64,000 nucleotides of DNA from Gordonia humi. GTDB lineage: Bacteria; Actinomycetota; Actinomycetes; Mycobacteriales; Mycobacteriaceae. Both the position numbers and the translations under genes were made by a program. Shown here piece by piece: positions 1 to 64,000 of this stretch. Positions within the stretch are counted from its first letter, which is position 1; each line of letters begins with the position of its first letter. The stretch spans positions 3,844,001-3,908,000 of the forward strand of contig NZ_JACIFP010000001.1 of NCBI RefSeq assembly GCF_014197435.1. Direction: 5' to 3'. The notes beneath the pieces were generated by a model that was given only the letters and a program-made list of their open reading frames with translations, did not search any database and was not told the origin of the DNA.

Positions 1-1018
1 CCTTGCCCTCGAGAACGCAGGTGATCGGCGACATCTCCGTCTGACCGAACACGGCGACGTTGACCGCGTCCGGAAAGGTCTCGTTCATCGCGTTGAGGAC
101 GGTGTCCGACGCCGGTGCCGCACCCCAGGAGATGACCCGCAGTTTGAGGTCGCGCGGGCGGGCCCGCTGTGCGGCGCATACGGCCTGCCACTGCGCGGGC
201 ACCAGAAAGATCGAGGTGGTGCCCTCCTTCTCGAGGGTGTCGAGCATCTCGTTCGGATCGAAGGCCCCCAGCGGGTGGATCACCGCGAGGGCGCCCATGT
301 AGAACAGCGGGGTCATGGCGCCGAGTCCGGCGATGTGAAACATCGGCGCGACGCACGAGCCGATGTCGTCGGCACTGGTGCTCAGGGCCTGCAGCGTGTT
401 CAGCGCCTGCGCCTGCAGATTCTGGTGGGTGAGCATCGCCCCCTTGGGCTTTCCCGTCGTGCCCGAGGTGTACATGATCAGCGCGACGGTGTCCTCCGGG
501 ATGTCGATGTCCGGCAGGTCGGACGCGTCCTCGGCGACGAGGGCCTCGTAGTCCAGGTGGCCCTCGCTCTGCGCGCCCCCGACGACGATCGTGTGGTCGA
601 TCGCAGCGGTCGTGGCCGCGACGGCATCGGCCAGCGGCGCGAGCATCGTCTCGGTGGCGATCACCTTGGCGCCGGAGTCGGCCACCAGGAAACCGATCTC
701 CGGCGGCGTCATACGGATGTTGACCGGGACCGGAATAGCGCCGATCAGGTTGGCGGCGAGAGTCAGCTCCACGTACTCGGTGCGGTTGAGCATCAGGACC
801 AGGATGCGGTCGCCGAACTCCACGCCCCGGCGGCGCAGTGCGGCCGCGAGGGCGTGGGTGCGCTCGTCCAGTTCACGCCAGGTGGTGGTCTTTCCCAGGA
901 AGCGGAGCGCCGCCTTGTCCGGCTGCATCGCCGAATGACGTCGCACCTGATTGTTCCAGTGGTTGCGGCGCGATCGCTGCGGCTCGGCGTTCAGGGCGAA
1001 GCCCAGGGCGTCGGTCAT
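1..1018 (-). CDS. Acyl-CoA synthetase (AMP-binding), C-terminus cut by window edge
   Basis: This is the N-terminal 339 residues of an ANL-superfamily ligase. Such enzymes activate a carboxylic acid with ATP and load it onto CoA. The P-loop-like signature YTSGTTGKPKGAML and the later motif FGQTEMSP are visible on the minus strand. The ATG at 1016-1018 starts MTDALGFALN. The stop lies left of the window, so the full length (usually 500-550 residues) cannot be judged. It follows the enoyl-CoA hydratase gene on the same strand after 62 bases, which suggests one acyl-CoA activation and oxidation operon. The substrate cannot be read from the sequence; short or medium-chain FadD-type is my inference. 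Confidence 0.9.
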   Translation of the reverse strand, partial: MTDALGFALNAEPQRSRRNHWNNQVRRHSAMQPDKAALRFLGKTTTWRELDERTHALAAALRRRGVEFGDRILVLMLNRTEYVELTLAANLIGAIPVPVNIRMTPPEIGFLVADSGAKVIATETMLAPLADAVAATTAAIDHTIVVGGAQSEGHLDYEALVAEDASDLPDIDIPEDTVALIMYTSGTTGKPKGAMLTHQNLQAQALNTLQALSTSADDIGSCVAPMFHIAGLGAMTPLFYMGALAVIHPLGAFDPNEMLDTLEKEGTTSIFLVPAQWQAVCAAQRARPRDLKLRVISWGAAPASDTVLNAMNETFPDAVNVAVFGQTEMSPITCVLEGK

Positions 1019-1080
1019 GAAGTACTCCTCGGTGGTTGTGCGCGGCGCGCGGAATCTACTGGAAGGTGGCGACAACGGAG

Positions 1081-1878
1081 TCAGTGTTTGGCGAATCCGG
1101 CGAGGATCTGTTGGAACTGCGGCGACTGCAGGAGTGCGGTCTGACCGGCGATCTCGCGGGCGATCGCCTCGTCGTACCCGCCGAGCGAGTGCGCGTCGAG
1201 TGCGGACTTGGTCGTCTTCAGCGCCTCGGGAGAGGCTCGGAGCAGTCGTCCGAGCGCACGATCGACCTGAGCGGAGAGTCCCTCCTCGTCGTCGGCGACG
1301 GCGGTGAGCAGTCCCGCATCGAAGGCGTCGGCGGCCGGCAGCTTCTCCCCCAGCAAGGCCATCGCATTGGCTCGCGCGCGGCCGAGCGAGGCGGTGAAGA
1401 GCGCCGACGCACCGCCGTCGGGCATCAACCCGATGTTGACGAACGCCAGCAGGAAGTACGAACGAGCCGTCGCGTAGACGAGATCGCAGGCCACGGCCAG
1501 GGATGCGCCGATTCCGACGGCCGGACCGTCGACGGCCGCGACGACCGGAACCCGCAGCGAACGGACCGCGCCGATCAGGTTCGACCCGTTCTCGATGATG
1601 CCGCGCGCCTGTGACTCGTCGAAACCGCCGCCGGCCGCGGCGTCGTCCGCCATGCCGGCGACGTCGGCGCCCGCGCAGAACGATCCGCCCCGCCCCGAGA
1701 TCACGACTGCGCGGATGTCCGTCCGCGCCGCCCACTCGTGACACACGGTGATGAGTCGGGCTGACGCCGCGCCGTCGAGAGCATTCATCTGCGCGGGCCG
1801 ATCGATCTCCAACCGAGCGACGCCGTTCTCGTCGACACCGTCCCTGACACCGTCGATACATCCGGTCTGCAAGCTCAT
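1081..1878 (-). CDS. Enoyl-CoA hydratase/isomerase family protein
   Basis: A 265-residue crotonase-fold protein, the usual size of single-domain EchA proteins, which hydrate or isomerise enoyl-CoA in fatty-acid breakdown. Crotonase features are visible: an SGRGGSFCAGADV oxyanion-hole segment and a downstream PVVAAVDGPAVGIGASLA segment. The ATG at 1876-1878 is chosen because GAGGTG lies just upstream and the protein then begins MSLQTGCIDG; a longer frame to 2004 lacks conserved sequence. It is probably co-transcribed with the ligase that follows and is divergent from the TetR gene at 2058. The acidic catalytic pair of true hydratases is not clear, so isomerase or another crotonase activity is possible. 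Confidence 0.9.
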   Translation of the reverse strand: MSLQTGCIDGVRDGVDENGVARLEIDRPAQMNALDGAASARLITVCHEWAARTDIRAVVISGRGGSFCAGADVAGMADDAAAGGGFDESQARGIIENGSNLIGAVRSLRVPVVAAVDGPAVGIGASLAVACDLVYATARSYFLLAFVNIGLMPDGGASALFTASLGRARANAMALLGEKLPAADAFDAGLLTAVADDEEGLSAQVDRALGRLLRASPEALKTTKSALDAHSLGGYDEAIAREIAGQTALLQSPQFQQILAGFAKH

Positions 1879-1962
1879 CACACCTCGAATCGGATACACG
1901 CCCGTTTGCGAACTGCCCACACAGTACCACCGGAAGTGATCGAACTCATGCGAACATTCATT

Positions 1963-1998
1963 AACTTTATTAGAGCATAAGTTTTCTTCACCTGGTGA
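1963..1998. promoter_or_regulatory. Candidate TetR operators between echA-like and TetR genes
   Basis: The 179-base divergent intergenic region has two inverted repeats. The first is AACTTTAT (1963-1970) against ATAAGTT (1977-1983), with one base unpaired. The second is the perfect 11-mer TCACCTGGTGA (1988-1998). Both lie in an unusually AT-rich stretch. TetR proteins commonly bind such palindromes in their own divergent promoter; the assignment to the neighbouring regulator is inference. Confidence 0.45.
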
Positions 1999-2057
1999 TA
2001 ACATGAATATTGGCGTTGATCATGAAGTTCATCGGCCATTCGATAGCATGGACTGCC

Positions 2058-3233
2058 ATGACTGCCCGACCATCGCCGACACCGCGGACACGCACTCGGC
2101 CCGCCGATCGTCGCGAGATGGTGCTCAAAACCGCATCGGACGCGTTCGGCGCACGCGGGTACGCCGCGACACGACTGATCGACATCGCCGATGAGGTCGG
2201 GATCTCGGCTCCGGCCCTGTATCGACACTTCCCCACCAAGTACGACCTGTTCGCCGCGGCGGTCGACCGACTGTCCGAGGACGTGAGCACCGCCGTCGCC
2301 GAGGTGACCGCATGCGACGATCCCCGCGACGAACTGCGCGCGGTACTCGCCGCATTCACCGAGACCTTCCTCGATCACCGGGTGTCGGGGAATCTGTACC
2401 GCTGGGAGCAGCGCGTTCTCCGTGAGCCCGATCGGGTCCGGACCCGCGAGGCGCGCATCGGCCTGCACCGTCGACTGCGGTCGCTGATCGAAGCGGCTCG
2501 TCCGGGCCTCGTGCGACCGTCGGCCGATCTGTTGACGGTCGCCGCACTCTCGGTGGCCGCGAGTCCGGCGACGCATCGGGTGACGATGCCGCGACGCGCG
2601 GCGACCGATCTCGTCGCGGGGGCCGCGATGACGCTTCTCGACGTCGACCTCCCCGCCCCGACGCCGACCCCCGCCGAGAGTCCGGGCCTGGTTCCGGCCG
2701 GACGTCGCGAATCGATCCTGGCGGCCGCCGTCGCTCTGTTCGCCCACGAGGGCTTCCACGAGGTGACCGTCGAGGACATCGGCGCCGCGGTCGGGTTGCC
2801 CGCGTCGGGGGTGTATCGACACTTCTCGTCGAAGTCCGCGATCCTCACCGCGTCGCTGTGGCGCACCGCGGACCGGACGACCGACGCGGTCGCGTCCGCG
2901 CTGGCCCGCGCTCAGACCCCCGAGCAGGCGCTGTTCTCGCTCGCGAGCAGTTACAGCACACTCTGTGTCGACGACCCCGACATCATGTCGGTCTACCTGT
3001 CGGGCACGGGATCACTGCCGGACGACGAACTCCGTGCGCTGCGGCGACAGCAGCGCACCACCGTCGACGAATGGGCGACGTGGGTGGTCCGCGCGCGGCC
3101 CGACCTGACCGCCCCGGCCGCGCGGTTCCTCGTCCACGCGAGTCTCAACCTGGCCGGCGACCTCGTGATCGGCCGCCCCGACGTCGATGCGCCGACTGTC
3201 GCGGCCGCGTCGGCCGCCGTCCTGCTGGGCTGA
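2058..3233 (+). CDS. Double TetR-family transcriptional regulator (two HTH domains)
   Basis: The 391-residue protein is about twice the normal TetR length. It carries two complete N-terminal-type HTH modules. One is near residues 20-70 (DIADEVGISAPALYRHFPTK) and the second near 213-262 (DIGAAVGLPASGVYRHFSSK). Each is followed by its own helical region, so it reads as a fused tandem TetR. Start MTARPSPTPR at 2058 is preferred over the 2010 start because the earlier 16 residues look like untranslated promoter sequence. It is divergent from the acyl-CoA hydratase/ligase genes and probably represses them in response to an acyl-CoA or related ligand; that role is inferred from position. Fused TetR pairs are known in actinobacteria but are a minority form. 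Confidence 0.9.
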   Translation: MTARPSPTPRTRTRPADRREMVLKTASDAFGARGYAATRLIDIADEVGISAPALYRHFPTKYDLFAAAVDRLSEDVSTAVAEVTACDDPRDELRAVLAAFTETFLDHRVSGNLYRWEQRVLREPDRVRTREARIGLHRRLRSLIEAARPGLVRPSADLLTVAALSVAASPATHRVTMPRRAATDLVAGAAMTLLDVDLPAPTPTPAESPGLVPAGRRESILAAAVALFAHEGFHEVTVEDIGAAVGLPASGVYRHFSSKSAILTASLWRTADRTTDAVASALARAQTPEQALFSLASSYSTLCVDDPDIMSVYLSGTGSLPDDELRALRRQQRTTVDEWATWVVRARPDLTAPAARFLVHASLNLAGDLVIGRPDVDAPTVAAASAAVLLG

Positions 3234-3239
3234 ATCGGT

Positions 3240-3926
3240 TCAGATCACATCGAGGTCGGACACCAGCCATCGCCCGCCCTCGCGGGTCAGGGTCAGTTTC
3301 ACCCGCGACGGATAGGGACCGTCCCCGGTGCCGAGCGCCGGCGCTTGCGGACTGGTCACCGTGTTGTCCAGGGCCACCAGGACGACGGCCTCGTTCGGGG
3401 TGATCGACACGATCCCCGCGGTCTCGGCACTGCCCTTCGACGACGCCTGGACCGCGTCGTTGCCTTTGCGCGCCTCCTGAGACGACGTGATGTACCGGTC
3501 GGCGAACGCCGGCGTCGAGATCTCTCGGATGCGCCGATCCAGGTCGTCGTACTTGCCGGTGTCGTACGTCAGCATCTGCGCCGCATACTCCTTCGCGTCG
3601 CGCAGCGCACCCGCCCGGTCGAGATCGCCGGAGTCGTCGTCGGTCCCGGAGAACGCGAGGTATCCGAACACCGCGGTCGTCACGGCGAGTACGACGACGA
3701 GGGCCGCCAGCACACCGACGAGGGTCCGGCCCGCACCGCGGTCGCCGACCCGGCCGGTGCCCGTGGCGTCGGAGTCGTCACCGGCGGGCTCCTCGTCGAG
3801 GTTCGTCGCCTCCTCGACGTTCTTCGCAGCCTCTCCGGCGCGGATCTGTTCGCGCCGCGCACGATTGGCCGCGAGGAAGTCATCGCCGTCGAGAGAGGTC
3901 GGCTCGTCGCCGGGAGTTGTGGCCAT
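3240..3926 (-). CDS. Membrane-anchored Mce-associated-like protein
   Basis: A 228-residue protein with a charged cytoplasmic N-terminus rich in Asp and Glu, one membrane segment at about residues 68-92, and an extracytoplasmic domain of about 130 residues. The layout (short acidic tail, single TM helix, NTF2-like domain ending in a GGRWLVSDLDVI-type strand) matches Mce-associated membrane proteins of Mycobacteriales. No mce operon is nearby, so it is an orphan. The ATG at 3926 is supported by a TACATT -10 box on the minus strand (3934-3939) seven bases before it, typical of a leaderless mRNA. Convergent with the TetR gene, six bases apart. Specific function unknown. Confidence 0.8.
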   Translation of the reverse strand: MATTPGDEPTSLDGDDFLAANRARREQIRAGEAAKNVEEATNLDEEPAGDDSDATGTGRVGDRGAGRTLVGVLAALVVVLAVTTAVFGYLAFSGTDDDSGDLDRAGALRDAKEYAAQMLTYDTGKYDDLDRRIREISTPAFADRYITSSQEARKGNDAVQASSKGSAETAGIVSITPNEAVVLVALDNTVTSPQAPALGTGDGPYPSRVKLTLTREGGRWLVSDLDVI

Positions 3927-4021
3927 GCGCCCCAATGTAGCGGTCACCGACGGCCCCACCCGCCGCAGCCTCGTCGACCATCCCCCGGCGGGCACGGCGA
4001 ATATCGCCCTGAGCAGACGTT

Positions 4022-4051
4022 TTGCATCGATCTGGATCCATGGGCTAGAGT
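4022..4051 (+). promoter_or_regulatory. Promoter of tRNA-Asn
   Basis: TTGCAT at 4022-4027 and TAGAGT at 4046-4051 are separated by 18 bases and lie 24 bases before the tRNA 5' end. This fits a sigma-70-type promoter. Confidence 0.6.
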
Positions 4052-4075
4052 TTCATCTCGGTTCGGAAAGAGCAA

Positions 4076-4148
4076 TCCCCCATAGCTCAATTGGCAGAGC
4101 AGCCGACTGTTAATCGGCAGGTTATTGGTTCGAGTCCAATTGGGGGAG
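4076..4148 (+). tRNA. tRNA-Asn (GTT)
   Basis: A full cloverleaf can be folded. The acceptor arm is TCCCCCA with TGGGGGA. The D arm reads AGCTCAATTGGCAGAGC. The anticodon stem is GCCGA/TCGGC around the loop CTGTTAA with anticodon GTT. The T arm has GGTTCGAGTCC. The discriminator base is G, and CCA is not encoded. A promoter lies before it and a strong terminator just after it, so it is a single-gene unit. Confidence 0.97.
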
Positions 4149-4152
4149 CATC

Positions 4153-4182
4153 AGAAGCCCCGCAGTCGTCTGCGGGGCTTCT
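4153..4182 (+). terminator. Rho-independent-type terminator after tRNA-Asn
   Basis: A perfect 13-bp stem AGAAGCCCCGCAG / CTGCGGGGCTTCT with a TCGT loop starts five bases after the tRNA. Few T residues follow. Because it is symmetric it may also stop the convergent AraC gene. Confidence 0.85.
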
Positions 4183-4216
4183 TACGTTTCTCCGCCCGAT
4201 CGCGGGTCGATCGCCC

Positions 4217-5236
4217 TCACAACGGCTCCGCACGAGGTGCGAGCGCGCGCAGCGCGGCACGCTGAGCCTTGGGGGTGCACCCGAACCATCGCTTGCAGCT
4301 TCGGGTGAACGTGCTCTGCTCGGAATACCCGAGTTGCTGCGCGATCTCGGCGACCGACAAGTCGACTCGCGGCAGCAGGTCGATCGCGGTCTCCCGGCGT
4401 GAATCGTCCACGAGTTGTTCGAAACTGGTGCCCAGTTCCCGGAGTCGGCGCTGCAGCGTGCGCGGATGCGTCATGAGAGCACCTGCGACCGTCGACAGAT
4501 CGGCTCGGCCGAGCGGTATCAGTTTCTCGACGAGTTCGTGGACGTGCTCATCGATGTCGAGATGACGATGCTGGCCGCCGAGGAAGCGCTGAGCGAGCGC
4601 GTGAGCCTGGTCGTCGCCGCCCTCGATCCGTTGCCGTAGCACGCTCGTCGGGAATGTCAGAGAGTTGAACTCTTCGCCGAAGGACGTCGGCGCCCCGAAA
4701 TAGTCGAGATAGACGTCGGTGTCGGACATCCGTCGATGCTGGAACGTGACCCGCTCCGGCCGGAAGCGACGACCGGCCAGCATCTCGAACATCCCCAGGA
4801 TGACCCCGAGCGCCAACTCGTGCAGATGGGCCCGATAGGACAGCCGTGCGAGCGTGATGGTGAAGGTGAACGTCGACGTCCGGCCGGTGGTGAACATGTC
4901 CGCTCGGATAGCCGGACTGTAGGTGTGCAGATATTTGATGACCCCCAACAGCCCGGCCTCGACCGTGTCCGCATTGCGAGCGAGCACCGCGATCGGCCCC
5001 ATCATCTCCAGACTCTGCACACGGGCGACCCGCAGACCGAGATCGGTGATGCCGAGCACCTCCGACGCCCGGCCCACCAGGGCCGTCAACGAGCTGTAGG
5101 TGATGAACCGGTTGTAGTCCCCGACGACTCCGGCGGGAACGCCCGCCCACGCCATCAACTCCTCGGCGTCCCCGCCGTGCTGTCCAATCAGTTCCGGGAT
5201 GTTGATCAGACCAGACGCTCGCACCAGATCACCCAT
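4217..5236 (-). CDS. AraC-family regulator (OruR/ArgR-like ligand domain)
   Basis: A 339-residue regulator. The N-terminal two-thirds resembles the Arabinose_bd/OruR-type sensing domain (LMAWAGVP, MMGPIAVLARNADTV). The C-terminal ~100 residues form the AraC double HTH, with VAGALMTHPRTLQRRLRELG and VAEIAQQLGYSEQSTFTRSC. ATG 5236 is preferred over 5305: the 23 extra residues are unlike the family, and a TTGACA (5272-5267) with a weak -10 places a possible transcript start near the codon. It is divergent from the cupin and acyl-CoA ligase genes and likely activates them in response to an aromatic or fatty acid; the inducer is unknown. Confidence 0.92.
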   Translation of the reverse strand: MGDLVRASGLINIPELIGQHGGDAEELMAWAGVPAGVVGDYNRFITYSSLTALVGRASEVLGITDLGLRVARVQSLEMMGPIAVLARNADTVEAGLLGVIKYLHTYSPAIRADMFTTGRTSTFTFTITLARLSYRAHLHELALGVILGMFEMLAGRRFRPERVTFQHRRMSDTDVYLDYFGAPTSFGEEFNSLTFPTSVLRQRIEGGDDQAHALAQRFLGGQHRHLDIDEHVHELVEKLIPLGRADLSTVAGALMTHPRTLQRRLRELGTSFEQLVDDSRRETAIDLLPRVDLSVAEIAQQLGYSEQSTFTRSCKRWFGCTPKAQRAALRALAPRAEPL

Positions 5237-5251
5237 GTCGTCAAGTGTCAA

Positions 5252-5270
5252 AACATTGTCGCAACATGTC
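5252..5270. promoter_or_regulatory. Direct repeats, candidate AraC-family binding sites
   Basis: Two direct repeats, AACATTGTC (5252-5260) and AACATGTC (5263-5270), lie in the divergent promoter region between the AraC gene and the cupin gene. A further TGTCAA repeat occurs at 5246-5251 and 5267-5272. AraC proteins generally bind direct repeats, so these are the likely operator half-sites. Confidence 0.4.
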
Positions 5271-5365
5271 AAGAGTTTCCCTCGGATCGATGTGACGATG
5301 GACACGTGAAGCCCAGTCGATCACGACTGTGCAGACACACAGAACCACGAGATCCAGGAGAATCC

Positions 5366-5863
5366 ATGACCACGACATTCGACGTTCCGCTCGCTCTGAC
5401 CATGCAGACCAACGACACCCCGTGGGCGCGCGACGTCCTCGCTCCGGGCCTGTCGATCCAATTGCCGGTCGCCGACATCGAAGGCGGCTTCCTCGTCGTC
5501 AATACGCGCTTCGCGCCCGGTACGGTGCTACCCACCCACCTGCACACCGGAGCCGTCCACGGGTACACGACGAAGGGCAGCTGGCACTACCGTGAGTACG
5601 GCGCGGCCTCGATGAACACGCCCGGGTCGTACATCTACGAGCCGGCCGGTTCGACCCACACGCTCGTCGCCAGTACGGAAGAGGTCACCGAAGCGCTCTT
5701 CATCATCCACGGAGCGTTCCTCAACTACGACGAGGACGGAAACTACGTCGGCCACTTCGACGCCGCGGTCACTCGCAAGGTGTATGTCGACACGCTCGAA
5801 CAGCAGGGGGACGAGATCCCCGACTTCGTCATCGGCGGCAACTGCACCTACGGGCGTCGCTGA
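5366..5863 (+). CDS. Cupin-domain dioxygenase-like protein
   Basis: A 165-residue single-domain cupin of the 2,4'-dihydroxyacetophenone dioxygenase type, iron-dependent enzymes that cleave C-C bonds next to an aromatic ring. Candidate metal ligands are H58 and H60 in THLH, with H65 where many cupins have Glu, and H98 in PAGSTH. AGGAG precedes the ATG by five bases. The acyl-CoA ligase gene follows after 33 bases, so the two probably form an operon: a cleavage product acid could be activated to a CoA thioester. The true substrate is not deducible. Confidence 0.82.
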   Translation: MTTTFDVPLALTMQTNDTPWARDVLAPGLSIQLPVADIEGGFLVVNTRFAPGTVLPTHLHTGAVHGYTTKGSWHYREYGAASMNTPGSYIYEPAGSTHTLVASTEEVTEALFIIHGAFLNYDEDGNYVGHFDAAVTRKVYVDTLEQQGDEIPDFVIGGNCTYGRR

Positions 5864-5896
5864 CCGGATCGCCGGGCCGGATCACGAGGAGGAATT

Positions 5897-7465
5897 GTGA
5901 CGCACGAGAATATCGCCGCCGCACTCGACCGAGCCGAGCAGTTGTTCGGCGACGCCGAGGCGGTCGTCGACGGCGACCTGCGTTGGACCTATGCGGAGTT
6001 GGCCCAGCGAGTGCGATCGTTCGACGGCGCACTGGACGGATTCGGCCTGGCGAAGGGCGACGTCGTGGGAATGCTGGCGCACAACAGTGCAGCTCACGTC
6101 GTGGCCTGGCTCGGTGTGCCGCGCAGCGGCCGAGTGCTCAACGAGATCAACACCCGACTCGCGCCCGCCGAGCTCGCATTCATCATCGACGACTCGTCGA
6201 CGCGGGTGCTCATCGTCGACGATGCGTTCCTGGACGTCGGCCGAACGCTGCTGGCGGAGAGCTCCGACGTGGACCGGCTCGTCTACGCAGGCCGCGGCGA
6301 GTGTCCCGACGACTGTGCCAGTCTCGTCGAGATGACTCGATCCGATCGCGAGCCGCGACCGCTCGTCGTCGGCGGCGACGACGTCGCGGGCGTCTTCTAC
6401 ACCGGCGGCACCACGGGCCGGCCGAAGGGAGCACTGCTGAGTCACTCGAACCTGGTGGCCAATGCGAAACACGCGCTGATCAACCTCGGGTACACCGAAC
6501 ACGACCGTTATCTACACGCCGGGCCGATGTTTCATCTCGCGGACGGCGCCTCGACGGTCGCGCTGACCTGGGTCGGCGGCACGCACGTGATCATGCCCGG
6601 ATTCGCACCGCGCCCGTGGTTGGAACTCGTCGAGGCGGAACGCGTGTCGCGCGCCATGCTGGTCCCGACGATGATCAGCATGCTCCTCGCCGACGGGGTG
6701 CCGGACGACATCGACATCAGCTCACTCGACTCCGTGCTCTACGGCGCTTCGCCGATGCCTCAAACGGTCCTCGCCGAGGCGTTCGACAGACTCGGATGCG
6801 ACCTGTGCCAGGTGTACGGCATGACCGAGGGATCGCCGATCATCACCTTCATGACGCACGAGGACCACCGGCGCGGTCTGACCGACGACGATCCGGTGGC
6901 CCGCACCCGCCTTCGCTCCGCCGGACGGCCCGTCGTCGGTGTCGATCTGGAGATCCGGGACGCGGCCGGTGCCTCCGTCCCCGCCGGTCAGGTCGGCGAG
7001 ATCGTGGTCCGAGGCGCCAACATCATGCTCGGCTACCTCAACCGGCCCGAGGAGACCGCCGAGGTCCTGCCCGGTGACGGGTGGTACCACAGCGGTGACA
7101 TGGGGTACGTCGACGACGGCGGGTACGTCTTCGTGGTCGACCGCCTGAAGGACATGATCATCAGCGGCGGTGAGAACGTCTATTCCACCGAGGTCGAGAA
7201 CGCCCTGTACCGTCACCCCGACGTCCAAGAGGTCGCGGTCTTCGGAATTCCGGACCCACGGTGGGGTGAGGCCGTGCACGCGGTCGTTCTGATGCGTTCG
7301 GGCAGCGTCACGACGGGAGACGACCTGCGTTCGCACGCTCGCGAGCTGATCGCGGGCTACAAGGTTCCGCGAGTGGTCCATCTGACACCCGATGCTCTGC
7401 CTAAATCCGGTGCCGGCAAGATCCTCAAGCGGAACCTGCGAGACCAGTACTCCGGCTCGCACTGA
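5897..7465 (+). CDS. Acyl-CoA synthetase (AMP-dependent ligase)
   Basis: A 522-residue ANL ligase of full family length. It shows YTGGTTGRPKGALL (P-loop-like A3 motif), a YGMTEGSP motif, HSGDMGYVDD (A7), and KDMIISGGENVYSTEVE before the C-terminal lysine loop PKSGAGKILKR. GTG 5897 is chosen because AGGAGG lies just upstream. It is the second gene of the cupin operon under the divergent AraC protein. Probably activates a fatty or aromatic acid; the 4-coumarate/long-chain type cannot be separated by eye. Confidence 0.93.
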   Translation: MTHENIAAALDRAEQLFGDAEAVVDGDLRWTYAELAQRVRSFDGALDGFGLAKGDVVGMLAHNSAAHVVAWLGVPRSGRVLNEINTRLAPAELAFIIDDSSTRVLIVDDAFLDVGRTLLAESSDVDRLVYAGRGECPDDCASLVEMTRSDREPRPLVVGGDDVAGVFYTGGTTGRPKGALLSHSNLVANAKHALINLGYTEHDRYLHAGPMFHLADGASTVALTWVGGTHVIMPGFAPRPWLELVEAERVSRAMLVPTMISMLLADGVPDDIDISSLDSVLYGASPMPQTVLAEAFDRLGCDLCQVYGMTEGSPIITFMTHEDHRRGLTDDDPVARTRLRSAGRPVVGVDLEIRDAAGASVPAGQVGEIVVRGANIMLGYLNRPEETAEVLPGDGWYHSGDMGYVDDGGYVFVVDRLKDMIISGGENVYSTEVENALYRHPDVQEVAVFGIPDPRWGEAVHAVVLMRSGSVTTGDDLRSHARELIAGYKVPRVVHLTPDALPKSGAGKILKRNLRDQYSGSH

Positions 7466-7492
7466 TGGGCCACCCGGCACAGCTCACGCAGT

Positions 7493-7524
7493 CAATGGCC
7501 TCGACCTCGCGGTCGAGGCCATTG
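7493..7524 (+). terminator. Terminator after the acyl-CoA ligase
   Basis: A perfect 14-bp stem CAATGGCCTCGACC / GGTCGAGGCCATTG with a TCGC loop begins 28 bases after the ligase stop codon. Confidence 0.85.
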
Positions 7525-7687
7525 GTCTTCCCACACGCCACCCGGTGCCGTCGATGGCCCGGCGTCCACTGTTCGGGTGAAATTCCACCGTCGTCGTACC
7601 GTTCGTCGAACGATGCGATCGCCCGGTAGTTACCATTTCCCGGGGCTTGTCACACCGTCGATCGCCCCGCCGACCGAAGGTGCCGCC

Positions 7688-8227
7688 ATGATGAACCGTC
7701 CGATCCGATGCGCCGCTTCGGTGTTCGCCGCGGCCTTCGCCGCGCTCGGCGTCGCGTCGTGCGGCAGTGACACGGGCACGGCGGCGATGCCGAGCACGGT
7801 GACCGTGACCGCGACGACGACCGAAACGATCACCGCGCGGCCGCGGTCCACCGAGCGCGCCGCACCGACGGCGAGCACCACGACCGAGGCCGTCGAGGCG
7901 ACGACCCGAACGCCCGCTCGGACGACGTCCGCCGACGCGATGAGCGCGTCACGACGCAACGCGGTACAGAAGGGCCGCGACTATCTCGACATGTCGGCGT
8001 TCTCGCGACAGGGGCTCATCGAACAGCTCGCCTACGAAGGATTCACTGAGAGCGACGCGACCTTCGCCGTCGACTCTCTGTCCCCGAACTGGACGCAGCA
8101 GGCGAAGAAGAAGGCGGCCGAATACATGGAGATGACCGCCTTCTCCCAGCAGGGCCTCGTCGAACAACTCGTCTACGAGGGTTTCAGCCAGGCACAGGCC
8201 GAGGCCGGTGCGGCCAGCCAGTTCTGA
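7688..8227 (+). CDS. Ltp-family lipoprotein with two host-cell-surface repeats
   Basis: A 179-residue exported lipoprotein. It has a signal peptide with lipobox GVASC, a Thr/Ala-rich linker of about 80 residues, and two C-terminal Ltp repeats. Each repeat is about 45 residues with a Y-L/M-x-M-S/T-A-FS-R/Q-QGL-I/V-EQL pattern. This is the helix-turn-helix-like domain PF07553. In the streptococcal prophage protein Ltp the domain blocks phage DNA injection; in actinobacteria the role is mostly untested. ATG 7688 gives the lipobox at the right distance; the second ATG at 7691 is equally possible. It stands alone, after a terminator and before a 305-base gap. Confidence 0.85.
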   Translation: MMNRPIRCAASVFAAAFAALGVASCGSDTGTAAMPSTVTVTATTTETITARPRSTERAAPTASTTTEAVEATTRTPARTTSADAMSASRRNAVQKGRDYLDMSAFSRQGLIEQLAYEGFTESDATFAVDSLSPNWTQQAKKKAAEYMEMTAFSQQGLVEQLVYEGFSQAQAEAGAASQF

Positions 8228-8495
8228 GACCGTCACGCGCGCGGAGCGATCGGCGCCCCACCGCCGGAACGGATCCACCGGGGACGTGGTCGGCCCGTCG
8301 ACAACGCCGACATTCCGTGTCGCGACCGTCAGTCCTCGACCGTTCGCGACAGCACCGAGGAAGCGGATCCACCACCGGCGACGTTCGTCCGGCATCGAGT
8401 CCGCCCCGGACCCTCGCATGGTCCGACGGCCGCGATCGATCAGGTGATCCCGCCCTCGGTACGCGGCGAGTGACGCCGATCGACGACGATTCCGG
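8228..8495. other. Intergenic region without a supported gene
   Basis: No reading frame here has convincing codon use or family sequence. Arg-rich frames on both strands look like shadows of GC-rich DNA. A promoter and leader ORF for the next gene start at 8496. Confidence 0.5.
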
Positions 8496-8525
8496 TCGAC
8501 AACCGCGCCACCGCGCCCCTACCCT
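8496..8525 (+). promoter_or_regulatory. Promoter for leader ORF and FBP gene
   Basis: TCGACA (8496-8501) and TACCCT (8520-8525) are spaced by 18 bases. The expected transcription start falls at or next to the GTG at 8533, so the first codon would be at the 5' end of the transcript. Confidence 0.5.
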
Positions 8526-8532
8526 GGTCACC

Positions 8533-8586
8533 GTGACCTCACGAATGCAAGGAGTCGTCGGCGCCCATCGCGCCGCATCGAGATGA
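8533..8586 (+). CDS. Putative 17-residue leader peptide
   Basis: GTG 8533 opens a 17-codon frame (MTSRMQGVVG then AHRAASR) ending in TGA at 8584-8586. It sits seven bases after a TACCCT -10 box, the layout of a leaderless ORF. It is followed by a hairpin and then the EF-G-binding-protein gene at 8665. Short leaderless ORFs control antibiotic-tolerance genes by attenuation in several actinobacteria, so a cis-regulatory leader is plausible. Nothing shows that the peptide is made or acts in trans. Confidence 0.35.
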   Translation: MTSRMQGVVGAHRAASR

Positions 8587-8595
8587 CCGCGCCCC

Positions 8596-8624
8596 GCAGC
8601 CGATCCACGGTGATCGGCCGCTGC
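8596..8624 (+). promoter_or_regulatory. Hairpin between leader ORF and FBP gene
   Basis: GCAG-CCGATC (8596-8605) can pair with GATCGG-ccg-CTGC (8612-8624), leaving a CACGGT loop and a three-base bulge. It starts ten bases after the leader stop codon, where a ribosome could influence folding. No T-run follows, so it is a weak attenuator candidate only. Confidence 0.3.
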
Positions 8625-8664
8625 AGCGTTCCCTCATCCCCTTGACATCAGAAGGTCATTCGCC

Positions 8665-9159
8665 ATGCGCACCCCCACTCAGAAGCAGATCCTGTCCGCG
8701 TTCCGCGGCGCCACCAAGAGCGAGATCTCGAAGGTCACGTTCCCATCCGACTTCGCCGACATCGACTTCAGCCGCCGCGAGTTCTACGGCTGGCGCGACG
8801 CGAAGATGCCACGCCGGGCGTATGTCGTCGTCGAACGCGACGACGAGTTCGTCGCCCTGCTCCTCAACCGTTCCGAGGCCAAGCCGCGCCGTCGAGCCAT
8901 GTGCTCGTGGTGCCGCGACGTCGACATCACCGAGGACGCGCTGCTCTACACGGTGCGCCGCGCCGGAGCACGCGGCCGCAAGGGCGACACGCTCGGCATC
9001 CTGGTCTGCGAGGACTTCAACTGTCCGAAGCACGCACGTAAGCTGCCTCCCGCCTATCACAAGGGCACCGACGTCGACGCGATCCGCGAACAGCAGGTCG
9101 CCGACATGGAACGGCGTGTGCAGACGTTCGTCTCCGAGGTGCTCTCCACTCAGGAGTGA
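8665..9159 (+). CDS. FusB/FBP-type elongation factor G-binding protein
   Basis: A 164-residue protein of the FBP family (C-terminal treble-clef zinc finger, PF16571). The zinc ligands appear as C80-x2-C83 and C115-x4-C120. Staphylococcal FusB binds EF-G and frees it from fusidic-acid-stalled ribosomes; actinobacterial homologues are abundant but little studied. GAAGG lies nine bases before the ATG. The preceding leader ORF and hairpin suggest translation-linked control. Resistance to fusidic acid is an inference from the family, not shown here. Confidence 0.88.
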   Translation: MRTPTQKQILSAFRGATKSEISKVTFPSDFADIDFSRREFYGWRDAKMPRRAYVVVERDDEFVALLLNRSEAKPRRRAMCSWCRDVDITEDALLYTVRRAGARGRKGDTLGILVCEDFNCPKHARKLPPAYHKGTDVDAIREQQVADMERRVQTFVSEVLSTQE

Positions 9160-9317
9160 CGCTCTGCCCGCGATCACTGATACGCGAATGTGGTCGCGGG
9201 CGGAATCCGTCGCAGGGCGCGCGGCGATCACCGCGCCGCGCGCCCGAGCGGCGTGGTGGTGCGACGAGACGGCATTCCGCCCCTGCTCCCCGAGGGTTGA
9301 CGCAGCGGAAAACCGGC

Positions 9318-9333
9318 ATCCCCCCAGGGGGAT
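9318..9333. promoter_or_regulatory. CsoR-type palindromic operator
   Basis: ATCCCCC-CA-GGGGGAT is a perfect inverted repeat with a two-base centre, the G/C-tract palindrome typical of CsoR/RcnR/CstR operators. It lies 50 bases before the DUF302 gene, which is followed by a CsoR-family regulator gene. Autoregulation of this two-gene operon is the natural reading. Confidence 0.75.
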
Positions 9334-9383
9334 ATGCGATACTGGAGGAGCGACACAGAGCCCGTCCGAGAGGAGCACCCGAA

Positions 9384-9788
9384 ATGCCCGACTTCACGCT
9401 GTCCGCCACCGTCCCGACGCCGTACGACCAGACCGTCGCCGACGTGCGCTCCGCACTCGCCGACGCAGGTTTCGGCGTCCTGACCGAGATCGACATCAAG
9501 GCCACCCTCAAGACCAAGATCGACGTCGACGTCGCGCCGAAGATCATCCTGGGCGCGTGCCGGCCGCAACTGGCCCATGCCGCCCTGACCGCCGACCCAC
9601 GCGTCGCGTCGTTGCTTCCCTGCAACGTCGTGGTCAGCGCGAACGACGACGGATCGTCACTCGTGGAGATCATGGACCCCGGCGTCATGGAGGAGTTCAC
9701 CGGAACGGCGGCACTGGGCCCGATCGCGGCGGATGCGCGCACCCGCCTGTCCGGAGTCCTCGACGCCCTGACCTCGACCGCCCGCTAG
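9384..9788 (+). CDS. DUF302 domain protein
   Basis: A 134-residue cytoplasmic protein that matches the DUF302 fold pattern. It starts with a TVPTPYDQTVADVRSALADAGFGVLTEIDIKATLK segment split over two strands and a helix, then an LGACRPQLAHAAL segment. The cysteine in LGACRP is common in the family. GAGAGGAGC precedes the ATG. DUF302 genes are often next to CsoR/CstR regulators and sulfur or metal handling genes; biochemical function is unknown. It is the first gene of an operon, with ten bases to the regulator gene. Confidence 0.85.
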   Translation: MPDFTLSATVPTPYDQTVADVRSALADAGFGVLTEIDIKATLKTKIDVDVAPKIILGACRPQLAHAALTADPRVASLLPCNVVVSANDDGSSLVEIMDPGVMEEFTGTAALGPIAADARTRLSGVLDALTSTAR

Positions 9789-9798
9789 AGTCGCGACG

Positions 9799-10056
9799 AT
9801 GCAACTCCCCGCCGACGACGTCAGACCGATCCTCACCCGCCTGCGCCGCGCGCACGGTCATCTCGCAACGGTGATCCACATGCTGGATGAGGGCGCCGAA
9901 TGCGAGGACGTCCTGCCCCAACTCGCCGCCGTCGACAAGGCCCTGCGTCGCAGCGGCTACGCGATGGTCGCGACCGGCCTCGAACACTGTCTGACGACCG
10001 AACCCGACAACGTCGATCAGGACAAGCTCGAGAGACTGTTCCTCTCGTTCGCGTAG
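9799..10056 (+). CDS. CsoR/CstR-family metal- or persulfide-sensing repressor
   Basis: An 85-residue all-helical DUF156 repressor with RLRRAHGHLATVIHMLDEG and DVLPQLAAVDKAL. C35 and C64 are 29 residues apart, as in CsoR (C36/C65) and CstR (C31/C60). The copper-ligand His of CsoR, four residues before the second Cys, is replaced by Gly60; H63 directly before C64 is not at that position. This favours a CstR-like dithiol sensor or a changed metal site over classic Cu(I) sensing. It probably represses its own operon through the palindrome at 9318-9333. Confidence 0.9.
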   Translation: MQLPADDVRPILTRLRRAHGHLATVIHMLDEGAECEDVLPQLAAVDKALRRSGYAMVATGLEHCLTTEPDNVDQDKLERLFLSFA

Positions 10057-10107
10057 ACCCGTCGGAATCCGACTACGGGCGCGATCGACCGAACACGCCC
10101 GCGGTAT

Positions 10108-10144
10108 CGGTTCGCGCGCCCCGTCCGACACGGAGCGCGAACCG
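10108..10144. terminator. Hairpin between convergent genes
   Basis: CGGTTCGCGC (10108-10117) pairs with GCGCGAACCG (10135-10144). An inner CCGT/ACGG stem lies inside the loop. It sits between the CsoR-family gene and the convergent monooxygenase gene, so it could terminate both. Confidence 0.5.
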
Positions 10145-10167
10145 ACGCCCGCGGCGTGAGACTCGAG

Positions 10168-11277
10168 TCAGCGCGACGAGATCGCGCGATCGCGTCGTTC
10201 GGTGGCCAGCATCGCCTCCCGCGCGGCACGCCGACCGGCGCGCGTCGCGCCGAGCGTCGAGGCGCTTCGCCCGTAGCCGACGAGGAACAGTCCCGGCGCC
10301 TTGACGACGCTCACATCGTCGTCGGCCATGAGCACACCACCGGTACGTTCCCGAATACCCAGTGGTGCGAGATGTCCGAGCGAGGCGCGGAATCCGGTGG
10401 CCCACAGGATCACGTCCACGCGCTCATGAGTGCCGTCGGCGAAGTCGACGCCGTCGTCGGTCAACGCCCGGACCGGTCCGCGCGAGACGAGCACACCCCG
10501 GTCGATGGCGTCGAGCACGGCGGGCGAGGTCGGCAGGCCGGTCTCGGCGACGACGCTGCGCGGCCGCAGTCCGGCGCGAGTGCGGGCGGCCACACGCATC
10601 TCCACCTCTCGACCGGCGTTCGTGTCGAACGGACAGTCTCGCCACCGCGGCGGCGTCCGCGTGGACCACAGCGTGTCGACGCCGCTCTCGTCGAACAACA
10701 TGACGAACTGGATCGCCGAGATTCCACCGCCCACCACGAGCACGCGCCGCCCCACGAAGTCGGTCGGCGTCGTGAAGTCTCGGGTGGTGAGCTGACGACC
10801 GCCGAAGCGGCCCGGATACCAGGGCACATACGGTCGGTCCCACGTCCCGGTCCCCGACACCACGGCGCCGGCGAGGTACACGCGCGTCGCACCGTCGGGC
10901 CCGTCGGCCGTCACTCGGAACCGGGCGTCGCCGTCGTCGACCGTCTCGACCGACCGCACGCGCCACGGCCGCTGCACCTTCAACGACTTCTCGTTCTCGT
11001 AGCGGCCGTAATAGCGCTTGACCACCTCCCGCGCCGGCTCCGCCGGATCTGCCGGACCGATTGCCGAATCGGGCAGATCATGCAGTCCGTTGACATGATC
11101 GAATGTCAGCGCGTCCCACCGGTGGCTCCATGCACCGCCCGGGGTCGGGTTGGCGTCGAGGACCTCCATGTCCACGCCGGGCGTCAGACCCGCGCGGACG
11201 AGGAAGTACGCCGCGGACAAGCCGGCCTGTCCCGCCCCGATCACAACGACCCGTCGGTGTCGCACTGGTGGATTCAC
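10168..11277 (-). CDS. FAD/NAD(P)-dependent flavoprotein monooxygenase
   Basis: A 369-residue flavoprotein. It has the FAD Rossmann motif GAGQAGLSAAY, a central NADP motif GGGISAIQ, the ATGFR motif, and a C-terminal LFLVGYGRSASTLGATRAG segment. This order matches YUM/CzcO-like single-component monooxygenases and related putative flavoprotein oxidoreductases. The chosen GTG is at 11277. It is divergent from a TetR gene, and the cluster of palindromes between them suggests that the regulator also controls this gene. The substrate, possibly a xenobiotic also exported by the neighbouring pump, is unknown. Confidence 0.88.
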   Translation of the reverse strand: MNPPVRHRRVVVIGAGQAGLSAAYFLVRAGLTPGVDMEVLDANPTPGGAWSHRWDALTFDHVNGLHDLPDSAIGPADPAEPAREVVKRYYGRYENEKSLKVQRPWRVRSVETVDDGDARFRVTADGPDGATRVYLAGAVVSGTGTWDRPYVPWYPGRFGGRQLTTRDFTTPTDFVGRRVLVVGGGISAIQFVMLFDESGVDTLWSTRTPPRWRDCPFDTNAGREVEMRVAARTRAGLRPRSVVAETGLPTSPAVLDAIDRGVLVSRGPVRALTDDGVDFADGTHERVDVILWATGFRASLGHLAPLGIRERTGGVLMADDDVSVVKAPGLFLVGYGRSASTLGATRAGRRAAREAMLATERRDRAISSR

Positions 11278-11339
11278 GTCGATGACAACTCGCCGACGGG
11301 CGCGGTCATTCCTTCACGTCTTGTCGATCACATTCACTG

Positions 11340-11377
11340 GTGCAATATTTGCACTCGTGCAATACTGCACTAGTGCA
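11340..11377. promoter_or_regulatory. Clustered palindromic TetR operators
   Basis: Three overlapping or adjacent palindromes share a TGCA core: GTGCAA-TAT-TTGCAC (11340-11354), GTGCA-ATAC-TGCAC (11357-11370) and TGCACTAGTGCA (11366-11377). The last overlaps the likely GTG start of the TetR gene. Repressor binding would block both divergent promoters and possibly translation initiation. Confidence 0.8.
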
Positions 11378-11966
11378 AGTTTCTCAGCCATCCCTTCGCG
11401 AGCGCCAACGTCTCGAAACGCTGACTCGTCTGCACGATGCGGCCCTCGACCTCGTTCAGGAGAACGGCCTCACCGAGACGACGGTCAGCGCCATCGCCGA
11501 CCGCGCGGGCGTCTCGCGCCGTACCTTCTTCAACTACTTCGCGTCCAAAGAGGACGCGGTCCTGGGCGCCGGGGCCCCAGCCCTCCCTCCGGACTCCGTC
11601 GACCACCTGTTGGACGTCCCGGGCCAGCTCGAACGTGCCGTTCGGATCGTGTTCGCAACCGCGTCGAGCATCCGACACGTCCGGAACAGGCCGGCCGATC
11701 GACGCGCTCTCGTGCTCGTTCACCCCGAACTGCAACTCCGTAGCCAGCACCACGCGATCGCAGCCCAAGACCTGATCGCCAAGGCGCTGGCCGAGCGCTA
11801 CGACGACGGCGACGACCTGGACCGTGCGATGTCGCTCATCATGCTCGCGACCGCGATCATGCGCTTCTCCTACACCCGTGACCCCGATTCGATCGACGAC
11901 CCGACCCGCCCCGCGGTCGCCGAATCGATCACCGTCTTTCGAAACACCCTCAAGGACCTCACATGA
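11373..11966 (+). CDS. TetR-family regulator of the efflux operon
   Basis: A 197-residue TetR protein with the HTH TVSAIADRAGVSRRTFFNYF, the form typical of efflux-pump repressors. GTG 11373 is preferred to 11340 because the earlier 11 codons lie inside the operator repeats. Its stop codon overlaps the ATG of the DHA2 transporter gene (ATGA), so the two are translationally coupled and the regulator almost certainly controls the pump. The inducer is unknown. Confidence 0.92.
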   Translation: MQVSQPSLRERQRLETLTRLHDAALDLVQENGLTETTVSAIADRAGVSRRTFFNYFASKEDAVLGAGAPALPPDSVDHLLDVPGQLERAVRIVFATASSIRHVRNRPADRRALVLVHPELQLRSQHHAIAAQDLIAKALAERYDDGDDLDRAMSLIMLATAIMRFSYTRDPDSIDDPTRPAVAESITVFRNTLKDLT

Positions 11967-13636
11967 CGACCTCCGTAGAGACACGCCCCGCCACGGGCAT
12001 GTCTCAGAAGAACATCATCCTGCTGTTCATCGGCCTGATGGTCACGATGCTGCTGGCATCGCTCAACCAGACCGTGCTCTCCACCGCGCTCCCGACGATC
12101 GTGGGCGAGCTCAACGGCGTCGATCAGATGACATGGGTCATCACCGCCTACATCCTCGCGATGACGATCGTGATGCCCGTCTACGGCCGCATCAGCGACC
12201 TGCTGGGACGCAAACCGGTCATCCTGTTCGCCATCACGGTGTTCATCGCCGGATCCGTCGTCGGCGCACTCGCCGGAAACATCATGTGGCTGATCGTCGC
12301 CCGTGTCATCCAGGGTCTGGGCGGCGGCGGTCTGATGATCCTCGCGCAGGCGGCCATCGCCGACGTCGTCTCCCCGCGCGATCGCGGGCGTTACATGGGA
12401 TTCATGGGCGCGGTCTTCGCCGTGGCATCCGTCGCCGGGCCGCTGCTCGGCGGCTGGCTCACCGAGGGACCGGGCTGGCGCTGGGCGTTCTGGCTGAACG
12501 TCCCGCTCGGCGCACTCGCCATCGTCGCGACCATCGCCTTCATGCGCATCCCGAAGCCGCAGCACGACGAACGTCCACGCCTGGACTTCGAGGGCATGGC
12601 CCTCATCGCACTCGCGACCACGGCGATCGTTCTCATCGGAACCTGGGGCGGCAGCCAGTACGACTGGGTCAGCCCGCAGATCATCGTCCTGATCGTCGCC
12701 GCCGTCGTCCTCGCCGTCGCATTCGTGTTCGTCGAGAAGCGCGCTCAGATGCCGATCATCCCGATGCAACTGTTCTCGCGCCGCAACTTCACGCTCACCA
12801 CGATCGCCGCGCTCATGGTCGGCATCGCGATGTTCGGAACCCTGGGCTACATGCCGACCTACATCCAGATGGTGACCGGCGTCGACGCCACCGTGGCCGG
12901 CCTGTACATGACGCCGATGATGGGCGGTCTGCTGGTCACCTCGATCATCTCCGGGCAGATCGTCTCGCGGACCGGCCGCTACAAGGTGTTCACGCTCGCC
13001 GGCGCCGTGGTGATCGGCCTGGGTCTGTGGCTCCTGTCGTCGATGCATCCGCAGACGCCGAACTGGCAGATGTGCGTCTACCTGGGGGTGTTCGGCATCG
13101 GCATCGGCCTGATCATGCAGATCCTCACCCTGATCGTTCAGAACGAGTTCCCGGGAGCGTTCGTGGGAACCGCCACGGCGGCGAACAACTACTTCCGCCA
13201 GGTCGGTGCGACGCTCGGCTCCGCCGTCGTCGGCTCCATCTTCACCTCGCGTCTGATCTCGCTGCTCAGCGACCGCGTCCCGCAGGGCGACGGAGGCGGT
13301 CTCGGCGGAGGCGGCGAGAAGAACCTGACGCCGTCGCTGGTCAACTCGTTGCCCGACGCGATCCGAGGCCCGGTCGTCGAGTCGTACAACGACGCGCTGC
13401 TGCCGATCTTCCTGTTCTTCGTGCCGCTGGCGGTGATCGCGCTGATCGTCATGGCGTTCGTCGACGAGAAGCCGCTGTCGACCAAGGTCCGCGGCGAAGC
13501 GGAGGTCGAAGGACTCGGCGAGGGCCAGGTACTCCCCGAACCGTTCGAGATCTCCGAGCCCGCCACGACGGGAGAGACCGCCGATGAGACGGCGGCCGCG
13601 CCCCGCAGGGAGAAGGGCGATCCGGTCGACGCCTGA
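11963..13636 (+). CDS. DHA2-family (EmrB/QacA) multidrug efflux MFS transporter
   Basis: A 557-residue 14-helix drug:H+ antiporter. TM1 carries motif D1 (LASLNQTVLSTALPTI), the 2-3 loop carries motif A (GRISDLLGRKPV), and TM5 carries motif C (GPLLGGWL). After the last helix comes a charged cytoplasmic tail of about 60 residues. Start MTTSVETRPA overlaps the TetR stop. The tail is longer than in EmrB itself but common in actinobacterial members. Substrates cannot be predicted; hydrophobic cations or antibiotics are usual. Confidence 0.95.
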   Translation: MTTSVETRPATGMSQKNIILLFIGLMVTMLLASLNQTVLSTALPTIVGELNGVDQMTWVITAYILAMTIVMPVYGRISDLLGRKPVILFAITVFIAGSVVGALAGNIMWLIVARVIQGLGGGGLMILAQAAIADVVSPRDRGRYMGFMGAVFAVASVAGPLLGGWLTEGPGWRWAFWLNVPLGALAIVATIAFMRIPKPQHDERPRLDFEGMALIALATTAIVLIGTWGGSQYDWVSPQIIVLIVAAVVLAVAFVFVEKRAQMPIIPMQLFSRRNFTLTTIAALMVGIAMFGTLGYMPTYIQMVTGVDATVAGLYMTPMMGGLLVTSIISGQIVSRTGRYKVFTLAGAVVIGLGLWLLSSMHPQTPNWQMCVYLGVFGIGIGLIMQILTLIVQNEFPGAFVGTATAANNYFRQVGATLGSAVVGSIFTSRLISLLSDRVPQGDGGGLGGGGEKNLTPSLVNSLPDAIRGPVVESYNDALLPIFLFFVPLAVIALIVMAFVDEKPLSTKVRGEAEVEGLGEGQVLPEPFEISEPATTGETADETAAAPRREKGDPVDA

Positions 13637-13652
13637 TCGGACCCTGCAGATC

Positions 13653-13691
13653 GAGCGGAGTCGAGATCCTCACGGGATCTCGACTCCGCTC
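13653..13691. terminator. Bidirectional terminator between MFS and FtsX genes
   Basis: A perfect 17-bp stem GAGCGGAGTCGAGATCC / GGATCTCGACTCCGCTC with a TCACG loop lies between convergent genes. Confidence 0.85.
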
Positions 13692-13718
13692 GTACAGAGG
13701 GCTCGATCAGCGTCTCCG

Positions 13719-15095
13719 CTACGCGACCGCGAGCGCGTCCACCGGCGCGATGGCGACGGCACGGCGGCTCGGCGGCAGCGACGCGGCGATCACCAGGACG
13801 ACGGTGCAGCCGACGATCGCGAGCAGTGCGGGCAGCGGCAGTCCGATCGCGAATCCGTCGGTCATCCCGCCGACCAGCGACTGCGCTCCCACCGCTCCGA
13901 GCACGATCCCGAGCAACAGCCCGAACACGACCGCCGTCCCGGACAGCGCCAACGACTCGAGGGTGATCATCGATCGGATCTGCCTGCCGGTGAAGCCCAT
14001 CGCCCGCAGCATGCCGATCTCGCGAGTCCGGCCGATCACCGTGAGCGACATCGTGGAGACGAATCCGACCGCGGCGATGATCGCGGAGATCGCGATCATG
14101 GCGATCAGCACGGTCGACGTGACCGACAGCACCTGCTCGGCGTGTCGAACATCCGCGGGGGTGAGCCCCTCCCAGCTGTGCACCGATTTCGTGAGCGCCT
14201 GCATCCCACCGGCGATCGTCGTCACGAGGGTGACTCCGATGAGCAGACCGATCGTCGATCGGGTGGTGCGCTGCGGATCGCTGACGGCGTTCTTACGGGC
14301 GATGACCGCCGACGGAGACCCGCCGACCAGTCGTCCGGCGAACGCGACAAGACCGGGGACGATGCGTCCGGCACCGAGCATGACACCGACGGCCAGCACC
14401 GCGGATCCGAAGAATGCGACGACGAAGCCCGACATGCTCGCCTTCTCCCCCAGGTAGCAGGCGCCGATCAACAGCACCACGCCCCCGGCGATGAACGCCG
14501 CCGCGGCGAGGTCCCGCAACCACGATCGGACGACACGGGTGGTCCCGGAGACCGCCGCGCCCGACAGCGCCGATCTCGACCCGATGTATGTGGCGCCCAC
14601 CGCGGTCCCGATCACCGCGAGCACACCGACGAACACCAGCGGAGGCAGGACGTCGTAGTGGGCCACCGGCAGTGTGCCGCGGTGCACGAGGGACACACGA
14701 AGCGCCCAGGAACCCGCCACTCCGACGACGACGCCCGCGAGGGCGCCGACCACGGCGACCTTGGCGACCGCGTTGACCAACGAGTCACGCAGCTGCCTGC
14801 TGCTGGCGCCGACCAGTCGAAGCAGACTCAGCTCCTTGCGCCGTCCCGCGATCACGGTGTCGACGCCGTTGCTGATCACCACGCCCGCCACGAAGAGTGC
14901 GATGAGGATGAACACGCTCGCCACGATGTCGAGCATCAGTCCGACGCTGCCGCCGTTCACGGTCGCCATCGTCCCGAGAATGCTCGACGCGCAGACCAGG
15001 GTCGTCGAGTACGTCGCCGACAGCGCACAGACGACGCCGACCGCGGACAGTTCACGCAGAGATCCGACGGTCAGTCGGGAGCTGGTGGCCTTCAT
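13719..15095 (-). CDS. FtsX/MacB-type ABC transporter permease
   Basis: A 458-residue permease with two FtsX-like modules. TM helices occur near the N-terminus, in a central cluster, and in a C-terminal trio with GRTREIGMLRAMGFTGRQIRSMI, the usual cytoplasmic motif before the second module. ATG 15095 overlaps the stop of the ATPase gene (ATGA). The adjacent ATPase and two-component system suggest an envelope-stress or peptide-antibiotic export/sensing module. Confidence 0.92.
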   Translation of the reverse strand: MKATSSRLTVGSLRELSAVGVVCALSATYSTTLVCASSILGTMATVNGGSVGLMLDIVASVFILIALFVAGVVISNGVDTVIAGRRKELSLLRLVGASSRQLRDSLVNAVAKVAVVGALAGVVVGVAGSWALRVSLVHRGTLPVAHYDVLPPLVFVGVLAVIGTAVGATYIGSRSALSGAAVSGTTRVVRSWLRDLAAAAFIAGGVVLLIGACYLGEKASMSGFVVAFFGSAVLAVGVMLGAGRIVPGLVAFAGRLVGGSPSAVIARKNAVSDPQRTTRSTIGLLIGVTLVTTIAGGMQALTKSVHSWEGLTPADVRHAEQVLSVTSTVLIAMIAISAIIAAVGFVSTMSLTVIGRTREIGMLRAMGFTGRQIRSMITLESLALSGTAVVFGLLLGIVLGAVGAQSLVGGMTDGFAIGLPLPALLAIVGCTVVLVIAASLPPSRRAVAIAPVDALAVA

Positions 15096-15847
15096 GCCGA
15101 CACCTCCTGCAGATTGATGAGGAGGTCGGAGATCTGCCTCGGATTCAGTCCCCGGTACTCGCCGACGATCCGGCCGTCGGCCAACACCAGGATCCGATCG
15201 GCGTACGACGCGGCGACCGGATCGTGCGTGACCATCGCGATCCCCTGGCCGTACTCGCGCGCCGCCGTCGTCAGCAGGGTCAGCACCTCGCGGCCGGTCC
15301 GGGTGTCGAGGGCCCCGGTCGGCTCGTCGGCGAGGATGATGGTCGGCCGTCCCGCCAGCGCCCGGACGATCGCCACCCGCTGCTGCTGTCCACCGGACAG
15401 CTCCGACGGCAGGTGTCCGAGTCGGTCGCGCAACCCGAGCGCGATCACGAGGTGTTCGATCCACGCCTCCTGATCGGCGGTCGGCTTGCGCCCGGCGAGT
15501 ACGAACGGCAGGCGGATGTTCTCCTCCGCCGAGAGCGTCGGCACCAGATTGAACGATTGAAACACGAAACCGATGTTGGTACGTCGCAGAATGGTGCGGG
15601 CGGTGTCGCCGAGGCCGACGATCGGGTTCTGTCCGAGCCAGATCTGTCCCGACGTCGCCTCGTCGAGACCGGCGACGACGTTCATCAGCGTCGACTTGCC
15701 CGATCCGGACGGGCCCATGATCGCGGTGAACTCGCTGCGGCGGATGTCGACGCTGACGTCGCGGAGCGCGTGGATGGGATTGGTCGGGTCCCCGTAGGTT
15801 CGGGACACGTTTCGCAGGGTGACCGCGGGAGCGGATACGTTGTTCAT
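15092..15847 (-). CDS. MacB/LolD-type ABC transporter ATPase
   Basis: A 251-residue ATPase with Walker A GPSGSGKST, the Q-loop region FVFQSFNLVPTLSAEENI, signature LSGGQQQR, Walker B IILADEPTGALD and switch His in MVTHDP. The FNL.P.L.A.EN motif is diagnostic of the LolD/MacB/FtsE branch. The start at 15847 gives MNNVSAP. It is coupled to the permease gene and lies 89 bases after the response-regulator gene on the same strand. Confidence 0.95.
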   Translation of the reverse strand: MNNVSAPAVTLRNVSRTYGDPTNPIHALRDVSVDIRRSEFTAIMGPSGSGKSTLMNVVAGLDEATSGQIWLGQNPIVGLGDTARTILRRTNIGFVFQSFNLVPTLSAEENIRLPFVLAGRKPTADQEAWIEHLVIALGLRDRLGHLPSELSGGQQQRVAIVRALAGRPTIILADEPTGALDTRTGREVLTLLTTAAREYGQGIAMVTHDPVAASYADRILVLADGRIVGEYRGLNPRQISDLLINLQEVSA

Positions 15848-15936
15848 GACTGCAACGCTATGGCTCTGACCTGGTCGGACACATCTGTCGCGAGGATGGT
15901 CTCGACGTACATCCTGCGATGTACGCGCCCGGACGG

Positions 15937-16581
15937 TCAGACCAGGTCGTGCTCGTACGCGTACACCACGAGTTGTACGCGGTCGCGCAGCCCGAGCTTG
16001 GCGAGGATCCGCGAGATGTGGGTCTTCACCGTCGCCTCCGACAGGAACTCGGCGGCGGCGATCTCCGCATTCGACAGGCCCCGCGCCGCGCACACCAGGA
16101 TCTCCCGCTCGCGCGGGGTCAGCTCGCCGTACTCCGGACCGGGCCGCGAGGTGCTCCGCGCCCGGTGCCGCTCGAACAGCTGCCGCGTCGCCGAGGCCGC
16201 CACCACCTGGTTGCCGTCGGCGACGGCCCGCACCGACGCCAGCAGGAAGTCGGGTTGGGCGTCTTTGAGGACGAAGCCGCTGGCCCCCGCCTCGATGGCC
16301 GACGCGGCGGCCTCGTCGACGTCGAAGGTGGTGAGCACCAGGACACGGGGCGCGGCGTCGCCGAGTTCGCGGACCAACGACGCGGTCGCGGTGATGCCGT
16401 CCACGCCCGGCATCCGCACGTCCATGAGAATCACGTCCGGCCGATCGCGCGACACCATCTCGTTGAGCCCGAGGGCCGACGAGCACTGTGCGACGACGTC
16501 GATGTCGGGTTGGCTCTCCAGGATCATCGCGATGCCGCCGCGGAACAACGGCTGGTCGTCGACGAGGGCCACGCGGATCAT
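15937..16581 (-). CDS. NarL/LuxR-type response regulator
   Basis: A 214-residue regulator. The receiver domain has phosphoacceptor D54 in ILMDVRMPG and the acidic pair D8-D9. The C-terminal LuxR-type HTH has LTPREREILVCAARGLSNAEIA and LSEATVKTHISRILAKL. The start codon overlaps the kinase stop. It likely activates the ABC exporter genes downstream on the same strand. Confidence 0.96.
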   Translation of the reverse strand: MIRVALVDDQPLFRGGIAMILESQPDIDVVAQCSSALGLNEMVSRDRPDVILMDVRMPGVDGITATASLVRELGDAAPRVLVLTTFDVDEAAASAIEAGASGFVLKDAQPDFLLASVRAVADGNQVVAASATRQLFERHRARSTSRPGPEYGELTPREREILVCAARGLSNAEIAAAEFLSEATVKTHISRILAKLGLRDRVQLVVYAYEHDLV

Positions 16582-17747
16582 GTCCGGGTTCCTTCCGTGT
16601 CGGGGATCGTCAGCTGCACGACCCAGGTGTCTCCGGACGGCTCACTCGAGACGGCGCCACCGACGTGCGCCGCGCGTTCGGTCATGCCGATGATGCCGTG
16701 ACGTGCGCCGCCGGGTGCGAGCGGGGTGTCGGCGACGACGTTGCCGACGGTCAACCGGCATCCGCTCGTCCAATCGTGGTGCACGGTCACCGCGTGCGCG
16801 AGGTCGCCGTACTTGAGTGCATTGGTCAGCGATTCGGTCAGCACCGCGTGGGCCACGCGGACGCTCGCTACGGCGACGTCGTCCGCCGAACCGACCTCGG
16901 TCTCCTCGATCCGCATGCCCGCCGCACGCATCCGGTCCAGCAGTTGATCCCGGTCGTCGCGGTCGATCTCGCCGGCGGACTCGGTGCTGCGCAGCTGCTC
17001 CAGCACCGTCCGGACGTCGGCCAGTGCCTCCCGCGCGGTGTCGGCGATGACGCCGAGCGCATCCCGCGCGGCGTCCGGATTCGCGTCCAGGGTGTACTTC
17101 GCTCCCTCGGCCTGCGCGACGACCACCGCCAGCGAGTGCGCCACCACATCGTGCATGTCACGGGCCAGTCGGGAGCGCTCGGCCTGCTCGTCGTACAGGT
17201 CGAGGACGCGCCGACGCTCCAGTTCGGATATCGTCTCGCTGACCTCGGCGGCCGCGACGCTCCGACGCTGGTGCCCGACGAAACCCGCGGTCCACCCGCC
17301 CAGGACGACGACACCGGTGCCCACCGTGCCGAAGACGGTCGCCCACCCGAGGCCGCCGTCACCGGTCTGAAAGTCGCCGTACGCGTGGGGGAACACGGCG
17401 CCGGCGACGAACGAGCCGACCACCGCGACGACGAACGCGCCTCGGCGCACCCGCCGGTCCGGGTGTCCGCCGGCCGTGAAGAACATCGGCGCGTACAGCA
17501 GGGACAGCACGGTGATGTGCATGCTCGCGACTTGGATCACGGCCGACGCCACCGCCGTGGTCATCATCACGGTGGGGAGGCGCCGACGCACCAGGAGACC
17601 GAGCGCGATGAGCCCGCCGGACACCGCCATCCAGACGGTCTGCCCCTCGCTCGACGCGATGGCCACCAACACGGCCACCGCACCGACTGCGACGTCGAAC
17701 ACGACCGCTGAGCGGCGCAGGCTCGGCGGAGCCAACGGATCTCTCAC
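16578..17747 (-). CDS. Sensor histidine kinase (HisKA_3 type)
   Basis: A 389-residue kinase with five or so N-terminal TM helices to about residue 155 and no large external domain, a HisKA_3 dimerisation domain with phospho-accepting H199 (ARDMHDVVAHSL), and a HATPase_c domain (LTESLTNALKYG, RHGIIGMTERA). This is the intramembrane-sensing style seen in DesK/LiaS-like kinases. The GTG start at 17747 lies two bases from the tRNA-Met 3' end and lacks a ribosome site. Either the mRNA becomes near-leaderless after tRNA processing or the true start is internal. Confidence 0.93.
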   Translation of the reverse strand: MRDPLAPPSLRRSAVVFDVAVGAVAVLVAIASSEGQTVWMAVSGGLIALGLLVRRRLPTVMMTTAVASAVIQVASMHITVLSLLYAPMFFTAGGHPDRRVRRGAFVVAVVGSFVAGAVFPHAYGDFQTGDGGLGWATVFGTVGTGVVVLGGWTAGFVGHQRRSVAAAEVSETISELERRRVLDLYDEQAERSRLARDMHDVVAHSLAVVVAQAEGAKYTLDANPDAARDALGVIADTAREALADVRTVLEQLRSTESAGEIDRDDRDQLLDRMRAAGMRIEETEVGSADDVAVASVRVAHAVLTESLTNALKYGDLAHAVTVHHDWTSGCRLTVGNVVADTPLAPGGARHGIIGMTERAAHVGGAVSSEPSGDTWVVQLTIPDTEGTRT

Positions 17748-17748
17748 G

Positions 17749-17823
17749 TGCCCCGTGTCGGGCTCGAACCGACGAATGACCGCTTTATGAGAGCGGGGCC
17801 TTAACCAACTTGGCTAACGGGGC
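17749..17823 (-). tRNA. tRNA-Met (CAT)
   Basis: A cloverleaf folds on the minus strand: acceptor GCCCCGT/ACGGGGC, anticodon stem CCGCT/AGCGG with loop CTCATAA (anticodon CAT), and T arm GTCGG-TTCGAGC-CCGAC. The discriminator is A and CCA is not encoded. A TAATCT -10 box lies seven bases upstream (17830-17835 on the plus strand). Elongator Met is likeliest; a lysidine-modified Ile(CAT) tRNA cannot be excluded by eye. The histidine kinase gene begins two bases after it. Confidence 0.93.
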
Positions 17824-17876
17824 GGAACCAGATTACCGGCACCGGCGTCGCCGCGTTCGTCGGCCCCCGCGTCATC

Positions 17877-19895
17877 TCACTTCTGCGACATGGCCGCGAA
17901 GTCTCGCTCCGACCGACGTTGGGTGTAGCGATACATGCCGCCCACCAGCAGGACGAAGACGATGATGCCGACGATCTGCGCCCCGTCCCCGTAACCGTCG
18001 CCGACGATCGAGAGTGGAGCATCCTTGCCGGACGCCGCCACGATCGCCGCGAAGATCACGCCCCAGATGCTCTCACCGACGATCAGACCGGTCGCCAACA
18101 GCACGCCGAGCCGTCGCTTGCGTTCGCCATCGACCGCGTCGCGCGCCGCCCACTTGTCGTAGAACACGCCGAGGAACGCGCCGAGCGGGATGATCAGGGT
18201 CAACGACATCGGCAGGTAGATGCCCATGCCGACGGCCAGCGGCGGCAGACTGAACCGGGACGTGCTGCGTTTGAGGACCTCGTCGACGAGGATGACGCCG
18301 ACACCGATCAGCGCGCCGACACCGATGAGCGCCCAGTTGAGGTCTCCGCCGAACACCCCCTTGGCCAGGGTCGACATGAGACCGGCCTGCGGCGCCGCGA
18401 GTTCGCCCGGCGCGCCGTCGGGCTTGGTCGCACCGGTGAATCCGAACGCCTTGTTCATCAGACTCAGGATCGGCGGAATGATCGCCGAGCCGAACACCAC
18501 ACCGATGATCAGCGCGACCTGCTGCTTCCACGGCGTGGCGCCGACGAGCTGGCCGGTCTTGAGGTCCTGCAGGTTGTCGTTGGAGATCGTCGCGACGCCG
18601 AAGACCACCGCGGCGGTGAACAGGGTGTACGCGATGAGCGCCTGTACCTCGTTCGGATCGTCGGTCGACCCGTGCGTCACCTTGATCAGCAGGGCCGCGC
18701 ACAGCACCACCAGGATGCCCACTCCGGAGATCGGACTGTTCGACGAGCCGATCAGACCCGCCATGTATCCGCAGACGGCGGCGACGACGAGACCGATCAC
18801 CAGGACGAACACGATACTGACGATGACGATGCCCGCGAGCGAGTCGGCGATGTGCGAGTCGGCGGCGAAGTCCCACAGCAGCCAACCGATCGGGATCATC
18901 GCCAGGATCACGGTGAGGCCGACCCACTGGATCGGGATGTCCCGCTCGGTGACGTCCACCGAGTTGCCGGACTTGCGCGCCTTGGCGCTGGCCATCGCGG
19001 CGATGATGCCCTTGAGGATGGGGCCGATGACGGTAGCGAGCGTCCAGACGGCGGCGACGGCGATGGCACCCGCACCGACCATGCGGACGTCGTCGGAGAA
19101 GATCTTGTCGACGTAGTCGGCGAGGCCGTCGGTGGGCGCCGAGTTCCACGTGCGGATCGGGAGCAGCACGAAGAACGCGATCACCAGGCCGACGAGCATC
19201 GCGATGCCGACGGCCACGCCGACGAGGTGGCCGACGCCCACGAGCGCCAGCGACAGGCTGGCGCCCATCATGGTCGCCCCGGAACCGACCTTGAACGCGA
19301 CCGACGCCTCGGTCGCCAGGAGTTTGAGCGCGCCGAGTATCGAGAACAGCGCCGAACCCAGCGATCCGACGACGATCGCCCGCATGCCGCCGCGGTTCTG
19401 ATCGATGCCCCTGTCGTCGACGTCGGACTCGTGATCGGTCGACGCCTCGCCGACCTTGAGCACCTCGGCGGCGGCCACGCCTTCCGGATACGGCAGATCC
19501 GATCCGGTGACCAGTGCGCGACGCAGCGGGATCGAATACATGACGCCCAACAGGCCGCCGATCGCACAGACCGCGACGGTGGTCCAGTACGGGAAGCCGC
19601 TCCACCAGCCGATCATGATCAGACCGGGCAGCACGAAGACGATCGCCGACAGCGTGCCCGCCGCCGACGCGATGGTCTGCACGATGTTGTTCTCGGTGAT
19701 CGAATGGTCACGGAAGTAGCGGAGCACCGACATCGAGATGACGGCGGCCGGGATGGCGGTGGCGAACGTCAGGCCCACTTTGAGGCCGAGGTAGACGTTG
19801 GCCGCGGTGAACACGAGGGTGATCAGTCCACCGAGGACGACCGAGCGAACGGTGAGTTCGCGCATGGCCGACCGTGCTGCAGAGGGTGCAGACAA
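17877..19895 (-). CDS. OPT-family oligopeptide transporter
   Basis: A 672-residue polytopic membrane protein with about 16 hydrophobic segments. It matches the OPT family: ELTVRSVVLGGLITLVFTAANVYLGLKVG at the start (read in parts) and SDLPYPEGVAAAEVL in an early loop. OPT proteins are proton-coupled importers of peptides, modified peptides or metal chelates. TTG 19895 is chosen because GGGAGAAG lies upstream at good spacing; MRELTV at 19865 is an alternative. It stands between tRNA-Met and dnaG with no obvious partner. Substrate unknown. Confidence 0.93.
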   Translation of the reverse strand: MSAPSAARSAMRELTVRSVVLGGLITLVFTAANVYLGLKVGLTFATAIPAAVISMSVLRYFRDHSITENNIVQTIASAAGTLSAIVFVLPGLIMIGWWSGFPYWTTVAVCAIGGLLGVMYSIPLRRALVTGSDLPYPEGVAAAEVLKVGEASTDHESDVDDRGIDQNRGGMRAIVVGSLGSALFSILGALKLLATEASVAFKVGSGATMMGASLSLALVGVGHLVGVAVGIAMLVGLVIAFFVLLPIRTWNSAPTDGLADYVDKIFSDDVRMVGAGAIAVAAVWTLATVIGPILKGIIAAMASAKARKSGNSVDVTERDIPIQWVGLTVILAMIPIGWLLWDFAADSHIADSLAGIVIVSIVFVLVIGLVVAAVCGYMAGLIGSSNSPISGVGILVVLCAALLIKVTHGSTDDPNEVQALIAYTLFTAAVVFGVATISNDNLQDLKTGQLVGATPWKQQVALIIGVVFGSAIIPPILSLMNKAFGFTGATKPDGAPGELAAPQAGLMSTLAKGVFGGDLNWALIGVGALIGVGVILVDEVLKRSTSRFSLPPLAVGMGIYLPMSLTLIIPLGAFLGVFYDKWAARDAVDGERKRRLGVLLATGLIVGESIWGVIFAAIVAASGKDAPLSIVGDGYGDGAQIVGIIVFVLLVGGMYRYTQRRSERDFAAMSQK

Positions 19896-20052
19896 AGTTC
19901 TTCTCCCAACGGGTAGCGCTCATCGTTCGCGCCGAGGTGCCCGATCGCGAACGAAACACGGTGGATACGTTAATTCCCCGGAGTTCGCGTGCGCAGCCGA
20001 CACCCGGGTTCGGCAGTTTTTGCCCGATTCCGATCAGCGTCGGGACGACGTC

Positions 20053-21945
20053 TCAGACACCCGACTCGAATGTCTGCTCCAACAGGCTCCGGCGATACGA
20101 CTCGAGTGCCACCAGATCGCCGAACAGCGCGTGGTACTCGTCCGGGTCCTTGGCCGCCGACATCCGGCTGACCTTCGACTTGATGTCGGCGATCTGCGAG
20201 CCGACCCACACCTCCTGCGACCTGGCCAGGACGCTCGAGATGTACCGGGGGATCTTGTCGTCCTCGACGGGCATCGGCTCCACCGCGAGCTCGGTCACCA
20301 GCGGGCTGAAGGCGTCGTCGTCGACGGCGCCGATCACCGCCTCCACCCAGGTGGCGCCGCCGAGTCCGCTGGCCGCTCCCCCGGCTTCGGCGATGGCCTC
20401 ACGTAGTCGTCGGTACGACGGATCGCTGAAGCACTCGCCGGGCAGCGAGTCGAAGACCGTGCCCGCGACCGCGGGGTACTGCAACGCGGACTTGAGCGCC
20501 TCGCGTTGAGCCCACAGGCGCGGGTCGTTCGGCAGCGGTCGAGCCGTCGGCGGAGTCGAGAGCGCCTCGGGGCGGACCCGGCCGCGGGTGGCGCGCCCGT
20601 TCTGGCGACCGCGTGTCGACCTGGCCATGCCGCGCACCCGCTGCAGCACCTGACCGACGTCGTCCCAGCCCACCCATCCGGCCAGTTGACGCGCGTACTC
20701 GTCACGGAGTGCGACGTCGCGGATCCGCGCGACCACGGGCACGGTGTCGCGCAGGGCCGCCACCCGTCCCTCGGCCGTGTCGAGATCGTGCTTGCGCAGC
20801 AGCGCCTTGATCGCGAACTCGAACATCGGGATGCGGCGAGCGATCAGATCGCGGACGGCCGCGTCGCCGGAGCGCTGCCGCAGGTCGCAGGGATCCATGC
20901 CGTCGGGTGCCACGGCGACGAAGGTCTGTCCGGCGATCGACTGTTCGCCTTCGAACGCCTTGAGCGCGGCCGCCTGCCCCGCCTCGTCGCCGTCGAAGGT
21001 GTAGATCACCTCGCCGCGGAAGTACGAGTCGTCCATCATCAGGCGACGGATCAGGGCCAGATGGTCTTCGCCGAATGCGGTGCCACACGAGGCGACAGCG
21101 GTGTGCACACCCGCCACATGCATCGCCATGACGTCGGTGTAGCCCTCGACGACCACCACCTGATGTCCCTTGGCGATCTGCTTCTTGGCCAGGTCGAGCC
21201 CGAAGAGCACCTGCGACTTCTTGTACAGCATGGTCTCGGGTGTGTTCATGTACTTGCCGAGCTGATCGTCGTCGAAGAGCTTGCGCGCACCGAACCCGAT
21301 GACGTCGCCGCCGAGGTTGCGGATAGGCCACAGCAGCCGGCGGTGGAACCGGTCGATCGGACCCTTGCGGCCCATCTTCGACAGTCCGGCCTTCTCGAGT
21401 TCGTCGAAGGTGAAGCCCTGCGACTGCAGAGCTCGGGTCATCGTGTCCCAGCCGGCGGGCGCGTAGCCGCAGCCGAACGTCTCGGCGGTGGCCCCGTCGA
21501 ATCCGCGGCCGGCCAGGAAGTCGCGTGCGACCTGAGCGTCCGGCGTCCGCAACTGCTCGGCGTAGTACCGCTGCGCAGCCGCGTTGGCCGCGACGAGACG
21601 GGCGCGTGTGCCGCGGTCGCGATTGGTCGCCGCAGCACCGCCCTCGTAGTTAATCCGGTAGCCGATCCGGTCGGCGAGCTGCTCGACGGCCTCCACGAAA
21701 CCGATGTGCTCCTGCTTCTGCAGGAACGAATAGACGTCGCCGCCCTCTCCGCAGCCGAAGCAGTGGAAGTGTCCGTGGTTGGGGCGGACGTGGAAAGACG
21801 GACTCTTCTCGTCGTGGAACGGGCACAGGCCCTTCATGCTGTCCACGCCCGCACTGCGCAGTGCCACGTAGTCGCCGATGACGTCCTCGATACGCGTCTG
21901 CTCACGGATCGCCGTGATGTCGCTATCTGGGATACGTCCTGCCAC
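20053..21945 (-). CDS. dnaG: DNA primase
   Basis: A 630-residue primase. The CHC2 zinc ribbon uses C41, H44, C62 and C65 (LCPFH, HCFGC). The catalytic core has the toprim segment VVVVEGYTDVMAMH and TFDGDEAGQAA. The C-terminal helicase-binding region is present. Start GTG 21945 (MAGRIPDSDI) matches the mycobacterial DnaG N-terminus and is backed by a TAGAGT -10 box seven bases before it, a leaderless arrangement. In many relatives dnaG follows dgt; here dgt lies 32 kb away. Confidence 0.97.
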   Translation of the reverse strand: MAGRIPDSDITAIREQTRIEDVIGDYVALRSAGVDSMKGLCPFHDEKSPSFHVRPNHGHFHCFGCGEGGDVYSFLQKQEHIGFVEAVEQLADRIGYRINYEGGAAATNRDRGTRARLVAANAAAQRYYAEQLRTPDAQVARDFLAGRGFDGATAETFGCGYAPAGWDTMTRALQSQGFTFDELEKAGLSKMGRKGPIDRFHRRLLWPIRNLGGDVIGFGARKLFDDDQLGKYMNTPETMLYKKSQVLFGLDLAKKQIAKGHQVVVVEGYTDVMAMHVAGVHTAVASCGTAFGEDHLALIRRLMMDDSYFRGEVIYTFDGDEAGQAAALKAFEGEQSIAGQTFVAVAPDGMDPCDLRQRSGDAAVRDLIARRIPMFEFAIKALLRKHDLDTAEGRVAALRDTVPVVARIRDVALRDEYARQLAGWVGWDDVGQVLQRVRGMARSTRGRQNGRATRGRVRPEALSTPPTARPLPNDPRLWAQREALKSALQYPAVAGTVFDSLPGECFSDPSYRRLREAIAEAGGAASGLGGATWVEAVIGAVDDDAFSPLVTELAVEPMPVEDDKIPRYISSVLARSQEVWVGSQIADIKSKVSRMSAAKDPDEYHALFGDLVALESYRRSLLEQTFESGV

Positions 21946-22105
21946 GACCACCACTCTAGCCTTGCTCCGAATCACTCCGGTCCGTCGCACTCGCGGCGCG
22001 AACGCGTTGTGTCGGACCTCGTGTCTACAGTACCTCACAGATCGAACACATGAACGATCCACGGTTGCCGATCGCATCCGGAGATCGCCCGACGAAGGAG
22101 GAAGC

Positions 22106-22591
22106 ATGTGTGAATTCGACCCCCGCTGCAGCGGGTCCGATGATCTGATCGGGAATGCCCTCTCCCTGATCGCCCGCGGTTCGTGGGCCGTGACCGGCGT
22201 CTACGGCGACGAGACGTCCGCTCCGATCGCGTACACCTCGGGGCTCACCGAACTCGGACGCCCCGAACTCGTGGTGACCGGTGTGGAGCCGGAGTACGCG
22301 GGCCCCGTGCTCAACGAGGCGGCGGCACGTGCGGTCCTGACCCCGGACTTCGGCCCCGGCTCTCGGATCGAGCACCTGCGCTCGACCAACGGCTATCCGC
22401 TGACCGCGATCGGCGTGATCGACACGTCGGCGCTGCGGATCACCAAGCTGGTGTTCGGCCAGTCGTTCGTCGCGGTCCAACTCGTCTGGCCGGACCGCGA
22501 CGGCCGTCTGCCCTGGGATCGCGGGTACGACCTCGCTCCGGACGAACAGCCGCTGCTCGGGGTCCCTACTCCCGCAGCAGGAGCCAGATGA
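22106..22591 (+). CDS. DUF4262-like hypothetical protein
   Basis: A 161-residue soluble protein. The pattern AVTGVYGDETSAPIAYTSGLTELGRPEL followed by a region ending in FGQSFVAVQLVWPDRDGRLPWDRGY resembles the DUF4262 family of small cytoplasmic proteins of unknown function. A strong AAGGAGGAAG site precedes the ATG. Its last 26 bases overlap the convergent FecCD permease gene. It is divergent from dnaG across 160 bases. Confidence 0.8.
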   Translation: MCEFDPRCSGSDDLIGNALSLIARGSWAVTGVYGDETSAPIAYTSGLTELGRPELVVTGVEPEYAGPVLNEAAARAVLTPDFGPGSRIEHLRSTNGYPLTAIGVIDTSALRITKLVFGQSFVAVQLVWPDRDGRLPWDRGYDLAPDEQPLLGVPTPAAGAR

Positions 22592-23534
22592 GGTAGAGCC
22601 CGCCGAGAGTGACCGTCACCGCCCCGACCGGCGGTGACACGTCACCCAGCAGGTGCTGGGCGGTGAGGTCACCGACTGCGAGGACACCCGCTCCGACCAG
22701 AGCAGAACCGGTGATGCTCAGGGACGGACTCTTCGTGAGACGGCGTGCGATCTGCGGCGCCGCCAGGGATACGAACGCGATCGGACCGGCGACGGCGGTG
22801 ACGATCGCGGTGAACACGACGCCCACCAGGACCATCGCGAGCTTCACCCGCTCCACCCGTACACCGAGCGACGCAGCGGTCTCCTCCCCGAGTTCGAAAG
22901 CACGGATCGAATGCGCGAGCGGCCCGAGCGCGCACGCGGCGACCGCCGCGATGGCCGTCGTCGCGACCAACGGCGTCCACGTGATCCCGTGGAGACTGCC
23001 CGCACCCCAGATCGCGGCGCGCATCGACTCGTCGAGATCGGCGCGAACCGCGAACCACTGGTTGAACGACGACAGGATCGCGCTGATCGCGATGCCGACG
23101 ATGATCAGGCGAAAGCCCGCCAGGCCTTTTCGGTAGGCGAACAGGAACACCGTCGCCGCGGCGACGACGCTGCCCGCGACCGCACCCGCGGCGAGTTCGC
23201 CGAAACCCGCGCCGCCGACCATCAGCACCACGATGACTCCGGTGTAGGCGCCCGCGTTGAGGCCGATGACGTCCGGGCTGCCCAGCGCGTTCCGCGTGAG
23301 CGACTGGAACAGCGCACCGCTGATGCCCAGGCATGCGCCGAAGACCACCGCCGCCAGCGCACGGGGAGCCCGCCAGTCGAAGACGAGACGCACCCGTCCC
23401 GGCGCATCACCGGTCAGCAGGCCGACGAGGTCCGCCATCGACAGTCCCGTGCGACCGAGCATCATCGACGCGATCACGCACGCACAGATCACCCCGATCA
23501 CCAGGCAGTAGACGAGGACCGCGCGCGACTTCAC
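22566..23534 (-). CDS. FecCD-family siderophore ABC permease (second)
   Basis: A 322-residue permease with about nine or ten TM helices. It contains the family motifs RAPRALAAVVFGACLGISGALFQSLTRNALGSPDVIG (read in pieces) and GPIAFVSLAAPQIARRLTK. Its start overlaps the stop of the paralogous permease, so the two form a heterodimeric channel for a ferric siderophore. It ends the operon and overlaps the convergent DUF4262 gene. Confidence 0.94.
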   Translation of the reverse strand: MKSRAVLVYCLVIGVICACVIASMMLGRTGLSMADLVGLLTGDAPGRVRLVFDWRAPRALAAVVFGACLGISGALFQSLTRNALGSPDVIGLNAGAYTGVIVVLMVGGAGFGELAAGAVAGSVVAAATVFLFAYRKGLAGFRLIIVGIAISAILSSFNQWFAVRADLDESMRAAIWGAGSLHGITWTPLVATTAIAAVAACALGPLAHSIRAFELGEETAASLGVRVERVKLAMVLVGVVFTAIVTAVAGPIAFVSLAAPQIARRLTKSPSLSITGSALVGAGVLAVGDLTAQHLLGDVSPPVGAVTVTLGGLYLIWLLLRE

Positions 23535-24520
23535 AGGTCCGCCCTACGTCGAACCAGCCACACCAGGATCGGCGCGCCGATCAGCGGCATCACCACGCCG
23601 ACCTGCAGTTCGGCCGGCCATACGACGAGCCGCCCGATGATGTCCGCAAGGAGGAGCAGGCTCGGTCCCACGATCGCCGAGTAGGCGAGTACCCACCGCT
23701 GATCGGCGCCCGCGACCAGTCGGACCGCGTGCGGGACCATGAGCCCCACGAACGCGATCGGCCCCGCCGCGGCGGTCGCCGCGCCGCACAGCAGGACCAG
23801 TGCGACGAGCCCGGCGACCCGCGCGGTGCCCACGCGCACGCCGATCGATCGTGCGACGTCGTCGCCGAGGGCCAGAGCGTTGAGCGACCGCCCACCGACC
23901 ACCGCCAGCACGAGCCCGACGGCGATGAACGGCGCGACGAATCCCAGGGTGCCCGGCGGCCGATCGGCGATGGTGCCGACACCCCAGAACCGCACGTGTT
24001 CGAAGCGCTCGGGGTTGACCAACGACAAGCTTTGGCTGATGCCGTTGAAGACGGCGGTCACCGCCACGCCGACCAGGGTCAGACGCAATGGGCTGGAGCC
24101 TCCCGATCCGCGCGCCGACACCGCCGCGACCAGCAGCGCGGACGCCACAGCGCCGAGCAGCGCCAGCCAGATGAACTGGTCGATCTGAGTGAGGCCGAGA
24201 TAGGCGACACCGAGCGCGACGGCCAGGCCGGCGCCGGCGTTCACGCCGAGGATGCCCGGGTCGGCGAGCGGGTTGCGGGTGATGGCCTGCATGAGGGCGC
24301 CGGCCACGCCGAGCCCGGCGCCCACCAGGACACCGATCAGCGTGCGCGGCACTCGGACGTCGACGACGGTGATGTGGTCGATGCTCCCGTCCGATCCGCG
24401 CAATGCGTCCCAGACCGTCGACGGCGGCAGGTGCGCCGATCCGATCGCGAGGCTCAGCACGCACAGCGCCCCGAGGAGAGCCAACGCCACCGCGAGTGCG
24501 GCGAACCGTCGAGTGATCAC
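23531..24520 (-). CDS. FecCD-family siderophore ABC permease (first)
   Basis: A 329-residue permease with motifs RVPRTLIGVLVGAGLGVAGALMQAITRNPLADPGILG (in pieces) and GPIAFVGLMVPHAVRL. GTG 24520 overlaps the stop of the SIP fusion gene (GTGA), and its own stop overlaps the next permease, so the operon is tightly coupled. Together with the lipoprotein gene it forms an importer without its ATPase in the operon. Confidence 0.94.
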   Translation of the reverse strand: MITRRFAALAVALALLGALCVLSLAIGSAHLPPSTVWDALRGSDGSIDHITVVDVRVPRTLIGVLVGAGLGVAGALMQAITRNPLADPGILGVNAGAGLAVALGVAYLGLTQIDQFIWLALLGAVASALLVAAVSARGSGGSSPLRLTLVGVAVTAVFNGISQSLSLVNPERFEHVRFWGVGTIADRPPGTLGFVAPFIAVGLVLAVVGGRSLNALALGDDVARSIGVRVGTARVAGLVALVLLCGAATAAAGPIAFVGLMVPHAVRLVAGADQRWVLAYSAIVGPSLLLLADIIGRLVVWPAELQVGVVMPLIGAPILVWLVRRRADL

Positions 24521-26193
24521 GCCTGCCGCGGATCCGCCCGCAGGGTGATGGCGTCGACACCCCAGCCGAGCGCCACCGAGTCGGCCTGCGCCCATCCGGC
24601 CGCCGCGGCGAGCTGGGTGTACCTCTCGGCCGAACGCGGTGCCGCTCCCACGGTCGCGAAGTAGATCAACGCGCGTTCGACCCCGGTGCCGCCGAGTGCG
24701 TCTTGCGAGGTCGCCTCGATGAGGACCACCCGGTCGGCGACCTCGTGCAGTCCGCGCAGGAAGTCGACGATCTCGTCGTCGGTGCGGTAGCCGAGGGCGT
24801 CCACCGCCACCACCGCGTCGTACTCGCCGACCAGCGGTTCGACGGCACGACCGACGCCGTCTGCGACGACGGCCGCTCCCGGACCACAGAACCCGACGGA
24901 TCGACCGGCCTCGAACACGGCGAGCCGCCGGATCGCAGGAAGCAGGAAGACTCGACCCGCGCTGCGGTCGACGAGTTCGGCGGACACCCGGGTGTCGTCG
25001 TCCGCGACCTCGGCGAACGTCTGTCCGGTGTGCGTCTGCCACGCGGGCCGTCCGGTCGCCACCGCATCGGCGAGGTGCGCCAGGGCGAGGATCTGCTCGG
25101 CGTCGACGCCGTCGAACGACTCGGCCGCGTGCTCGTCGGTCACGAGCGTGTCGCCGATCTCGGTGAGTTCGAGAACGCCCGCGCGGTCGGCGACGACACC
25201 GCAATCGATCAACACGTCGACCAACGGCCCCTGCTCGGACAGGCTCGCTCGAGTCGGGCGGTCCACGTCGATGTTCTCCAGGAGGCCGCAGCGCAGCGCG
25301 GCGCGGACCGCGAACCAGGTGACCGGCGAGGTGACCAACGACGACCTCGGTGCCGACGACTCCTGGTGCGGGACGGCCGACTCGGCCTCGCGCAGGTGCC
25401 AGTAGCCGGTGATGTCGACATGGCTCTTCGGGACGCCGAGGCCGCGCGCCGCGTGCTTTCGGACCGGTAACAGCGCGCGGCTCTCCGCACCCGCCCACAC
25501 GTAGGCGTGCCCGGGCAGCGGGACGACGTCGGCCACCGCTGCGGCCAGCGCCGAGCTGTCGCCGGACGGCGCGAGCACCCAGGTGACCTCGTCGTCCGGA
25601 CCGAGGGCGAAGTCGCGTCGCGCGCATTCGTCGGAGATCGCCGCGACGATGCGCGCGGGGCCGGCGACGGGACGCTCCGCGAGGAACCGTTCGATCGCCG
25701 GTTGCGCGGTCTCGTCGCCGACCAACAGTGTCCAGTCCACGTCGTCCGGGATCACTGTCGATGATTTCGGCCCGACGATCCACAGGTCGTCGCCGGGTCG
25801 GGCGTCGCGCGCCCATTTCTCACCTGGACCTGCGGCCGGATCGCCGTCGCTGTGGATCACGAAGTCGAGTGACATCTCGCCGCGGTCTCGGTCGACCTCG
25901 ATCGGCGTGTAGTCGCGGGTCTGAAGCAGTTCCGACGCCCGCCATCGGATTCCCTGATCGAGTTGGACGGGCAGCACGTCGGTGACGTCGCCCTCGGCCG
26001 CGAAGATCACTTTCACGTGATCGTCGAAACCCGGGCTGGCGAACGCGGGCAGCGACAGGCCGTCGCGCTCGAAGGCCCCGAGTTCGGGTCCGCCGAGCCG
26101 CACGCGCTGAAGGCGCGGAGTGACTCGACGCGTCCCGAGCACCATCAGTCGCCGCAGCGTCAACGGCAATGGTGTGATCGTGCGCTGAGCCAC
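24517..26193 (-). CDS. Siderophore-interacting protein fused to a methyltransferase-like domain
   Basis: A 558-residue fusion. Residues 1-275 are a SIP/ViuB ferric-siderophore reductase: the FAD-binding RDYTP at 93-97 and the C-terminal YVWAGAESRALLPVRKHA match the family, which releases iron by reducing the chelate in the cytoplasm. Residues about 285-553 resemble class I O-methyltransferases with an N-terminal winged-helix dimerisation part (SPVTWFAVRAALRCGLL) and a Rossmann part. The SAM-binding glycine motif is unusual (GFCGPGAAVVADG), so activity is uncertain. Stand-alone SIPs are about 240-290 residues, so the fusion nearly doubles the protein. It lies between the lipoprotein and permease genes of an iron-box operon. 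Confidence 0.85.
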   Translation of the reverse strand: MAQRTITPLPLTLRRLMVLGTRRVTPRLQRVRLGGPELGAFERDGLSLPAFASPGFDDHVKVIFAAEGDVTDVLPVQLDQGIRWRASELLQTRDYTPIEVDRDRGEMSLDFVIHSDGDPAAGPGEKWARDARPGDDLWIVGPKSSTVIPDDVDWTLLVGDETAQPAIERFLAERPVAGPARIVAAISDECARRDFALGPDDEVTWVLAPSGDSSALAAAVADVVPLPGHAYVWAGAESRALLPVRKHAARGLGVPKSHVDITGYWHLREAESAVPHQESSAPRSSLVTSPVTWFAVRAALRCGLLENIDVDRPTRASLSEQGPLVDVLIDCGVVADRAGVLELTEIGDTLVTDEHAAESFDGVDAEQILALAHLADAVATGRPAWQTHTGQTFAEVADDDTRVSAELVDRSAGRVFLLPAIRRLAVFEAGRSVGFCGPGAAVVADGVGRAVEPLVGEYDAVVAVDALGYRTDDEIVDFLRGLHEVADRVVLIEATSQDALGGTGVERALIYFATVGAAPRSAERYTQLAAAAGWAQADSVALGWGVDAITLRADPRQA

Positions 26194-26196
26194 CGG

Positions 26197-27189
26197 CTAC
26201 TGCTTCTTCCCGAACTGCTTCTCGATGATGTCGAGCGTGTCCATCGCCTCGTCGAAGTCGCTGCGCTGGGTCCAGTACGGCAGGTCGTAGGCCTGGTTCT
26301 TCTGGAACGACGGCAGTGCCGCCCAGATCGGCTGCTTGCGCATCTGTGCGATCGACGTCACGTCGGCGTTGAACCCGGCCGCGAACAGGGTCGGCTGAGT
26401 CAGGACCTGCCCGACCTGTTCGGTCGACAACTCGAAACTGTCCCCGTCCTTGGTGTACGGCTCGTACTTGCCGGAGGCGAACAGCGGCGCGGGTCGGAAG
26501 CCGACCTTCGCGAACTCCTTGGGCAGACCGCGATCCTCGATCAGCACGTAGGCTCGCCCGTCGGCGAGCATCGAGAGGAACACCGACTCGCCGGCGGGGA
26601 CGGTGATGTTGTTCTTCACCTCCGTGATCCGCTTGTCATAGGAGGCGAGCGCGTCGCGGTACACCTGCGGCTCTCCGAACACCTTGTCGGCGATGAACTC
26701 GTACTGCGACTGCCATTCGGTGAGATCGTCGCTCACGATGACGGTCGGTGCGATCCGACTCAGCTCGTCGTACGCGGTCGTCGCGTGTTTGAACGGGAAT
26801 CCCAGACCGCCTGCCACGATGAGGTCGGGCTCCTGCTCGAGAATGGCCTCCATGTCGAAGCCGTCGGCGCTCCACGGCAGGAACACGGTGCCCTGCTCCG
26901 TCGCGGCGTCGGCCCACTGCGGCGCGAACTCGCCCTTCTGATCGGTCGACTCGGTGGTGGTCGCGACAACCGGAACGTCCAGGTCGTAGAGATAGCCGGC
27001 GAGCGCGTAGTTCAGCACGACGATCCGTTCCGGATTCGCCGGGATCTCGACGTCGCCCTTGATCGTCGGGACGACGCGCGTATCGCCGTCGGACGCGGTG
27101 TCGTCGGACGACGAACAGCCGGAGAGAACGAGCACGAGCGCTGCGAGCAGGGCGATGACCGCTGCTCCGGACGCGCGGAGGTGACGCAT
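26197..27189 (-). CDS. Siderophore ABC transporter substrate-binding lipoprotein
   Basis: A 330-residue FepB/FecB-type (TroA fold) binding protein. The signal peptide ends in lipobox LSGC. The domain has PERIVVLNYALAGYLYDLDVPVV and DLIVAGGLGFPF, the usual beta-helix landmarks. It is first in the operon, four bases before the SIP fusion, and carries the iron box in its promoter. It captures a ferric siderophore outside the membrane. Confidence 0.95.
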   Translation of the reverse strand: MRHLRASGAAVIALLAALVLVLSGCSSSDDTASDGDTRVVPTIKGDVEIPANPERIVVLNYALAGYLYDLDVPVVATTTESTDQKGEFAPQWADAATEQGTVFLPWSADGFDMEAILEQEPDLIVAGGLGFPFKHATTAYDELSRIAPTVIVSDDLTEWQSQYEFIADKVFGEPQVYRDALASYDKRITEVKNNITVPAGESVFLSMLADGRAYVLIEDRGLPKEFAKVGFRPAPLFASGKYEPYTKDGDSFELSTEQVGQVLTQPTLFAAGFNADVTSIAQMRKQPIWAALPSFQKNQAYDLPYWTQRSDFDEAMDTLDIIEKQFGKKQ

Positions 27190-27216
27190 GAGGAACTCAC
27201 TTCTCGTCGATAGGTA

Positions 27217-27235
27217 TTAGGCGAGACTAAGCTAA
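27217..27235. promoter_or_regulatory. IdeR/DtxR-type iron box
   Basis: TTAGGCGAGACTAAGCTAA on the plus strand, read on the minus strand as TTAGCTTAGTCTCGCCTAA, matches 15 of 19 positions of the IdeR consensus TTAGGTTAGGCTAACCTAA. It lies 28 bases before the lipoprotein gene, so iron-replete repression is expected. Confidence 0.75.
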
Positions 27236-27331
27236 TACGTCAGAATGGTCGAGAGAGTCCGAACCTGACACGATCTGGACACCAACCCGACACGACGGAC
27301 CCGGATCGGCGACGCCGAGGAGGAATCACAC

Positions 27332-28054
27332 ATGTACCAGGTGCCGGGTCGGCTCGCGACCACCGTCCCCGAGAACTCGATCCGCTTCTTGGGACACGCC
27401 ACCCACAGCCATGACGAGCCCCACCTGGTCTACGTGGCGTCGGGGTCGGCACGCTTGACGATCGACGGCGAGCAGGTATGCCTCGACGCCCAGGAATCCG
27501 TCTGGCTGGCACCGGGCGTACCGCATTCGGCTCGCTACTCCCCCGGCAGTCTGGTGCTCGGCCCGATGCTGTCGCCGTCGACCCTGCCACCCGAACCGGT
27601 GCACCGCCTCGGCCGCGTCGTCGCCCTGACGACGGTCATGACGGCCATCCTCGGTGCGGCGCCGAGCACGCCGGAGGAGATACAGGTGTTCCGCACCGCC
27701 CTCGACGACGTGCTGACGCGCCTGAGCGGGCCGTATTTCGCGCTGCCGACGCCGACGCACCCGGTGGCCGCATCCGTGGCTCGAGAACTCGCCCACTCGG
27801 CGGAGTCCCTCGACCAGATAGCTGCTCGCCACGGCATAAGCGGGCGGCATCTGCAGCGATTGTTCGTCGCCGAGACCGGCATAGCCTTCCGTCAGTGGCG
27901 GGTGCGGGCGCGTCTGAACGTCGCGATCGGTCACCTTCGTGCGGGTCGGTCGCTGACGCGCGCCGCCCATGCCGCCGGCTACGAGACGGCGTCGGGCCTG
28001 CGCAAGGCACTGGCCCGGGAGGTGGGCGTCGACGTCGATGACGTACGCGTCTGA
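27332..28054 (+). CDS. AraC-family regulator with cupin sensor
   Basis: A 240-residue regulator with a short N-terminal cupin (HSHDEPHLVYVASGSARLTIDGE) and a C-terminal double HTH (LDQIAARHGISGRHLQRLF, LTRAAHAAGYETASGLRKAL). AGGAGG precedes the ATG. It is divergent from the siderophore uptake operon, the position of siderophore-responsive AraC activators such as PchR/YbtA analogues; this link is inferred. Confidence 0.9.
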   Translation: MYQVPGRLATTVPENSIRFLGHATHSHDEPHLVYVASGSARLTIDGEQVCLDAQESVWLAPGVPHSARYSPGSLVLGPMLSPSTLPPEPVHRLGRVVALTTVMTAILGAAPSTPEEIQVFRTALDDVLTRLSGPYFALPTPTHPVAASVARELAHSAESLDQIAARHGISGRHLQRLFVAETGIAFRQWRVRARLNVAIGHLRAGRSLTRAAHAAGYETASGLRKALAREVGVDVDDVRV

Positions 28055-28059
28055 CCGCG

Positions 28060-31000
28060 CTACTTCGCCGCCGCCAGTGCGGCGGCCCGCACCGCGACGG
28101 CGTTCGCGATGAGGATGTCCGCTGACACCATCCCCGGGAAGTAGTCGGCGAGTGTCGCCCACATGGCGCGGCCCTCGTCGGTCATCCCGCCCTTCTTCAG
28201 GCAACCGTGCGCCTGGAGTCGGGCGATCGCGGCGAAGGCCATCGACTGCATCGACAGCAGCATCCACGGGTTGGCACCGGTGTCGACGCCGTCGAGCGCC
28301 TCATTGCGGGCAGCGATGAGGTCGTACATCTCCGGGGACGAGCGTCGTACGTCGCGCAGCATCGTGTTGACGTGCTTGGGCGCCTCCAGGCTGATCGGAT
28401 CGGCCATCCACTCCATGCGGTGATGGAACGCGTCGATCGTCGCGCTGGTGCGCATGTCGAGGTCCAGGACCGGCCCCGGCACGAGCCAGAAGTGTTCGAA
28501 CAGCATGTCGACCTGTTCGCGCGGCATCGCCTCCACCGCCATCACGTTGCGGTCGAGCACTCCGGTGCGCGGGTCGCTCATACGTCCGGTCGCGAGCAGC
28601 CGGAGCAGTTCGTCGCCGCCGCGTGTGGTCAGATACGACTGGATCTCGTCCCGATCCGTCGCGGTCGGGTCGACGATCGCCGACATCGCGATGGTGCAGC
28701 CGACGAACGGATTCGGGTGCGATGCGCTGGCGCGGTCACTCGGCGCGAATGCCTGCTCGGCGAGTCCGGATCGGATGAGCAGCGACGGAACGCGGCGCGG
28801 GGACACCGGACTGTCGCCGAGCGCGACCAGCGCCGCGGTCGAGTCGGCGGTCAGCATCTCGACGGCGGGCGCCCCGGCAGGCCCGGTCGGCGCCTCCTCC
28901 GCCGGGGTCTGGGCCTCGTCGGCCTGCGCCGCGTCGAGGGCCATCCATGCCGCGGTGAGATCGTCGACGACGGGGACGATCGGCGTCGACGGCTCGGGGG
29001 CCTGCTCCCGTGCCCCGCGCACGACGCTCGCGATCGGGGTCTCGTCGGTCTCCCCGTCGGCGTCGGCGATGATCGCGACGAGGGTTCCTCGCACCAGTCG
29101 CCGAGCGGCGTCGGCGATCTGTCGGGTCGCCAGGGCGAACTCCGTCCCGGCGTGCCCGTCGGACTCCCATTCGCGGAGGATGTCGAGGTCGTCGTCGAGC
29201 AGGGCGAACGAGACGTCGGTGGCGCCCGGAACGTGCAATGCGATCCGACGATGGTCGGATGCCTCGACGTCGATCACCGGCAGCGCGGTCTGCCACGCGG
29301 CGGGGACACCGGCTCGCTCCATGCGGACCAGTGCGTGCGGGGGCCGCACCACGAGTTCGAGACTGTCGTCGCCGGCCGTCGCGGTCACGATCTTCTCGGC
29401 TTCGCCCGGACCGAAGGCGAGGTCGGCGTCGCCGATCTCAAGACCGCCGTCGGCGGTCAGCTCGGTGGTCGACTCCGCGAGACCGTCGGCGGCGGGCAGC
29501 CGGACGGCCGGGTCGTGAGCGGCGTCGAGCCCTTCGGCGATGACCGCGACGCGGCGCAGGTCGAGCGCATACGAGTCGCTGACGACGATCTCGTAGGTGC
29601 CCAGCAGCGGACCGTCCACTCCGTCGAACGGGTCGGCCGAGGTGATGTAGTCCTCGGCCTGCCACGGATAGTCGACGAGCCAGTCGAGCCGACCCGCGCG
29701 GCGGACGCGGACCCGCCAGTGCTTGACGTCGTCGCCCTCGTGGGCGGGCAGGTCCACCAGCGGCCGCTCCCCGTACACGGGATCGCCGTCGCGGGTGGCG
29801 ATGCCCGGCAGCGGCTCGGGAAGTTCGATGCTCGGGCTCTCGGCGGGACGCACCCGGCGGGTGGTGCCCGGTCGGCCGTCGCGTTTGACGGTCAGTTCAC
29901 GATGTCCGGACAGATCCAGGATGCGCAGCTGCCATCCGTCCCACGGACCGGCGTGGCTCTCGACGACGTGGACCTTCCTGCGCCCCGTGCCGGTGAACGT
30001 CGCATCCTTCGGGACCAGCGCGAGGACTTCACCGGCGGGAAGCGTACGGTGCCGCGACATCACGCGGCCGTCCGGGGCGAACAGCACGATCGGATCGTTC
30101 GGCAGCACCACGGGGATCGCGCGACGGGCGCCGTTGTCGAGATTGATCAGAACGCATTCGCGGAGTGCAGACGTCACCGGCACCACGGCGGCCTCGTCGG
30201 CGGCGACGAGGACCTGCTCGGGAGCGTCACCGGTCCAGGCACGCCAGCTGGTCGGAGCCGCACCGGACGGGATGACGACGTCGAGGGCGCCTTCGGCCGC
30301 GTCGTAGCGCAGCTCCGGGTACGGCGCGACGCACAGTGCGGCCGCCTCCGGGCTGTCGCCGAGGAAGGGGTCGGCGGCGAGTCGTGCGCGCAGGGCCTCC
30401 AGGATCGTCGGCGGCAGATCGACGGTCGCCTGGCTCAGATGCTGAACCGACCACGTGTCCGGGTCGGCCACACTCGCCACCAGCACCGCGCAGATGCGAG
30501 CGAGAAAGGTGACGGCGATGTCGGGCGCGTGCTCGAGCAGTGCGCGGAACTCCGGCGGGGCCTTCCGCAGACGATGGGAGAAGCCGGGTTCGGTGAGATG
30601 GTCGAGGATGACCGTCGCCTGCGGCGCCCGACCCGCCACCACATGCCGTTCGACCACGTCGACGAGCCCGCCGAGCGCGTGCGTCGGAACACCCGCGTGC
30701 AGTTCGAGGAGCCACACCAGATCCCGATCACGGAGCGTCTCGATGTCGCGCAGTCCGGCCGCGCGGAACAGGTCGCCGGCGAAGCCGGTGAGCGCGGCTT
30801 CGAACGACGGGTCGCGGTCGACTCCGATCGCCTCCGCGAAGCCGTCCCAGAAGTCCGTCTCCTGGTCGCGCAGCGCCGCGTGACCGACGAGGGCCGTGGC
30901 GATGAGCGCGGGGTAGCCGGTGATGAGTGCGAAGTGCGCGCCCGCGGGCATCTGCCCCATGAGCGCGCCGAGCCTGCGGTGCACCTCCCGGAAATGCGCC

Positions 31001-31098
31001 GCGGTCGGATCGGTCTCGATCACGAGCTGCGCCTCGGCGTACCGATTGCGGATCCAAGTCTCGAAGTCGTTGTCCTGCAGGGTCGCCGAACCGGTCAT
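28060..31098 (-). CDS. Uncharacterised 1012-residue protein
   Basis: I do not recognise a family. The N-terminal ~280 residues are helical and Leu-rich. The middle (about 290-700) looks beta-rich with repeated Asp/Gly turns and motifs such as HAGPWDGWQLRILDLSG. An Ala/Pro/Glu-rich linker follows near 730-790. The C-terminal ~220 residues are helical again (TTRGGDELLRLL, LFEHFWLVPGPVLDLD). There is no signal peptide, TM segment or nucleotide-binding motif. ATG 31098 gives MTGSATLQDN; the 22 residues upstream look noncoding. Codon use is uniform with neighbours. It is a single-gene unit convergent with the AraC gene, so context gives no function. Confidence 0.85.
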   Translation of the reverse strand: MTGSATLQDNDFETWIRNRYAEAQLVIETDPTAAHFREVHRRLGALMGQMPAGAHFALITGYPALIATALVGHAALRDQETDFWDGFAEAIGVDRDPSFEAALTGFAGDLFRAAGLRDIETLRDRDLVWLLELHAGVPTHALGGLVDVVERHVVAGRAPQATVILDHLTEPGFSHRLRKAPPEFRALLEHAPDIAVTFLARICAVLVASVADPDTWSVQHLSQATVDLPPTILEALRARLAADPFLGDSPEAAALCVAPYPELRYDAAEGALDVVIPSGAAPTSWRAWTGDAPEQVLVAADEAAVVPVTSALRECVLINLDNGARRAIPVVLPNDPIVLFAPDGRVMSRHRTLPAGEVLALVPKDATFTGTGRRKVHVVESHAGPWDGWQLRILDLSGHRELTVKRDGRPGTTRRVRPAESPSIELPEPLPGIATRDGDPVYGERPLVDLPAHEGDDVKHWRVRVRRAGRLDWLVDYPWQAEDYITSADPFDGVDGPLLGTYEIVVSDSYALDLRRVAVIAEGLDAAHDPAVRLPAADGLAESTTELTADGGLEIGDADLAFGPGEAEKIVTATAGDDSLELVVRPPHALVRMERAGVPAAWQTALPVIDVEASDHRRIALHVPGATDVSFALLDDDLDILREWESDGHAGTEFALATRQIADAARRLVRGTLVAIIADADGETDETPIASVVRGAREQAPEPSTPIVPVVDDLTAAWMALDAAQADEAQTPAEEAPTGPAGAPAVEMLTADSTAALVALGDSPVSPRRVPSLLIRSGLAEQAFAPSDRASASHPNPFVGCTIAMSAIVDPTATDRDEIQSYLTTRGGDELLRLLATGRMSDPRTGVLDRNVMAVEAMPREQVDMLFEHFWLVPGPVLDLDMRTSATIDAFHHRMEWMADPISLEAPKHVNTMLRDVRRSSPEMYDLIAARNEALDGVDTGANPWMLLSMQSMAFAAIARLQAHGCLKKGGMTDEGRAMWATLADYFPGMVSADILIANAVAVRAAALAAAK

Positions 31099-31260
31099 GC
31101 GCGCTTGCTCACCACACCTTGTCTCTGGCGTCGCTGGGAGGTGCGACGCCGCCGTGAAGCACATAAGTTACCCCGCAAACCGGGCCGTCCTCGAACCGGG
31201 AAGGCACCGGAGTGGGAAGGCTCACGCGGGCTGCGATGCCGTGCCACACTCGAACCCACC

Positions 31261-32091
31261 ATGGACACTTTCTCGCACAACGGACTGACCTTCGACGTGA
31301 TCGATTCCGGCCCCGTCGACGGCGAGCCGATCGTCCTGCTGCACGGCTTTCCACAGACGGCGACGTCCTGGTCGCGGGTGTCGCCGAAACTGGTCGACCG
31401 AGGCTTCCGGACGCTGGCCCCCACACAGCGCGGCTATTCGCCGCGGGCGCGTCCGCGAGGCCGCTGGAACTATCGCATCAGCGAGCTCGCCGCGGACGTC
31501 GTCGCCCTGATCGAACGTCTCGGCACGGGTCCGGTGCACGTCGTCGGACACGACTGGGGTGCGGTCGTCGCGTGGTCGGTCGCCGCGGATCGACCCGATC
31601 TGGTCCGCACGCTGACAACGGTCTCGGTGCCGCATCCGGGGGCTTTCATTCGATCGTTGTTCCGCAGCAGACAGTGGCTGATGTCCTGGTACATGTACTT
31701 CTTTCAGTTGCCGTGGCTGCCCGAGTTCCTGATCACGCGGGCAGGTGATCGGTTGACCCCCGCACTGGCTCGCACCGGCATGAGTGCGGACGAGGCCGCC
31801 GTCGTCCGTCGCGAGATCGTCGACGGCGAAGCGCTGACGGGCGGATTGAACTGGTACCGCGCGCTCCTGCTCGGCGGTCCCCGCGGGTTGCGGCGGACGG
31901 TGCCCGCTCCGACGACCCATGTCTGGAGCACCGGCGACACCGCGCTGGCCCGATGCGGCGCCGAACTCGCACACGAATACGTCACGGGCGACTACCGCCT
32001 CGCGATACTCGACGACGCGTCACACTGGATCCCCGACCAGCATCCGGCCGAACTCGCCAGGATCATCCTGGAGCGGGTGGAATCGGTGTAG
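31261..32091 (+). CDS. Alpha/beta hydrolase, epoxide-hydrolase-like
   Basis: A 276-residue hydrolase with oxyanion HGFP, nucleophile Asp in the elbow GHDWGAVVAW and a C-terminal catalytic His in DDASHWIPDQHP. Asp in place of Ser at the elbow plus the HGFP motif points to soluble epoxide hydrolases or haloalkane dehalogenases rather than esterases. Candidate ring-opening tyrosines are in the cap. ATG 31261 follows the divergent unknown gene by 162 bases. Substrate unknown. Confidence 0.9.
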   Translation: MDTFSHNGLTFDVIDSGPVDGEPIVLLHGFPQTATSWSRVSPKLVDRGFRTLAPTQRGYSPRARPRGRWNYRISELAADVVALIERLGTGPVHVVGHDWGAVVAWSVAADRPDLVRTLTTVSVPHPGAFIRSLFRSRQWLMSWYMYFFQLPWLPEFLITRAGDRLTPALARTGMSADEAAVVRREIVDGEALTGGLNWYRALLLGGPRGLRRTVPAPTTHVWSTGDTALARCGAELAHEYVTGDYRLAILDDASHWIPDQHPAELARIILERVESV

Positions 32092-32115
32092 CGACCCGGC
32101 GCCGCGCGATCGGGC

Positions 32116-32484
32116 TCAGCCCTGCGGACTCCGCTCGACACCGCAGTCATCCGCGGGTCGCGTCTCGAGGCATTCGGCGAATTCCCGTTGACCGTCGCCC
32201 CATTCGGTGTGCGGGCGTTGTCCCGCGTTGACCTGCCAGGTGTATTCGCTGCAGACGAGTTGCGTCCCCGAGGCGTCGTAGGCGAACGCTCCCGTCTGAT
32301 ACCCGTGACAGGGCTGCCCCGCCGCGACACCTGCCTCGGCCAGTGCCGGATTCGGCGCCAGATTCGCATCGCGCGACCACACCGTGCCGTCGGTGCCGGC
32401 CAGGCGCGCGCAATAGGCCGTTGCGCCGTCGGCGAACATCGCGGTCGCACCCGTGGAATCGCACCACGAACCTTCGTCGACCAC
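32116..32484 (-). CDS. Small Cys-rich hypothetical protein, N-terminus uncertain
   Basis: A 122-residue frame from GTG 32484 with at least five Cys and several Trp. Two similar halves each have a pattern of A-x-A-x-DG-x-x-x-x-C (ATAMFADGATAYCARL and GAFAYDASGTQLVCSEYTW). Such repeats occur in secreted proteins of Mycobacteriales, yet no signal peptide is encoded. The frame stays open upstream into the FAD-oxidase gene with a Ser/Thr/Pro-rich, linker-like stretch but no start codon. Either the start is 32484, or an upstream exported segment has been lost. It lies 59 bases after the oxidase stop on the same strand. Confidence 0.6.
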   Translation of the reverse strand: MVDEGSWCDSTGATAMFADGATAYCARLAGTDGTVWSRDANLAPNPALAEAGVAAGQPCHGYQTGAFAYDASGTQLVCSEYTWQVNAGQRPHTEWGDGQREFAECLETRPADDCGVERSPQG

Positions 32485-32543
32485 ATCGATGTCCGGTGTG
32501 GACTCCGCGGTCGTCTCAAGGGTCGGCGGGATGGACGACTCCC

Positions 32544-33914
32544 CTACAGGAGCACGCCGGGGTTCAGGAGACCGTCGGGGTCGAGCGCCGACTTCAGGAG
32601 TGCGGTCAGTTCCATGACGTCGTCGCCGACCTGATCGCGCAGATATCCCTTCTTGAGGCGACCGACGCCGTGCTCGCCGGTGATGGTGCCGCCGAGGGAG
32701 ATCGCCAGCGCCATGATCTGACCGAAGGCCGCATTGGCGCGAGCGGTCTCATCGGCATCGTTCGGATCGTGGACGATCAGCGGATGCGTGTTCCCGTCGC
32801 CCGCATGAGCGATCACGGCGATGACGACACGATTGTCGGCGGCGATCGCCTCGACGCCGTCGATCAGGTCCGGCAACGCGGGCAGCGGGACGCCGACGTC
32901 CTCCAGCAGCAGCGAACCCATCCGCTCGACCGCCGGGATCGCGGCACGTCGAGCGTGGGTGAACGCCTCGGATTCGGCGGCATCGGAGGTCGAGAACACC
33001 TCGGCCGCCCCGCACGAGGAGAACGCGGCCTCGATCAGCTCCACCTCGGCGGCGCCCGCGGGACCGGGTGCGTCCGACTGCGCCACGAGCATCGCACCGG
33101 CCTCCCGATCGAGCCCCATCTTGAGCATGTCCTCGACCGCGTTGATGGACGCCGAGTCCATGAACTCGAGCATGGCGGGACGGATCTGCGAGGTCACTGC
33201 CAGCACGGCCTCGCTCGCGGCGCGCACACTCGGAAACGAACCGACCACCGTGCACGCCGACGCCTGCTGCGGAATCAACCGCAGCGTGACCTCGGTGACG
33301 ATGCCCAGCAGACCTTCGCTTCCGACGAACAACTTCGTCAACGGCAGACCCGCGGAGTCTTTGAGCTGTTTGCCACCGAGCCGCACCGCACGACCGTCCG
33401 CCAGGACCACCTGCAGACCGAGGACGTAATCGGTGGTCACCCCGTACTTCACGCAGCAGAGTCCGCCCGCGTTGGTGGCGACGTTGCCGCCGATCGAGCA
33501 GATCTCGAACGACGACGGGTCCGGTGGATACCAGAGTCCGTGCTCGGCGGCAGCCGCCTTGACCTCGGCGTTGAGCATGCCGGGCTGAGACACGGCGGTC
33601 CGGGTCCCGGTGTCGATCGTCAGGTTCCGCATCTTCTCGGTGGAGATGGTGACGGCGCCGTCGACCGCAGTCGAACCACCGGACAGGCTGGTACCGGCGC
33701 CGCGGGTGATGATGGGGACCCGGTGTTCGGCGCACCAGCGCACCGCCGTCTGGACGTCCTCGGTGGTCAGCGGCCGGACCAGTGCGAGCGGTGTGCCCGC
33801 ATCCGGATCGTTGGCGCGGTCGTATCGATAGGCCGACAGGATGTCGGGATCGGTCACCACCATCCCCGGAGCGAGCGCAGCGGACAGAGTCGACAGGTCG
33901 GGGCGCGCAGACAT
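32544..33914 (-). CDS. FAD-linked oxidase (GlcD/D-lactate dehydrogenase-like)
   Basis: A 456-residue flavoenzyme of the VAO/PCMH family. The FAD-binding motif PIITRGAGTSLSGGS and IGGNVATNAGG are typical of GlcD and D-2-hydroxyacid dehydrogenases. The C-terminal HAGDGNTHPLI and GEHGVGRLK motifs hold the substrate and metal ligands. It oxidises a 2-hydroxy acid such as glycolate or D-lactate; which one is unclear. ATG 33914 is backed by a TATCGT -10 box seven bases upstream (leaderless). Confidence 0.93.
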   Translation of the reverse strand: MSARPDLSTLSAALAPGMVVTDPDILSAYRYDRANDPDAGTPLALVRPLTTEDVQTAVRWCAEHRVPIITRGAGTSLSGGSTAVDGAVTISTEKMRNLTIDTGTRTAVSQPGMLNAEVKAAAAEHGLWYPPDPSSFEICSIGGNVATNAGGLCCVKYGVTTDYVLGLQVVLADGRAVRLGGKQLKDSAGLPLTKLFVGSEGLLGIVTEVTLRLIPQQASACTVVGSFPSVRAASEAVLAVTSQIRPAMLEFMDSASINAVEDMLKMGLDREAGAMLVAQSDAPGPAGAAEVELIEAAFSSCGAAEVFSTSDAAESEAFTHARRAAIPAVERMGSLLLEDVGVPLPALPDLIDGVEAIAADNRVVIAVIAHAGDGNTHPLIVHDPNDADETARANAAFGQIMALAISLGGTITGEHGVGRLKKGYLRDQVGDDVMELTALLKSALDPDGLLNPGVLL

Positions 33915-34075
33915 GGAGTCCACGATATGCACGCCGACCACCGCGCGCAGCCGTTGCCTCACATTGCGACTCGCCGTGCGCCGTCGACAACGCCGTTCCC
34001 GCGACTCACCGTGTGTTTGAATCGTTACCCGAGAGTCCGGCCGGGGGTGTCGGTCCGAACCGAACGGAGACACAC

Positions 34076-34774
34076 GTGAGATTCCTCAAACGCATGCTGG
34101 TCGGACTCGCCGCCGTCGCAACCACCGCGGCGTTGCTGCCCGCGGGTCCGGCCGATGCGGCGCCCCGCGCGACGATCGGCGGCGGCTCGGGCATCGTCAT
34201 CGCGAACAACGCCCTGTGCACGATGACCGCCGTCGGCCACGATCGCGCCGGACGCCTCGTCGGACTGACCGCGGCGCACTGCGGCGGCGTCGGCAACACG
34301 ATCCGATCCGAACGCAACCGCGCGGCGGGGGTCATCGGCACCATTGTGACGCGCAGCCCCAGCCTGGACGTCGCGGTGATCCGCTTGGATCCGTCGCGGG
34401 TTCACGCCGTCCGCCAGGTCGGCAAGGCACGCATCCACAAGGTCGGCGTCTATCCGCGGCCGCTGTCGAACGTGTGCAAGGCGGGTCGCACCACCGGATT
34501 CACCTGCGGACCGACCCTCGTCCACGACGGTCCGGAGACTCTCAGCTACGTCTGCGCCGACCACGGCGACTCCGGGGGCCCGATCATCGTCGCCGGTCGT
34601 CTCGTCGGGATGCTGAACGGCGCGTTGCGGATCGCCGGCCCCGGCTCGCCGTCGATCCCCTGCGTCGATCCGGCGATCCCGCTCTACAGCCCGATGATCG
34701 CCACGAAGATGACCGACATCCTCCGCCCGCTCAATCAGACGAATTTCGTCGGAGCCGGGTTCCGCGTCCTCTAG
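34076..34774 (+). CDS. Secreted trypsin-like serine protease
   Basis: A 232-residue chymotrypsin-fold protease. The signal peptide (hydrophobic residues 7-22, cleavage near PADA-A) is followed by a catalytic domain with H68 (TAAHCG), D98 (SLDVAVI) and S166 (GDSGGP). Cysteine pairs fit disulfides (C48/C69 and C134/C144 or C160). GGAG lies nine bases before GTG 34076. It is divergent from the oxidase gene. No inhibitor or partner gene is adjacent. Confidence 0.93.
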   Translation: MRFLKRMLVGLAAVATTAALLPAGPADAAPRATIGGGSGIVIANNALCTMTAVGHDRAGRLVGLTAAHCGGVGNTIRSERNRAAGVIGTIVTRSPSLDVAVIRLDPSRVHAVRQVGKARIHKVGVYPRPLSNVCKAGRTTGFTCGPTLVHDGPETLSYVCADHGDSGGPIIVAGRLVGMLNGALRIAGPGSPSIPCVDPAIPLYSPMIATKMTDILRPLNQTNFVGAGFRVL

Positions 34775-34797
34775 GGTCTCCGCGCGATCACCCGATG

Positions 34798-34815
34798 CGG
34801 TCCGGCAGAGGACCG
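34798..34815 (+). terminator. Possible terminator after protease gene
   Basis: A small hairpin CGGTCC / GGACCG with a GGCAGA loop lies 24 bases after the protease stop. It is short and lacks a T-run. Confidence 0.3.
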
Positions 34816-34820
34816 ATCGT

Positions 34821-35032
34821 CTAGTCGGAGAACATGTTCTGGCCCAGCGCGCACGACAGGAATGCGCCGCCACCACGATGCCGAACCACGACGGATCGGG
34901 CTGCGCGAGCGCGGGAATGCAGTCGGCGACGAGGCCGTCGTCGTTGTCGGCGTATCGCCGATGCGGCTCGGCGATGAGCGACGTGACTCGGTCGTTGCCG
35001 GAAAGCTCCCCGGTGGAGATGCGGCGCGGCAC
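34821..35032 (-). pseudogene. Possible frameshifted remnant of a small gene
   Basis: On the minus strand one frame reads plausible protein from about 35032 (STGELSGNDRVTSLIAEP, DDGLVADCIPALAQPDPSWFGIVV). After about 34875 the sensible reading passes to another frame, which ends GGAFLSCALGQNMFSD and stops at 34821. A one-base shift near 34870-34880 would join them. The 320-base gap between the protease and VOC genes holds nothing else. It may be a broken gene, a sequencing error, or chance. Confidence 0.3.
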
Positions 35033-35094
35033 GCCGGTCGAATCGGTTCGGGGGCACTGTAGGCCTTCCGTATCGGTGACTACCGTCCTACATT

Positions 35095-35454
35095 GTGCCC
35101 ATGCAGTCGAAGAAGATCAGCACCAACATCCCCGTGACGGACATCGACGAGGCCCGCGAGTTCTACCAGGATTTCCTCGGGCTGCAGACCGAGGAGTTCA
35201 ACCTGGGCTGGGTGGCCCGGTTCACCGACGTCGAGTCGGGCGCTCACGTCCAACTCGTGACCCGCGACGAGACGGCACCCGTCGACTCGGCCCTCTCGGT
35301 CCACGCCGACGACGTCGACGAGGCTTATCGTGAGGCACGCGAACGCGGCTACGAGATCGTGCACCCGCTGACGACCGAGGCATGGGGTGTGCGGCGATTC
35401 TTCGTTCGCGCACCGGACGGAACCGTGCTGAACATCGTCGCGCACCGCGACTGA
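35095..35454 (+). CDS. VOC-superfamily (glyoxalase/bleomycin-resistance-like) protein
   Basis: A 119-residue protein with one betaalphabetabetabeta pair: KISTNIPVTDIDEAREFYQDFLGL at the start and GVRRFFVRAPDGTVLNIVAHR at the end are classic VOC strands. GTG 35095 follows a TACCGT -10 box by eight bases (leaderless); ATG 35101 is the alternative. The family includes glyoxalases, dioxygenases and drug-binding proteins; activity here is unknown. It precedes jetA by 66 bases, but a separate promoter is visible before jetA. Confidence 0.85.
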   Translation: MPMQSKKISTNIPVTDIDEAREFYQDFLGLQTEEFNLGWVARFTDVESGAHVQLVTRDETAPVDSALSVHADDVDEAYREARERGYEIVHPLTTEAWGVRRFFVRAPDGTVLNIVAHRD

Positions 35455-35483
35455 GCTGTCAGTGGCAGTGGGCGATGGAGCAG

Positions 35484-35514
35484 TTGCAGCTCACATGAGG
35501 CCACTCGTTACCCT
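35484..35514 (+). promoter_or_regulatory. Promoter of the jetABC operon
   Basis: TTGCAG (35484-35489) and TACCCT (35509-35514) are separated by 19 bases. Six bases then lead to GTG 35521, so the mRNA is probably leaderless. It places the operon's 5' end at jetA. Confidence 0.55.
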
Positions 35515-35520
35515 GGCCCA

Positions 35521-37011
35521 GTGCAATTCGACGAGATCGTGGCGATCCGACGCCAGAACGCGGCATGGCGACTGCTGCGCGCCGACAACGCACCGCTGGT
35601 CCTGTCGTTCCTGGGGCGGGTCTTCGTCGATGACAACATCCGCGAGATCTCCGAGTCCGGTCTGGTCAGCCTGCTCGACGACGAGTTGTACACGCTCAAC
35701 CAGAAGCTGGGTGAGGGCGCCTTCCCGCGGTCGCCGAAGGCTTATCTCGACGAGTGGGCTGCTCCGTCGGCCGGCTGGCTGCGAAAGTATTACGTCATCG
35801 ACAGCGACGAACCGCACTACGATGCGACCCCCGCCGTCGAGCGGGCCGTGGCGTGGGTCCGTTCGCTCCGCGAACGCGACTTCGTCGGCACCGAGTCGCG
35901 GCTCAACACCGCGTTCGACCTCCTCCGTCAGATGGTCTACGGCACCAACACCGATCCCGAGATCCGGCTGGCCGAGTTGGAGCGTCGTCGCGCCGAGATC
36001 GACTCCGAGATCGCCTCGGTGCGGCGCGGCGAGGTCAGCGTCCTCGACGCGACTCGGCGGAGGGACCGCTACCAGCAGTTCGGCGAGGTGTCGCGTGCGC
36101 TGCTGTCGGACTTCCGCGAAGTCGAGGCCAACTTCCGGGCCCTCGACCGGCAGATGCGCGAGCGCATCGCCACCTGGCGGGGAACCAAGGGCGAACTCCT
36201 CGACGAGGTGGTCGGCAGTCGCACGATGATCGCCGACTCCGATCAGGGGCGCAGCTTCCAGGCGTTCTACGATCTGTTGCTGTCGGCCGACCGACTCGAC
36301 GAACTCGACGAACTCGTCCGCGAGACGCAGTCGTTCGACGACGTCGCCGACGAACGACTCGCCAACATCCACCACGACTGGCTCGACGCGGGCACCCGGG
36401 CCCAGGACACGGTGCGGCGTCTGTCCGAGCAACTGCGTCGATTCCTCGACGACCAGGCCTGGCTCGAGAACCGACGCGTCATGGACCTGCTCCGCAACAT
36501 CGAGACCTCGGCCTACGCCGTCCGAGACGCGACCGTCGGCGACTTCGGTCACGAGATCGACTCCCCCGCCCCGACCGTCTCCCTGCCGATGGAGCGTCCG
36601 ATGTATCGGCCGTCCGCCACCGTCGACGTGGCCAGCGACGACATCGAATACGGTGAGCCCGAAGGTGATTCGGACGCGTTGTTCGATCAGATCCACATCG
36701 ATCCGGCACCGTTGATCGACGGTGTCCGCCGCCGCCTGCGTCGTGCCGATCAGGTGACGCTCGCCGCCGTCCTGTCCGAGACACCGCTGTCGCGGGGACT
36801 GGCCGAACTCGTGACCTATCTGTCGCTGACCGATGAGGGCTTCACCAAGATCTTCGACGAGGGCGCCGACGAACGCATCACGTGGACCGACGAGAACGGG
36901 CAGCGTCGCGCCGCCCGCGTCCCCCGCGTCATCTACGCCCGTCCCCGCCCCGAGTCGCCCCGTCCGTCCAGCGAGTCCCCCCGTTCGTCGAGCGAAGTCG
37001 AGACACCATGA
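35521..37011 (+). CDS. jetA: Wadjet/Mks-type protein JetA (DUF3375)
   Basis: A 496-residue DUF3375 protein, the kleisin-like subunit of type I Wadjet (MksF-related). The protein begins MQFDEIVAIRRQNAAWRLLRADNAPLVLSFL in frame, with the typical FVDDNIREIS and ELYTLN segments. A long helical middle (about residues 150-340) fits the kleisin coiled region. A proline/serine-rich tail of about 20 residues ends the protein. Wadjet complexes recognise and restrict circular plasmid DNA. GTG 35521 lies directly after a leaderless promoter. Its stop overlaps the jetB start (ATGA). Confidence 0.92.
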   Translation: MQFDEIVAIRRQNAAWRLLRADNAPLVLSFLGRVFVDDNIREISESGLVSLLDDELYTLNQKLGEGAFPRSPKAYLDEWAAPSAGWLRKYYVIDSDEPHYDATPAVERAVAWVRSLRERDFVGTESRLNTAFDLLRQMVYGTNTDPEIRLAELERRRAEIDSEIASVRRGEVSVLDATRRRDRYQQFGEVSRALLSDFREVEANFRALDRQMRERIATWRGTKGELLDEVVGSRTMIADSDQGRSFQAFYDLLLSADRLDELDELVRETQSFDDVADERLANIHHDWLDAGTRAQDTVRRLSEQLRRFLDDQAWLENRRVMDLLRNIETSAYAVRDATVGDFGHEIDSPAPTVSLPMERPMYRPSATVDVASDDIEYGEPEGDSDALFDQIHIDPAPLIDGVRRRLRRADQVTLAAVLSETPLSRGLAELVTYLSLTDEGFTKIFDEGADERITWTDENGQRRAARVPRVIYARPRPESPRPSSESPRSSSEVETP

Positions 37012-37607
37012 GCCGCACCGTCCCCCGCGACCAGTTGAACCTGTCGCTGGCCGTCACCTCGCTGATGAAGGGGGTCGTGTACCGCGACACGGCGGAGACC
37101 ACGTGGCAGCATGTGATCGGTCTCGCCGCGCAGGTGAGCGACTACGTTGCGACGCTCGGACTGTCGGTGGTCGTCGACGAGGCCGAGGGCTACGCGTTTC
37201 TGCGGTCCCGCACCGACGACGAACTCGCCGATCTCGGCATTCCGCGGCTCGTCGCCCGTCATCAGCTGCCGCTGCACACGTCGCTGCTGTTGGCTCTGCT
37301 GCGCAAGCGGCTCGCCGAGCACGACACGAGCGACGCGGGCAGCCGCCTGATCCTGACCGGCGAAGCGTTGCGCGAGCTGCTGACCCCGTTCTTCCCGGTG
37401 TCGACGAACGAGGCGCGGGCGGCCGATCAGACCGACACCGCCGTACGCCGCGTCGCCGAACTGGGGTTCCTTCGCCGCATGCCCGGACAGGACGGCGAAT
37501 ACGAGGTGCGTCGAGTCATCAAGGCGTTCGTCGACGCGCAGTGGCTCGCCGACTTCGACGCTCATCTGGCCGAATACGTCGAGATCGCACGGGAGGAGAC
37601 GCGATGA
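37008..37607 (+). CDS. jetB: Wadjet/Mks-type protein JetB (DUF4194)
   Basis: A 199-residue DUF4194 protein, the KITE/MksE-like winged-helix subunit that joins the kleisin to the SMC heads. Motifs are LSLAVTSLMKGVVYRDTAETTWQHVIGLAAQVSDYVATLGL (in pieces) and ELGFLRRMPGQDGEYEVRRVIKAFVDAQWL near the end. It overlaps jetA and jetC by four bases each, so the three are translationally coupled and likely made in fixed ratio. Confidence 0.92.
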   Translation: MSRTVPRDQLNLSLAVTSLMKGVVYRDTAETTWQHVIGLAAQVSDYVATLGLSVVVDEAEGYAFLRSRTDDELADLGIPRLVARHQLPLHTSLLLALLRKRLAEHDTSDAGSRLILTGEALRELLTPFFPVSTNEARAADQTDTAVRRVAELGFLRRMPGQDGEYEVRRVIKAFVDAQWLADFDAHLAEYVEIAREETR

Positions 37608-40600
37608 CCGGGCTGTTCGCCGCGACCGAGCTCGAGAGCGCGGAGTCGGCGCGCTCCGGCTTCCGGCTGCAGAAGTTTCAGGTGTTCAACTGGGGAACGT
37701 TCGATCAGCGGGTGTGGACGCTCGAGCTGAACGGCGAGAACGGCCTGTTGACCGGCGACATCGGCTCGGGCAAGTCGACACTCGTCGACGCGCTCACCAC
37801 ATTGCTGATGCCCGCGCACCGCATCGCCTACAACAAGGCCGCCGGAGCCGAGTCCCGTGAGCGTGACCTGCGTTCGTACGTGCTCGGTCACTACAAGTCC
37901 GAGCGCAACGACTCGTCCGGGTCCTCCCGTCCGGTCGCGTTGCGCGGAATGTCGAACTACTCGGTGATCCTGGGGGTCTTCGCCAACGAGGGGTACGACG
38001 AGACGGTCACCCTCGCGCAGGTCTTCTCGATGCGCCACGACAGCGGTCAGCCGGAGCGGTTCTTCACCGTCACCGACCGAGCCATGGACATCACCGTCGA
38101 CTTCGCCGAGTTCGGGACCGACCTGCGAGCGCTCCGCAAGCGACTGCGGGACGGCGGGACGCGCATCCACGAGCACTTCCCCGAGTACGGCCGCGACTAT
38201 CGGCGCAGCCTGGCCGTGCGGTCCGAGCAGGCGATGGAACTGTTCCACCAGACGGTGTCGATGAAGGCAGTCGGCAACCTCAACGACTTCGTCCGCGATC
38301 ACATGCTCGAACCGTTCGATCAGGCGGGTTGGGTCGACACGATGGTCGCCCATTTCGAGGACCTGACCGCCGCGCACGACGCGGTCGTCCTCGCGCGCCG
38401 CCAGCTCGACGAACTCGATCCACTGCTGGCCGACTACGCCAAGTACACGAGCCACATCGAGATGTCCGACGAGATGCGGCAGCGTCGCGGTGCTCTCCGC
38501 TACTACTTCGCACACAAGCGGTACGAGTTGCTCGAGGCCGAACTCGACGAGTCCAACCGAGATCTCGCCGCGACGCGCAGCGCGCTCGAGGACGTCGACC
38601 GGGACATCGCCGATCTCCGGATCGCGTTGCGCGAGTTGGAGATGCGTCAGGCCGGGTTGGGCGGCAACGACATCGCGGCGCTGGAGGCGCAGATCGTCGA
38701 CGCGCAGCGACAGCGCGAGGAGCGTGCGGCGGCGCACGAGCGGTTCACACGTCTGCTCGACGACTCCGGTCTGGCACCGGTGGCCGACCGCGGACAGTTC
38801 GAGCGACGTCGCGGTGAGGTGGCCGACGCCGTCGACGCCCTCGACGCGGAGGTCGCCGACGTCGCCAACGCGATCACCGAGCTCGTCGTGGACCGTCGTC
38901 AGATCGACGGTGAAGGACGACGCGTCGCGGGTGAGATCGCCAGCCTGCGAGACCGGACCAGCAACATTCCCGAGCGCAGTCTGCGGATGCGCGAACTGAT
39001 CTGCGCCGGAGTCGGTCTCTCGCACGAGGAGTTGCCCTTCGTCGGTGAACTCATCGGAGTCCGGCCCGACGAGAGTCGGTGGGAGGGCGCCGCCGAGCGC
39101 GTGCTCCGCGGATTCGGTCTGTCGCTGCTGGTGTCGGCCGACCTGTACGATCGGGTCTCCGCCTGGATCGACGCCAATCATCTCGGTGGGCGCCTCGTGT
39201 ACTTCAAAGTGCCGCAGCGCGTTCCGTCGAGCCATGCGCCTACTCCTCCGGCGAATGCCCTCGCTCACAAACTCGACGTCAAAGACGGTCCGTTCGCCGC
39301 CTGGCTCGAACGTCGCCTGTTCGAGCGTGCGCGACACGTCTGCGCGGAGTCGCTCGACGAGTTCCGAGACGCGGACTACGCGGTCACCGCGTCCGGTCAG
39401 GTCCGCTCCGGCGGCGGTCGGCACGAGAAGGACGATTCGCAGCGCATCGACGACCGACGCAATTACGTGCTCGGGTGGAGCAACGAACAGAAGGTCAACG
39501 CGCTCTTCACCACCGGCCAGCGGGTCCAGGACGATCTCAACCGGATCGACGCCGAGATCACCGACCTCGAGGACAGCCGTCGTCTGATGATGAATCGACG
39601 GAACGCGCTGACGGGTCTGGACGCCTACCCGAGCTACGACGCTCTCGACTGGGAGTCGGTCGCCGCTCGCATCGCCGAACTCACCCAGCGCAAGACCGAG
39701 TTGGAGCGCTCCTCCGATGAACTCGCCGAGGTCACCGAACTCGTCGCGTCGACACGCGACCAGCTCTCGGTCGCCGATGCCACCCGAGACGGGCTGCGCG
39801 ACAAGCTCTCCCGCCTGGAAATGGCTCGCGGCCAGGCGGAGCAGACGCGCGACTCCTCGCGGCTCACCGCCGCGGAAGCCGGATCCGAGGAGGCCGCAAG
39901 ACATTTCGAGGCGATCTCCGAATCGATCGGCGACGTCGACTGGACCGTCGCACTGTGCGGTGAACTCGAGCCCTCACTCGCCGAGTCGTTGACCGACGCC
40001 GCCGAACAGCACACGTCGCGCGCGGGAACGTTCGAAACGCGCGCGGTGAACCGGATGTCGGAGTTCAACCGGAGCCACCCGGTCCTGACCACCGAGCTCG
40101 ATGCCGACATCAAGTCGGCCGAGGAGTACCGCGAGTTGCACCGTCGGCTGTCCGAGGACGACCTGCCACGGTTCGAGGGCGAGTTCAAGGAGTACCTGAA
40201 CACGAACGCGATTCGGGACATCGCGATCTTCGCTGCGAAGCTCAACAAGGAAGTCCATCTCATCCACTCGAAGATCGACACGATCAACGAGTCGCTGTCG
40301 GGCATCGAATACAACCCGGGTCGGTACATCCGTCTCGAGGTGAATCCGAGCGCATCGCAGGAGATCAAGGAGTTCCGCGCCGACCTCCGCCGCTGCAGCG
40401 ACGGCGAACTGGAGATCGGCGACGAGGAGCAGCAGTACTCGGAGGAGAAGTTCCTCCTGGTCAAGGCGATCGTCGAACGTTTCCGCGGGCGCGAGGGGTT
40501 CGCCGACGTCGACCGCCGCTGGACCGCGCTGGTCACCGACGTCCGGAACTGGGTGACGTTCGCGGCATCGGAACGGCATGTCGTCGACGACGAGGAGTAC

Positions 40601-40978
40601 GAGAATTACACCGACTCCGACGGCAAGTCCGGCGGCCAGAAGGAGAAGCTCGCGTACACGATCCTCGCGGCGTCGTTGGCCTACCAGTTCGACCTCAAGT
40701 GGGGTGCGACGCGGTCACGCGACTTCCGTTTCGTGGTGATCGACGAGGCGTTCGGTCGCGGCTCCGACGATTCGGCACGGTACGCGCTGTCGTTGTTCGC
40801 CAGACTCGGTCTCCAACTGTTGATCGTCACGCCGTTGACGAAGATCTACACGATCGAGCCGTTCGTGTCGGCGGTCGGGTACGTCGAGAACCGCGGGGGC
40901 AGCTACTCGCAGCTCCAGTGCCTGACGATCGAGGAGTACCGGGAGTCCCGGAGAGCACGCGAGACCGTCGAGGCGTGA
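37604..40978 (+). CDS. jetC: Wadjet/Mks-type SMC ATPase JetC
   Basis: A 1124-residue MukB/SbcC-like SMC ATPase. Walker A is GDIGSGKST at 51-59; the ABC signature SGGQKEK is near 1008-1014; Walker B VVIDEAFGRGSD is near 1044-1055. Long coiled-coil arms lie at about 290-420 and 620-860, around a hinge region. All catalytic motifs are intact, so the protein should be active. In Wadjet, JetABC extrudes DNA loops and JetD cuts the plasmid. Here the gene is followed by a 45-base inverted repeat and then a gene on the opposite strand, with no jetD. Confidence 0.94.
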   Translation: MTGLFAATELESAESARSGFRLQKFQVFNWGTFDQRVWTLELNGENGLLTGDIGSGKSTLVDALTTLLMPAHRIAYNKAAGAESRERDLRSYVLGHYKSERNDSSGSSRPVALRGMSNYSVILGVFANEGYDETVTLAQVFSMRHDSGQPERFFTVTDRAMDITVDFAEFGTDLRALRKRLRDGGTRIHEHFPEYGRDYRRSLAVRSEQAMELFHQTVSMKAVGNLNDFVRDHMLEPFDQAGWVDTMVAHFEDLTAAHDAVVLARRQLDELDPLLADYAKYTSHIEMSDEMRQRRGALRYYFAHKRYELLEAELDESNRDLAATRSALEDVDRDIADLRIALRELEMRQAGLGGNDIAALEAQIVDAQRQREERAAAHERFTRLLDDSGLAPVADRGQFERRRGEVADAVDALDAEVADVANAITELVVDRRQIDGEGRRVAGEIASLRDRTSNIPERSLRMRELICAGVGLSHEELPFVGELIGVRPDESRWEGAAERVLRGFGLSLLVSADLYDRVSAWIDANHLGGRLVYFKVPQRVPSSHAPTPPANALAHKLDVKDGPFAAWLERRLFERARHVCAESLDEFRDADYAVTASGQVRSGGGRHEKDDSQRIDDRRNYVLGWSNEQKVNALFTTGQRVQDDLNRIDAEITDLEDSRRLMMNRRNALTGLDAYPSYDALDWESVAARIAELTQRKTELERSSDELAEVTELVASTRDQLSVADATRDGLRDKLSRLEMARGQAEQTRDSSRLTAAEAGSEEAARHFEAISESIGDVDWTVALCGELEPSLAESLTDAAEQHTSRAGTFETRAVNRMSEFNRSHPVLTTELDADIKSAEEYRELHRRLSEDDLPRFEGEFKEYLNTNAIRDIAIFAAKLNKEVHLIHSKIDTINESLSGIEYNPGRYIRLEVNPSASQEIKEFRADLRRCSDGELEIGDEEQQYSEEKFLLVKAIVERFRGREGFADVDRRWTALVTDVRNWVTFAASERHVVDDEEYENYTDSDGKSGGQKEKLAYTILAASLAYQFDLKWGATRSRDFRFVVIDEAFGRGSDDSARYALSLFARLGLQLLIVTPLTKIYTIEPFVSAVGYVENRGGSYSQLQCLTIEEYRESRRARETVEA

Positions 40979-41020
40979 CAGACGGTGGCCTCTCGGCGCA
41001 CGTCCGGTCGATTCGCGACG

Positions 41021-41065
41021 ATGGAGGTGTTTCGTTACCCGATTCGGGTGACGAAACACCTCCAT
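41021..41065. repeat. 45-base inverted repeat just after jetC
   Basis: The arms 41021-41042 and 41044-41065 are 22 bases each around a single T. Only one position differs, and it would form a G-T wobble. The arm begins ATGGAGGTGTTTCG. No T-run follows. It may terminate jetC and the convergent PPOX gene. Its length and near-perfect symmetry exceed the other terminators here. Confidence 0.85.
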
Positions 41066-41111
41066 GTCCGACGGGTGGCGCAGGGCGAGCGCCGACGGCG
41101 TGGACGCGCGG

Positions 41112-41594
41112 TTACCGGGTCTCGTCGAGCCGCTGTGCGACGTCTGCCGGGAAGCCACCCGTGGCGACCGGACCCCACCGGGTGGGTGTGATGCGGATCA
41201 GCGACTTGTCCTGCAGGCGCATCGCCGCGCGGTATTCGTCCCAGTCGGAGTGCTCGCCGGCGATGCTGCGGAAGTAGTCGACGAGGCCGTCCTCGGCCTC
41301 GGGCATGTCGAGGACTTCGGCGGTTCCGTCGACCTGGACCCAGGCGTCGCCGAACTTGTCCGAGAGGACGCACAGACTCACCTGGGCGTTCCGTTTCGCG
41401 TTCACGGTCTTCGCGCGCCCCGGATAGGTGGCGATCACGATCCTCCCGTCCTGGTCGACGCCACCGGTGACGGGCGACATCTGCGGCGAGCCGTCGGCGC
41501 GCGAGGTCAGCAGGATCAACTGGTGGCGGGTGCGGACGAAGTCCAGGAGTTCGGCGAGTTCGACGGGGGATGCGGTTGCGATGGTGCGTGCCAT
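41112..41594 (-). CDS. PPOX-class F420-dependent oxidoreductase
   Basis: A 160-residue split-barrel protein of the pyridoxamine-phosphate-oxidase-like, F420-binding type. It has VRTRHQLILLTSRADGSPQMSPVTG (substrate strand pair), IVIATYPGRAKTVNAKRN and a C-terminal ITPTRWG. Such proteins reduce quinones, biliverdin or other compounds with F420H2. ATG 41594 follows no clear ribosome site. It is convergent with jetC across the inverted repeat. Substrate unknown. Confidence 0.9.
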   Translation of the reverse strand: MARTIATASPVELAELLDFVRTRHQLILLTSRADGSPQMSPVTGGVDQDGRIVIATYPGRAKTVNAKRNAQVSLCVLSDKFGDAWVQVDGTAEVLDMPEAEDGLVDYFRSIAGEHSDWDEYRAAMRLQDKSLIRITPTRWGPVATGGFPADVAQRLDETR

Positions 41595-41767
41595 GGCGTC
41601 GAGTCTATTTGCCGATCATGCGGCAGCGCACGACCGCCGTGTCTGTCGTACGCGCACGATACGTTCTCTGCCACGACGAGGCCGTGCCGTATACCGGCCT
41701 CGCGCCACGGCATGTGGAAGCCTCGCGTGCCGTGGTCGTATTCGACGCCGACCACGAGGAGCACGAC

Positions 41768-42769
41768 GTGAACGCACTCACCACCGAACAACTCGACCGC
41801 GCACGGGGAGCACTCGTCGGCGCCGCCGTCGGCGACGCGCTCGGCGTCCCGTACGAGTTCGCGCCACGCCTGTCGGCACAGACCGAGCCCGTCATGCGCG
41901 GGGGCGGACTCGGCGACTTCGCGCCCGGCGAGTGGAGCGACGACACCGCCATGCTCATGGCCGTCGCGCGAGCCGGGGCCGAGCACGGATCTCTCACGAC
42001 GCAGGCGGCGCTCGACACCGTCGCCGAGGGGTTCCTCGACTGGTTCTCCTCGAATCCGCCGGACGTCGGCAATCAGACTCGACGAGTCCTGAGCGCCGCG
42101 CTTCGAGACCGCTCCGCGGAGAGGTCGATCGGCGCGACCATGCTCGGCGCGTCCGACGAGCTACTGCGCTCGGGCGAGCGTACAGCGGGGAACGGCGCCC
42201 TGATGCGGACCGCTCCCGTCGCGCTCGCCCACCTCGACGACCGAGACGCTCTCGCTCGGGCGGCCCGCGCCGTGGCGACGCTGACCCACGGTGACGGACT
42301 GGCCGGTGACAGCTGCGTGCTGTGGTGCGAGGCGATCCGCATCGCCGTCCTCGAGTCACGGATCGACGTCCACACCGGACTCGACCTGGTACCCGCGGAT
42401 CGTCGGGACTTCTGGACCGGCAAGCTCGACGAAGCGCGCGAGAACGATCCACGGTCGTTCACACCGAACGGCTACACGGTCACCGCGCTGCAGGCCGCGG
42501 CATCATCGATCCTGCACGCGTCCGGCGACGGCGCCGACCATCTCCGTGACGGCCTGTTCACCGCCATCCGGATCGGCGACGACACCGACACCGTCGCGGC
42601 GATCGCCGGTGCTCTGCTCGGGGCCCGGTGGGGACGATCGGCGATTCCGCAGAAGTGGCAGGACGATGTGCACGGCTGGCCGGTGATCGACGGTTCCCCG
42701 GCCACCGCCGTGCATCTCGGGACGCTCGCGGACACTCTCGTCGCGGGACCGATACCGACCTGTGGATGA
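41768..42769 (+). CDS. ADP-ribosylglycohydrolase family protein
   Basis: A 333-residue DraG/ARH-fold enzyme. It has GALVGAAVGDALGVPYEF, the metal-binding WSDDTAML, and the C-terminal GDDTDTVAAIAGALLGARWG that supplies further Mg ligands. It should remove ADP-ribose from proteins or nucleic acids. GAGGAG lies eight bases before GTG 41768. No ADP-ribosyltransferase gene is next to it. Members occur both in metabolism (nitrogenase-type control) and in toxin-antitoxin or phage defence; context does not decide. Confidence 0.93.
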   Translation: MNALTTEQLDRARGALVGAAVGDALGVPYEFAPRLSAQTEPVMRGGGLGDFAPGEWSDDTAMLMAVARAGAEHGSLTTQAALDTVAEGFLDWFSSNPPDVGNQTRRVLSAALRDRSAERSIGATMLGASDELLRSGERTAGNGALMRTAPVALAHLDDRDALARAARAVATLTHGDGLAGDSCVLWCEAIRIAVLESRIDVHTGLDLVPADRRDFWTGKLDEARENDPRSFTPNGYTVTALQAAASSILHASGDGADHLRDGLFTAIRIGDDTDTVAAIAGALLGARWGRSAIPQKWQDDVHGWPVIDGSPATAVHLGTLADTLVAGPIPTCG

Positions 42770-42965
42770 CGTGGTTGAGCTTTTCGGGCCCACCGCCCAC
42801 GCTTAGTTCCTGTCCATCAGGGAGTCGACGATGTCCATCGATGCGGAGCGGTCCGGCCGACCGTCCATGAACCCGCGGACGACGGCCGGTGTCGGCGCCC
42901 GACCGTCGTCCGCGTCTCATCAGTGACCGCGGCAGCACCGGGAACTCCCGCGCGGACCTCCGACT

Positions 42966-43160
42966 GTGAGCCCAGTCGATGTGGGCCCCGTCGATGTAGG
43001 CCCCGTCGATGTAGTCCCTGTCGAGACCACGAGACGTGCCGCTCCGCGGACGAGTCATACCAGGACACCCGTGACCACCACGCGGGTCGTATCCGTCTGC
43101 ACGCCTGTGGCCCGCACCACCGAACAGGACGGTCGCGGTTCGTCGTACGACCCGAACTAG
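42966..43160 (+). CDS. Possible small protein with VDVGP repeats
   Basis: A 64-codon frame from GTG 42966 reads MSPVDVGPVDVGPVDVVPVE and then a Thr/Arg-rich stretch ending DGRGSSYDPN. Codon third positions in the second half (43071-43160) are mostly G or C, as in real genes here; the repeat part is less typical. No ribosome site or promoter is evident. It is the only candidate gene in the 508-base gap 42770-43277. Confidence 0.3.
   Translation: MSPVDVGPVDVGPVDVVPVETTRRAAPRTSHTRTPVTTTRVVSVCTPVARTTEQDGRGSSYDPN
42975..43019. repeat. 15-base tandem repeat, three units
   Basis: GTCGATGTGGGCCCC, GTCGATGTAGGCCCC and GTCGATGTAGTCCCT run head to tail, followed by a partial GTCGAG. The rest of the gap 42770-43277 shows no supported feature apart from the weak small ORF. 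Confidence 0.8.
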
Positions 43161-43277
43161 GCACGGCGTGTTCCGCCCACTGTGTTCCGCGTCAACCGAT
43201 CCGCGACCTTACGCAACAGTCACAAACCCGCGCGACAGTAGCCCGAAGTCCCCATCCGAGACCGTTCTCATGACACA

Positions 43278-44294
43278 GTGAACGCCATGCGATCGACATG
43301 CGCGCTGTACATCGACGCCGGCTACCTGCTCGCGGCCGCCGCGACACGGGTCACCGGCACGTCCCTTCGCAGCGGCATCCACGTCGAGTTCGTCAAGCTG
43401 ATCAGCTCACTGATCGATACCGCGCAGGATCTGTCCGGTGTGCCGATCCTGCGTGTGCACTGGTACGACTCGGCGCGGAACGGCGTACCAGACGCCCGCC
43501 AGGAGCGGATCGGCGAGATCCCCCGCGTCAAACTCCGCCTCGGGCGCTTCGGCATGGACGGCGAACAGAAGGGCGTCGATCTGCGGATCGGGCTCGACCT
43601 CGTGACACACGCGCGCAACGACGCCTCCGACTTCTTCTTCCTCGTCTCCGGCGACGACGATCTCACCGAGGCCGTCGAGGAGTCGCAGGTCCACGGCATC
43701 CAGGTCAGCCTGCTCGCCGTCCCGAATCTCGAAGGAAAGCCGCACGGCGTCAGCCGACACCTCATCCGGGCGGCCGACGACATCTACACGATCGACCCCG
43801 CCGCCATCGACGACGCCGTCGTCAAGATCGAGCAGCCGCCGGTCCCCGAAACAGACGACGGGCAGCCCGAACCCGCACTCGTACCCGCGCCTGTGCCCGT
43901 GCCGAAACCCGGCCCCAAGCCCGGACCCGCGACCAAGACACCGCTCGATGTCGCCACCGCGGTCCGGCACGTCCCCGAGCCGATACTCGAACCCACCGAG
44001 GTCCTCGCGTACAGCTCGTCGACCGGCGCACAGGCCCAGGTGATGCCCGGATACGAGGTCGTCGTCAACGAGGATCTGGTCGACGGGGTGGTCGCGCGGG
44101 TCCTCGCATCGTTCCGCGAGAGCGCGACTCCGACCGAGATCCTCGCCCTCGAGCGGGACAAGCCGTCGATCCCCCGAGACATCGATCGAGCGATGCTCCT
44201 CGACGCCTCCGACGCCCTGGAGATGTACGACCTCGACGACGGTGTCCGGTTCCGTCTCCGCGCGCGGTTCTGGGAGATGTACAACGGCGCATGA
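43278..44294 (+). CDS. NYN-domain (PIN-like) RNase-type protein
   Basis: A 338-residue protein. Residues about 5-175 form a NYN domain: CALYIDAGYLL supplies the first acidic residue and DFFFLVSGDDDLTEAVEES the later cluster (SGDDDL). A proline-rich linker (PVPVPKPGPKPGP) spans about 195-225. The C-terminal ~90 residues may be a LOTUS/OST-HTH-like or other winged helix (PSIPRDIDRAMLLDASDALEMYDLDD, in pieces). NYN proteins are metal-dependent ribonucleases. GTG 43278 or ATG 43287 could be the start. Confidence 0.85.
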   Translation: MNAMRSTCALYIDAGYLLAAAATRVTGTSLRSGIHVEFVKLISSLIDTAQDLSGVPILRVHWYDSARNGVPDARQERIGEIPRVKLRLGRFGMDGEQKGVDLRIGLDLVTHARNDASDFFFLVSGDDDLTEAVEESQVHGIQVSLLAVPNLEGKPHGVSRHLIRAADDIYTIDPAAIDDAVVKIEQPPVPETDDGQPEPALVPAPVPVPKPGPKPGPATKTPLDVATAVRHVPEPILEPTEVLAYSSSTGAQAQVMPGYEVVVNEDLVDGVVARVLASFRESATPTEILALERDKPSIPRDIDRAMLLDASDALEMYDLDDGVRFRLRARFWEMYNGA

Positions 44295-44405
44295 CCGACG
44301 GACGTCGACGACATGCCGACACCGATCGCACACCCGTGCGAACGTCGCGGGCCGGTATGAGAAGCTGAACGCAAACACATCGAAGCCGATGAGAGGGACT
44401 GTTCC

Positions 44406-45236
44406 ATGCCGCCGCGCCGCCGCTCGACTCCTGTGGCCGAGTCATTGACTCCCGACGATCTCACCAGGCTGTCGACGGCGCTGGCCGAAGGGCGACGGGC
44501 GACGGTCTACCTGCGTGAAGCCGTCCCCAGCCTCGGACTCGGCGAGGGCGCATCCGCGAGAGTCGTATCGATCGCCGGAAACACGGTGACCATCAGCCCG
44601 CGCGGTGTCGACGACGAACTCCCCTATGAGGCCGACGAACTCCGGATCAGCAAGGTCGCTCCCCCGAAGCCGGAACCGGCCGCGAAGGCTCCGGGCAAGA
44701 GGACTGCGGTGAAGAGGACTGCGGTGAAGAAGGCGCGGACCGCCGAAGCCGCGACATCCGCACCGACGATCGCCTTCGACGCCCCCGCACCCCGGACCCC
44801 CGCACCCCAGACCCCGGCATCCCAGACCCCGGCATCCCAGACCCCGGCATCCCAGACCTCGGCATCACAGACCCCAGCATCACAGACCGCCGGATCCCGG
44901 ACGCCGAAGTCTCCGGCTTCGACGTCGACGCCGAAGCAGCCCGCGAAGCGCGCCTCGAAGAAGTCGACCCAGTCGGTCACCGTCACGATCTACGGGACCG
45001 CCGACAACGAGTGGTCCGTCGCGATGACCCGCGGCGCCGAGAAGCCGCAGCGGTCCCGGTCTGTGACACCCGAGGCGGTCGACGCCGCGGTGGACGCGCT
45101 CGGCGACCAGACCTCGCGGACGGCGGTCACCGCGCTGCTCAGTGCGGCCCGCGAGGAGGCTCAACGCCGCGTCGAGGAGCTCAGTCGAGAACTCGAAGCG
45201 GCGAAGGAGGCGCTCGCCGCCTTGGAGAACTCGTAG
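44406..45236 (+). CDS. Repeat-containing basic protein, DUF6319-like
   Basis: A 276-residue soluble protein. The N-terminal ~90 residues (SLTPDDLTRLSTALAEGRRATVYL) form a small beta domain. A histone-H1-like Lys/Ala segment (KRTAVKRTAVKKA) follows. A low-complexity block of TPASQ repeats covers about residues 128-162. The C-terminal part has a VTVTIYGTADNEWSVAMTRG strand pair and a coiled coil (EEAQRRVEELSRELEAAKEALAALE). It resembles DUF6319 proteins of Mycobacteriales, but I am not certain. It may bind DNA or RNA; no function is established. It follows the NYN gene by 111 bases. Confidence 0.75.
   Translation: MPPRRRSTPVAESLTPDDLTRLSTALAEGRRATVYLREAVPSLGLGEGASARVVSIAGNTVTISPRGVDDELPYEADELRISKVAPPKPEPAAKAPGKRTAVKRTAVKKARTAEAATSAPTIAFDAPAPRTPAPQTPASQTPASQTPASQTSASQTPASQTAGSRTPKSPASTSTPKQPAKRASKKSTQSVTVTIYGTADNEWSVAMTRGAEKPQRSRSVTPEAVDAAVDALGDQTSRTAVTALLSAAREEAQRRVEELSRELEAAKEALAALENS
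44789..44890 (+). repeat. 15-base coding microsatellite (TPASQ repeats)
   Basis: About seven degenerate units around CAGACCCCGGCATCC encode TPAPQ/TPASQ/TSASQ pentapeptides. An upstream pair of AAGAGGACTGCGGTG units (44697-44726) encodes KRTAV twice. Unit length is a multiple of three, so copy-number change would keep frame. Confidence 0.85.
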
Positions 45237-45279
45237 ACCCCACTGTCGGCCGAACGGACCAGCGCGGGACAATCTCCTC

Positions 45280-46479
45280 GTGCCTTCTCGTCCCGCCGTC
45301 AGCCGGAGTCTGCTGATCGTCCTCGCACTGCTGTTCACGACAGGATGGGCGACCAATCACTTCGTCGCCATGATGCCCGTCCTCCACGACGACGAGGGGA
45401 TCTCCGATGCGGCCCTCGAGGGCGCGTTCGCCATCTACGCCGTCGGACTCCTGCCCGGTCTGCTGACCGGCGGTGGACTGTCGGACCGCGTCGGACGGCG
45501 GCCCGTCGTCCTGTCCGGCGCGACCGGTGCGGCACTCGGCAACCTGCTCATGCTCGTATGGCACACCGAGCCCGGCGTGTTCACCGGCCGCTTCATCGTC
45601 GGACTCGGCGTCGGACTCGCCGTCAGTGCAGGCACCGCGTGGGCCGCCGATGTGGGCGGTACGCGCGGAACCGTGTTCGCCGGCATGACGCTGACGCTCG
45701 GCTTCGCGATCGGACCGCTCGCCTCCGGACTCATCGCACAGTTCACCGACGGCGCCGCACTCATCGCACCGTTCGTGGTGACGGTCGTCGCCTCACTGGC
45801 GGCGGTGGGAGCCGGGTTCTGGGTCGCACCGACGCGCGGGGACGGGGCCTCGACTCCGGTCGGCGTGAGCGGATCCGACGGGCTCGACCAACAGAAGGAG
45901 GCGCCCGCCCGGCGGAACGACAAGAGTCTGGCCCGAGCCCTGTTCACGTCGATTCCGATGTCGCTGTGGGTGTTCTCGGCGGTGTCGGCCTCGATCGTCA
46001 CCATGGCGGGCCGCATGACCGACTTCTCCGGCCCCTGGGTGCCGGGCGTCGCCGCCGTTCTGGCACTCGGTTCGGGCGTGGTCAGTCAGACCCTCGCACG
46101 ACGCGGCGGGTGGGGACCGCGCACCGGCGTCGCGGGCGCGATCGCGGTGGCCGTGGGATTCGTCACCGTCGCCGTCGGCGGTTCGGATCCGGTGCCTGTC
46201 ACATTCCTGATCGCCTCGATTCTGCTCGGCGCCGGATACGGACTCTGTCTGCGCGAAGGTCTGCTCGACGTCGAGACGTATTCTCCGGCGGATCGACGCG
46301 GACTCGCGACCGGCGTGTACTACGTCGGGACCTACATCGGATTCGCGCTCCCCCTCGTGCTGCGCGGTGTGGAGCCGACGATCGGCATCATGCCGCCGCT
46401 CGCCGTCCTCGCCGTACTGGCGGTCGCCTGCGCGGGCATTCGGGCGGGCCAGATGAAGAGCGGGGTTCTCGACCGATAG
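45280..46479 (+). CDS. Major facilitator superfamily transporter
   Basis: A 399-residue 12-helix MFS protein. Motif A (GLSDRVGRRPVVL) follows TM2, and the two six-helix halves are joined by a charged loop at about 180-210. GTG 45280 lies 44 bases after the preceding stop. It resembles sugar or drug exporters of the MFS_1 group; substrate unknown. Confidence 0.9.
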   Translation: MPSRPAVSRSLLIVLALLFTTGWATNHFVAMMPVLHDDEGISDAALEGAFAIYAVGLLPGLLTGGGLSDRVGRRPVVLSGATGAALGNLLMLVWHTEPGVFTGRFIVGLGVGLAVSAGTAWAADVGGTRGTVFAGMTLTLGFAIGPLASGLIAQFTDGAALIAPFVVTVVASLAAVGAGFWVAPTRGDGASTPVGVSGSDGLDQQKEAPARRNDKSLARALFTSIPMSLWVFSAVSASIVTMAGRMTDFSGPWVPGVAAVLALGSGVVSQTLARRGGWGPRTGVAGAIAVAVGFVTVAVGGSDPVPVTFLIASILLGAGYGLCLREGLLDVETYSPADRRGLATGVYYVGTYIGFALPLVLRGVEPTIGIMPPLAVLAVLAVACAGIRAGQMKSGVLDR

Positions 46480-46516
46480 TGGTCGCGGCCTTGCCCTTTC
46501 GGCGTATCTTTACCGA

Positions 46517-47137
46517 ATGTCCAACGTTCTGGTCGGTATCGTCGCGGTGCTCGTGGGCGCCGCATTCTGTCTCTACGGCATCGTCGCGATGCGCGTGGTC
46601 ATCACCGTCTGGGGAGCGTTCGTCGGATTCGGCGTCGGCGCCGGTCTGGTCGCGACTCTCGGCGGCGACGGCTTCCTCACCGGTGCCCTCGGCTGGATCG
46701 TCGGGGTCGTCGTCGCCGTCGTATTCGGCCTGCTCGCCTACCTGTACTACGCGGTGGCAGTCCTGCTGATCACGGTCTCGGTGGGCTTCGCGATCGGAGC
46801 CGCCCTGATGGTGGCGCTCGGCGTCACCTGGAACTGGGTGATCATCCTGGTCGGGGTGATCGTCGGCGCGCTCCTGGCCGCCGCCGCCCTCGCCGTGAAC
46901 CTGCCCGCCATCATCTTGATCGTCATCAGCTCACTCGGCGGGGCGACGGCGTTCACCGGCGGCCTGATGCTCCTCACGCACACCCTGCACACCGACGACT
47001 TCACTCGCCGCGACATCGCGGTCACGATCGACGACAGCTGGTGGTGGTATCTGATCTGGATCGTGCTCGTCGTCGGCGGCATCCTGGTCCAGGCTCGCAT
47101 GACCACCACCGACCGGAAGCCGCGCGAGCAGTGGTGA
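46517..47137 (+). CDS. DUF4203/TMEM198-like membrane protein
   Basis: A 206-residue protein with seven closely spaced TM helices, Gly-rich in the pattern VGFGVGAGLVATLGG of DUF4203/TMEM198 proteins. It ends in a short charged tail (TTDRKPREQW). A TATCTT -10 box six bases before ATG 46517 suggests a leaderless mRNA. The bacterial role of this family is unknown. Confidence 0.85.
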   Translation: MSNVLVGIVAVLVGAAFCLYGIVAMRVVITVWGAFVGFGVGAGLVATLGGDGFLTGALGWIVGVVVAVVFGLLAYLYYAVAVLLITVSVGFAIGAALMVALGVTWNWVIILVGVIVGALLAAAALAVNLPAIILIVISSLGGATAFTGGLMLLTHTLHTDDFTRRDIAVTIDDSWWWYLIWIVLVVGGILVQARMTTTDRKPREQW

Positions 47138-47169
47138 TCGTGACCTGAGCACACGGCCTAGTCTGTACG

Positions 47170-50100
47170 GTGATGCCCAGAACCTCGTGGACCCCGCAGC
47201 AGACCACACAGATCCTGACCTTCTTCGACAAGGGCAGTCTGTCGCGCGGGCGCGGGTACGCCCAGTCGGGTCTGGTTCATTCGATCTCCTGGTCCGGCGA
47301 CACGGTGACGGGTCTGTCGGAGGGCAGCGCCGGTCAGACGTACACGTGCAGCGTCACCGCCCGATTCGACGGTGCCCGCGCTCAGGTTCGAGCTCAGTGC
47401 ACGTGCCCGGTCCAGACATTCTGCAAACATTGCGTCGCCCTGGTCGTCACCGCCTCCGACAGTGCGCCCGGACCGGCCGCGCAGGCGCCGCCCCCGCCGG
47501 CGAGTGCCCTCGAACTCAGCCGGTGGCGTTCCCTCGTCGACGAGATCACGGCCGACAAGACGGCGACGCCGACCACGGACGACGGCCCCGAACTGCCCCT
47601 CGGCCTGCAGTTCGCACTCGATCTCGACGCTCGGGGGCGACGCCGTATCGTCGCTCGACCGGTCACACACGGTTCCCGGGGCACCTGGGTCACCACGCGT
47701 GTCACATGGAAGTCGCTGCTCACGACGCGCAAGGCCGGTTTCCGCCACGATCCGAAAGCCCGGGAACTCCTCGTCGAGATCGGCAACGCGCTCGCCGCCC
47801 GCACGCAGAGATCGACGCCGCCGGCCGAACTGTCGCTGTCGTCGGCTCCGGCTCGCGTCTGGCCCCTCCTGAACCGGGCCGAAGGCGCCGGCATAGCGCT
47901 CATCGGCAAGAACGGCTGGGGCCAGCCGCAGACGGTGTCGATCTCGAGCATCACGACCGGACTGCACGTCGAGCGTGCGCAGAGGCACCTCAACATCGGT
48001 ATCCAGACGTTCGTCGACGGTGATCCGGTCGGTGCCGACCGGGTCCTCCTGCTCGGTGCGCCGAAACCGCACGGCGCGGGTGTCCTGCTCGATCGAACCC
48101 TCCACCTGGGGCCGCTGCCCGAGCTGACCGCGTCGGAGACGATGCTGCTCACATCCCGATCCCACGTGTCCGTTCCGGCGAACGAGGTCGACGAGTTCCG
48201 CGCCAGGCTCCCGGCTCTGGTCGCCGACCGCGCGGTCTCATTCGGCGACGACGTGTTTCCGCCCGAGGACGTCGACGGACCGTATCCGGTCCTGGTGGTC
48301 GACTACACCGCCGACGGCGCCCGCACCCGCTGGGAGGCGGAGTACGTCGCCGACGGCGAGTCCGTTCGCGCACGTCACGACGAACCAGCCAATCCGCACC
48401 GAGTCCGCCGCCGCGCGGACGAGAACACCATGTGGTCCGCACTCGGCTCCGAGCTCGCGGCCGTCGCATCGACCTACCGCGGCTGGTTCGACACCACCGC
48501 CGAACGACTCCTGCGAGGCATCTATCAGTCGTCCGCGCAGGACGAGATCGCGACGCTCGTGAGCATGCGTGAACGACTCGCCGAGACGACGACCGTCGCC
48601 GCCGCACTCGAGTTCCTGCCGATCAGCCAGTTTCTGCGCGACTGGTCGCTCGATCCCGTCGAGGCCGCCGTCCTCACCGGCGACGTACTGCCCGCCCTCG
48701 TCGACGGCGGACGGGTCCGTGTCGAGGTGGTCGGCGAGCCACCCGACTACCACCGCCCCGAGGAGCCGCCGGTCCTGCACTTCACCGGGGACTCGAGCAC
48801 CGACTGGTTCGACCTCGCGATCACCCTCGACGTGGACGGCCACCGGATACCCATCGCCGACGTCATCGCCGCGCTCGCCCAGGGCGAGACGCACATGCTC
48901 CTCGCCGACGACACCTACTTCCCGCTCGACACACCCGAGCTCACCACCCTGCGTGAGCGTCTGGCGGAGGCGCGTGAGCTCGGCGATCTCGACGGCGACC
49001 GCGTCTCGTCGAGCACCATGAACGTCACGCTGTGGGAGGAACTCCTCGAACTCGGCGTGGTCGACGAACAGCTCGCGGACTGGCGTGATCGACTCACCCG
49101 GTTGGCGTCCGCGAAGCCGCCCGCGCCGATCGCCCCTCCCCCGGGCCTGGACGCGCGGCTGCGCAGCTACCAGCAGGACGGACTCGACTGGCTCGCGTTC
49201 CTCTGGGACAACCGACTCGGCGGCGTCCTCGCCGACGACATGGGGCTGGGCAAGACCATTCAGACTCTGGCGCTGATTCAACGAGTGATCGACGACGACC
49301 CGACCGCGCGGTTCCTCGTGATCGCACCCACCTCGGTGGTCGGGAACTGGGCTGCCGAGGTCGCCCGCTTCGTGCCCGGTCTGGACGCGGCGATCGTCGC
49401 CTCCACCGAGAAGCGCGCCGGGACGTCGTTGTCCGACCAGATCGGCGGCGCCCGGATCGTCGTCACCTCGTACGCGTTGCTGCGTATCGACTACGAGGCG
49501 TTCGCGGCGATCGAATGGTCGGGCATGGTGCTCGACGAGGCGCAGTTCGTGAAGAACCACGCCTCCAAGACGCATCAGGCCGCTCGACGCCTCCCTGCTC
49601 GGTTCAAGCTGGCGATCACCGGAACACCGTTGGAGAACCGGGTGATGGAACTGTGGTCGCTGGTGTCGATCGTCGCACCCGGCCTGTACAGCTCGCCGAC
49701 GACCTTCAAAGAGCACTTCGCCGATCCCATCGAGAAGGGCGAGGCGCCCGAACGACTCTGTGTGCTGCGCCGTCGTCTGCGTCCGATCATGCTGCGTCGC
49801 AACAAATCTCAAGTCCTAGCCGACCTGCCGGAGAAGCAGGAGCAGTTGCTGCCGCTCGACCTCGGGCCACCTCATCGCAAGGTGTACGACACCTTCCTCG
49901 CGCGCGAGCGTCAGCGGATGCTCGGCCTGCTCGACGACTGGGAGGGCAACCAGATCGAGATCCTGCGCGCACTCACCCAGCTGCGCCAGCTCAGTCTGCA
50001 TCCCGGGCTCGTCGATCAGCAGCACGCATCACTCGAATCGACGAAGATCTCGTATCTGGCCGAGCAGATACCGATCCTGACCGCCGAGGGCCACAGTGCG

Positions 50101-50547
50101 CTGATCTTCTCGAGCTTCACCGGTTTCCTGAGACTCGTTGCGGCGCGGTTCGAGTCGGACGGCGTCGAGTACAGCTACCTGGACGGCACCATGTCGGCGG
50201 GCAGACGCGCCGAACAGATCGAGCAGTTCACCGCCGGTCACACCGGTGCGTTTCTGATCAGTCTCAAGGCCGGTGGATTCGGACTCAACCTGACCGCCGC
50301 CGACTACTGCTTCATGACGGACCCGTGGTGGAATCCGGCCGCCGAGGCGCAGGCCGTCGACCGTGCGCATCGCATCGGTCAGCAACGTGCCGTCACCGTT
50401 TACCGCATGGTCTCGACCGGCACCATCGAGGAGAAGGTCATCGACCTGCAGAACCGCAAACGCGAACTCTTCGACGCGCTGATCGACGACGGCGCCGCGT
50501 TCTCCGGGAAGATCACCGCCGCCGACGTGCGCGGGCTGCTGGAGTAG
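47170..50547 (+). CDS. SWIM zinc-finger SNF2-family helicase-like ATPase
   Basis: A 1125-residue ATPase. A SWIM finger (CTCPVQTFCKHC) lies at about 77-88. The middle 500 residues form the SNF2-associated bacterial region. The SNF2 core has Walker A DDMGLGKTIQ, DEAQ box, GTPLENRVMELWSL, and helicase_C motifs FSSFTGFLRLV and DRAHRIGQQRAVTVYR. It likely remodels or translocates on double-stranded DNA. TAGTCT at 47159-47164 lies five bases before GTG 47170; ATG 47173 is the alternative. Similar SWIM-SNF2 proteins are widespread in actinobacteria, with roles unproven. Confidence 0.93.
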   Translation: MMPRTSWTPQQTTQILTFFDKGSLSRGRGYAQSGLVHSISWSGDTVTGLSEGSAGQTYTCSVTARFDGARAQVRAQCTCPVQTFCKHCVALVVTASDSAPGPAAQAPPPPASALELSRWRSLVDEITADKTATPTTDDGPELPLGLQFALDLDARGRRRIVARPVTHGSRGTWVTTRVTWKSLLTTRKAGFRHDPKARELLVEIGNALAARTQRSTPPAELSLSSAPARVWPLLNRAEGAGIALIGKNGWGQPQTVSISSITTGLHVERAQRHLNIGIQTFVDGDPVGADRVLLLGAPKPHGAGVLLDRTLHLGPLPELTASETMLLTSRSHVSVPANEVDEFRARLPALVADRAVSFGDDVFPPEDVDGPYPVLVVDYTADGARTRWEAEYVADGESVRARHDEPANPHRVRRRADENTMWSALGSELAAVASTYRGWFDTTAERLLRGIYQSSAQDEIATLVSMRERLAETTTVAAALEFLPISQFLRDWSLDPVEAAVLTGDVLPALVDGGRVRVEVVGEPPDYHRPEEPPVLHFTGDSSTDWFDLAITLDVDGHRIPIADVIAALAQGETHMLLADDTYFPLDTPELTTLRERLAEARELGDLDGDRVSSSTMNVTLWEELLELGVVDEQLADWRDRLTRLASAKPPAPIAPPPGLDARLRSYQQDGLDWLAFLWDNRLGGVLADDMGLGKTIQTLALIQRVIDDDPTARFLVIAPTSVVGNWAAEVARFVPGLDAAIVASTEKRAGTSLSDQIGGARIVVTSYALLRIDYEAFAAIEWSGMVLDEAQFVKNHASKTHQAARRLPARFKLAITGTPLENRVMELWSLVSIVAPGLYSSPTTFKEHFADPIEKGEAPERLCVLRRRLRPIMLRRNKSQVLADLPEKQEQLLPLDLGPPHRKVYDTFLARERQRMLGLLDDWEGNQIEILRALTQLRQLSLHPGLVDQQHASLESTKISYLAEQIPILTAEGHSALIFSSFTGFLRLVAARFESDGVEYSYLDGTMSAGRRAEQIEQFTAGHTGAFLISLKAGGFGLNLTAADYCFMTDPWWNPAAEAQAVDRAHRIGQQRAVTVYRMVSTGTIEEKVIDLQNRKRELFDALIDDGAAFSGKITAADVRGLLE

Positions 50548-50570
50548 CGGATGCGGCGTACCTTCGAGTC

Positions 50571-52304
50571 ATGGCATACTCCGTCGCTGACCTGATCGTC
50601 GACACTGTCGAAGCCGCCGGAGTCGAGAGGGTGTACGGCATCCCCGGCGACTCGCTCAACGGATTCACCGACGCACTGCGCGAGCATCCACGGATCGCCT
50701 GGCAGCACGTCCGGCACGAGGAGGCGGCCGCCTTCGCGGCATCGGCCGAGGCAGCGATGACCGGCGGACTCGCCGTCTGCGCCGGCAGCTGCGGCCCGGG
50801 CAACCTGCACCTGATCAACGGGCTCTACGACGCACACCGCTCGCGAGTCCCCGTTCTCGCGATCGCCGCGCAGATCCCCGGTTCCATGGTCGGCACCGGC
50901 TACTTCCAGGAGACGCACCCGGAGAGCGTGTTCGCCGAATGCAGCACCTACTGCGAGACGATCACCTCGGTCGAGCAACTGCCCGCGGTACTCGACATCG
51001 CGCTCCGCACCGCCGTCGAAGAGCGTGGCGTGTCGGTCTTGGTAATCCCCGGCGAACTGTTCCTCGCCGAGATCGAACGCCCCGCGCGCGTCACGCGGAT
51101 CCGGGCCGCCGAGTCGGTGATCCGGCCGAGTGAGGAGGCGCTCGCGATCGCGGCCGCTCAGCTCAACGAATGCGAACGCGTCACCATCCTGGCCGGAGCG
51201 GGCGTCGCAGGCGCTCACGACGAGCTCATCGCACTCGCCGACGCGCTGCAGGCGCCGATCGTGCACGCGCTGCGCGGCAAGGAGTTCGTCGAGTACGACA
51301 ATCCGTTCGACGTCGGGATGACCGGGCTGTTGGGCTTCTCCTCCGGCTATCGGGCCGTGGAGCACTGCGACAGCCTCGTCATGATCGGCACCGACTTCCC
51401 GTACCCGCAGTTCCTGCCGTCGAACGCGTACGTGATCCAACTGGACGTCCGCGGCCGCCAGATCGGCCGTCGCACCCGGGTGGATCTGCCGTTGGTCGGG
51501 TCGGCGCGCGACACCCTGCCCGCGTTGACGTCGCTGATCCATTCGGGGCGTGACAGTAAGCACCTGTCCAAGTCCGTCGACCACTACCACCGCACCCGCG
51601 CGGGCCTGGACGACCTCGTGACGGCATCCGACCCCGGCGATCCGGTGCATCCTCAGTATGTGACCAGACTGATCTCCGACGGTGCCGACGCGGACGCCGT
51701 GTTCGTGCCCGACGTCGGCTCGCCGGTCGTCTGGGCGGCGAGGTATCTGGAGATGAACGGGCGGCGACGCCTCATCGGCTCGTTCAGCCACGGTTCGATG
51801 GCCAACGCGCTGCCGCAGGCGATCGGCGTCGCATCGTCATGCCCGGGCCGCCAGGTGGTCGCATTGGCCGGCGACGGCGGTCTGTCGATGCTGTTCGGCG
51901 AGCTCCTCACGCTCGTCCAGGCCGAGCTGCCGGTCAAGGTGGTGGTCTACAACAATTCGTCGCTGAACTTCGTCGAGCTGGAGATGAAGGCCGCGGGTTT
52001 CGTGAACTTCGGGACCGATCTGACCAATCCCGACTTCGCGCGCGTCGCCGACGCGATCGGCATCCGAGGGTTCCGCGCCACCGACTCGCAGGGACTGTCG
52101 GAGACCGTCGACGACTTCCTCTCCCACGACGGTCCGGCACTTCTCGACGTCCGTACCGCCCGTCAGGAACTGTCGATTCCGCCGTCGATCTCCGCCGCTC
52201 AGGCGAAGGGCTTCGCCCTCTACGCTCTGCGGACAGTCATGTCCGGGCGCGGTGACGAACTCGTCGACCTCGCCGAGACGAATCTACTGAAGCGACTGTT
52301 CTGA
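50571..52304 (+). CDS. poxB: Pyruvate dehydrogenase (quinone), PoxB-type
   Basis: A 577-residue ThDP enzyme, the normal PoxB length. The N-terminal PYR domain has IPGDSLNGFTDAL and the catalytic Glu in HVRHEEAAAFAAS. The PP domain has the ThDP motif GDGGLSMLFGELLTLVQAELPVKVVVYNN (in pieces). The C-terminal QAKGFALYALRTVMSGRGDELVDLAETNLL matches the membrane-binding tail of E. coli PoxB. It converts pyruvate to acetate and CO2 and passes electrons to menaquinone. TACCTT six bases before ATG 50571 suggests a leaderless mRNA. Acetolactate synthase is a less likely reading because of the tail. Confidence 0.9.
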   Translation: MAYSVADLIVDTVEAAGVERVYGIPGDSLNGFTDALREHPRIAWQHVRHEEAAAFAASAEAAMTGGLAVCAGSCGPGNLHLINGLYDAHRSRVPVLAIAAQIPGSMVGTGYFQETHPESVFAECSTYCETITSVEQLPAVLDIALRTAVEERGVSVLVIPGELFLAEIERPARVTRIRAAESVIRPSEEALAIAAAQLNECERVTILAGAGVAGAHDELIALADALQAPIVHALRGKEFVEYDNPFDVGMTGLLGFSSGYRAVEHCDSLVMIGTDFPYPQFLPSNAYVIQLDVRGRQIGRRTRVDLPLVGSARDTLPALTSLIHSGRDSKHLSKSVDHYHRTRAGLDDLVTASDPGDPVHPQYVTRLISDGADADAVFVPDVGSPVVWAARYLEMNGRRRLIGSFSHGSMANALPQAIGVASSCPGRQVVALAGDGGLSMLFGELLTLVQAELPVKVVVYNNSSLNFVELEMKAAGFVNFGTDLTNPDFARVADAIGIRGFRATDSQGLSETVDDFLSHDGPALLDVRTARQELSIPPSISAAQAKGFALYALRTVMSGRGDELVDLAETNLLKRLF

Positions 52305-52309
52305 GCCGG

Positions 52310-52336
52310 GCGGGGAGCACGGGAGGCACGCCCCGC
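52310..52336. terminator. Possible terminator between convergent poxB and ligase genes
   Basis: GCGGGG and CCCCGC can pair around a 15-base loop in the 34-base gap. The stem is short, so this is weak. Confidence 0.3.
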
Positions 52337-52338
52337 GG

Positions 52339-53742
52339 TCAGGCCCCCTCGAGCAACGCCTTCTTCTGCACTTTCCCCATCGCGTTGCGCGGCAGTCCGT
52401 CGACCACTCGGATCTCGCGCGGACGCTTGTGAACCGACAGATCCTTCGCGACCGCATCGATGAGATCGTCCGGCCGTTCGACGTCACCGACGACGAACGC
52501 GACGATCCGCTGTCCGAGGTCGTCGTCGGGTACGCCGACGACGGCGGCCTCGCGCACTCCCGGATACGAGAGCAGGATGTGCTCGATCTCGCCCGCACCG
52601 ATGCGATAGCCGCCGGACTTGATCATGTCGACGGACTCGCGGCCGGCGATCCGGTGGAAGCCGTCCGGATCGATGGCGGCGATGTCGCCGGTACGGAACC
52701 AGCCGTCGTCGGTCATCACCTCGGCGGTGGCCTCCGGATTGCCGAGATAGCCGTCGAACAGCGTGGGTCCGGCGAGTTCGAGTTCACCGAGGGTCTCACC
52801 GTCGTGCGGGGCGAGCCGCCCGTCCTCGCCGCGGATGCGGGTGCTCACACCCGCGATCGGATGTCCCACCCATCCCGGACGACGTTCGCCGTCGGCACGG
52901 ATCGACACCGTGATGACGGTCTCGCTCATGCCGTACCGCTCCACCGGAGGTTTTCCGGTCAGTTCGGTGAGCTTCTCGAACACGGGAACGGGCAACGGGG
53001 CACTGCCCGAGACGATGAGCCGGGCCGACGAGAGGGCACGCGCCGACTCCGGATCGTCGCACACTCGGCTCCAGACGGTCGGCACACCGAAGTAGAGCGA
53101 TCCGCCCGCCGCAGCGTATGCGGCCGGAGTGGGGCGAACCGTGTGGATCAGCGGGGAGCCGACGCGCAGCGGTCCGATCATGCCGAGGACCAGTCCGTGG
53201 ATGTGGAACAGCGGCAACCCGTGGACCACGGTGTCGTCGGACGTCCAGTCCCAGGCGTCGGCGAGTCCGTCTATCGATGCGGCGAGCGCTCGCCGGGGAA
53301 GACGGACGCCCTTCGGCCGACCCGTGGTTCCCGAGGTGTAGAGGATGATTCCGATGTCCGACGGATCGGGCTCGACGGTCGGCGCGTCCGCTCGGGCGGT
53401 GATGTCGACCTCATGGGTTCCGAGCCCCGACTCGATGGCGCACCCCGGTGCGCACAGCCACATCTGCGCGCCGCTGTCGGAGAGGACGTAATCCCGTTCG
53501 GCTCGGCCCGCATCGGCGGGCAGCGGCACCACGGGCACCCCCGCCAGCAACGCGCCGACGACCGCGACCACGGTCTCCATGGACGCGGACCCGTTGACCG
53601 CGACCACGTCTCGGCCGACGACCGCATCGGCGACGACCGCCGCGGCGCCGAGCAACTCGCCGCGGGTCAGGGTGACGTCCCCGACCCGGACCGCGTTCCG
53701 GTCGAGGTCGTCGGTCAGCGATGTCAGCAACGGTCCCTGCAC
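52339..53742 (-). CDS. fadD36: FadD36-like acyl-CoA synthetase
   Basis: A 467-residue ANL ligase that lines up along its length with my memory of mycobacterial FadD36: PADAGRAERDYVLSDSGAQ, LPLFHIHGLVLGMIGPLR, YGMSETVITVSIRADGERRPGWVG and RESVDMIKSGGYRIGAGEIE (in pieces). It carries YTSGTTGRPKGVRL and the C-terminal Lys loop PRNAMGKVQKK. GTG 53742 is fixed by an AGGAGG site seven bases away. FadD36 is thought to activate a long-chain or malonyl-like acid. It follows dgt by ten bases. Confidence 0.88.
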   Translation of the reverse strand: MQGPLLTSLTDDLDRNAVRVGDVTLTRGELLGAAAVVADAVVGRDVVAVNGSASMETVVAVVGALLAGVPVVPLPADAGRAERDYVLSDSGAQMWLCAPGCAIESGLGTHEVDITARADAPTVEPDPSDIGIILYTSGTTGRPKGVRLPRRALAASIDGLADAWDWTSDDTVVHGLPLFHIHGLVLGMIGPLRVGSPLIHTVRPTPAAYAAAGGSLYFGVPTVWSRVCDDPESARALSSARLIVSGSAPLPVPVFEKLTELTGKPPVERYGMSETVITVSIRADGERRPGWVGHPIAGVSTRIRGEDGRLAPHDGETLGELELAGPTLFDGYLGNPEATAEVMTDDGWFRTGDIAAIDPDGFHRIAGRESVDMIKSGGYRIGAGEIEHILLSYPGVREAAVVGVPDDDLGQRIVAFVVGDVERPDDLIDAVAKDLSVHKRPREIRVVDGLPRNAMGKVQKKALLEGA

Positions 53743-53752
53743 GGATGTCCTC

Positions 53753-54988
53753 CTACCCGAGGTGCGCCTGCACCTCGGCACTCGACTTGTCCAGGCGTTC
53801 CAGACGCCCTTCGGTCATGGATGCTATCTGGTCGACGACGACGCGAATCCGCTCGTCGTCGGTCTGCGCGCGCTTCCAGCGCGCGGCGAAGAACGGATCG
53901 AGGCCGCCGGGCGAGGTCACCAGCAGCATCTCGGCGACACGGTGGATGCGCTCACGTTGACGGTCCTGACGGGCGCGATGCCGGGCATCGGAGAAGATGA
54001 ACCGTAGAGCCAGAGTCTTGAGGACCGCGACCTCGGCGGCCACGTCGTCGGGCACGCACAGATCCGCGTCGTATCGACAGACCGGCCGCCCGTCGACCGC
54101 CGCGCGCGTCGACCTCACCGCGGTCGTCGCGAACCGCCCGATCAGCTCGGAGGTGAGCCGCTTGAGCCGCACCGACGAGTCGAGCGAACCGTCGAACTCG
54201 CCCAACGCGACGACGATGTCCATCTCGGACAGGCGCTGTGCGGCGTCGACCAGCGGTGCCGGATCGTCGCCGCCGAAGTACTTCATGCCGAGCTGCGCGA
54301 GCTCGGTCTGGTCATCGGGAGAACCCAACTGCCGCAGATCGATACGGCCACCGATCACGCCGTCTTCGAGGTCGTGCACCGAATAGGCGACGTCGTCGGA
54401 CCAGTCCATGACTTGCGCTTCGAGGCACCGCCTGCCGTCGGGCGCACCCGCGCGCACCCACGCCAGGGCTCCCGCGTCTTCGACATATGCCCCGTACTTG
54501 GTGCCGGGAGCCGCCCGCGACCACGGGTACTTGAGCGTCGAGTCGAGCGATGCCCGAGTCAGGTTGAGCCCGGCGCTCTCACCGTCGGGCAGCAGGACCT
54601 TCGGCTCCAACGCCGTGAGAATGCGCAGGTTCTGCGCATTCCCTTCGAAGCCGCCGTGATCGCGCGCGACCTCTTCGAGTGCCCGCTCACCGTTGTGGCC
54701 GTACGGCGGGTGTCCGATGTCGTGGGCCAGACCGGCGAGCTCCACCAGGTCCGGATCGCAGCCCAGCCCCTCGGCGATACCGCGGCCGATCTGGCCGACC
54801 TCCAACGAGTGCGTCAGCCGTGTGCGAGGATTGTCGCCCTCACGCGGCCCGACCACCTGCGTCTTGTCCGCGAGGCGTCGCAGCGCCGCCGAGTGCAGCA
54901 CGCGGGCGCGGTCGCGGGAGAAGTCGCTCCGATGACCTCCGGAGTCGGCGTCGGCGAGCTTGCGCCCTTCGCCGACCATCCGCTCCAC
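53753..54988 (-). CDS. dgt: dGTP triphosphohydrolase-like HD enzyme
   Basis: A 411-residue dNTPase. The HD motif spans [10 protein letters not shown] and [15 protein letters not shown], with further conserved [17 protein letters not shown]. It hydrolyses dNTP to the nucleoside and triphosphate, cutting dNTP pools. GTG 54988 is the first in-frame start; ATG 54979 ([10 protein letters not shown]) is possible. It is expressed between the cold-shock-domain gene and the FadD36-like gene. In many mycobacteria dgt is next to dnaG, which is not so here. Confidence 0.93.
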
Positions 54989-55013
54989 ATCATGAGCGAC
55001 ATAGCCCGACGAA

Positions 55014-55508
55014 TTAATCGTTCGACCACCCGCGAGTGGATGCCAGATCGAGGATGCGCGAGCGGATCGAGGTGATCTGGCGGGCGGTCAGATCCGGCGA
55101 CGAGTCGAGCAGCAGCTCGGTGATCTCGTTGAACAGCGGTCCACCCGAGTGCCGCGGACGACGCGGGCCGCGGTCGTCGCGACCGCCCCGATCGTTGCGG
55201 TCGAAGCGATCACGGCGTTCGCCGCGATCGCGGTCGCCGAATTTGCCGCGGTTGTCCTCGCGGCGGTGGGCGCGCTCGGCGGCGGGGTCGCCTGCCGGGG
55301 CCTCCTCGGTGACCTTCACGTTGGTGGCCTTGGAGCCACGATCGGTGCTCTCGACGTCGAACTCCACGACCGCGCCCGGGCGCAGCAGGTTCTCGTCGAT
55401 GCTGATGTCGTTGATGTGCAGGAACACGTCGTCCCCGCCGTCCTCCGGTGCCAGGAATCCGAACCCGCGATTCGAGTCGAAATGCACAACCTTGCCGCTG
55501 ACAGCCAC
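55014..55508 (-). CDS. Cold-shock-domain protein with Arg/Asp/Gly-rich linker
   Basis: A 164-residue protein. Residues about 3-65 form a cold-shock domain ([20 protein letters not shown] with an RNP1-like core, then DVFLHINDI). A disordered, highly charged Arg/Asp/Gly linker covers about 80-120. The C-terminal ~40 residues ([20 protein letters not shown]) form a small helical domain. It probably binds RNA. GTG 55508 is chosen; the earlier start at 55568 adds 20 non-conserved residues. It precedes dgt on the same strand by 25 bases. Confidence 0.9.
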
Positions 55509-55701
55509 CGCAAACTCACTCTCTGTTGAACGCCCACACCGCGGACCCCTTGCCCGCGCGACGCACACTGCCGTCTACTATGCCTCATCGACCGCCGCCG
55601 TCACAGGTGAAACGGCTGGTCTGGGGCGTATCTCTCACTGTCGTCTCGAGTGACCGGCGGATCGGGTGGGCCGTCGACCGTGAGCGGTTCTCCGGCTCGA
55701 C

Positions 55702-55752
55702 GTCCGGACGACAGATCCGTGTAAGACGACGACAGTCCGACGACAGATCGGT
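55702..55752. promoter_or_regulatory. Direct repeats before the DrrAB-like exporter
   Basis: GTCCGGACGACAGATCCGT (55702-55720) and GTCCGACGACAGATCGGT (55735-55752) are near-identical direct repeats 33 bases apart, about three helical turns. They lie just upstream of the exporter genes and may bind a regulator, possibly the BTAD protein encoded downstream. Confidence 0.45.
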
Positions 55753-55769
55753 CGTGCATCGTCGTCGGC

Positions 55770-56753
55770 ATGACTACGACACTCTCGGCTTCGACCGCCG
55801 CAACCCGTCAGGGGCCGTCCGCCGATCTCGCGATCGACGCGCACGGTCTCGTCAAACACTTCGGATCCACGAAAGCCGTCGACGGCGTCGACCTGACCGT
55901 CCCGACCGGCTCGGTCTACGGCGTGCTCGGCCCCAACGGCGCGGGAAAGACCACCACGGTCAGCATGCTCGCCACCCTCCTTCGACCCGACGCCGGCCAC
56001 GCGACGATCTTCGGTCACGACGTGGTGGAGGACGCCGTGACCGTCCGATCGCTGATCGGCGTGACCGGCCAGTACGCGTCCGTCGACGAAGACCTCAGCG
56101 CCCGACAGAACCTCATGCTGTTCGGCCGGCTGCTCGGCAAGTCGCGGGCGCAGTGCCGGTCGCGCGCGGACCAGCTCCTCGCCGACTTCGCGCTCGAAGA
56201 GGCGGCGGACCGTCCGCTCAAGGACTTCTCCGGCGGCATGCGACGACGCCTCGACCTCGCGGCGAGCCTGGTCGACACTCCCCCGCTGCTGTTCCTCGAC
56301 GAGCCGACCACCGGACTCGACCCGCGCACCCGCGCCCAGATGTGGGAGACCATCCGCACCCTCGTCGCCGACGGCTGCACAGTCCTGCTGACCACCCAGT
56401 ACCTCGACGAGGCCGATCAGCTCGCCGATCGGATCGCGGTGATCGATCGCGGTCGCGTGATCGCCGACGGTACGGCCGACGAACTCAAGCAGTCCGTCGG
56501 CACGAGCACCCTGACCCTCACCCCGATCGATCGCGACCACGCGGTCACCATCGCCGAACTCGCCGAATCGGTGCTCGGCGCCACCGCGACCCTGTCCGCC
56601 GAGGCCGGTCGAGTCACCGCGCCGCTGCACCGACAGGATCTGGTCCCCGACCTCCTCATCGCGCTACGTGATCACGGGATCACAGTCGACGAGATCACCG
56701 TCTCCAAGCCGAGTCTGGACGAAGTGTTCCTGACCATCACCGGAAAGGCCTGA
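55770..56753 (+). CDS. DrrA-type ABC exporter ATPase
   Basis: A 327-residue ATPase of the daunorubicin-resistance (DRA) type. Walker A is GPNGAGKTTT, signature FSGGMRRRL, Walker B LLFLDEPTTGLD. The C-terminal ~85-residue extension ending PSLDEVFLTITGKA is typical of DrrA. It pairs with the permease four bases downstream. Likely exports a hydrophobic drug or lipid. Confidence 0.95.
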   Translation: MTTTLSASTAATRQGPSADLAIDAHGLVKHFGSTKAVDGVDLTVPTGSVYGVLGPNGAGKTTTVSMLATLLRPDAGHATIFGHDVVEDAVTVRSLIGVTGQYASVDEDLSARQNLMLFGRLLGKSRAQCRSRADQLLADFALEEAADRPLKDFSGGMRRRLDLAASLVDTPPLLFLDEPTTGLDPRTRAQMWETIRTLVADGCTVLLTTQYLDEADQLADRIAVIDRGRVIADGTADELKQSVGTSTLTLTPIDRDHAVTIAELAESVLGATATLSAEAGRVTAPLHRQDLVPDLLIALRDHGITVDEITVSKPSLDEVFLTITGKA

Positions 56754-56757
56754 CACC

Positions 56758-57582
56758 ATGACGACCACCGCGCCCACCGCCTCCATCGGCGTCGACGCCG
56801 TCCGCGAGACTCGCCGATCGATCTCGTTGACCGACACCGCCGCACAATCGTTCTCATTCGCCCACCGCGGGCTCATCAAGATCGCCCGCAACCCCGAACA
56901 GCTCTTCGACGTCGTCCTCCAGCCGATCATCTTCACGCTGATGTTCACCTACATCTTCGGCGGTGCGATCAGCGGCGATATCGCCGGATACCTGCCGGTG
57001 ATCATCCCCGGCATCCTCGTCCAGACGGTCATCACCGCGTCGATCGTCACCGGAACTCAGCTCCGCGAGGACATGAACAAGGGCGTGTTCGACAGGTTCC
57101 GCGCCCTGCCGATCGCCCGGATCAGTCCGCTCGCCGGTGCGCTACTGGCCGACGTGGTCCGCTATCTGATCGCGACCGTCATCACGTTCTCGGTGGGAGT
57201 GGCGATGGGCTGGCGGCCCGAACCCGTCGGCGTCCTCGCATCGATTCTGCTGATCCTGGTGTGCAGCTTCGCCGTCTCCTGGATCTTCGCGCTCATGGGC
57301 TGCATCATGAAGAAGGCGTCCGCGGTGCAAGGCGTCTCGATGCTCGTCCTGTTCCCGCTGACGTTCATGTCGAACGCCTTCGTCCCCGTCGACACGATGC
57401 CCGGCTGGTTGCAGTCGTTCGTGAACGTCAACCCGATCAGCCACATCGTCACCGCGATCCGCGAACTGTGCAACGAGGGACACGTCGGGACGCACGTCGT
57501 CTGGAGTCTGGTGGGGGCAGTCGTCATCACCGCGGTGTTCGCACCGCTCGCCGTCCGCGCCTACATCCGCAACGCCAAGTAG
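56758..57582 (+). CDS. DrrB-type ABC-2 permease
   Basis: A 274-residue ABC-2 permease with six TM helices and the loops LQPIIFTLMFTYIFGGAI and FPLTFMSNAFVPVDTMPGWL, the latter a DrrB hallmark. ATG 56758 is four bases after the ATPase stop. Convergent with the regulator gene by seven bases. Confidence 0.95.
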   Translation: MTTTAPTASIGVDAVRETRRSISLTDTAAQSFSFAHRGLIKIARNPEQLFDVVLQPIIFTLMFTYIFGGAISGDIAGYLPVIIPGILVQTVITASIVTGTQLREDMNKGVFDRFRALPIARISPLAGALLADVVRYLIATVITFSVGVAMGWRPEPVGVLASILLILVCSFAVSWIFALMGCIMKKASAVQGVSMLVLFPLTFMSNAFVPVDTMPGWLQSFVNVNPISHIVTAIRELCNEGHVGTHVVWSLVGAVVITAVFAPLAVRAYIRNAK

Positions 57583-57589
57583 ACACGGG

Positions 57590-60500
57590 TCAGCGCTCGG
57601 CGAGGAGTTCGGTCGCCTCGTCGAGCGCCCGTCTGCGCGGCATCGCGTCCACCTCGGCACGCAATGCCGTCCAGGCGTCGGCGTCCATCCCGGACAGCAG
57701 CGGCGCGTCGACCAGCAGCTCGTGCAGGGCCGGATAGTCGTGTCGTGCACCGAGACGCAGGGCCAGCGCCATGCGCCGGGCGCCGGCCTCGTCGCCGGGC
57801 GACTCCAGACAGGTCAGCACACCGGACTCGAAGACGACACCCGCCGTCTGCGGGACGTCGATCCACCCGACGTCGGAGCGATGCTCGACGATGGGCGTCA
57901 CAAGCTCGGCCAGGTAGACGTGCGCCCGATCGAGCGCGCCGACACGGATCATCCCGGCGACGGCGGCACTGACCACGCCGATCACCCCCGGATCGCGTCG
58001 TTCGGTCGATTCGGCACCGACGAGCAGGTCCGCCGACTGCCCCAGCAGCGTCGCGATGTCGTCGTTCGACGCCGTTCCCGACAGTCGCTGGTACTCGCCG
58101 AGGACGGTCATCATCCCGGCGAGCGACTCCGGTCCGCCCTGCGGTGTCGGATCGCCGGGCTTCCACCCGTCGGTCAGATCGTCGAGCCGTTCACGCGCCT
58201 CGTCCAGCCGGCCGAGAGCCAGCAGTGACGCGACGATGTACGCGCCCACCTGCTGGGCGTCGTCGACGGCCCCGAGTTCGTCGAATCGTTCCACGGTGCG
58301 CTCGTAGAGGACCAACGCCTGCTCCCACTGTCCGCGCTGACCCAGCAGGCTGGCCGTGGTCATGTCGGTCATCGCCGCGGTGAACGAGTCCGGCCTTCCC
58401 GCCAGACGCGCCACCTCGATGCTGTCGCGCAGCGCACCGTCGAGATCGCCGATGTTCTCCCGGATGTTGAAGCGGATGCTCAGGGCCGCCCACCGGACGA
58501 GGTCCGGGCGACCCGGCTGCAGACCGCGCAGGACGATTCGGTAGGCGGCGGGCATCCGTCTGGTCGAGAGCAACGCGACCAGGAAGTCGACCGGGTCGAG
58601 GTAGGTCCGGTCCGGTCTGGTCAGGCGACGCAGCATCCACGACGCCCGGGCCATCGAGCGCAGGTTCCCGACGGGCAGGACGTGCGCGGCCGCCACGACA
58701 GCGGTCAACTGCCAGGGTTCCCGGAGTCGCTCGTCGTCGCGTCGCGGAATCGGCAACGCGTCGATCACACGCACCGCCCACGCCGCCGCCTCCGCGTGCA
58801 GACCGCGGCTGGCCCAGAACACGGCGATCACCGGGAAGACCGTCACGACGGTCTCGACGGCGTCGCCGCGCGGCGCATCGTCCACGGCCTGCCGGAGCAC
58901 CCACACGAGGTTCTCGACGTCGCCGACGACCTCGGCCACCAGCTCGCGGTCGGGCACCTGACGGTAGCGGCCGCGGACGTCGTCGCACAGATCGCGGGCC
59001 CACTCCGACATCGCGGCCACCACCTCGGCGCGCTCGCCCGCGGCGACGAGTTCCGCCTCGCCGAACTCGCGGACCATCTCGAGCATGCGATAGCGGGTGC
59101 GTCCGTCGAGATCGTACGCACGCAGCAGAGACTGGTCGCCGAGCGCCTGCAGCGCGTCCATCAGCGCCGCGCCCCGCATTCCGGTGGCTGCCGCCGCCGC
59201 GGCGACGGTGAACCCGTTCGGGAACAGGCACGTGCGTCGCAGCGCGACGCGGGCGTCGTCGTCGAGCAGGTCCCAACTCCAGTCGATGACCGCTTCGAGG
59301 GTGCGATGGCGGTCGGGGGCCGTGCGGTCCGCCGACCGGAGCAACGCGAACCGCTCGGTCAGCCCCGCTGCGATCTCATCGACGCTCATCACCCGGATGC
59401 GGGCGGCCGCGAGTTCGATCGCGAGCGGCAACCCGTCGAGTTGGCCGCACAAGTCGGCGACGGCGGCGGGATCGAGCACGGCGTCCGGACGCACCGATCG
59501 TGCTCGTCGAGTGAACAGTTCGGCGCCCGGCGAGTCGTCGCCCGTCGTCGGCAGGACGGGCAGCTGGTACACCTGCTCGGCGGCGATGAGCAGCGGCGAC
59601 CGACTCGTCACGAGCACGCGCAGGTCGGGCAGCGCGCCGACCAGCGAGTCGACGAGCTGCGCACAGGCGTCGATCACCTGCTCGCAGTTGTCCAGTATGA
59701 GGAGCGTGTCGCCGCCGCGTAGCGCATCGCCGAGCCGTTCGGACAGATCCGGCGCGAACGGCCTCGGCAACGACGACGTCCGGACATCCGACTCGCCGAC
59801 GCCGAGGGCCGCCGCCACCGCGCCGATCAGGTCGGCTTCGGCACGGACCGCGGCGAGCAGGACGACGTGAACCGACGTGCCGCCGGCCGCGAGCCGGTCG
59901 CCGACCACCTGCGCGATGGAGGTCTTGCCCACGCCGCCCGGCCCCTGAACCGTCACCACCGAATGGGCGTCGAGCAGATCGGTCAGCGCCGCCACGTCGA
60001 GGTCGCGGCCGATCAACGTCTCGGTCTTGGGCCGTCGACGGCTCCGTCGGGTGTCGGCGCCCCCGGACAACAGCCGGGTGTTGAGCTCCGCCGCCTCCTC
60101 GCCCGGGTCGGCGCCGAGTTCCACGGCCAGGGTGCGTCGGAGTCGGGCGAATACGGCGAGGGCCTCGGCTGTGCGGCCGGCACCCGCCATGGCCCGCATC
60201 AACGCGACGTGCGCGGTCTCATCGAGCGGATCCGCGGCCGCCCGAGCCGACGCGATCTCCTCCGCGACGCGATGATCGCCCGCCGCCAGTGCGTCGTGCA
60301 TGCGGCGCTCGTCGATCCGAGCACGGAGGCGGTCCGCGTCCGCCCGGACCTCGTCGGGCGGATCGCCTCGGAAGTAGGCCGCGGCCGCCGCCGGATCCCC
60401 GTCCGCGAGTGCCTGTTCGGCGAGGACGAGGTCGGTGACGACCACGCCGAGGCGATACCGCCCGTCCGATCCGACGACGTCGACCAACGACCGCAGTCGG

Positions 60501-60718
60501 GAGAGCTGCGTGTGCAGCGCTGCCTGTGGCGACTTGGGAGTGTCCCCACCCCAGACCTGCTCGATCAGATGATCGCTCGACACCGGTCGCCGCGCGAGAG
60601 CCAACGCGGTGAGCAGTCGCTGTGCGCGCACACCGGGCACGGCGCGACCGTCGACGGTGACCGGCCCCAGTAGTCCGATCACCGGCGTGTGACGCTGAGC
60701 AGAGGGGTCCGGTGACAT
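57590..60718 (-). CDS. BTAD-domain AfsR/LuxR-like regulator with NB-ARC-type ATPase
   Basis: A 1042-residue regulator. Residues about 10-95 are an OmpR-like winged helix; 95-225 are a bacterial transcriptional activator (BTAD) helical domain. An ATPase domain follows with Walker A GPGGVGKTS near 263-271, LLILDNCEQVID and LVTSRSPLLIAAEQVYQLP, then PLAIELAAARIR. The rest is TPR-like helices. This order matches AfsR-type activators of secondary metabolism and STAND ATPases. The target is not known; the convergent DrrAB-like exporter is a natural candidate. ATG 60718 is used. Confidence 0.93.
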   Translation of the reverse strand: MSPDPSAQRHTPVIGLLGPVTVDGRAVPGVRAQRLLTALALARRPVSSDHLIEQVWGGDTPKSPQAALHTQLSRLRSLVDVVGSDGRYRLGVVVTDLVLAEQALADGDPAAAAAYFRGDPPDEVRADADRLRARIDERRMHDALAAGDHRVAEEIASARAAADPLDETAHVALMRAMAGAGRTAEALAVFARLRRTLAVELGADPGEEAAELNTRLLSGGADTRRSRRRPKTETLIGRDLDVAALTDLLDAHSVVTVQGPGGVGKTSIAQVVGDRLAAGGTSVHVVLLAAVRAEADLIGAVAAALGVGESDVRTSSLPRPFAPDLSERLGDALRGGDTLLILDNCEQVIDACAQLVDSLVGALPDLRVLVTSRSPLLIAAEQVYQLPVLPTTGDDSPGAELFTRRARSVRPDAVLDPAAVADLCGQLDGLPLAIELAAARIRVMSVDEIAAGLTERFALLRSADRTAPDRHRTLEAVIDWSWDLLDDDARVALRRTCLFPNGFTVAAAAAATGMRGAALMDALQALGDQSLLRAYDLDGRTRYRMLEMVREFGEAELVAAGERAEVVAAMSEWARDLCDDVRGRYRQVPDRELVAEVVGDVENLVWVLRQAVDDAPRGDAVETVVTVFPVIAVFWASRGLHAEAAAWAVRVIDALPIPRRDDERLREPWQLTAVVAAAHVLPVGNLRSMARASWMLRRLTRPDRTYLDPVDFLVALLSTRRMPAAYRIVLRGLQPGRPDLVRWAALSIRFNIRENIGDLDGALRDSIEVARLAGRPDSFTAAMTDMTTASLLGQRGQWEQALVLYERTVERFDELGAVDDAQQVGAYIVASLLALGRLDEARERLDDLTDGWKPGDPTPQGGPESLAGMMTVLGEYQRLSGTASNDDIATLLGQSADLLVGAESTERRDPGVIGVVSAAVAGMIRVGALDRAHVYLAELVTPIVEHRSDVGWIDVPQTAGVVFESGVLTCLESPGDEAGARRMALALRLGARHDYPALHELLVDAPLLSGMDADAWTALRAEVDAMPRRRALDEATELLAER

Positions 60719-60750
60719 CGCTACCAGGGTAGTACGAGCCGACGAGGTCT

Positions 60751-61530
60751 CTACGACGGCGAACCGTCGCGATCCACGCGCACCCAGACTCCGTCGTCGT
60801 CGACGATGCGCGCCTGAACACCGAAGACATCGCCGATCATCGACTCGGTGATCGTCTGCGACGGCGGCCCCTCACCGACCACGCGTCCGGCGGAGAGCAC
60901 GACGATGCGGTCGCAGAACATGGTCGCCAGGTTCAGATCGTGCAGGGCGATGATCGCGGACGCGTCGGTGTCCGCTACGTGCGCGGCGACCAGTTCCATC
61001 AGACTGAGCTGATATTTGATGTCGAGGTGATTCGTCGGCTCGTCGAAGATCATCACCTGCGGCTCCTGGACGAACGCCCGCGCGATCTGCACGCGCTGTC
61101 GTTCACCGCCCGAGAGGGAACCGTAGTGCTCGTCGAGCATGCCGTCGATCTCGGTCTCCCGCGCGACCGTCTCGATGATCTTTCGGTCGCGGGCCGAGCC
61201 GACCGTCCAACTCCGACGATGCGGTGTCCGCCCCAACTCGAGTACGTCGCTCACGGTCGGGTTCTGATCGGTGGTGGCCGCCTGCTCGACGAACGCCACG
61301 CTCTGCGCCACGGTGCGACGAGGCAGCGACCCGATCGCGGTGCCGTCGAGGAAGACCGTCCCCGTCGCGGGCCTGCGCAGGCCCGCGAGCAGCCGCAGCA
61401 ACGACGACTTGCCCGATCCGTTGGGCCCGATCAGCCCGACGACCTCGCCCGGCGACACCCGCAGGTCGACGTCGGACAGGATCGTGCGACGCCCCGCACT
61501 CCAGCCGACTCCGTCGGCGCGCAGAATCAT
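60751..61530 (-). CDS. BtuD/FecE-type ABC importer ATPase
   Basis: A 259-residue ATPase with GPNGSGKSS, SLSGGERQRVQIARAF and IFDEPTNHLDIKYQ, the TNHLDI motif of the iron-siderophore/B12 class. Its start overlaps the permease stop. The cobalamin riboswitch before the operon makes B12 the likely cargo. Confidence 0.95.
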   Translation of the reverse strand: MILRADGVGWSAGRRTILSDVDLRVSPGEVVGLIGPNGSGKSSLLRLLAGLRRPATGTVFLDGTAIGSLPRRTVAQSVAFVEQAATTDQNPTVSDVLELGRTPHRRSWTVGSARDRKIIETVARETEIDGMLDEHYGSLSGGERQRVQIARAFVQEPQVMIFDEPTNHLDIKYQLSLMELVAAHVADTDASAIIALHDLNLATMFCDRIVVLSAGRVVGEGPPSQTITESMIGDVFGVQARIVDDDGVWVRVDRDGSPS

Positions 61531-62555
61531 CGGCGCCCCTGACGGATCAGGACCAGTACGAACATCGGCACGCCGACGATCGCGGTGATCACTCCGATCG
61601 GCAGTTCGCGCGGAGCGATCACGACCCGGCCCGCGACGTCGGCCCACACGAGGAACAGGGCGCCGATGATCGCCAGGGTCGGCATCATCACGCGGTGGCG
61701 GACGCCGACGATCGCACGTGCGGCGTGCGGCAGCACCAGCCCGACGAAGCCGATCGCGCCCGAGACGCTCACCACCACCGCGGTGATCGACGCCGTCACG
61801 CACAGCAGCAGCAGACGAGTGCGCGCGACGTTCACTCCGAGCGATGCGGCCGCGTCGTTGCCGAACGCGAATGCGTCCAGCGCCCCCGACGACAGCAGGC
61901 AGATCGCCAGTCCGAGGATCGTCGCCGTACCGCACACGGCGACTTCGGTCCACGACGGTGACGAGAGTGAGCCCAGCAGCCAGAACAAGACGCCGCGCGT
62001 CTGCTCGGCGTCGGCTGAGGTGTAGACGATGAACGAGGTGAGCGCCGAGAACAGCTGAGTGGCCGCTATACCCGCGAGAACCACGCGGTCGGTGGTCCCG
62101 CCCGCCAGCCTCGCCAACAGCAGGACCAGTGCGAATGCGGCCAACGCTCCGAGGAAGGCACCGCCCGCCATGCCGATGACTCCCGCGCCGAATCCGAGCA
62201 GGATCACCGAGACCGCACCGACCGAGGCGCCCGAGGACACGCCGAGGACGAAGGGGTCGGCGAGCGGATTGCGCAGCAGAGACTGCAGGACGCCGCCGCA
62301 CACCGCGAGTCCGGCGCCGCAGGCCGCGGCCAGCACCGACTGTGGGAGCCGCAGCTTCCAGATGATCGACTCCTGCAGCTTCGACAGCCCGGAGCTCCCG
62401 CCGAACAACTCGGCGCGCACCGACGACGCGACATCGGAGAATCCGAGGTCCGACGGTCCGATGGTGATGGCGAATCCGATGGAGATCGACAGCAGTACCA
62501 GTCCGCCGAGCCATAGGGCGGCGACGGCGGACGGGTGAGACTGCAGTCGCGTCAC
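61527..62555 (-). CDS. BtuC/FecCD-type ABC importer permease
   Basis: A 342-residue permease of about ten TM helices. Motifs are RLPQSVLAAACGAGLAVCGGVLQSLLRNPLADPFVLG (in pieces) and GAIGFVGLVLPHAAR. GTG 62555 overlaps the stop of the binding-protein gene (GTGA), and its end overlaps the ATPase gene. A single permease would form a homodimer as in BtuC2D2. Confidence 0.95.
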   Translation of the reverse strand: MTRLQSHPSAVAALWLGGLVLLSISIGFAITIGPSDLGFSDVASSVRAELFGGSSGLSKLQESIIWKLRLPQSVLAAACGAGLAVCGGVLQSLLRNPLADPFVLGVSSGASVGAVSVILLGFGAGVIGMAGGAFLGALAAFALVLLLARLAGGTTDRVVLAGIAATQLFSALTSFIVYTSADAEQTRGVLFWLLGSLSSPSWTEVAVCGTATILGLAICLLSSGALDAFAFGNDAAASLGVNVARTRLLLLCVTASITAVVVSVSGAIGFVGLVLPHAARAIVGVRHRVMMPTLAIIGALFLVWADVAGRVVIAPRELPIGVITAIVGVPMFVLVLIRQGRR

Positions 62556-63583
62556 TTACTCAGACCGAGCTCGCGCAGACCGTCGGCGACGTTCTGGACG
62601 CCGTAAGCGGTGCGCAGCGACGGATTCATCTCCGCACCGGTGGCGATGATGTAGCGCTTGTTCTTGACCGCGTCCATCTCGCGGGTCACCGGGTTCGACT
62701 CGAGGAAGTCGATCTTCTTCTGCGCCGACTCGCCGGACTGGATGTCGCGGGTCAGGTTGCCGATCACCAGGACCTGCGGATTCCTGCTGGCGACTTCCTC
62801 CCAGCTGATCTGCGGCCACTCGTCGCGTGTGTCGTCGAAGACGTTCTTGAGACCGAGCTCGCGGGAGATGACGCCGGGCGCACCGCAGCAGCCGGCCATA
62901 TAGGGCGACTCCGAGTCGGAGAACCAGTACAGCACCGTCGTGCCCTGCGCGTGCACCGAGTCGGCGGCGGTCGCCACTCGCTTCTTCAGATCCGCGACGA
63001 CCTCGGCGGCTCTGTCGGAGGTTCCGGTGAGCTCACCGAGCTGGGTGATCTCCTTGTAGACGAGATCGAGCGTGAAATCGGTGCTGCGCGATCCGTCGCC
63101 GCCGGTGTCGTCCTTGCCCTCGCAGTCGGACGGTGCGAGGTACGTCGGGACGCCCAACTCGGTGAACCGCGACCGCGGCGCCGTTCCACCCTTGTCGAAC
63201 GTCGACGAGAACGACGCCGTCACCAGGTCAGGATCCTCGGCCAGGACCGATTCGAACGACGGCCAGTCGTTCGAGATCCGCTTGACCTTGTCGTTCTCCT
63301 CAGCGAGGGACGGCAGGACGGGGTCGGTCCACGTCGCCGTCCCCGCCATCCGGTCGGCGAGACCGAGCGACAACAGCGCCTCGGTCGTGCCCTGGTTCAG
63401 CGAGACGATGCGCTGCGGCGGCGCGTCGACCGTCACCTGCTCACCGCAGTTCGCGAGCGAGACGGGAAATCCCTCGGCGGTCGAGTGCGGCGACGAGTCG
63501 TCCGACGACCCGCATCCGGCGAGGAGTGCGACGGAGCCGGCGAGCGCGACGGCTCCGGCCAGGATTCGGCGAGGGTGAGGCAT
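62552..63583 (-). CDS. BtuF-like substrate-binding lipoprotein
   Basis: A 343-residue TroA-fold binding protein. The signal peptide ends in LLAGCGSS. The domain has PQRIVSLNQGTTEALLSLGLADRM and LAEDPDLVTASFSSTF. Unusual inner features are the Cys pair in MAGCCGAPG and a DCEGKDDTGGDG loop. It is the first gene of the operon under a cobalamin riboswitch, so it probably binds a corrinoid. Confidence 0.93.
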   Translation of the reverse strand: MPHPRRILAGAVALAGSVALLAGCGSSDDSSPHSTAEGFPVSLANCGEQVTVDAPPQRIVSLNQGTTEALLSLGLADRMAGTATWTDPVLPSLAEENDKVKRISNDWPSFESVLAEDPDLVTASFSSTFDKGGTAPRSRFTELGVPTYLAPSDCEGKDDTGGDGSRSTDFTLDLVYKEITQLGELTGTSDRAAEVVADLKKRVATAADSVHAQGTTVLYWFSDSESPYMAGCCGAPGVISRELGLKNVFDDTRDEWPQISWEEVASRNPQVLVIGNLTRDIQSGESAQKKIDFLESNPVTREMDAVKNKRYIIATGAEMNPSLRTAYGVQNVADGLRELGLSK

Positions 63584-63633
63584 GGTGTCCTTCGGGCCGC
63601 GAGCTGTGGAACGCGAAGCTCGTCTGCGGATCG

Positions 63634-63653
63634 GCGCGGGAGTGCTCCCGCGC
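63634..63653 (-). promoter_or_regulatory. Hairpin downstream of riboswitch
   Basis: GCGCGGGAG-CA-CTCCCGCGC forms a perfect nine-base stem three bases after the riboswitch P1 arm and about 50 bases before the start codon. It may be part of the expression platform, acting by termination or by changing ribosome access. Confidence 0.5.
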
Positions 63654-63655
63654 GA

Positions 63656-63806
63656 GCCAGCAGGTCTTCGGACTCGAGGTCTGCCGCTGTCGGACGTCTT
63701 CCCAGGCCGTTACCCAGTGACATGTGTCCGACGCGTCGCTCTCACCGCTGCGCGTCAGTCCCGGACTCGCACCGGGTTCCCTGCCCGACTCGTCGGGCAC
63801 GCTGGC
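63656..63806 (-). promoter_or_regulatory. Cobalamin riboswitch
   Basis: On the minus strand the class I/II core is clear. GGGAACCCGGTGCGAGTCCG and GGACTGACGCGCAGCGGTGA are the conserved B12-box-region elements, and GAGTCCGAAGACCTGC is the 3' part of the box. GCCAGC (63801-63806) and GCTGGC (63656-63661) pair as P1. It lies 73 bases before the binding-lipoprotein gene. When adenosyl- or hydroxocobalamin binds, the operon should be turned off. Confidence 0.93.
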
Positions 63807-63836
63807 GAGGCAATCGTAACTTTTCGCCGTGAGACG

Positions 63837-63876
63837 ACTGTGCCCGGGACCACCCGACGGTGGTCCCGGGCACAGT
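63837..63876 (-). terminator. Terminator of the right-edge gene
   Basis: An 18-bp perfect stem, arm CTGTGCCCGGGACCACC plus an A-T pair, with a CGAC loop. It lies ten bases after the stop of the edge gene on the minus strand and shields the riboswitch operon from read-through. Confidence 0.85.
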
Positions 63877-63885
63877 GGAGGTCGG

Positions 63886-64000
63886 CTACTTCGCCGTCGC
63901 GATGCCCAGCGACGGGAAGAAGAAGCACGTGGCATCGCCCTTCTTCACCGTTCCGTAGATGGCGGAGAGGACCGTGCCGGAGCCGGTGTCGACCAGGCCT
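63886..64000 (-). CDS. Partial gene, C-terminal 37 residues only
   Basis: The minus-strand frame ends GLVDTGSGTVLSAIYGTVKK, then GDATCFFFPSLGIATAK and TAG at 63886-63888. The rest lies outside the window. The Gly/Ser/Thr-rich tail with a Cys and an aromatic patch would suit a secreted or surface protein, but no family can be named. Confidence 0.6.
   Translation of the reverse strand, partial: GLVDTGSGTVLSAIYGTVKKGDATCFFFPSLGIATAK

Follow-up and report, generated by a model that had tools for sequence, protein, structure and literature searches.

A jetABC operon of apparent type I Wadjet descent, retained without the JetD nuclease throughout a clade of Gordonia

The jetABC operon of Gordonia humi carries three of the four parts of a type I Wadjet system and is kept, without the nuclease gene jetD, in every member of a clade of twelve Gordonia genomes. 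In our comparative analysis a single loss of jetD, with jetABC retained, is well supported. As to function, we incline, by a little over an even chance, to the view that a former Wadjet has been domesticated as an auxiliary MksBEF-like condensin. A preliminary description of the locus had left three options: a nuclease-free complex with another role, a jetD located elsewhere, or recent loss of the gene. The first is now the best supported on the basis of a single loss, retention in 12 of 12 genomes and dN/dS values of 0.03-0.17 over seven pairs. A jetD elsewhere was for the most part undetected and the loss does not appear recent.

The genes lie in the window (the whole stretch of G. humi DNA analysed, 64,000 nucleotides) and their coordinates, with those of neighbouring features, are given in Table 1. 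Each junction, jetA/jetB and jetB/jetC, is a 4-base overlap. Pfam assigns DUF3375 (1e-144), DUF4194 (2e-42), AAA_29 (3e-24) and SbcC_Walker_B (2e-22) to the operon, with an MksE match to the jetB product in addition to DUF4194. The PADLOC models for type I Wadjet score 682 bits for JetA1, 278 for JetB1 and 1457 for JetC1, and chains of known structure in the PDB are matched by sequence at 1e-22 (JetA), 7e-5 (JetB) and 2e-64 (JetC). The Walker A (GDIGSGKST), signature (KSGGQKEK) and Walker B (FVVIDEAFGR) motifs do not vary among the 12 clade members, and neither does the D-loop stretch of JetC. Open reading frames, Pfam, PADLOC and motifs thus agree with the earlier description of three overlapping genes with intact ATPase motifs, and the JetA (DUF3375), JetB (DUF4194) and JetC expected of a type I Wadjet are all present in G. 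humi.

Table 1. Features of the jetABC locus of G. humi; positions are those of the window.
Feature	Position	Strand	Remarks
-10-like box TACCCT	35509-35514	+	6 bases 5' of jetA GTG
jetA, mksF-like kleisin, DUF3375	35521-37011	+	496 aa, GTG start
jetB, mksE-like KITE subunit, DUF4194	37008-37607	+	199 aa
jetC, mksB-like SMC ATPase	37604-40978	+	1124 aa, intact Walker A, signature and Walker B
Site where jetD starts in JetD-bearing relatives	40979-41020	+	no remnant recognised in G. humi
45-base hairpin between convergent jetC and PPOX	41021-41065	.	inverted repeat, fold score
PPOX (pyridoxamine-phosphate-oxidase-like) gene, neighbour outside operon	41112-41594	-	PNPOx_N 2e-18
NYN-domain (PIN-like nuclease) gene	43278-44294	+	2.3 kb 3' of jetC; in the stretches covered, 4 of 12 clade genomes have a relative downstream

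The sequence TACCCT precedes the start codon in all 12 clade members, by 6 bases in ten and 7 in two. It stands at 7 bases in the JetD-bearing relative G009, and TACGCT takes its place in a second, G026. A scan for sigma-70 promoters that required a -35 box as well found none. With the box at this position the operon looks leaderless, as already stated in the preliminary description. At the other end the 45-base inverted repeat was found as described, followed by the PPOX gene on the opposite strand. The arms, 41021-41042 and 41044-41065, are 22 nucleotides each and 95% complementary, and a fold z-score of -5.6 was obtained for 40976-41110. A search of the genome, allowing up to 2 mismatches, gave one other copy, imperfect, at C1:319006-319046. 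This near-uniqueness, together with the convergent arrangement of jetC and PPOX, makes a two-way terminator the likeliest role, and the hairpin probably acts as such between the two genes. A mobile repeat 3' of jetC was considered and discarded on account of the single, imperfect further copy. The sequence directly 3' of jetC varies among subclades of the 12, and the upstream side of jetABC is the better conserved. The place of PPOX is not constant in other clade members: its distance varies, it may be on the opposite side, and in some there are genes between it and jetC.

A survey of 59 Gordonia genomes for JetC and JetD_C (the search for DUF3322 covered 49 of the 59) distinguishes four kinds of jetABC. 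The first, that of G. humi, occurs in 12 genomes with JetC 74-100% identical and has no jetD of its own. The second is JetD-bearing, with JetC identity to G. humi of 66% in two genomes and 47-50% in eight, one of these with a split jetC (G047, locus L166, where the gene is broken into two frames). The third, also JetD-bearing, is 29-31% identical and present in four genomes, two of them within the 12; in one of these, G083, the separate JetABCD (C1, approximately 447-454 kb, L158; about 31% identity) immediately precedes the JetD-less jetABC on its upstream side, and its own jetC has an internal stop. The fourth, at 24-27% JetC identity, is found in 37 of the 59 genomes. A JetD query against 11 loci of this kind (L054-L057, L063, L068, L169-L173) returned nothing, and the JetD_C matches in the 37 genomes are nine beside JetD-bearing systems and one fragment. 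The fragment, an orphan in a 134 aa frame at G027:C1:2591900-2592268, is distant from the only matched jetC of that genome, a gene of the fourth kind, and is possibly the relic of a lost Wadjet. The closest named relatives of G. humi, with JetC 74-89% identical, are G. liuliyuniae, G. zhenghanii, G. malaquae, G. spumicola, G. sihwensis and G. shandongensis, the only six that the collection of named genomes yielded.

The JetD-less and JetD-bearing kinds are distributed differently. An rpoBC genus tree, built with FastTree and rooted at the midpoint, covers the 59 genomes, three of them (G014, G023 and G040) with partial sequence; it unites the 12, and no others, in a single clade (support 1.0). 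The first kind requires one Fitch change on this tree against a mean of 11.2 after shuffling, and the fourth kind three against 18.0. JetD-bearing systems require 13 against 12.8, with 700 of 1000 shuffles as low or lower. The JetD-less kinds behave like resident genes and the JetD-bearing ones like mobile defence. In all 11 testable members of the clade, G. humi included, one and the same FAD-oxidase gene is found no more than approximately 11 kb from the operon, and other neighbours are common to them as well; G023 is outside this count as its operon is on an 8.6-kb contig. Stretches fetched from eight non-members contain the FAD-oxidase gene and lack these neighbours and jet genes (the G010 stretch being 4 kb only). 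The comparison shows inheritance that appears mainly vertical in a fixed chromosomal neighbourhood. The preliminary description had also considered that relatives might carry jetD at exactly this junction. It is absent from the 11 testable members, all of which have the same neighbourhood.

How might such a complex function? From what is known of the family, JetC dimers would bind ATP and DNA, JetA would close the ring with JetB as its KITE partner, and DNA loops would be extruded through cycles of ATP. In the absence of JetD the motor would persist and make no cut, so that stalling on a circle would be harmless. What the cell gains may be that its chromosome, or large replicons, are organised or segregated, as by MksBEF of Pseudomonas aeruginosa. 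In the complete system, according to the accessible parts of PMC10586767 and PMC12287153, JetABC probably extrudes loops, and JetD would be activated when the whole of a circle has been extruded. MksBEF is reported to organise and segregate chromosomes (accessible part of PMC7485682). Counting against the condensin reading, the nuclease-bearing MksBEFG of another actinobacterium, Corynebacterium glutamicum, does not fold the chromosome (accessible part of PMC7083940). A canonical SMC is matched in 59 of 59 genomes, above the cut-off in 57 (all but G048 and G026), the best match being partial in five (G048, G026, G010, G040 and G041), hence JetABC would be an auxiliary complex. The role would be dispensable in the genus, since 10 of the 59 genomes are without JetD-less jetABC, the four of the sister clade included; seven of the ten have no jetC match of any kind.

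Might JetABC still act against plasmids, trapping or condensing small circles to the point of silencing or loss, or passing them to a general nuclease? We regard this as rather unlikely. The ATPase motifs are kept, as are nearly all of the sites that JetD-bearing relatives conserve, and circle sensing may therefore be intact. The other contigs of G. humi, C2 (117,994 bases) and C3 (113,536 bases), are also larger than the threshold of 50-100 kb quoted for Wadjet in the accessible part of PMC12287153. Both are plasmid-sized; the first 20 kb of C3 includes stretches common to Gordonia plasmids of approximately 92-172 kb, and the best 8 of 58 matches for the first 20 kb of C2 are mostly to transposases. 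However, the operon is fixed in its clade, unlike the JetD-bearing systems scattered on the genus tree or a mobile defence gene. The gene directly 3' of jetC varies by subclade, which leaves no common new operon partner, and relatives of the NYN-domain gene, a putative nuclease, lie downstream in 4 of the 12 genomes within the stretches covered, outside the operon. Further along the window (47170-50547, + strand) is a large gene for an SNF2-family helicase, scored by the PADLOC models DpdE and ZorD. Relatives of it occur downstream of jetABC in five clade genomes, that of G. humi included, and it is perhaps an ordinary chromosomal helicase.

The nuclease itself, whether in the operon or elsewhere in the genome, is the component of a type I Wadjet that went undetected in G. 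humi and for which its JetD-bearing relatives are positive. The G. humi genome searched is 5.09 Mb with a completeness of 99.8%. Neither JetD_C (PF09983) nor DUF3322 (PF11795) gave a match anywhere in it, with C. glutamicum positive as control, which upholds the earlier statement that jetABC here has no jetD. A profile built from the JetD proteins of 11 relatives found nothing in the same genome at E values up to 1, and no JetD family member was seen in the flanking frames scanned. An assembly gap or a displaced jetD can be set aside, because the locus is inside a 4.86-Mb contig, as is the whole window, and the loci of the six named relatives (L048-L053, 19 kb each) also gave no JetD, with best E values of 0.018 to 0.69 against E 0 for two JetD-bearing control loci.

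Searches with JetD_C and the relatives' profile left JetD undetected in 10 of the 12 clade genomes, G. humi among them, apart from a weak partial match to the profile in G019 (E 0.03). In the other two, G023 and G083, JetD is present. These three genomes are what could be cited for a JetD-like nuclease completing the system in trans, a reading that we judge to be very unlikely given its general absence from the clade and from the flanking frames of the window, and given that the JetD proteins of G023 and G083 sit with jetABC genes of their own at 29-31% identity. The relatives' enzymes look active on alignment, Glu263 and Asp306/Asp308 (numbered by the first row) being invariant in 11 of 11, which we take to be the usual Toprim metal-binding pattern. 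No trace of a former jetD was recognised. An apparent remnant in a first search of the flanks (best 1e-16) proved to be the last part of jetC translated in a different frame, and when queries were trimmed to start 3' of jetC the best 8 of 170 tblastn matches were all to the separate JetABCD of G083. A frame test of the sequence just 3' of jetC revealed nothing clear, the lowest share of shuffles that attained the score being 5 of 100, in two of the 12 genomes.

A tree of 38 JetC sequences (midpoint root; the stop-containing G083 copy omitted and G047 included as a fragment) places the 12 JetD-less proteins in one group with support 0.998. Their sister group consists of G009 and G026, both JetD-bearing (node 1.0). 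Next outward are the JetD-bearing group at 48% identity, with G069, and then JetD-bearing G075, at successive nodes of support 1.0. With JetD-less proteins nested inside JetD-bearing relatives, the most likely history is a single loss of jetD from a complete type I Wadjet, before the 12 diverged. The loss would therefore predate species whose JetC proteins are up to 26% different (11 of the 12 compared), contrary to the suggestion of a recent event. That jetD was never present, the JetD-less state being ancestral to the lineage, seems highly improbable. It would be compatible with the second JetD-less lineage in the genus and with an overall JetC root that is placed only at the midpoint, and is opposed by the three successive JetD-bearing groups around the clade. 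Among 14 jetD genes, with starts picked by rule, an overlap with the jetC stop is seen in 12 and measures 4 bases in 11, so that several independent gains at one junction would be needed. The exceptions, under the same rule, are G009, with jetD 1 base 3' of the jetC stop, and G010, where the distance is 76 bases.

Values of dN/dS (Nei-Gojobori) for seven JetD-less pairs are 0.06-0.17 in jetA, 0.03-0.10 in jetB and 0.04-0.14 in jetC. JetD-bearing systems give 0.06-0.14 in three pairs of like depth and 0.19-0.28 in the deeper pair G009-G026. By this comparison jetABC shows the pattern of purifying selection since the loss. A decaying remnant of defence, which the absence of jetD might bring to mind, is scarcely credible when the whole clade has conserved the open frames, the ATPase motifs and the promoter box and keeps a low dN/dS.

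JetC and rpoBC distances are correlated with rho of 0.84 in the clade (55 pairs, G023 omitted), compared with 0.65 in the fourth kind and 0.60 in the 48% group. The mean ratio of JetC to rpoBC distance is 4.7, against 3.2 and 3.7 respectively, and gives no indication that JetC evolved more slowly after the loss. The two trees agree at 7 of 9 splits and the AU test rejects their identity, for which there may have been some transfer of jetC, or the rpoBC tree may be weak. Sites that 10 JetD-bearing relatives conserve and that all 12 have replaced number 4 of 174 in JetA, 2 of 65 in JetB and 4 of 372 in JetC. These counts are not above those of control groups and thus give no sign of a decayed docking surface for JetD. 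An IFDR motif at the N-terminus of JetB contacts JetD, according to the accessible part of PMC10586767. None of the 12 JetB frames contains the motif, nor does that of any of the 11 JetD-bearing relatives compared, and so it does not discriminate here.

The fourth kind resembles the G. humi operon in having DUF3375, DUF4194 and a JetC1-type SMC with no JetD of its own; PADLOC scores JetA1, JetB1 and JetC1 on the L054 copy even though no JetD accompanies it. It is deeply diverged, with a longer JetB (260 aa in L054 as opposed to 199). The first and fourth kinds never share a genome, the latter being absent from all 12 and present in 37 of the 47 others (Fisher 6e-7, a value that is overstated as the exclusion rests on one clade). 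JetD-bearing systems, on the other hand, are found together with the fourth kind as often as expected (9 of 14 against 28 of 45). The four genomes of the sister clade are without both JetD-less kinds. As the fourth kind is absent from exactly the 12-genome clade and its sister, it is possible, if doubtful, that a former plasmid-cutting system, disarmed once, took the place of an older, diverged nuclease-free Jet condensin. If true, one DNA-organising machine would have been replaced by a domesticated defence system.

How, then, should the operon be classified? It has the same three subunits, order, overlaps and JetA1/JetB1/JetC1 models as type I Wadjet (JetABCD), also known as MksBEFG or EptABCD, and its nearest relatives outside the clade, at 66% JetC identity, are JetD-bearing. 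It differs in being without JetD and fixed in a clade rather than scattered. With JetD, the defining feature, missing it is not to be filed as a working Wadjet. P. aeruginosa MksBEF, to which we liken it by gene content, likewise comprises SMC, kleisin and KITE subunits without MksG beside a canonical SMC, and the accessible part of a review (PMC10586767) proposes for it the same origin, a likely loss of JetD. Both that composition and stable retention beside a canonical SMC are found in the Gordonia clade. The Gordonia lineage is separate and in another phylum, and here the loss is polarised by JetD-bearing sisters. Judged by its composition, then, the operon encodes an MksBEF-type complex of Wadjet descent. 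Literature on Gordonia Wadjet or MksB and on actinobacterial loss of MksG, searched by titles and the starts of abstracts with most subscription journals outside the search, contained no description of this case.

The loss of the nuclease with the other three parts intact across the clade suggests a new use, probably in DNA organisation. One practical consequence for annotation is that the presence of jetABC by itself should not lead to a label of plasmid defence. The value of the Gordonia case is that it is polarised: the genus also contains the JetD-bearing sisters, at 66% identity, and offers a further JetD-less lineage for comparison. Such matched pairs make the transition from a DNA-cutting to a DNA-organising SMC complex testable.
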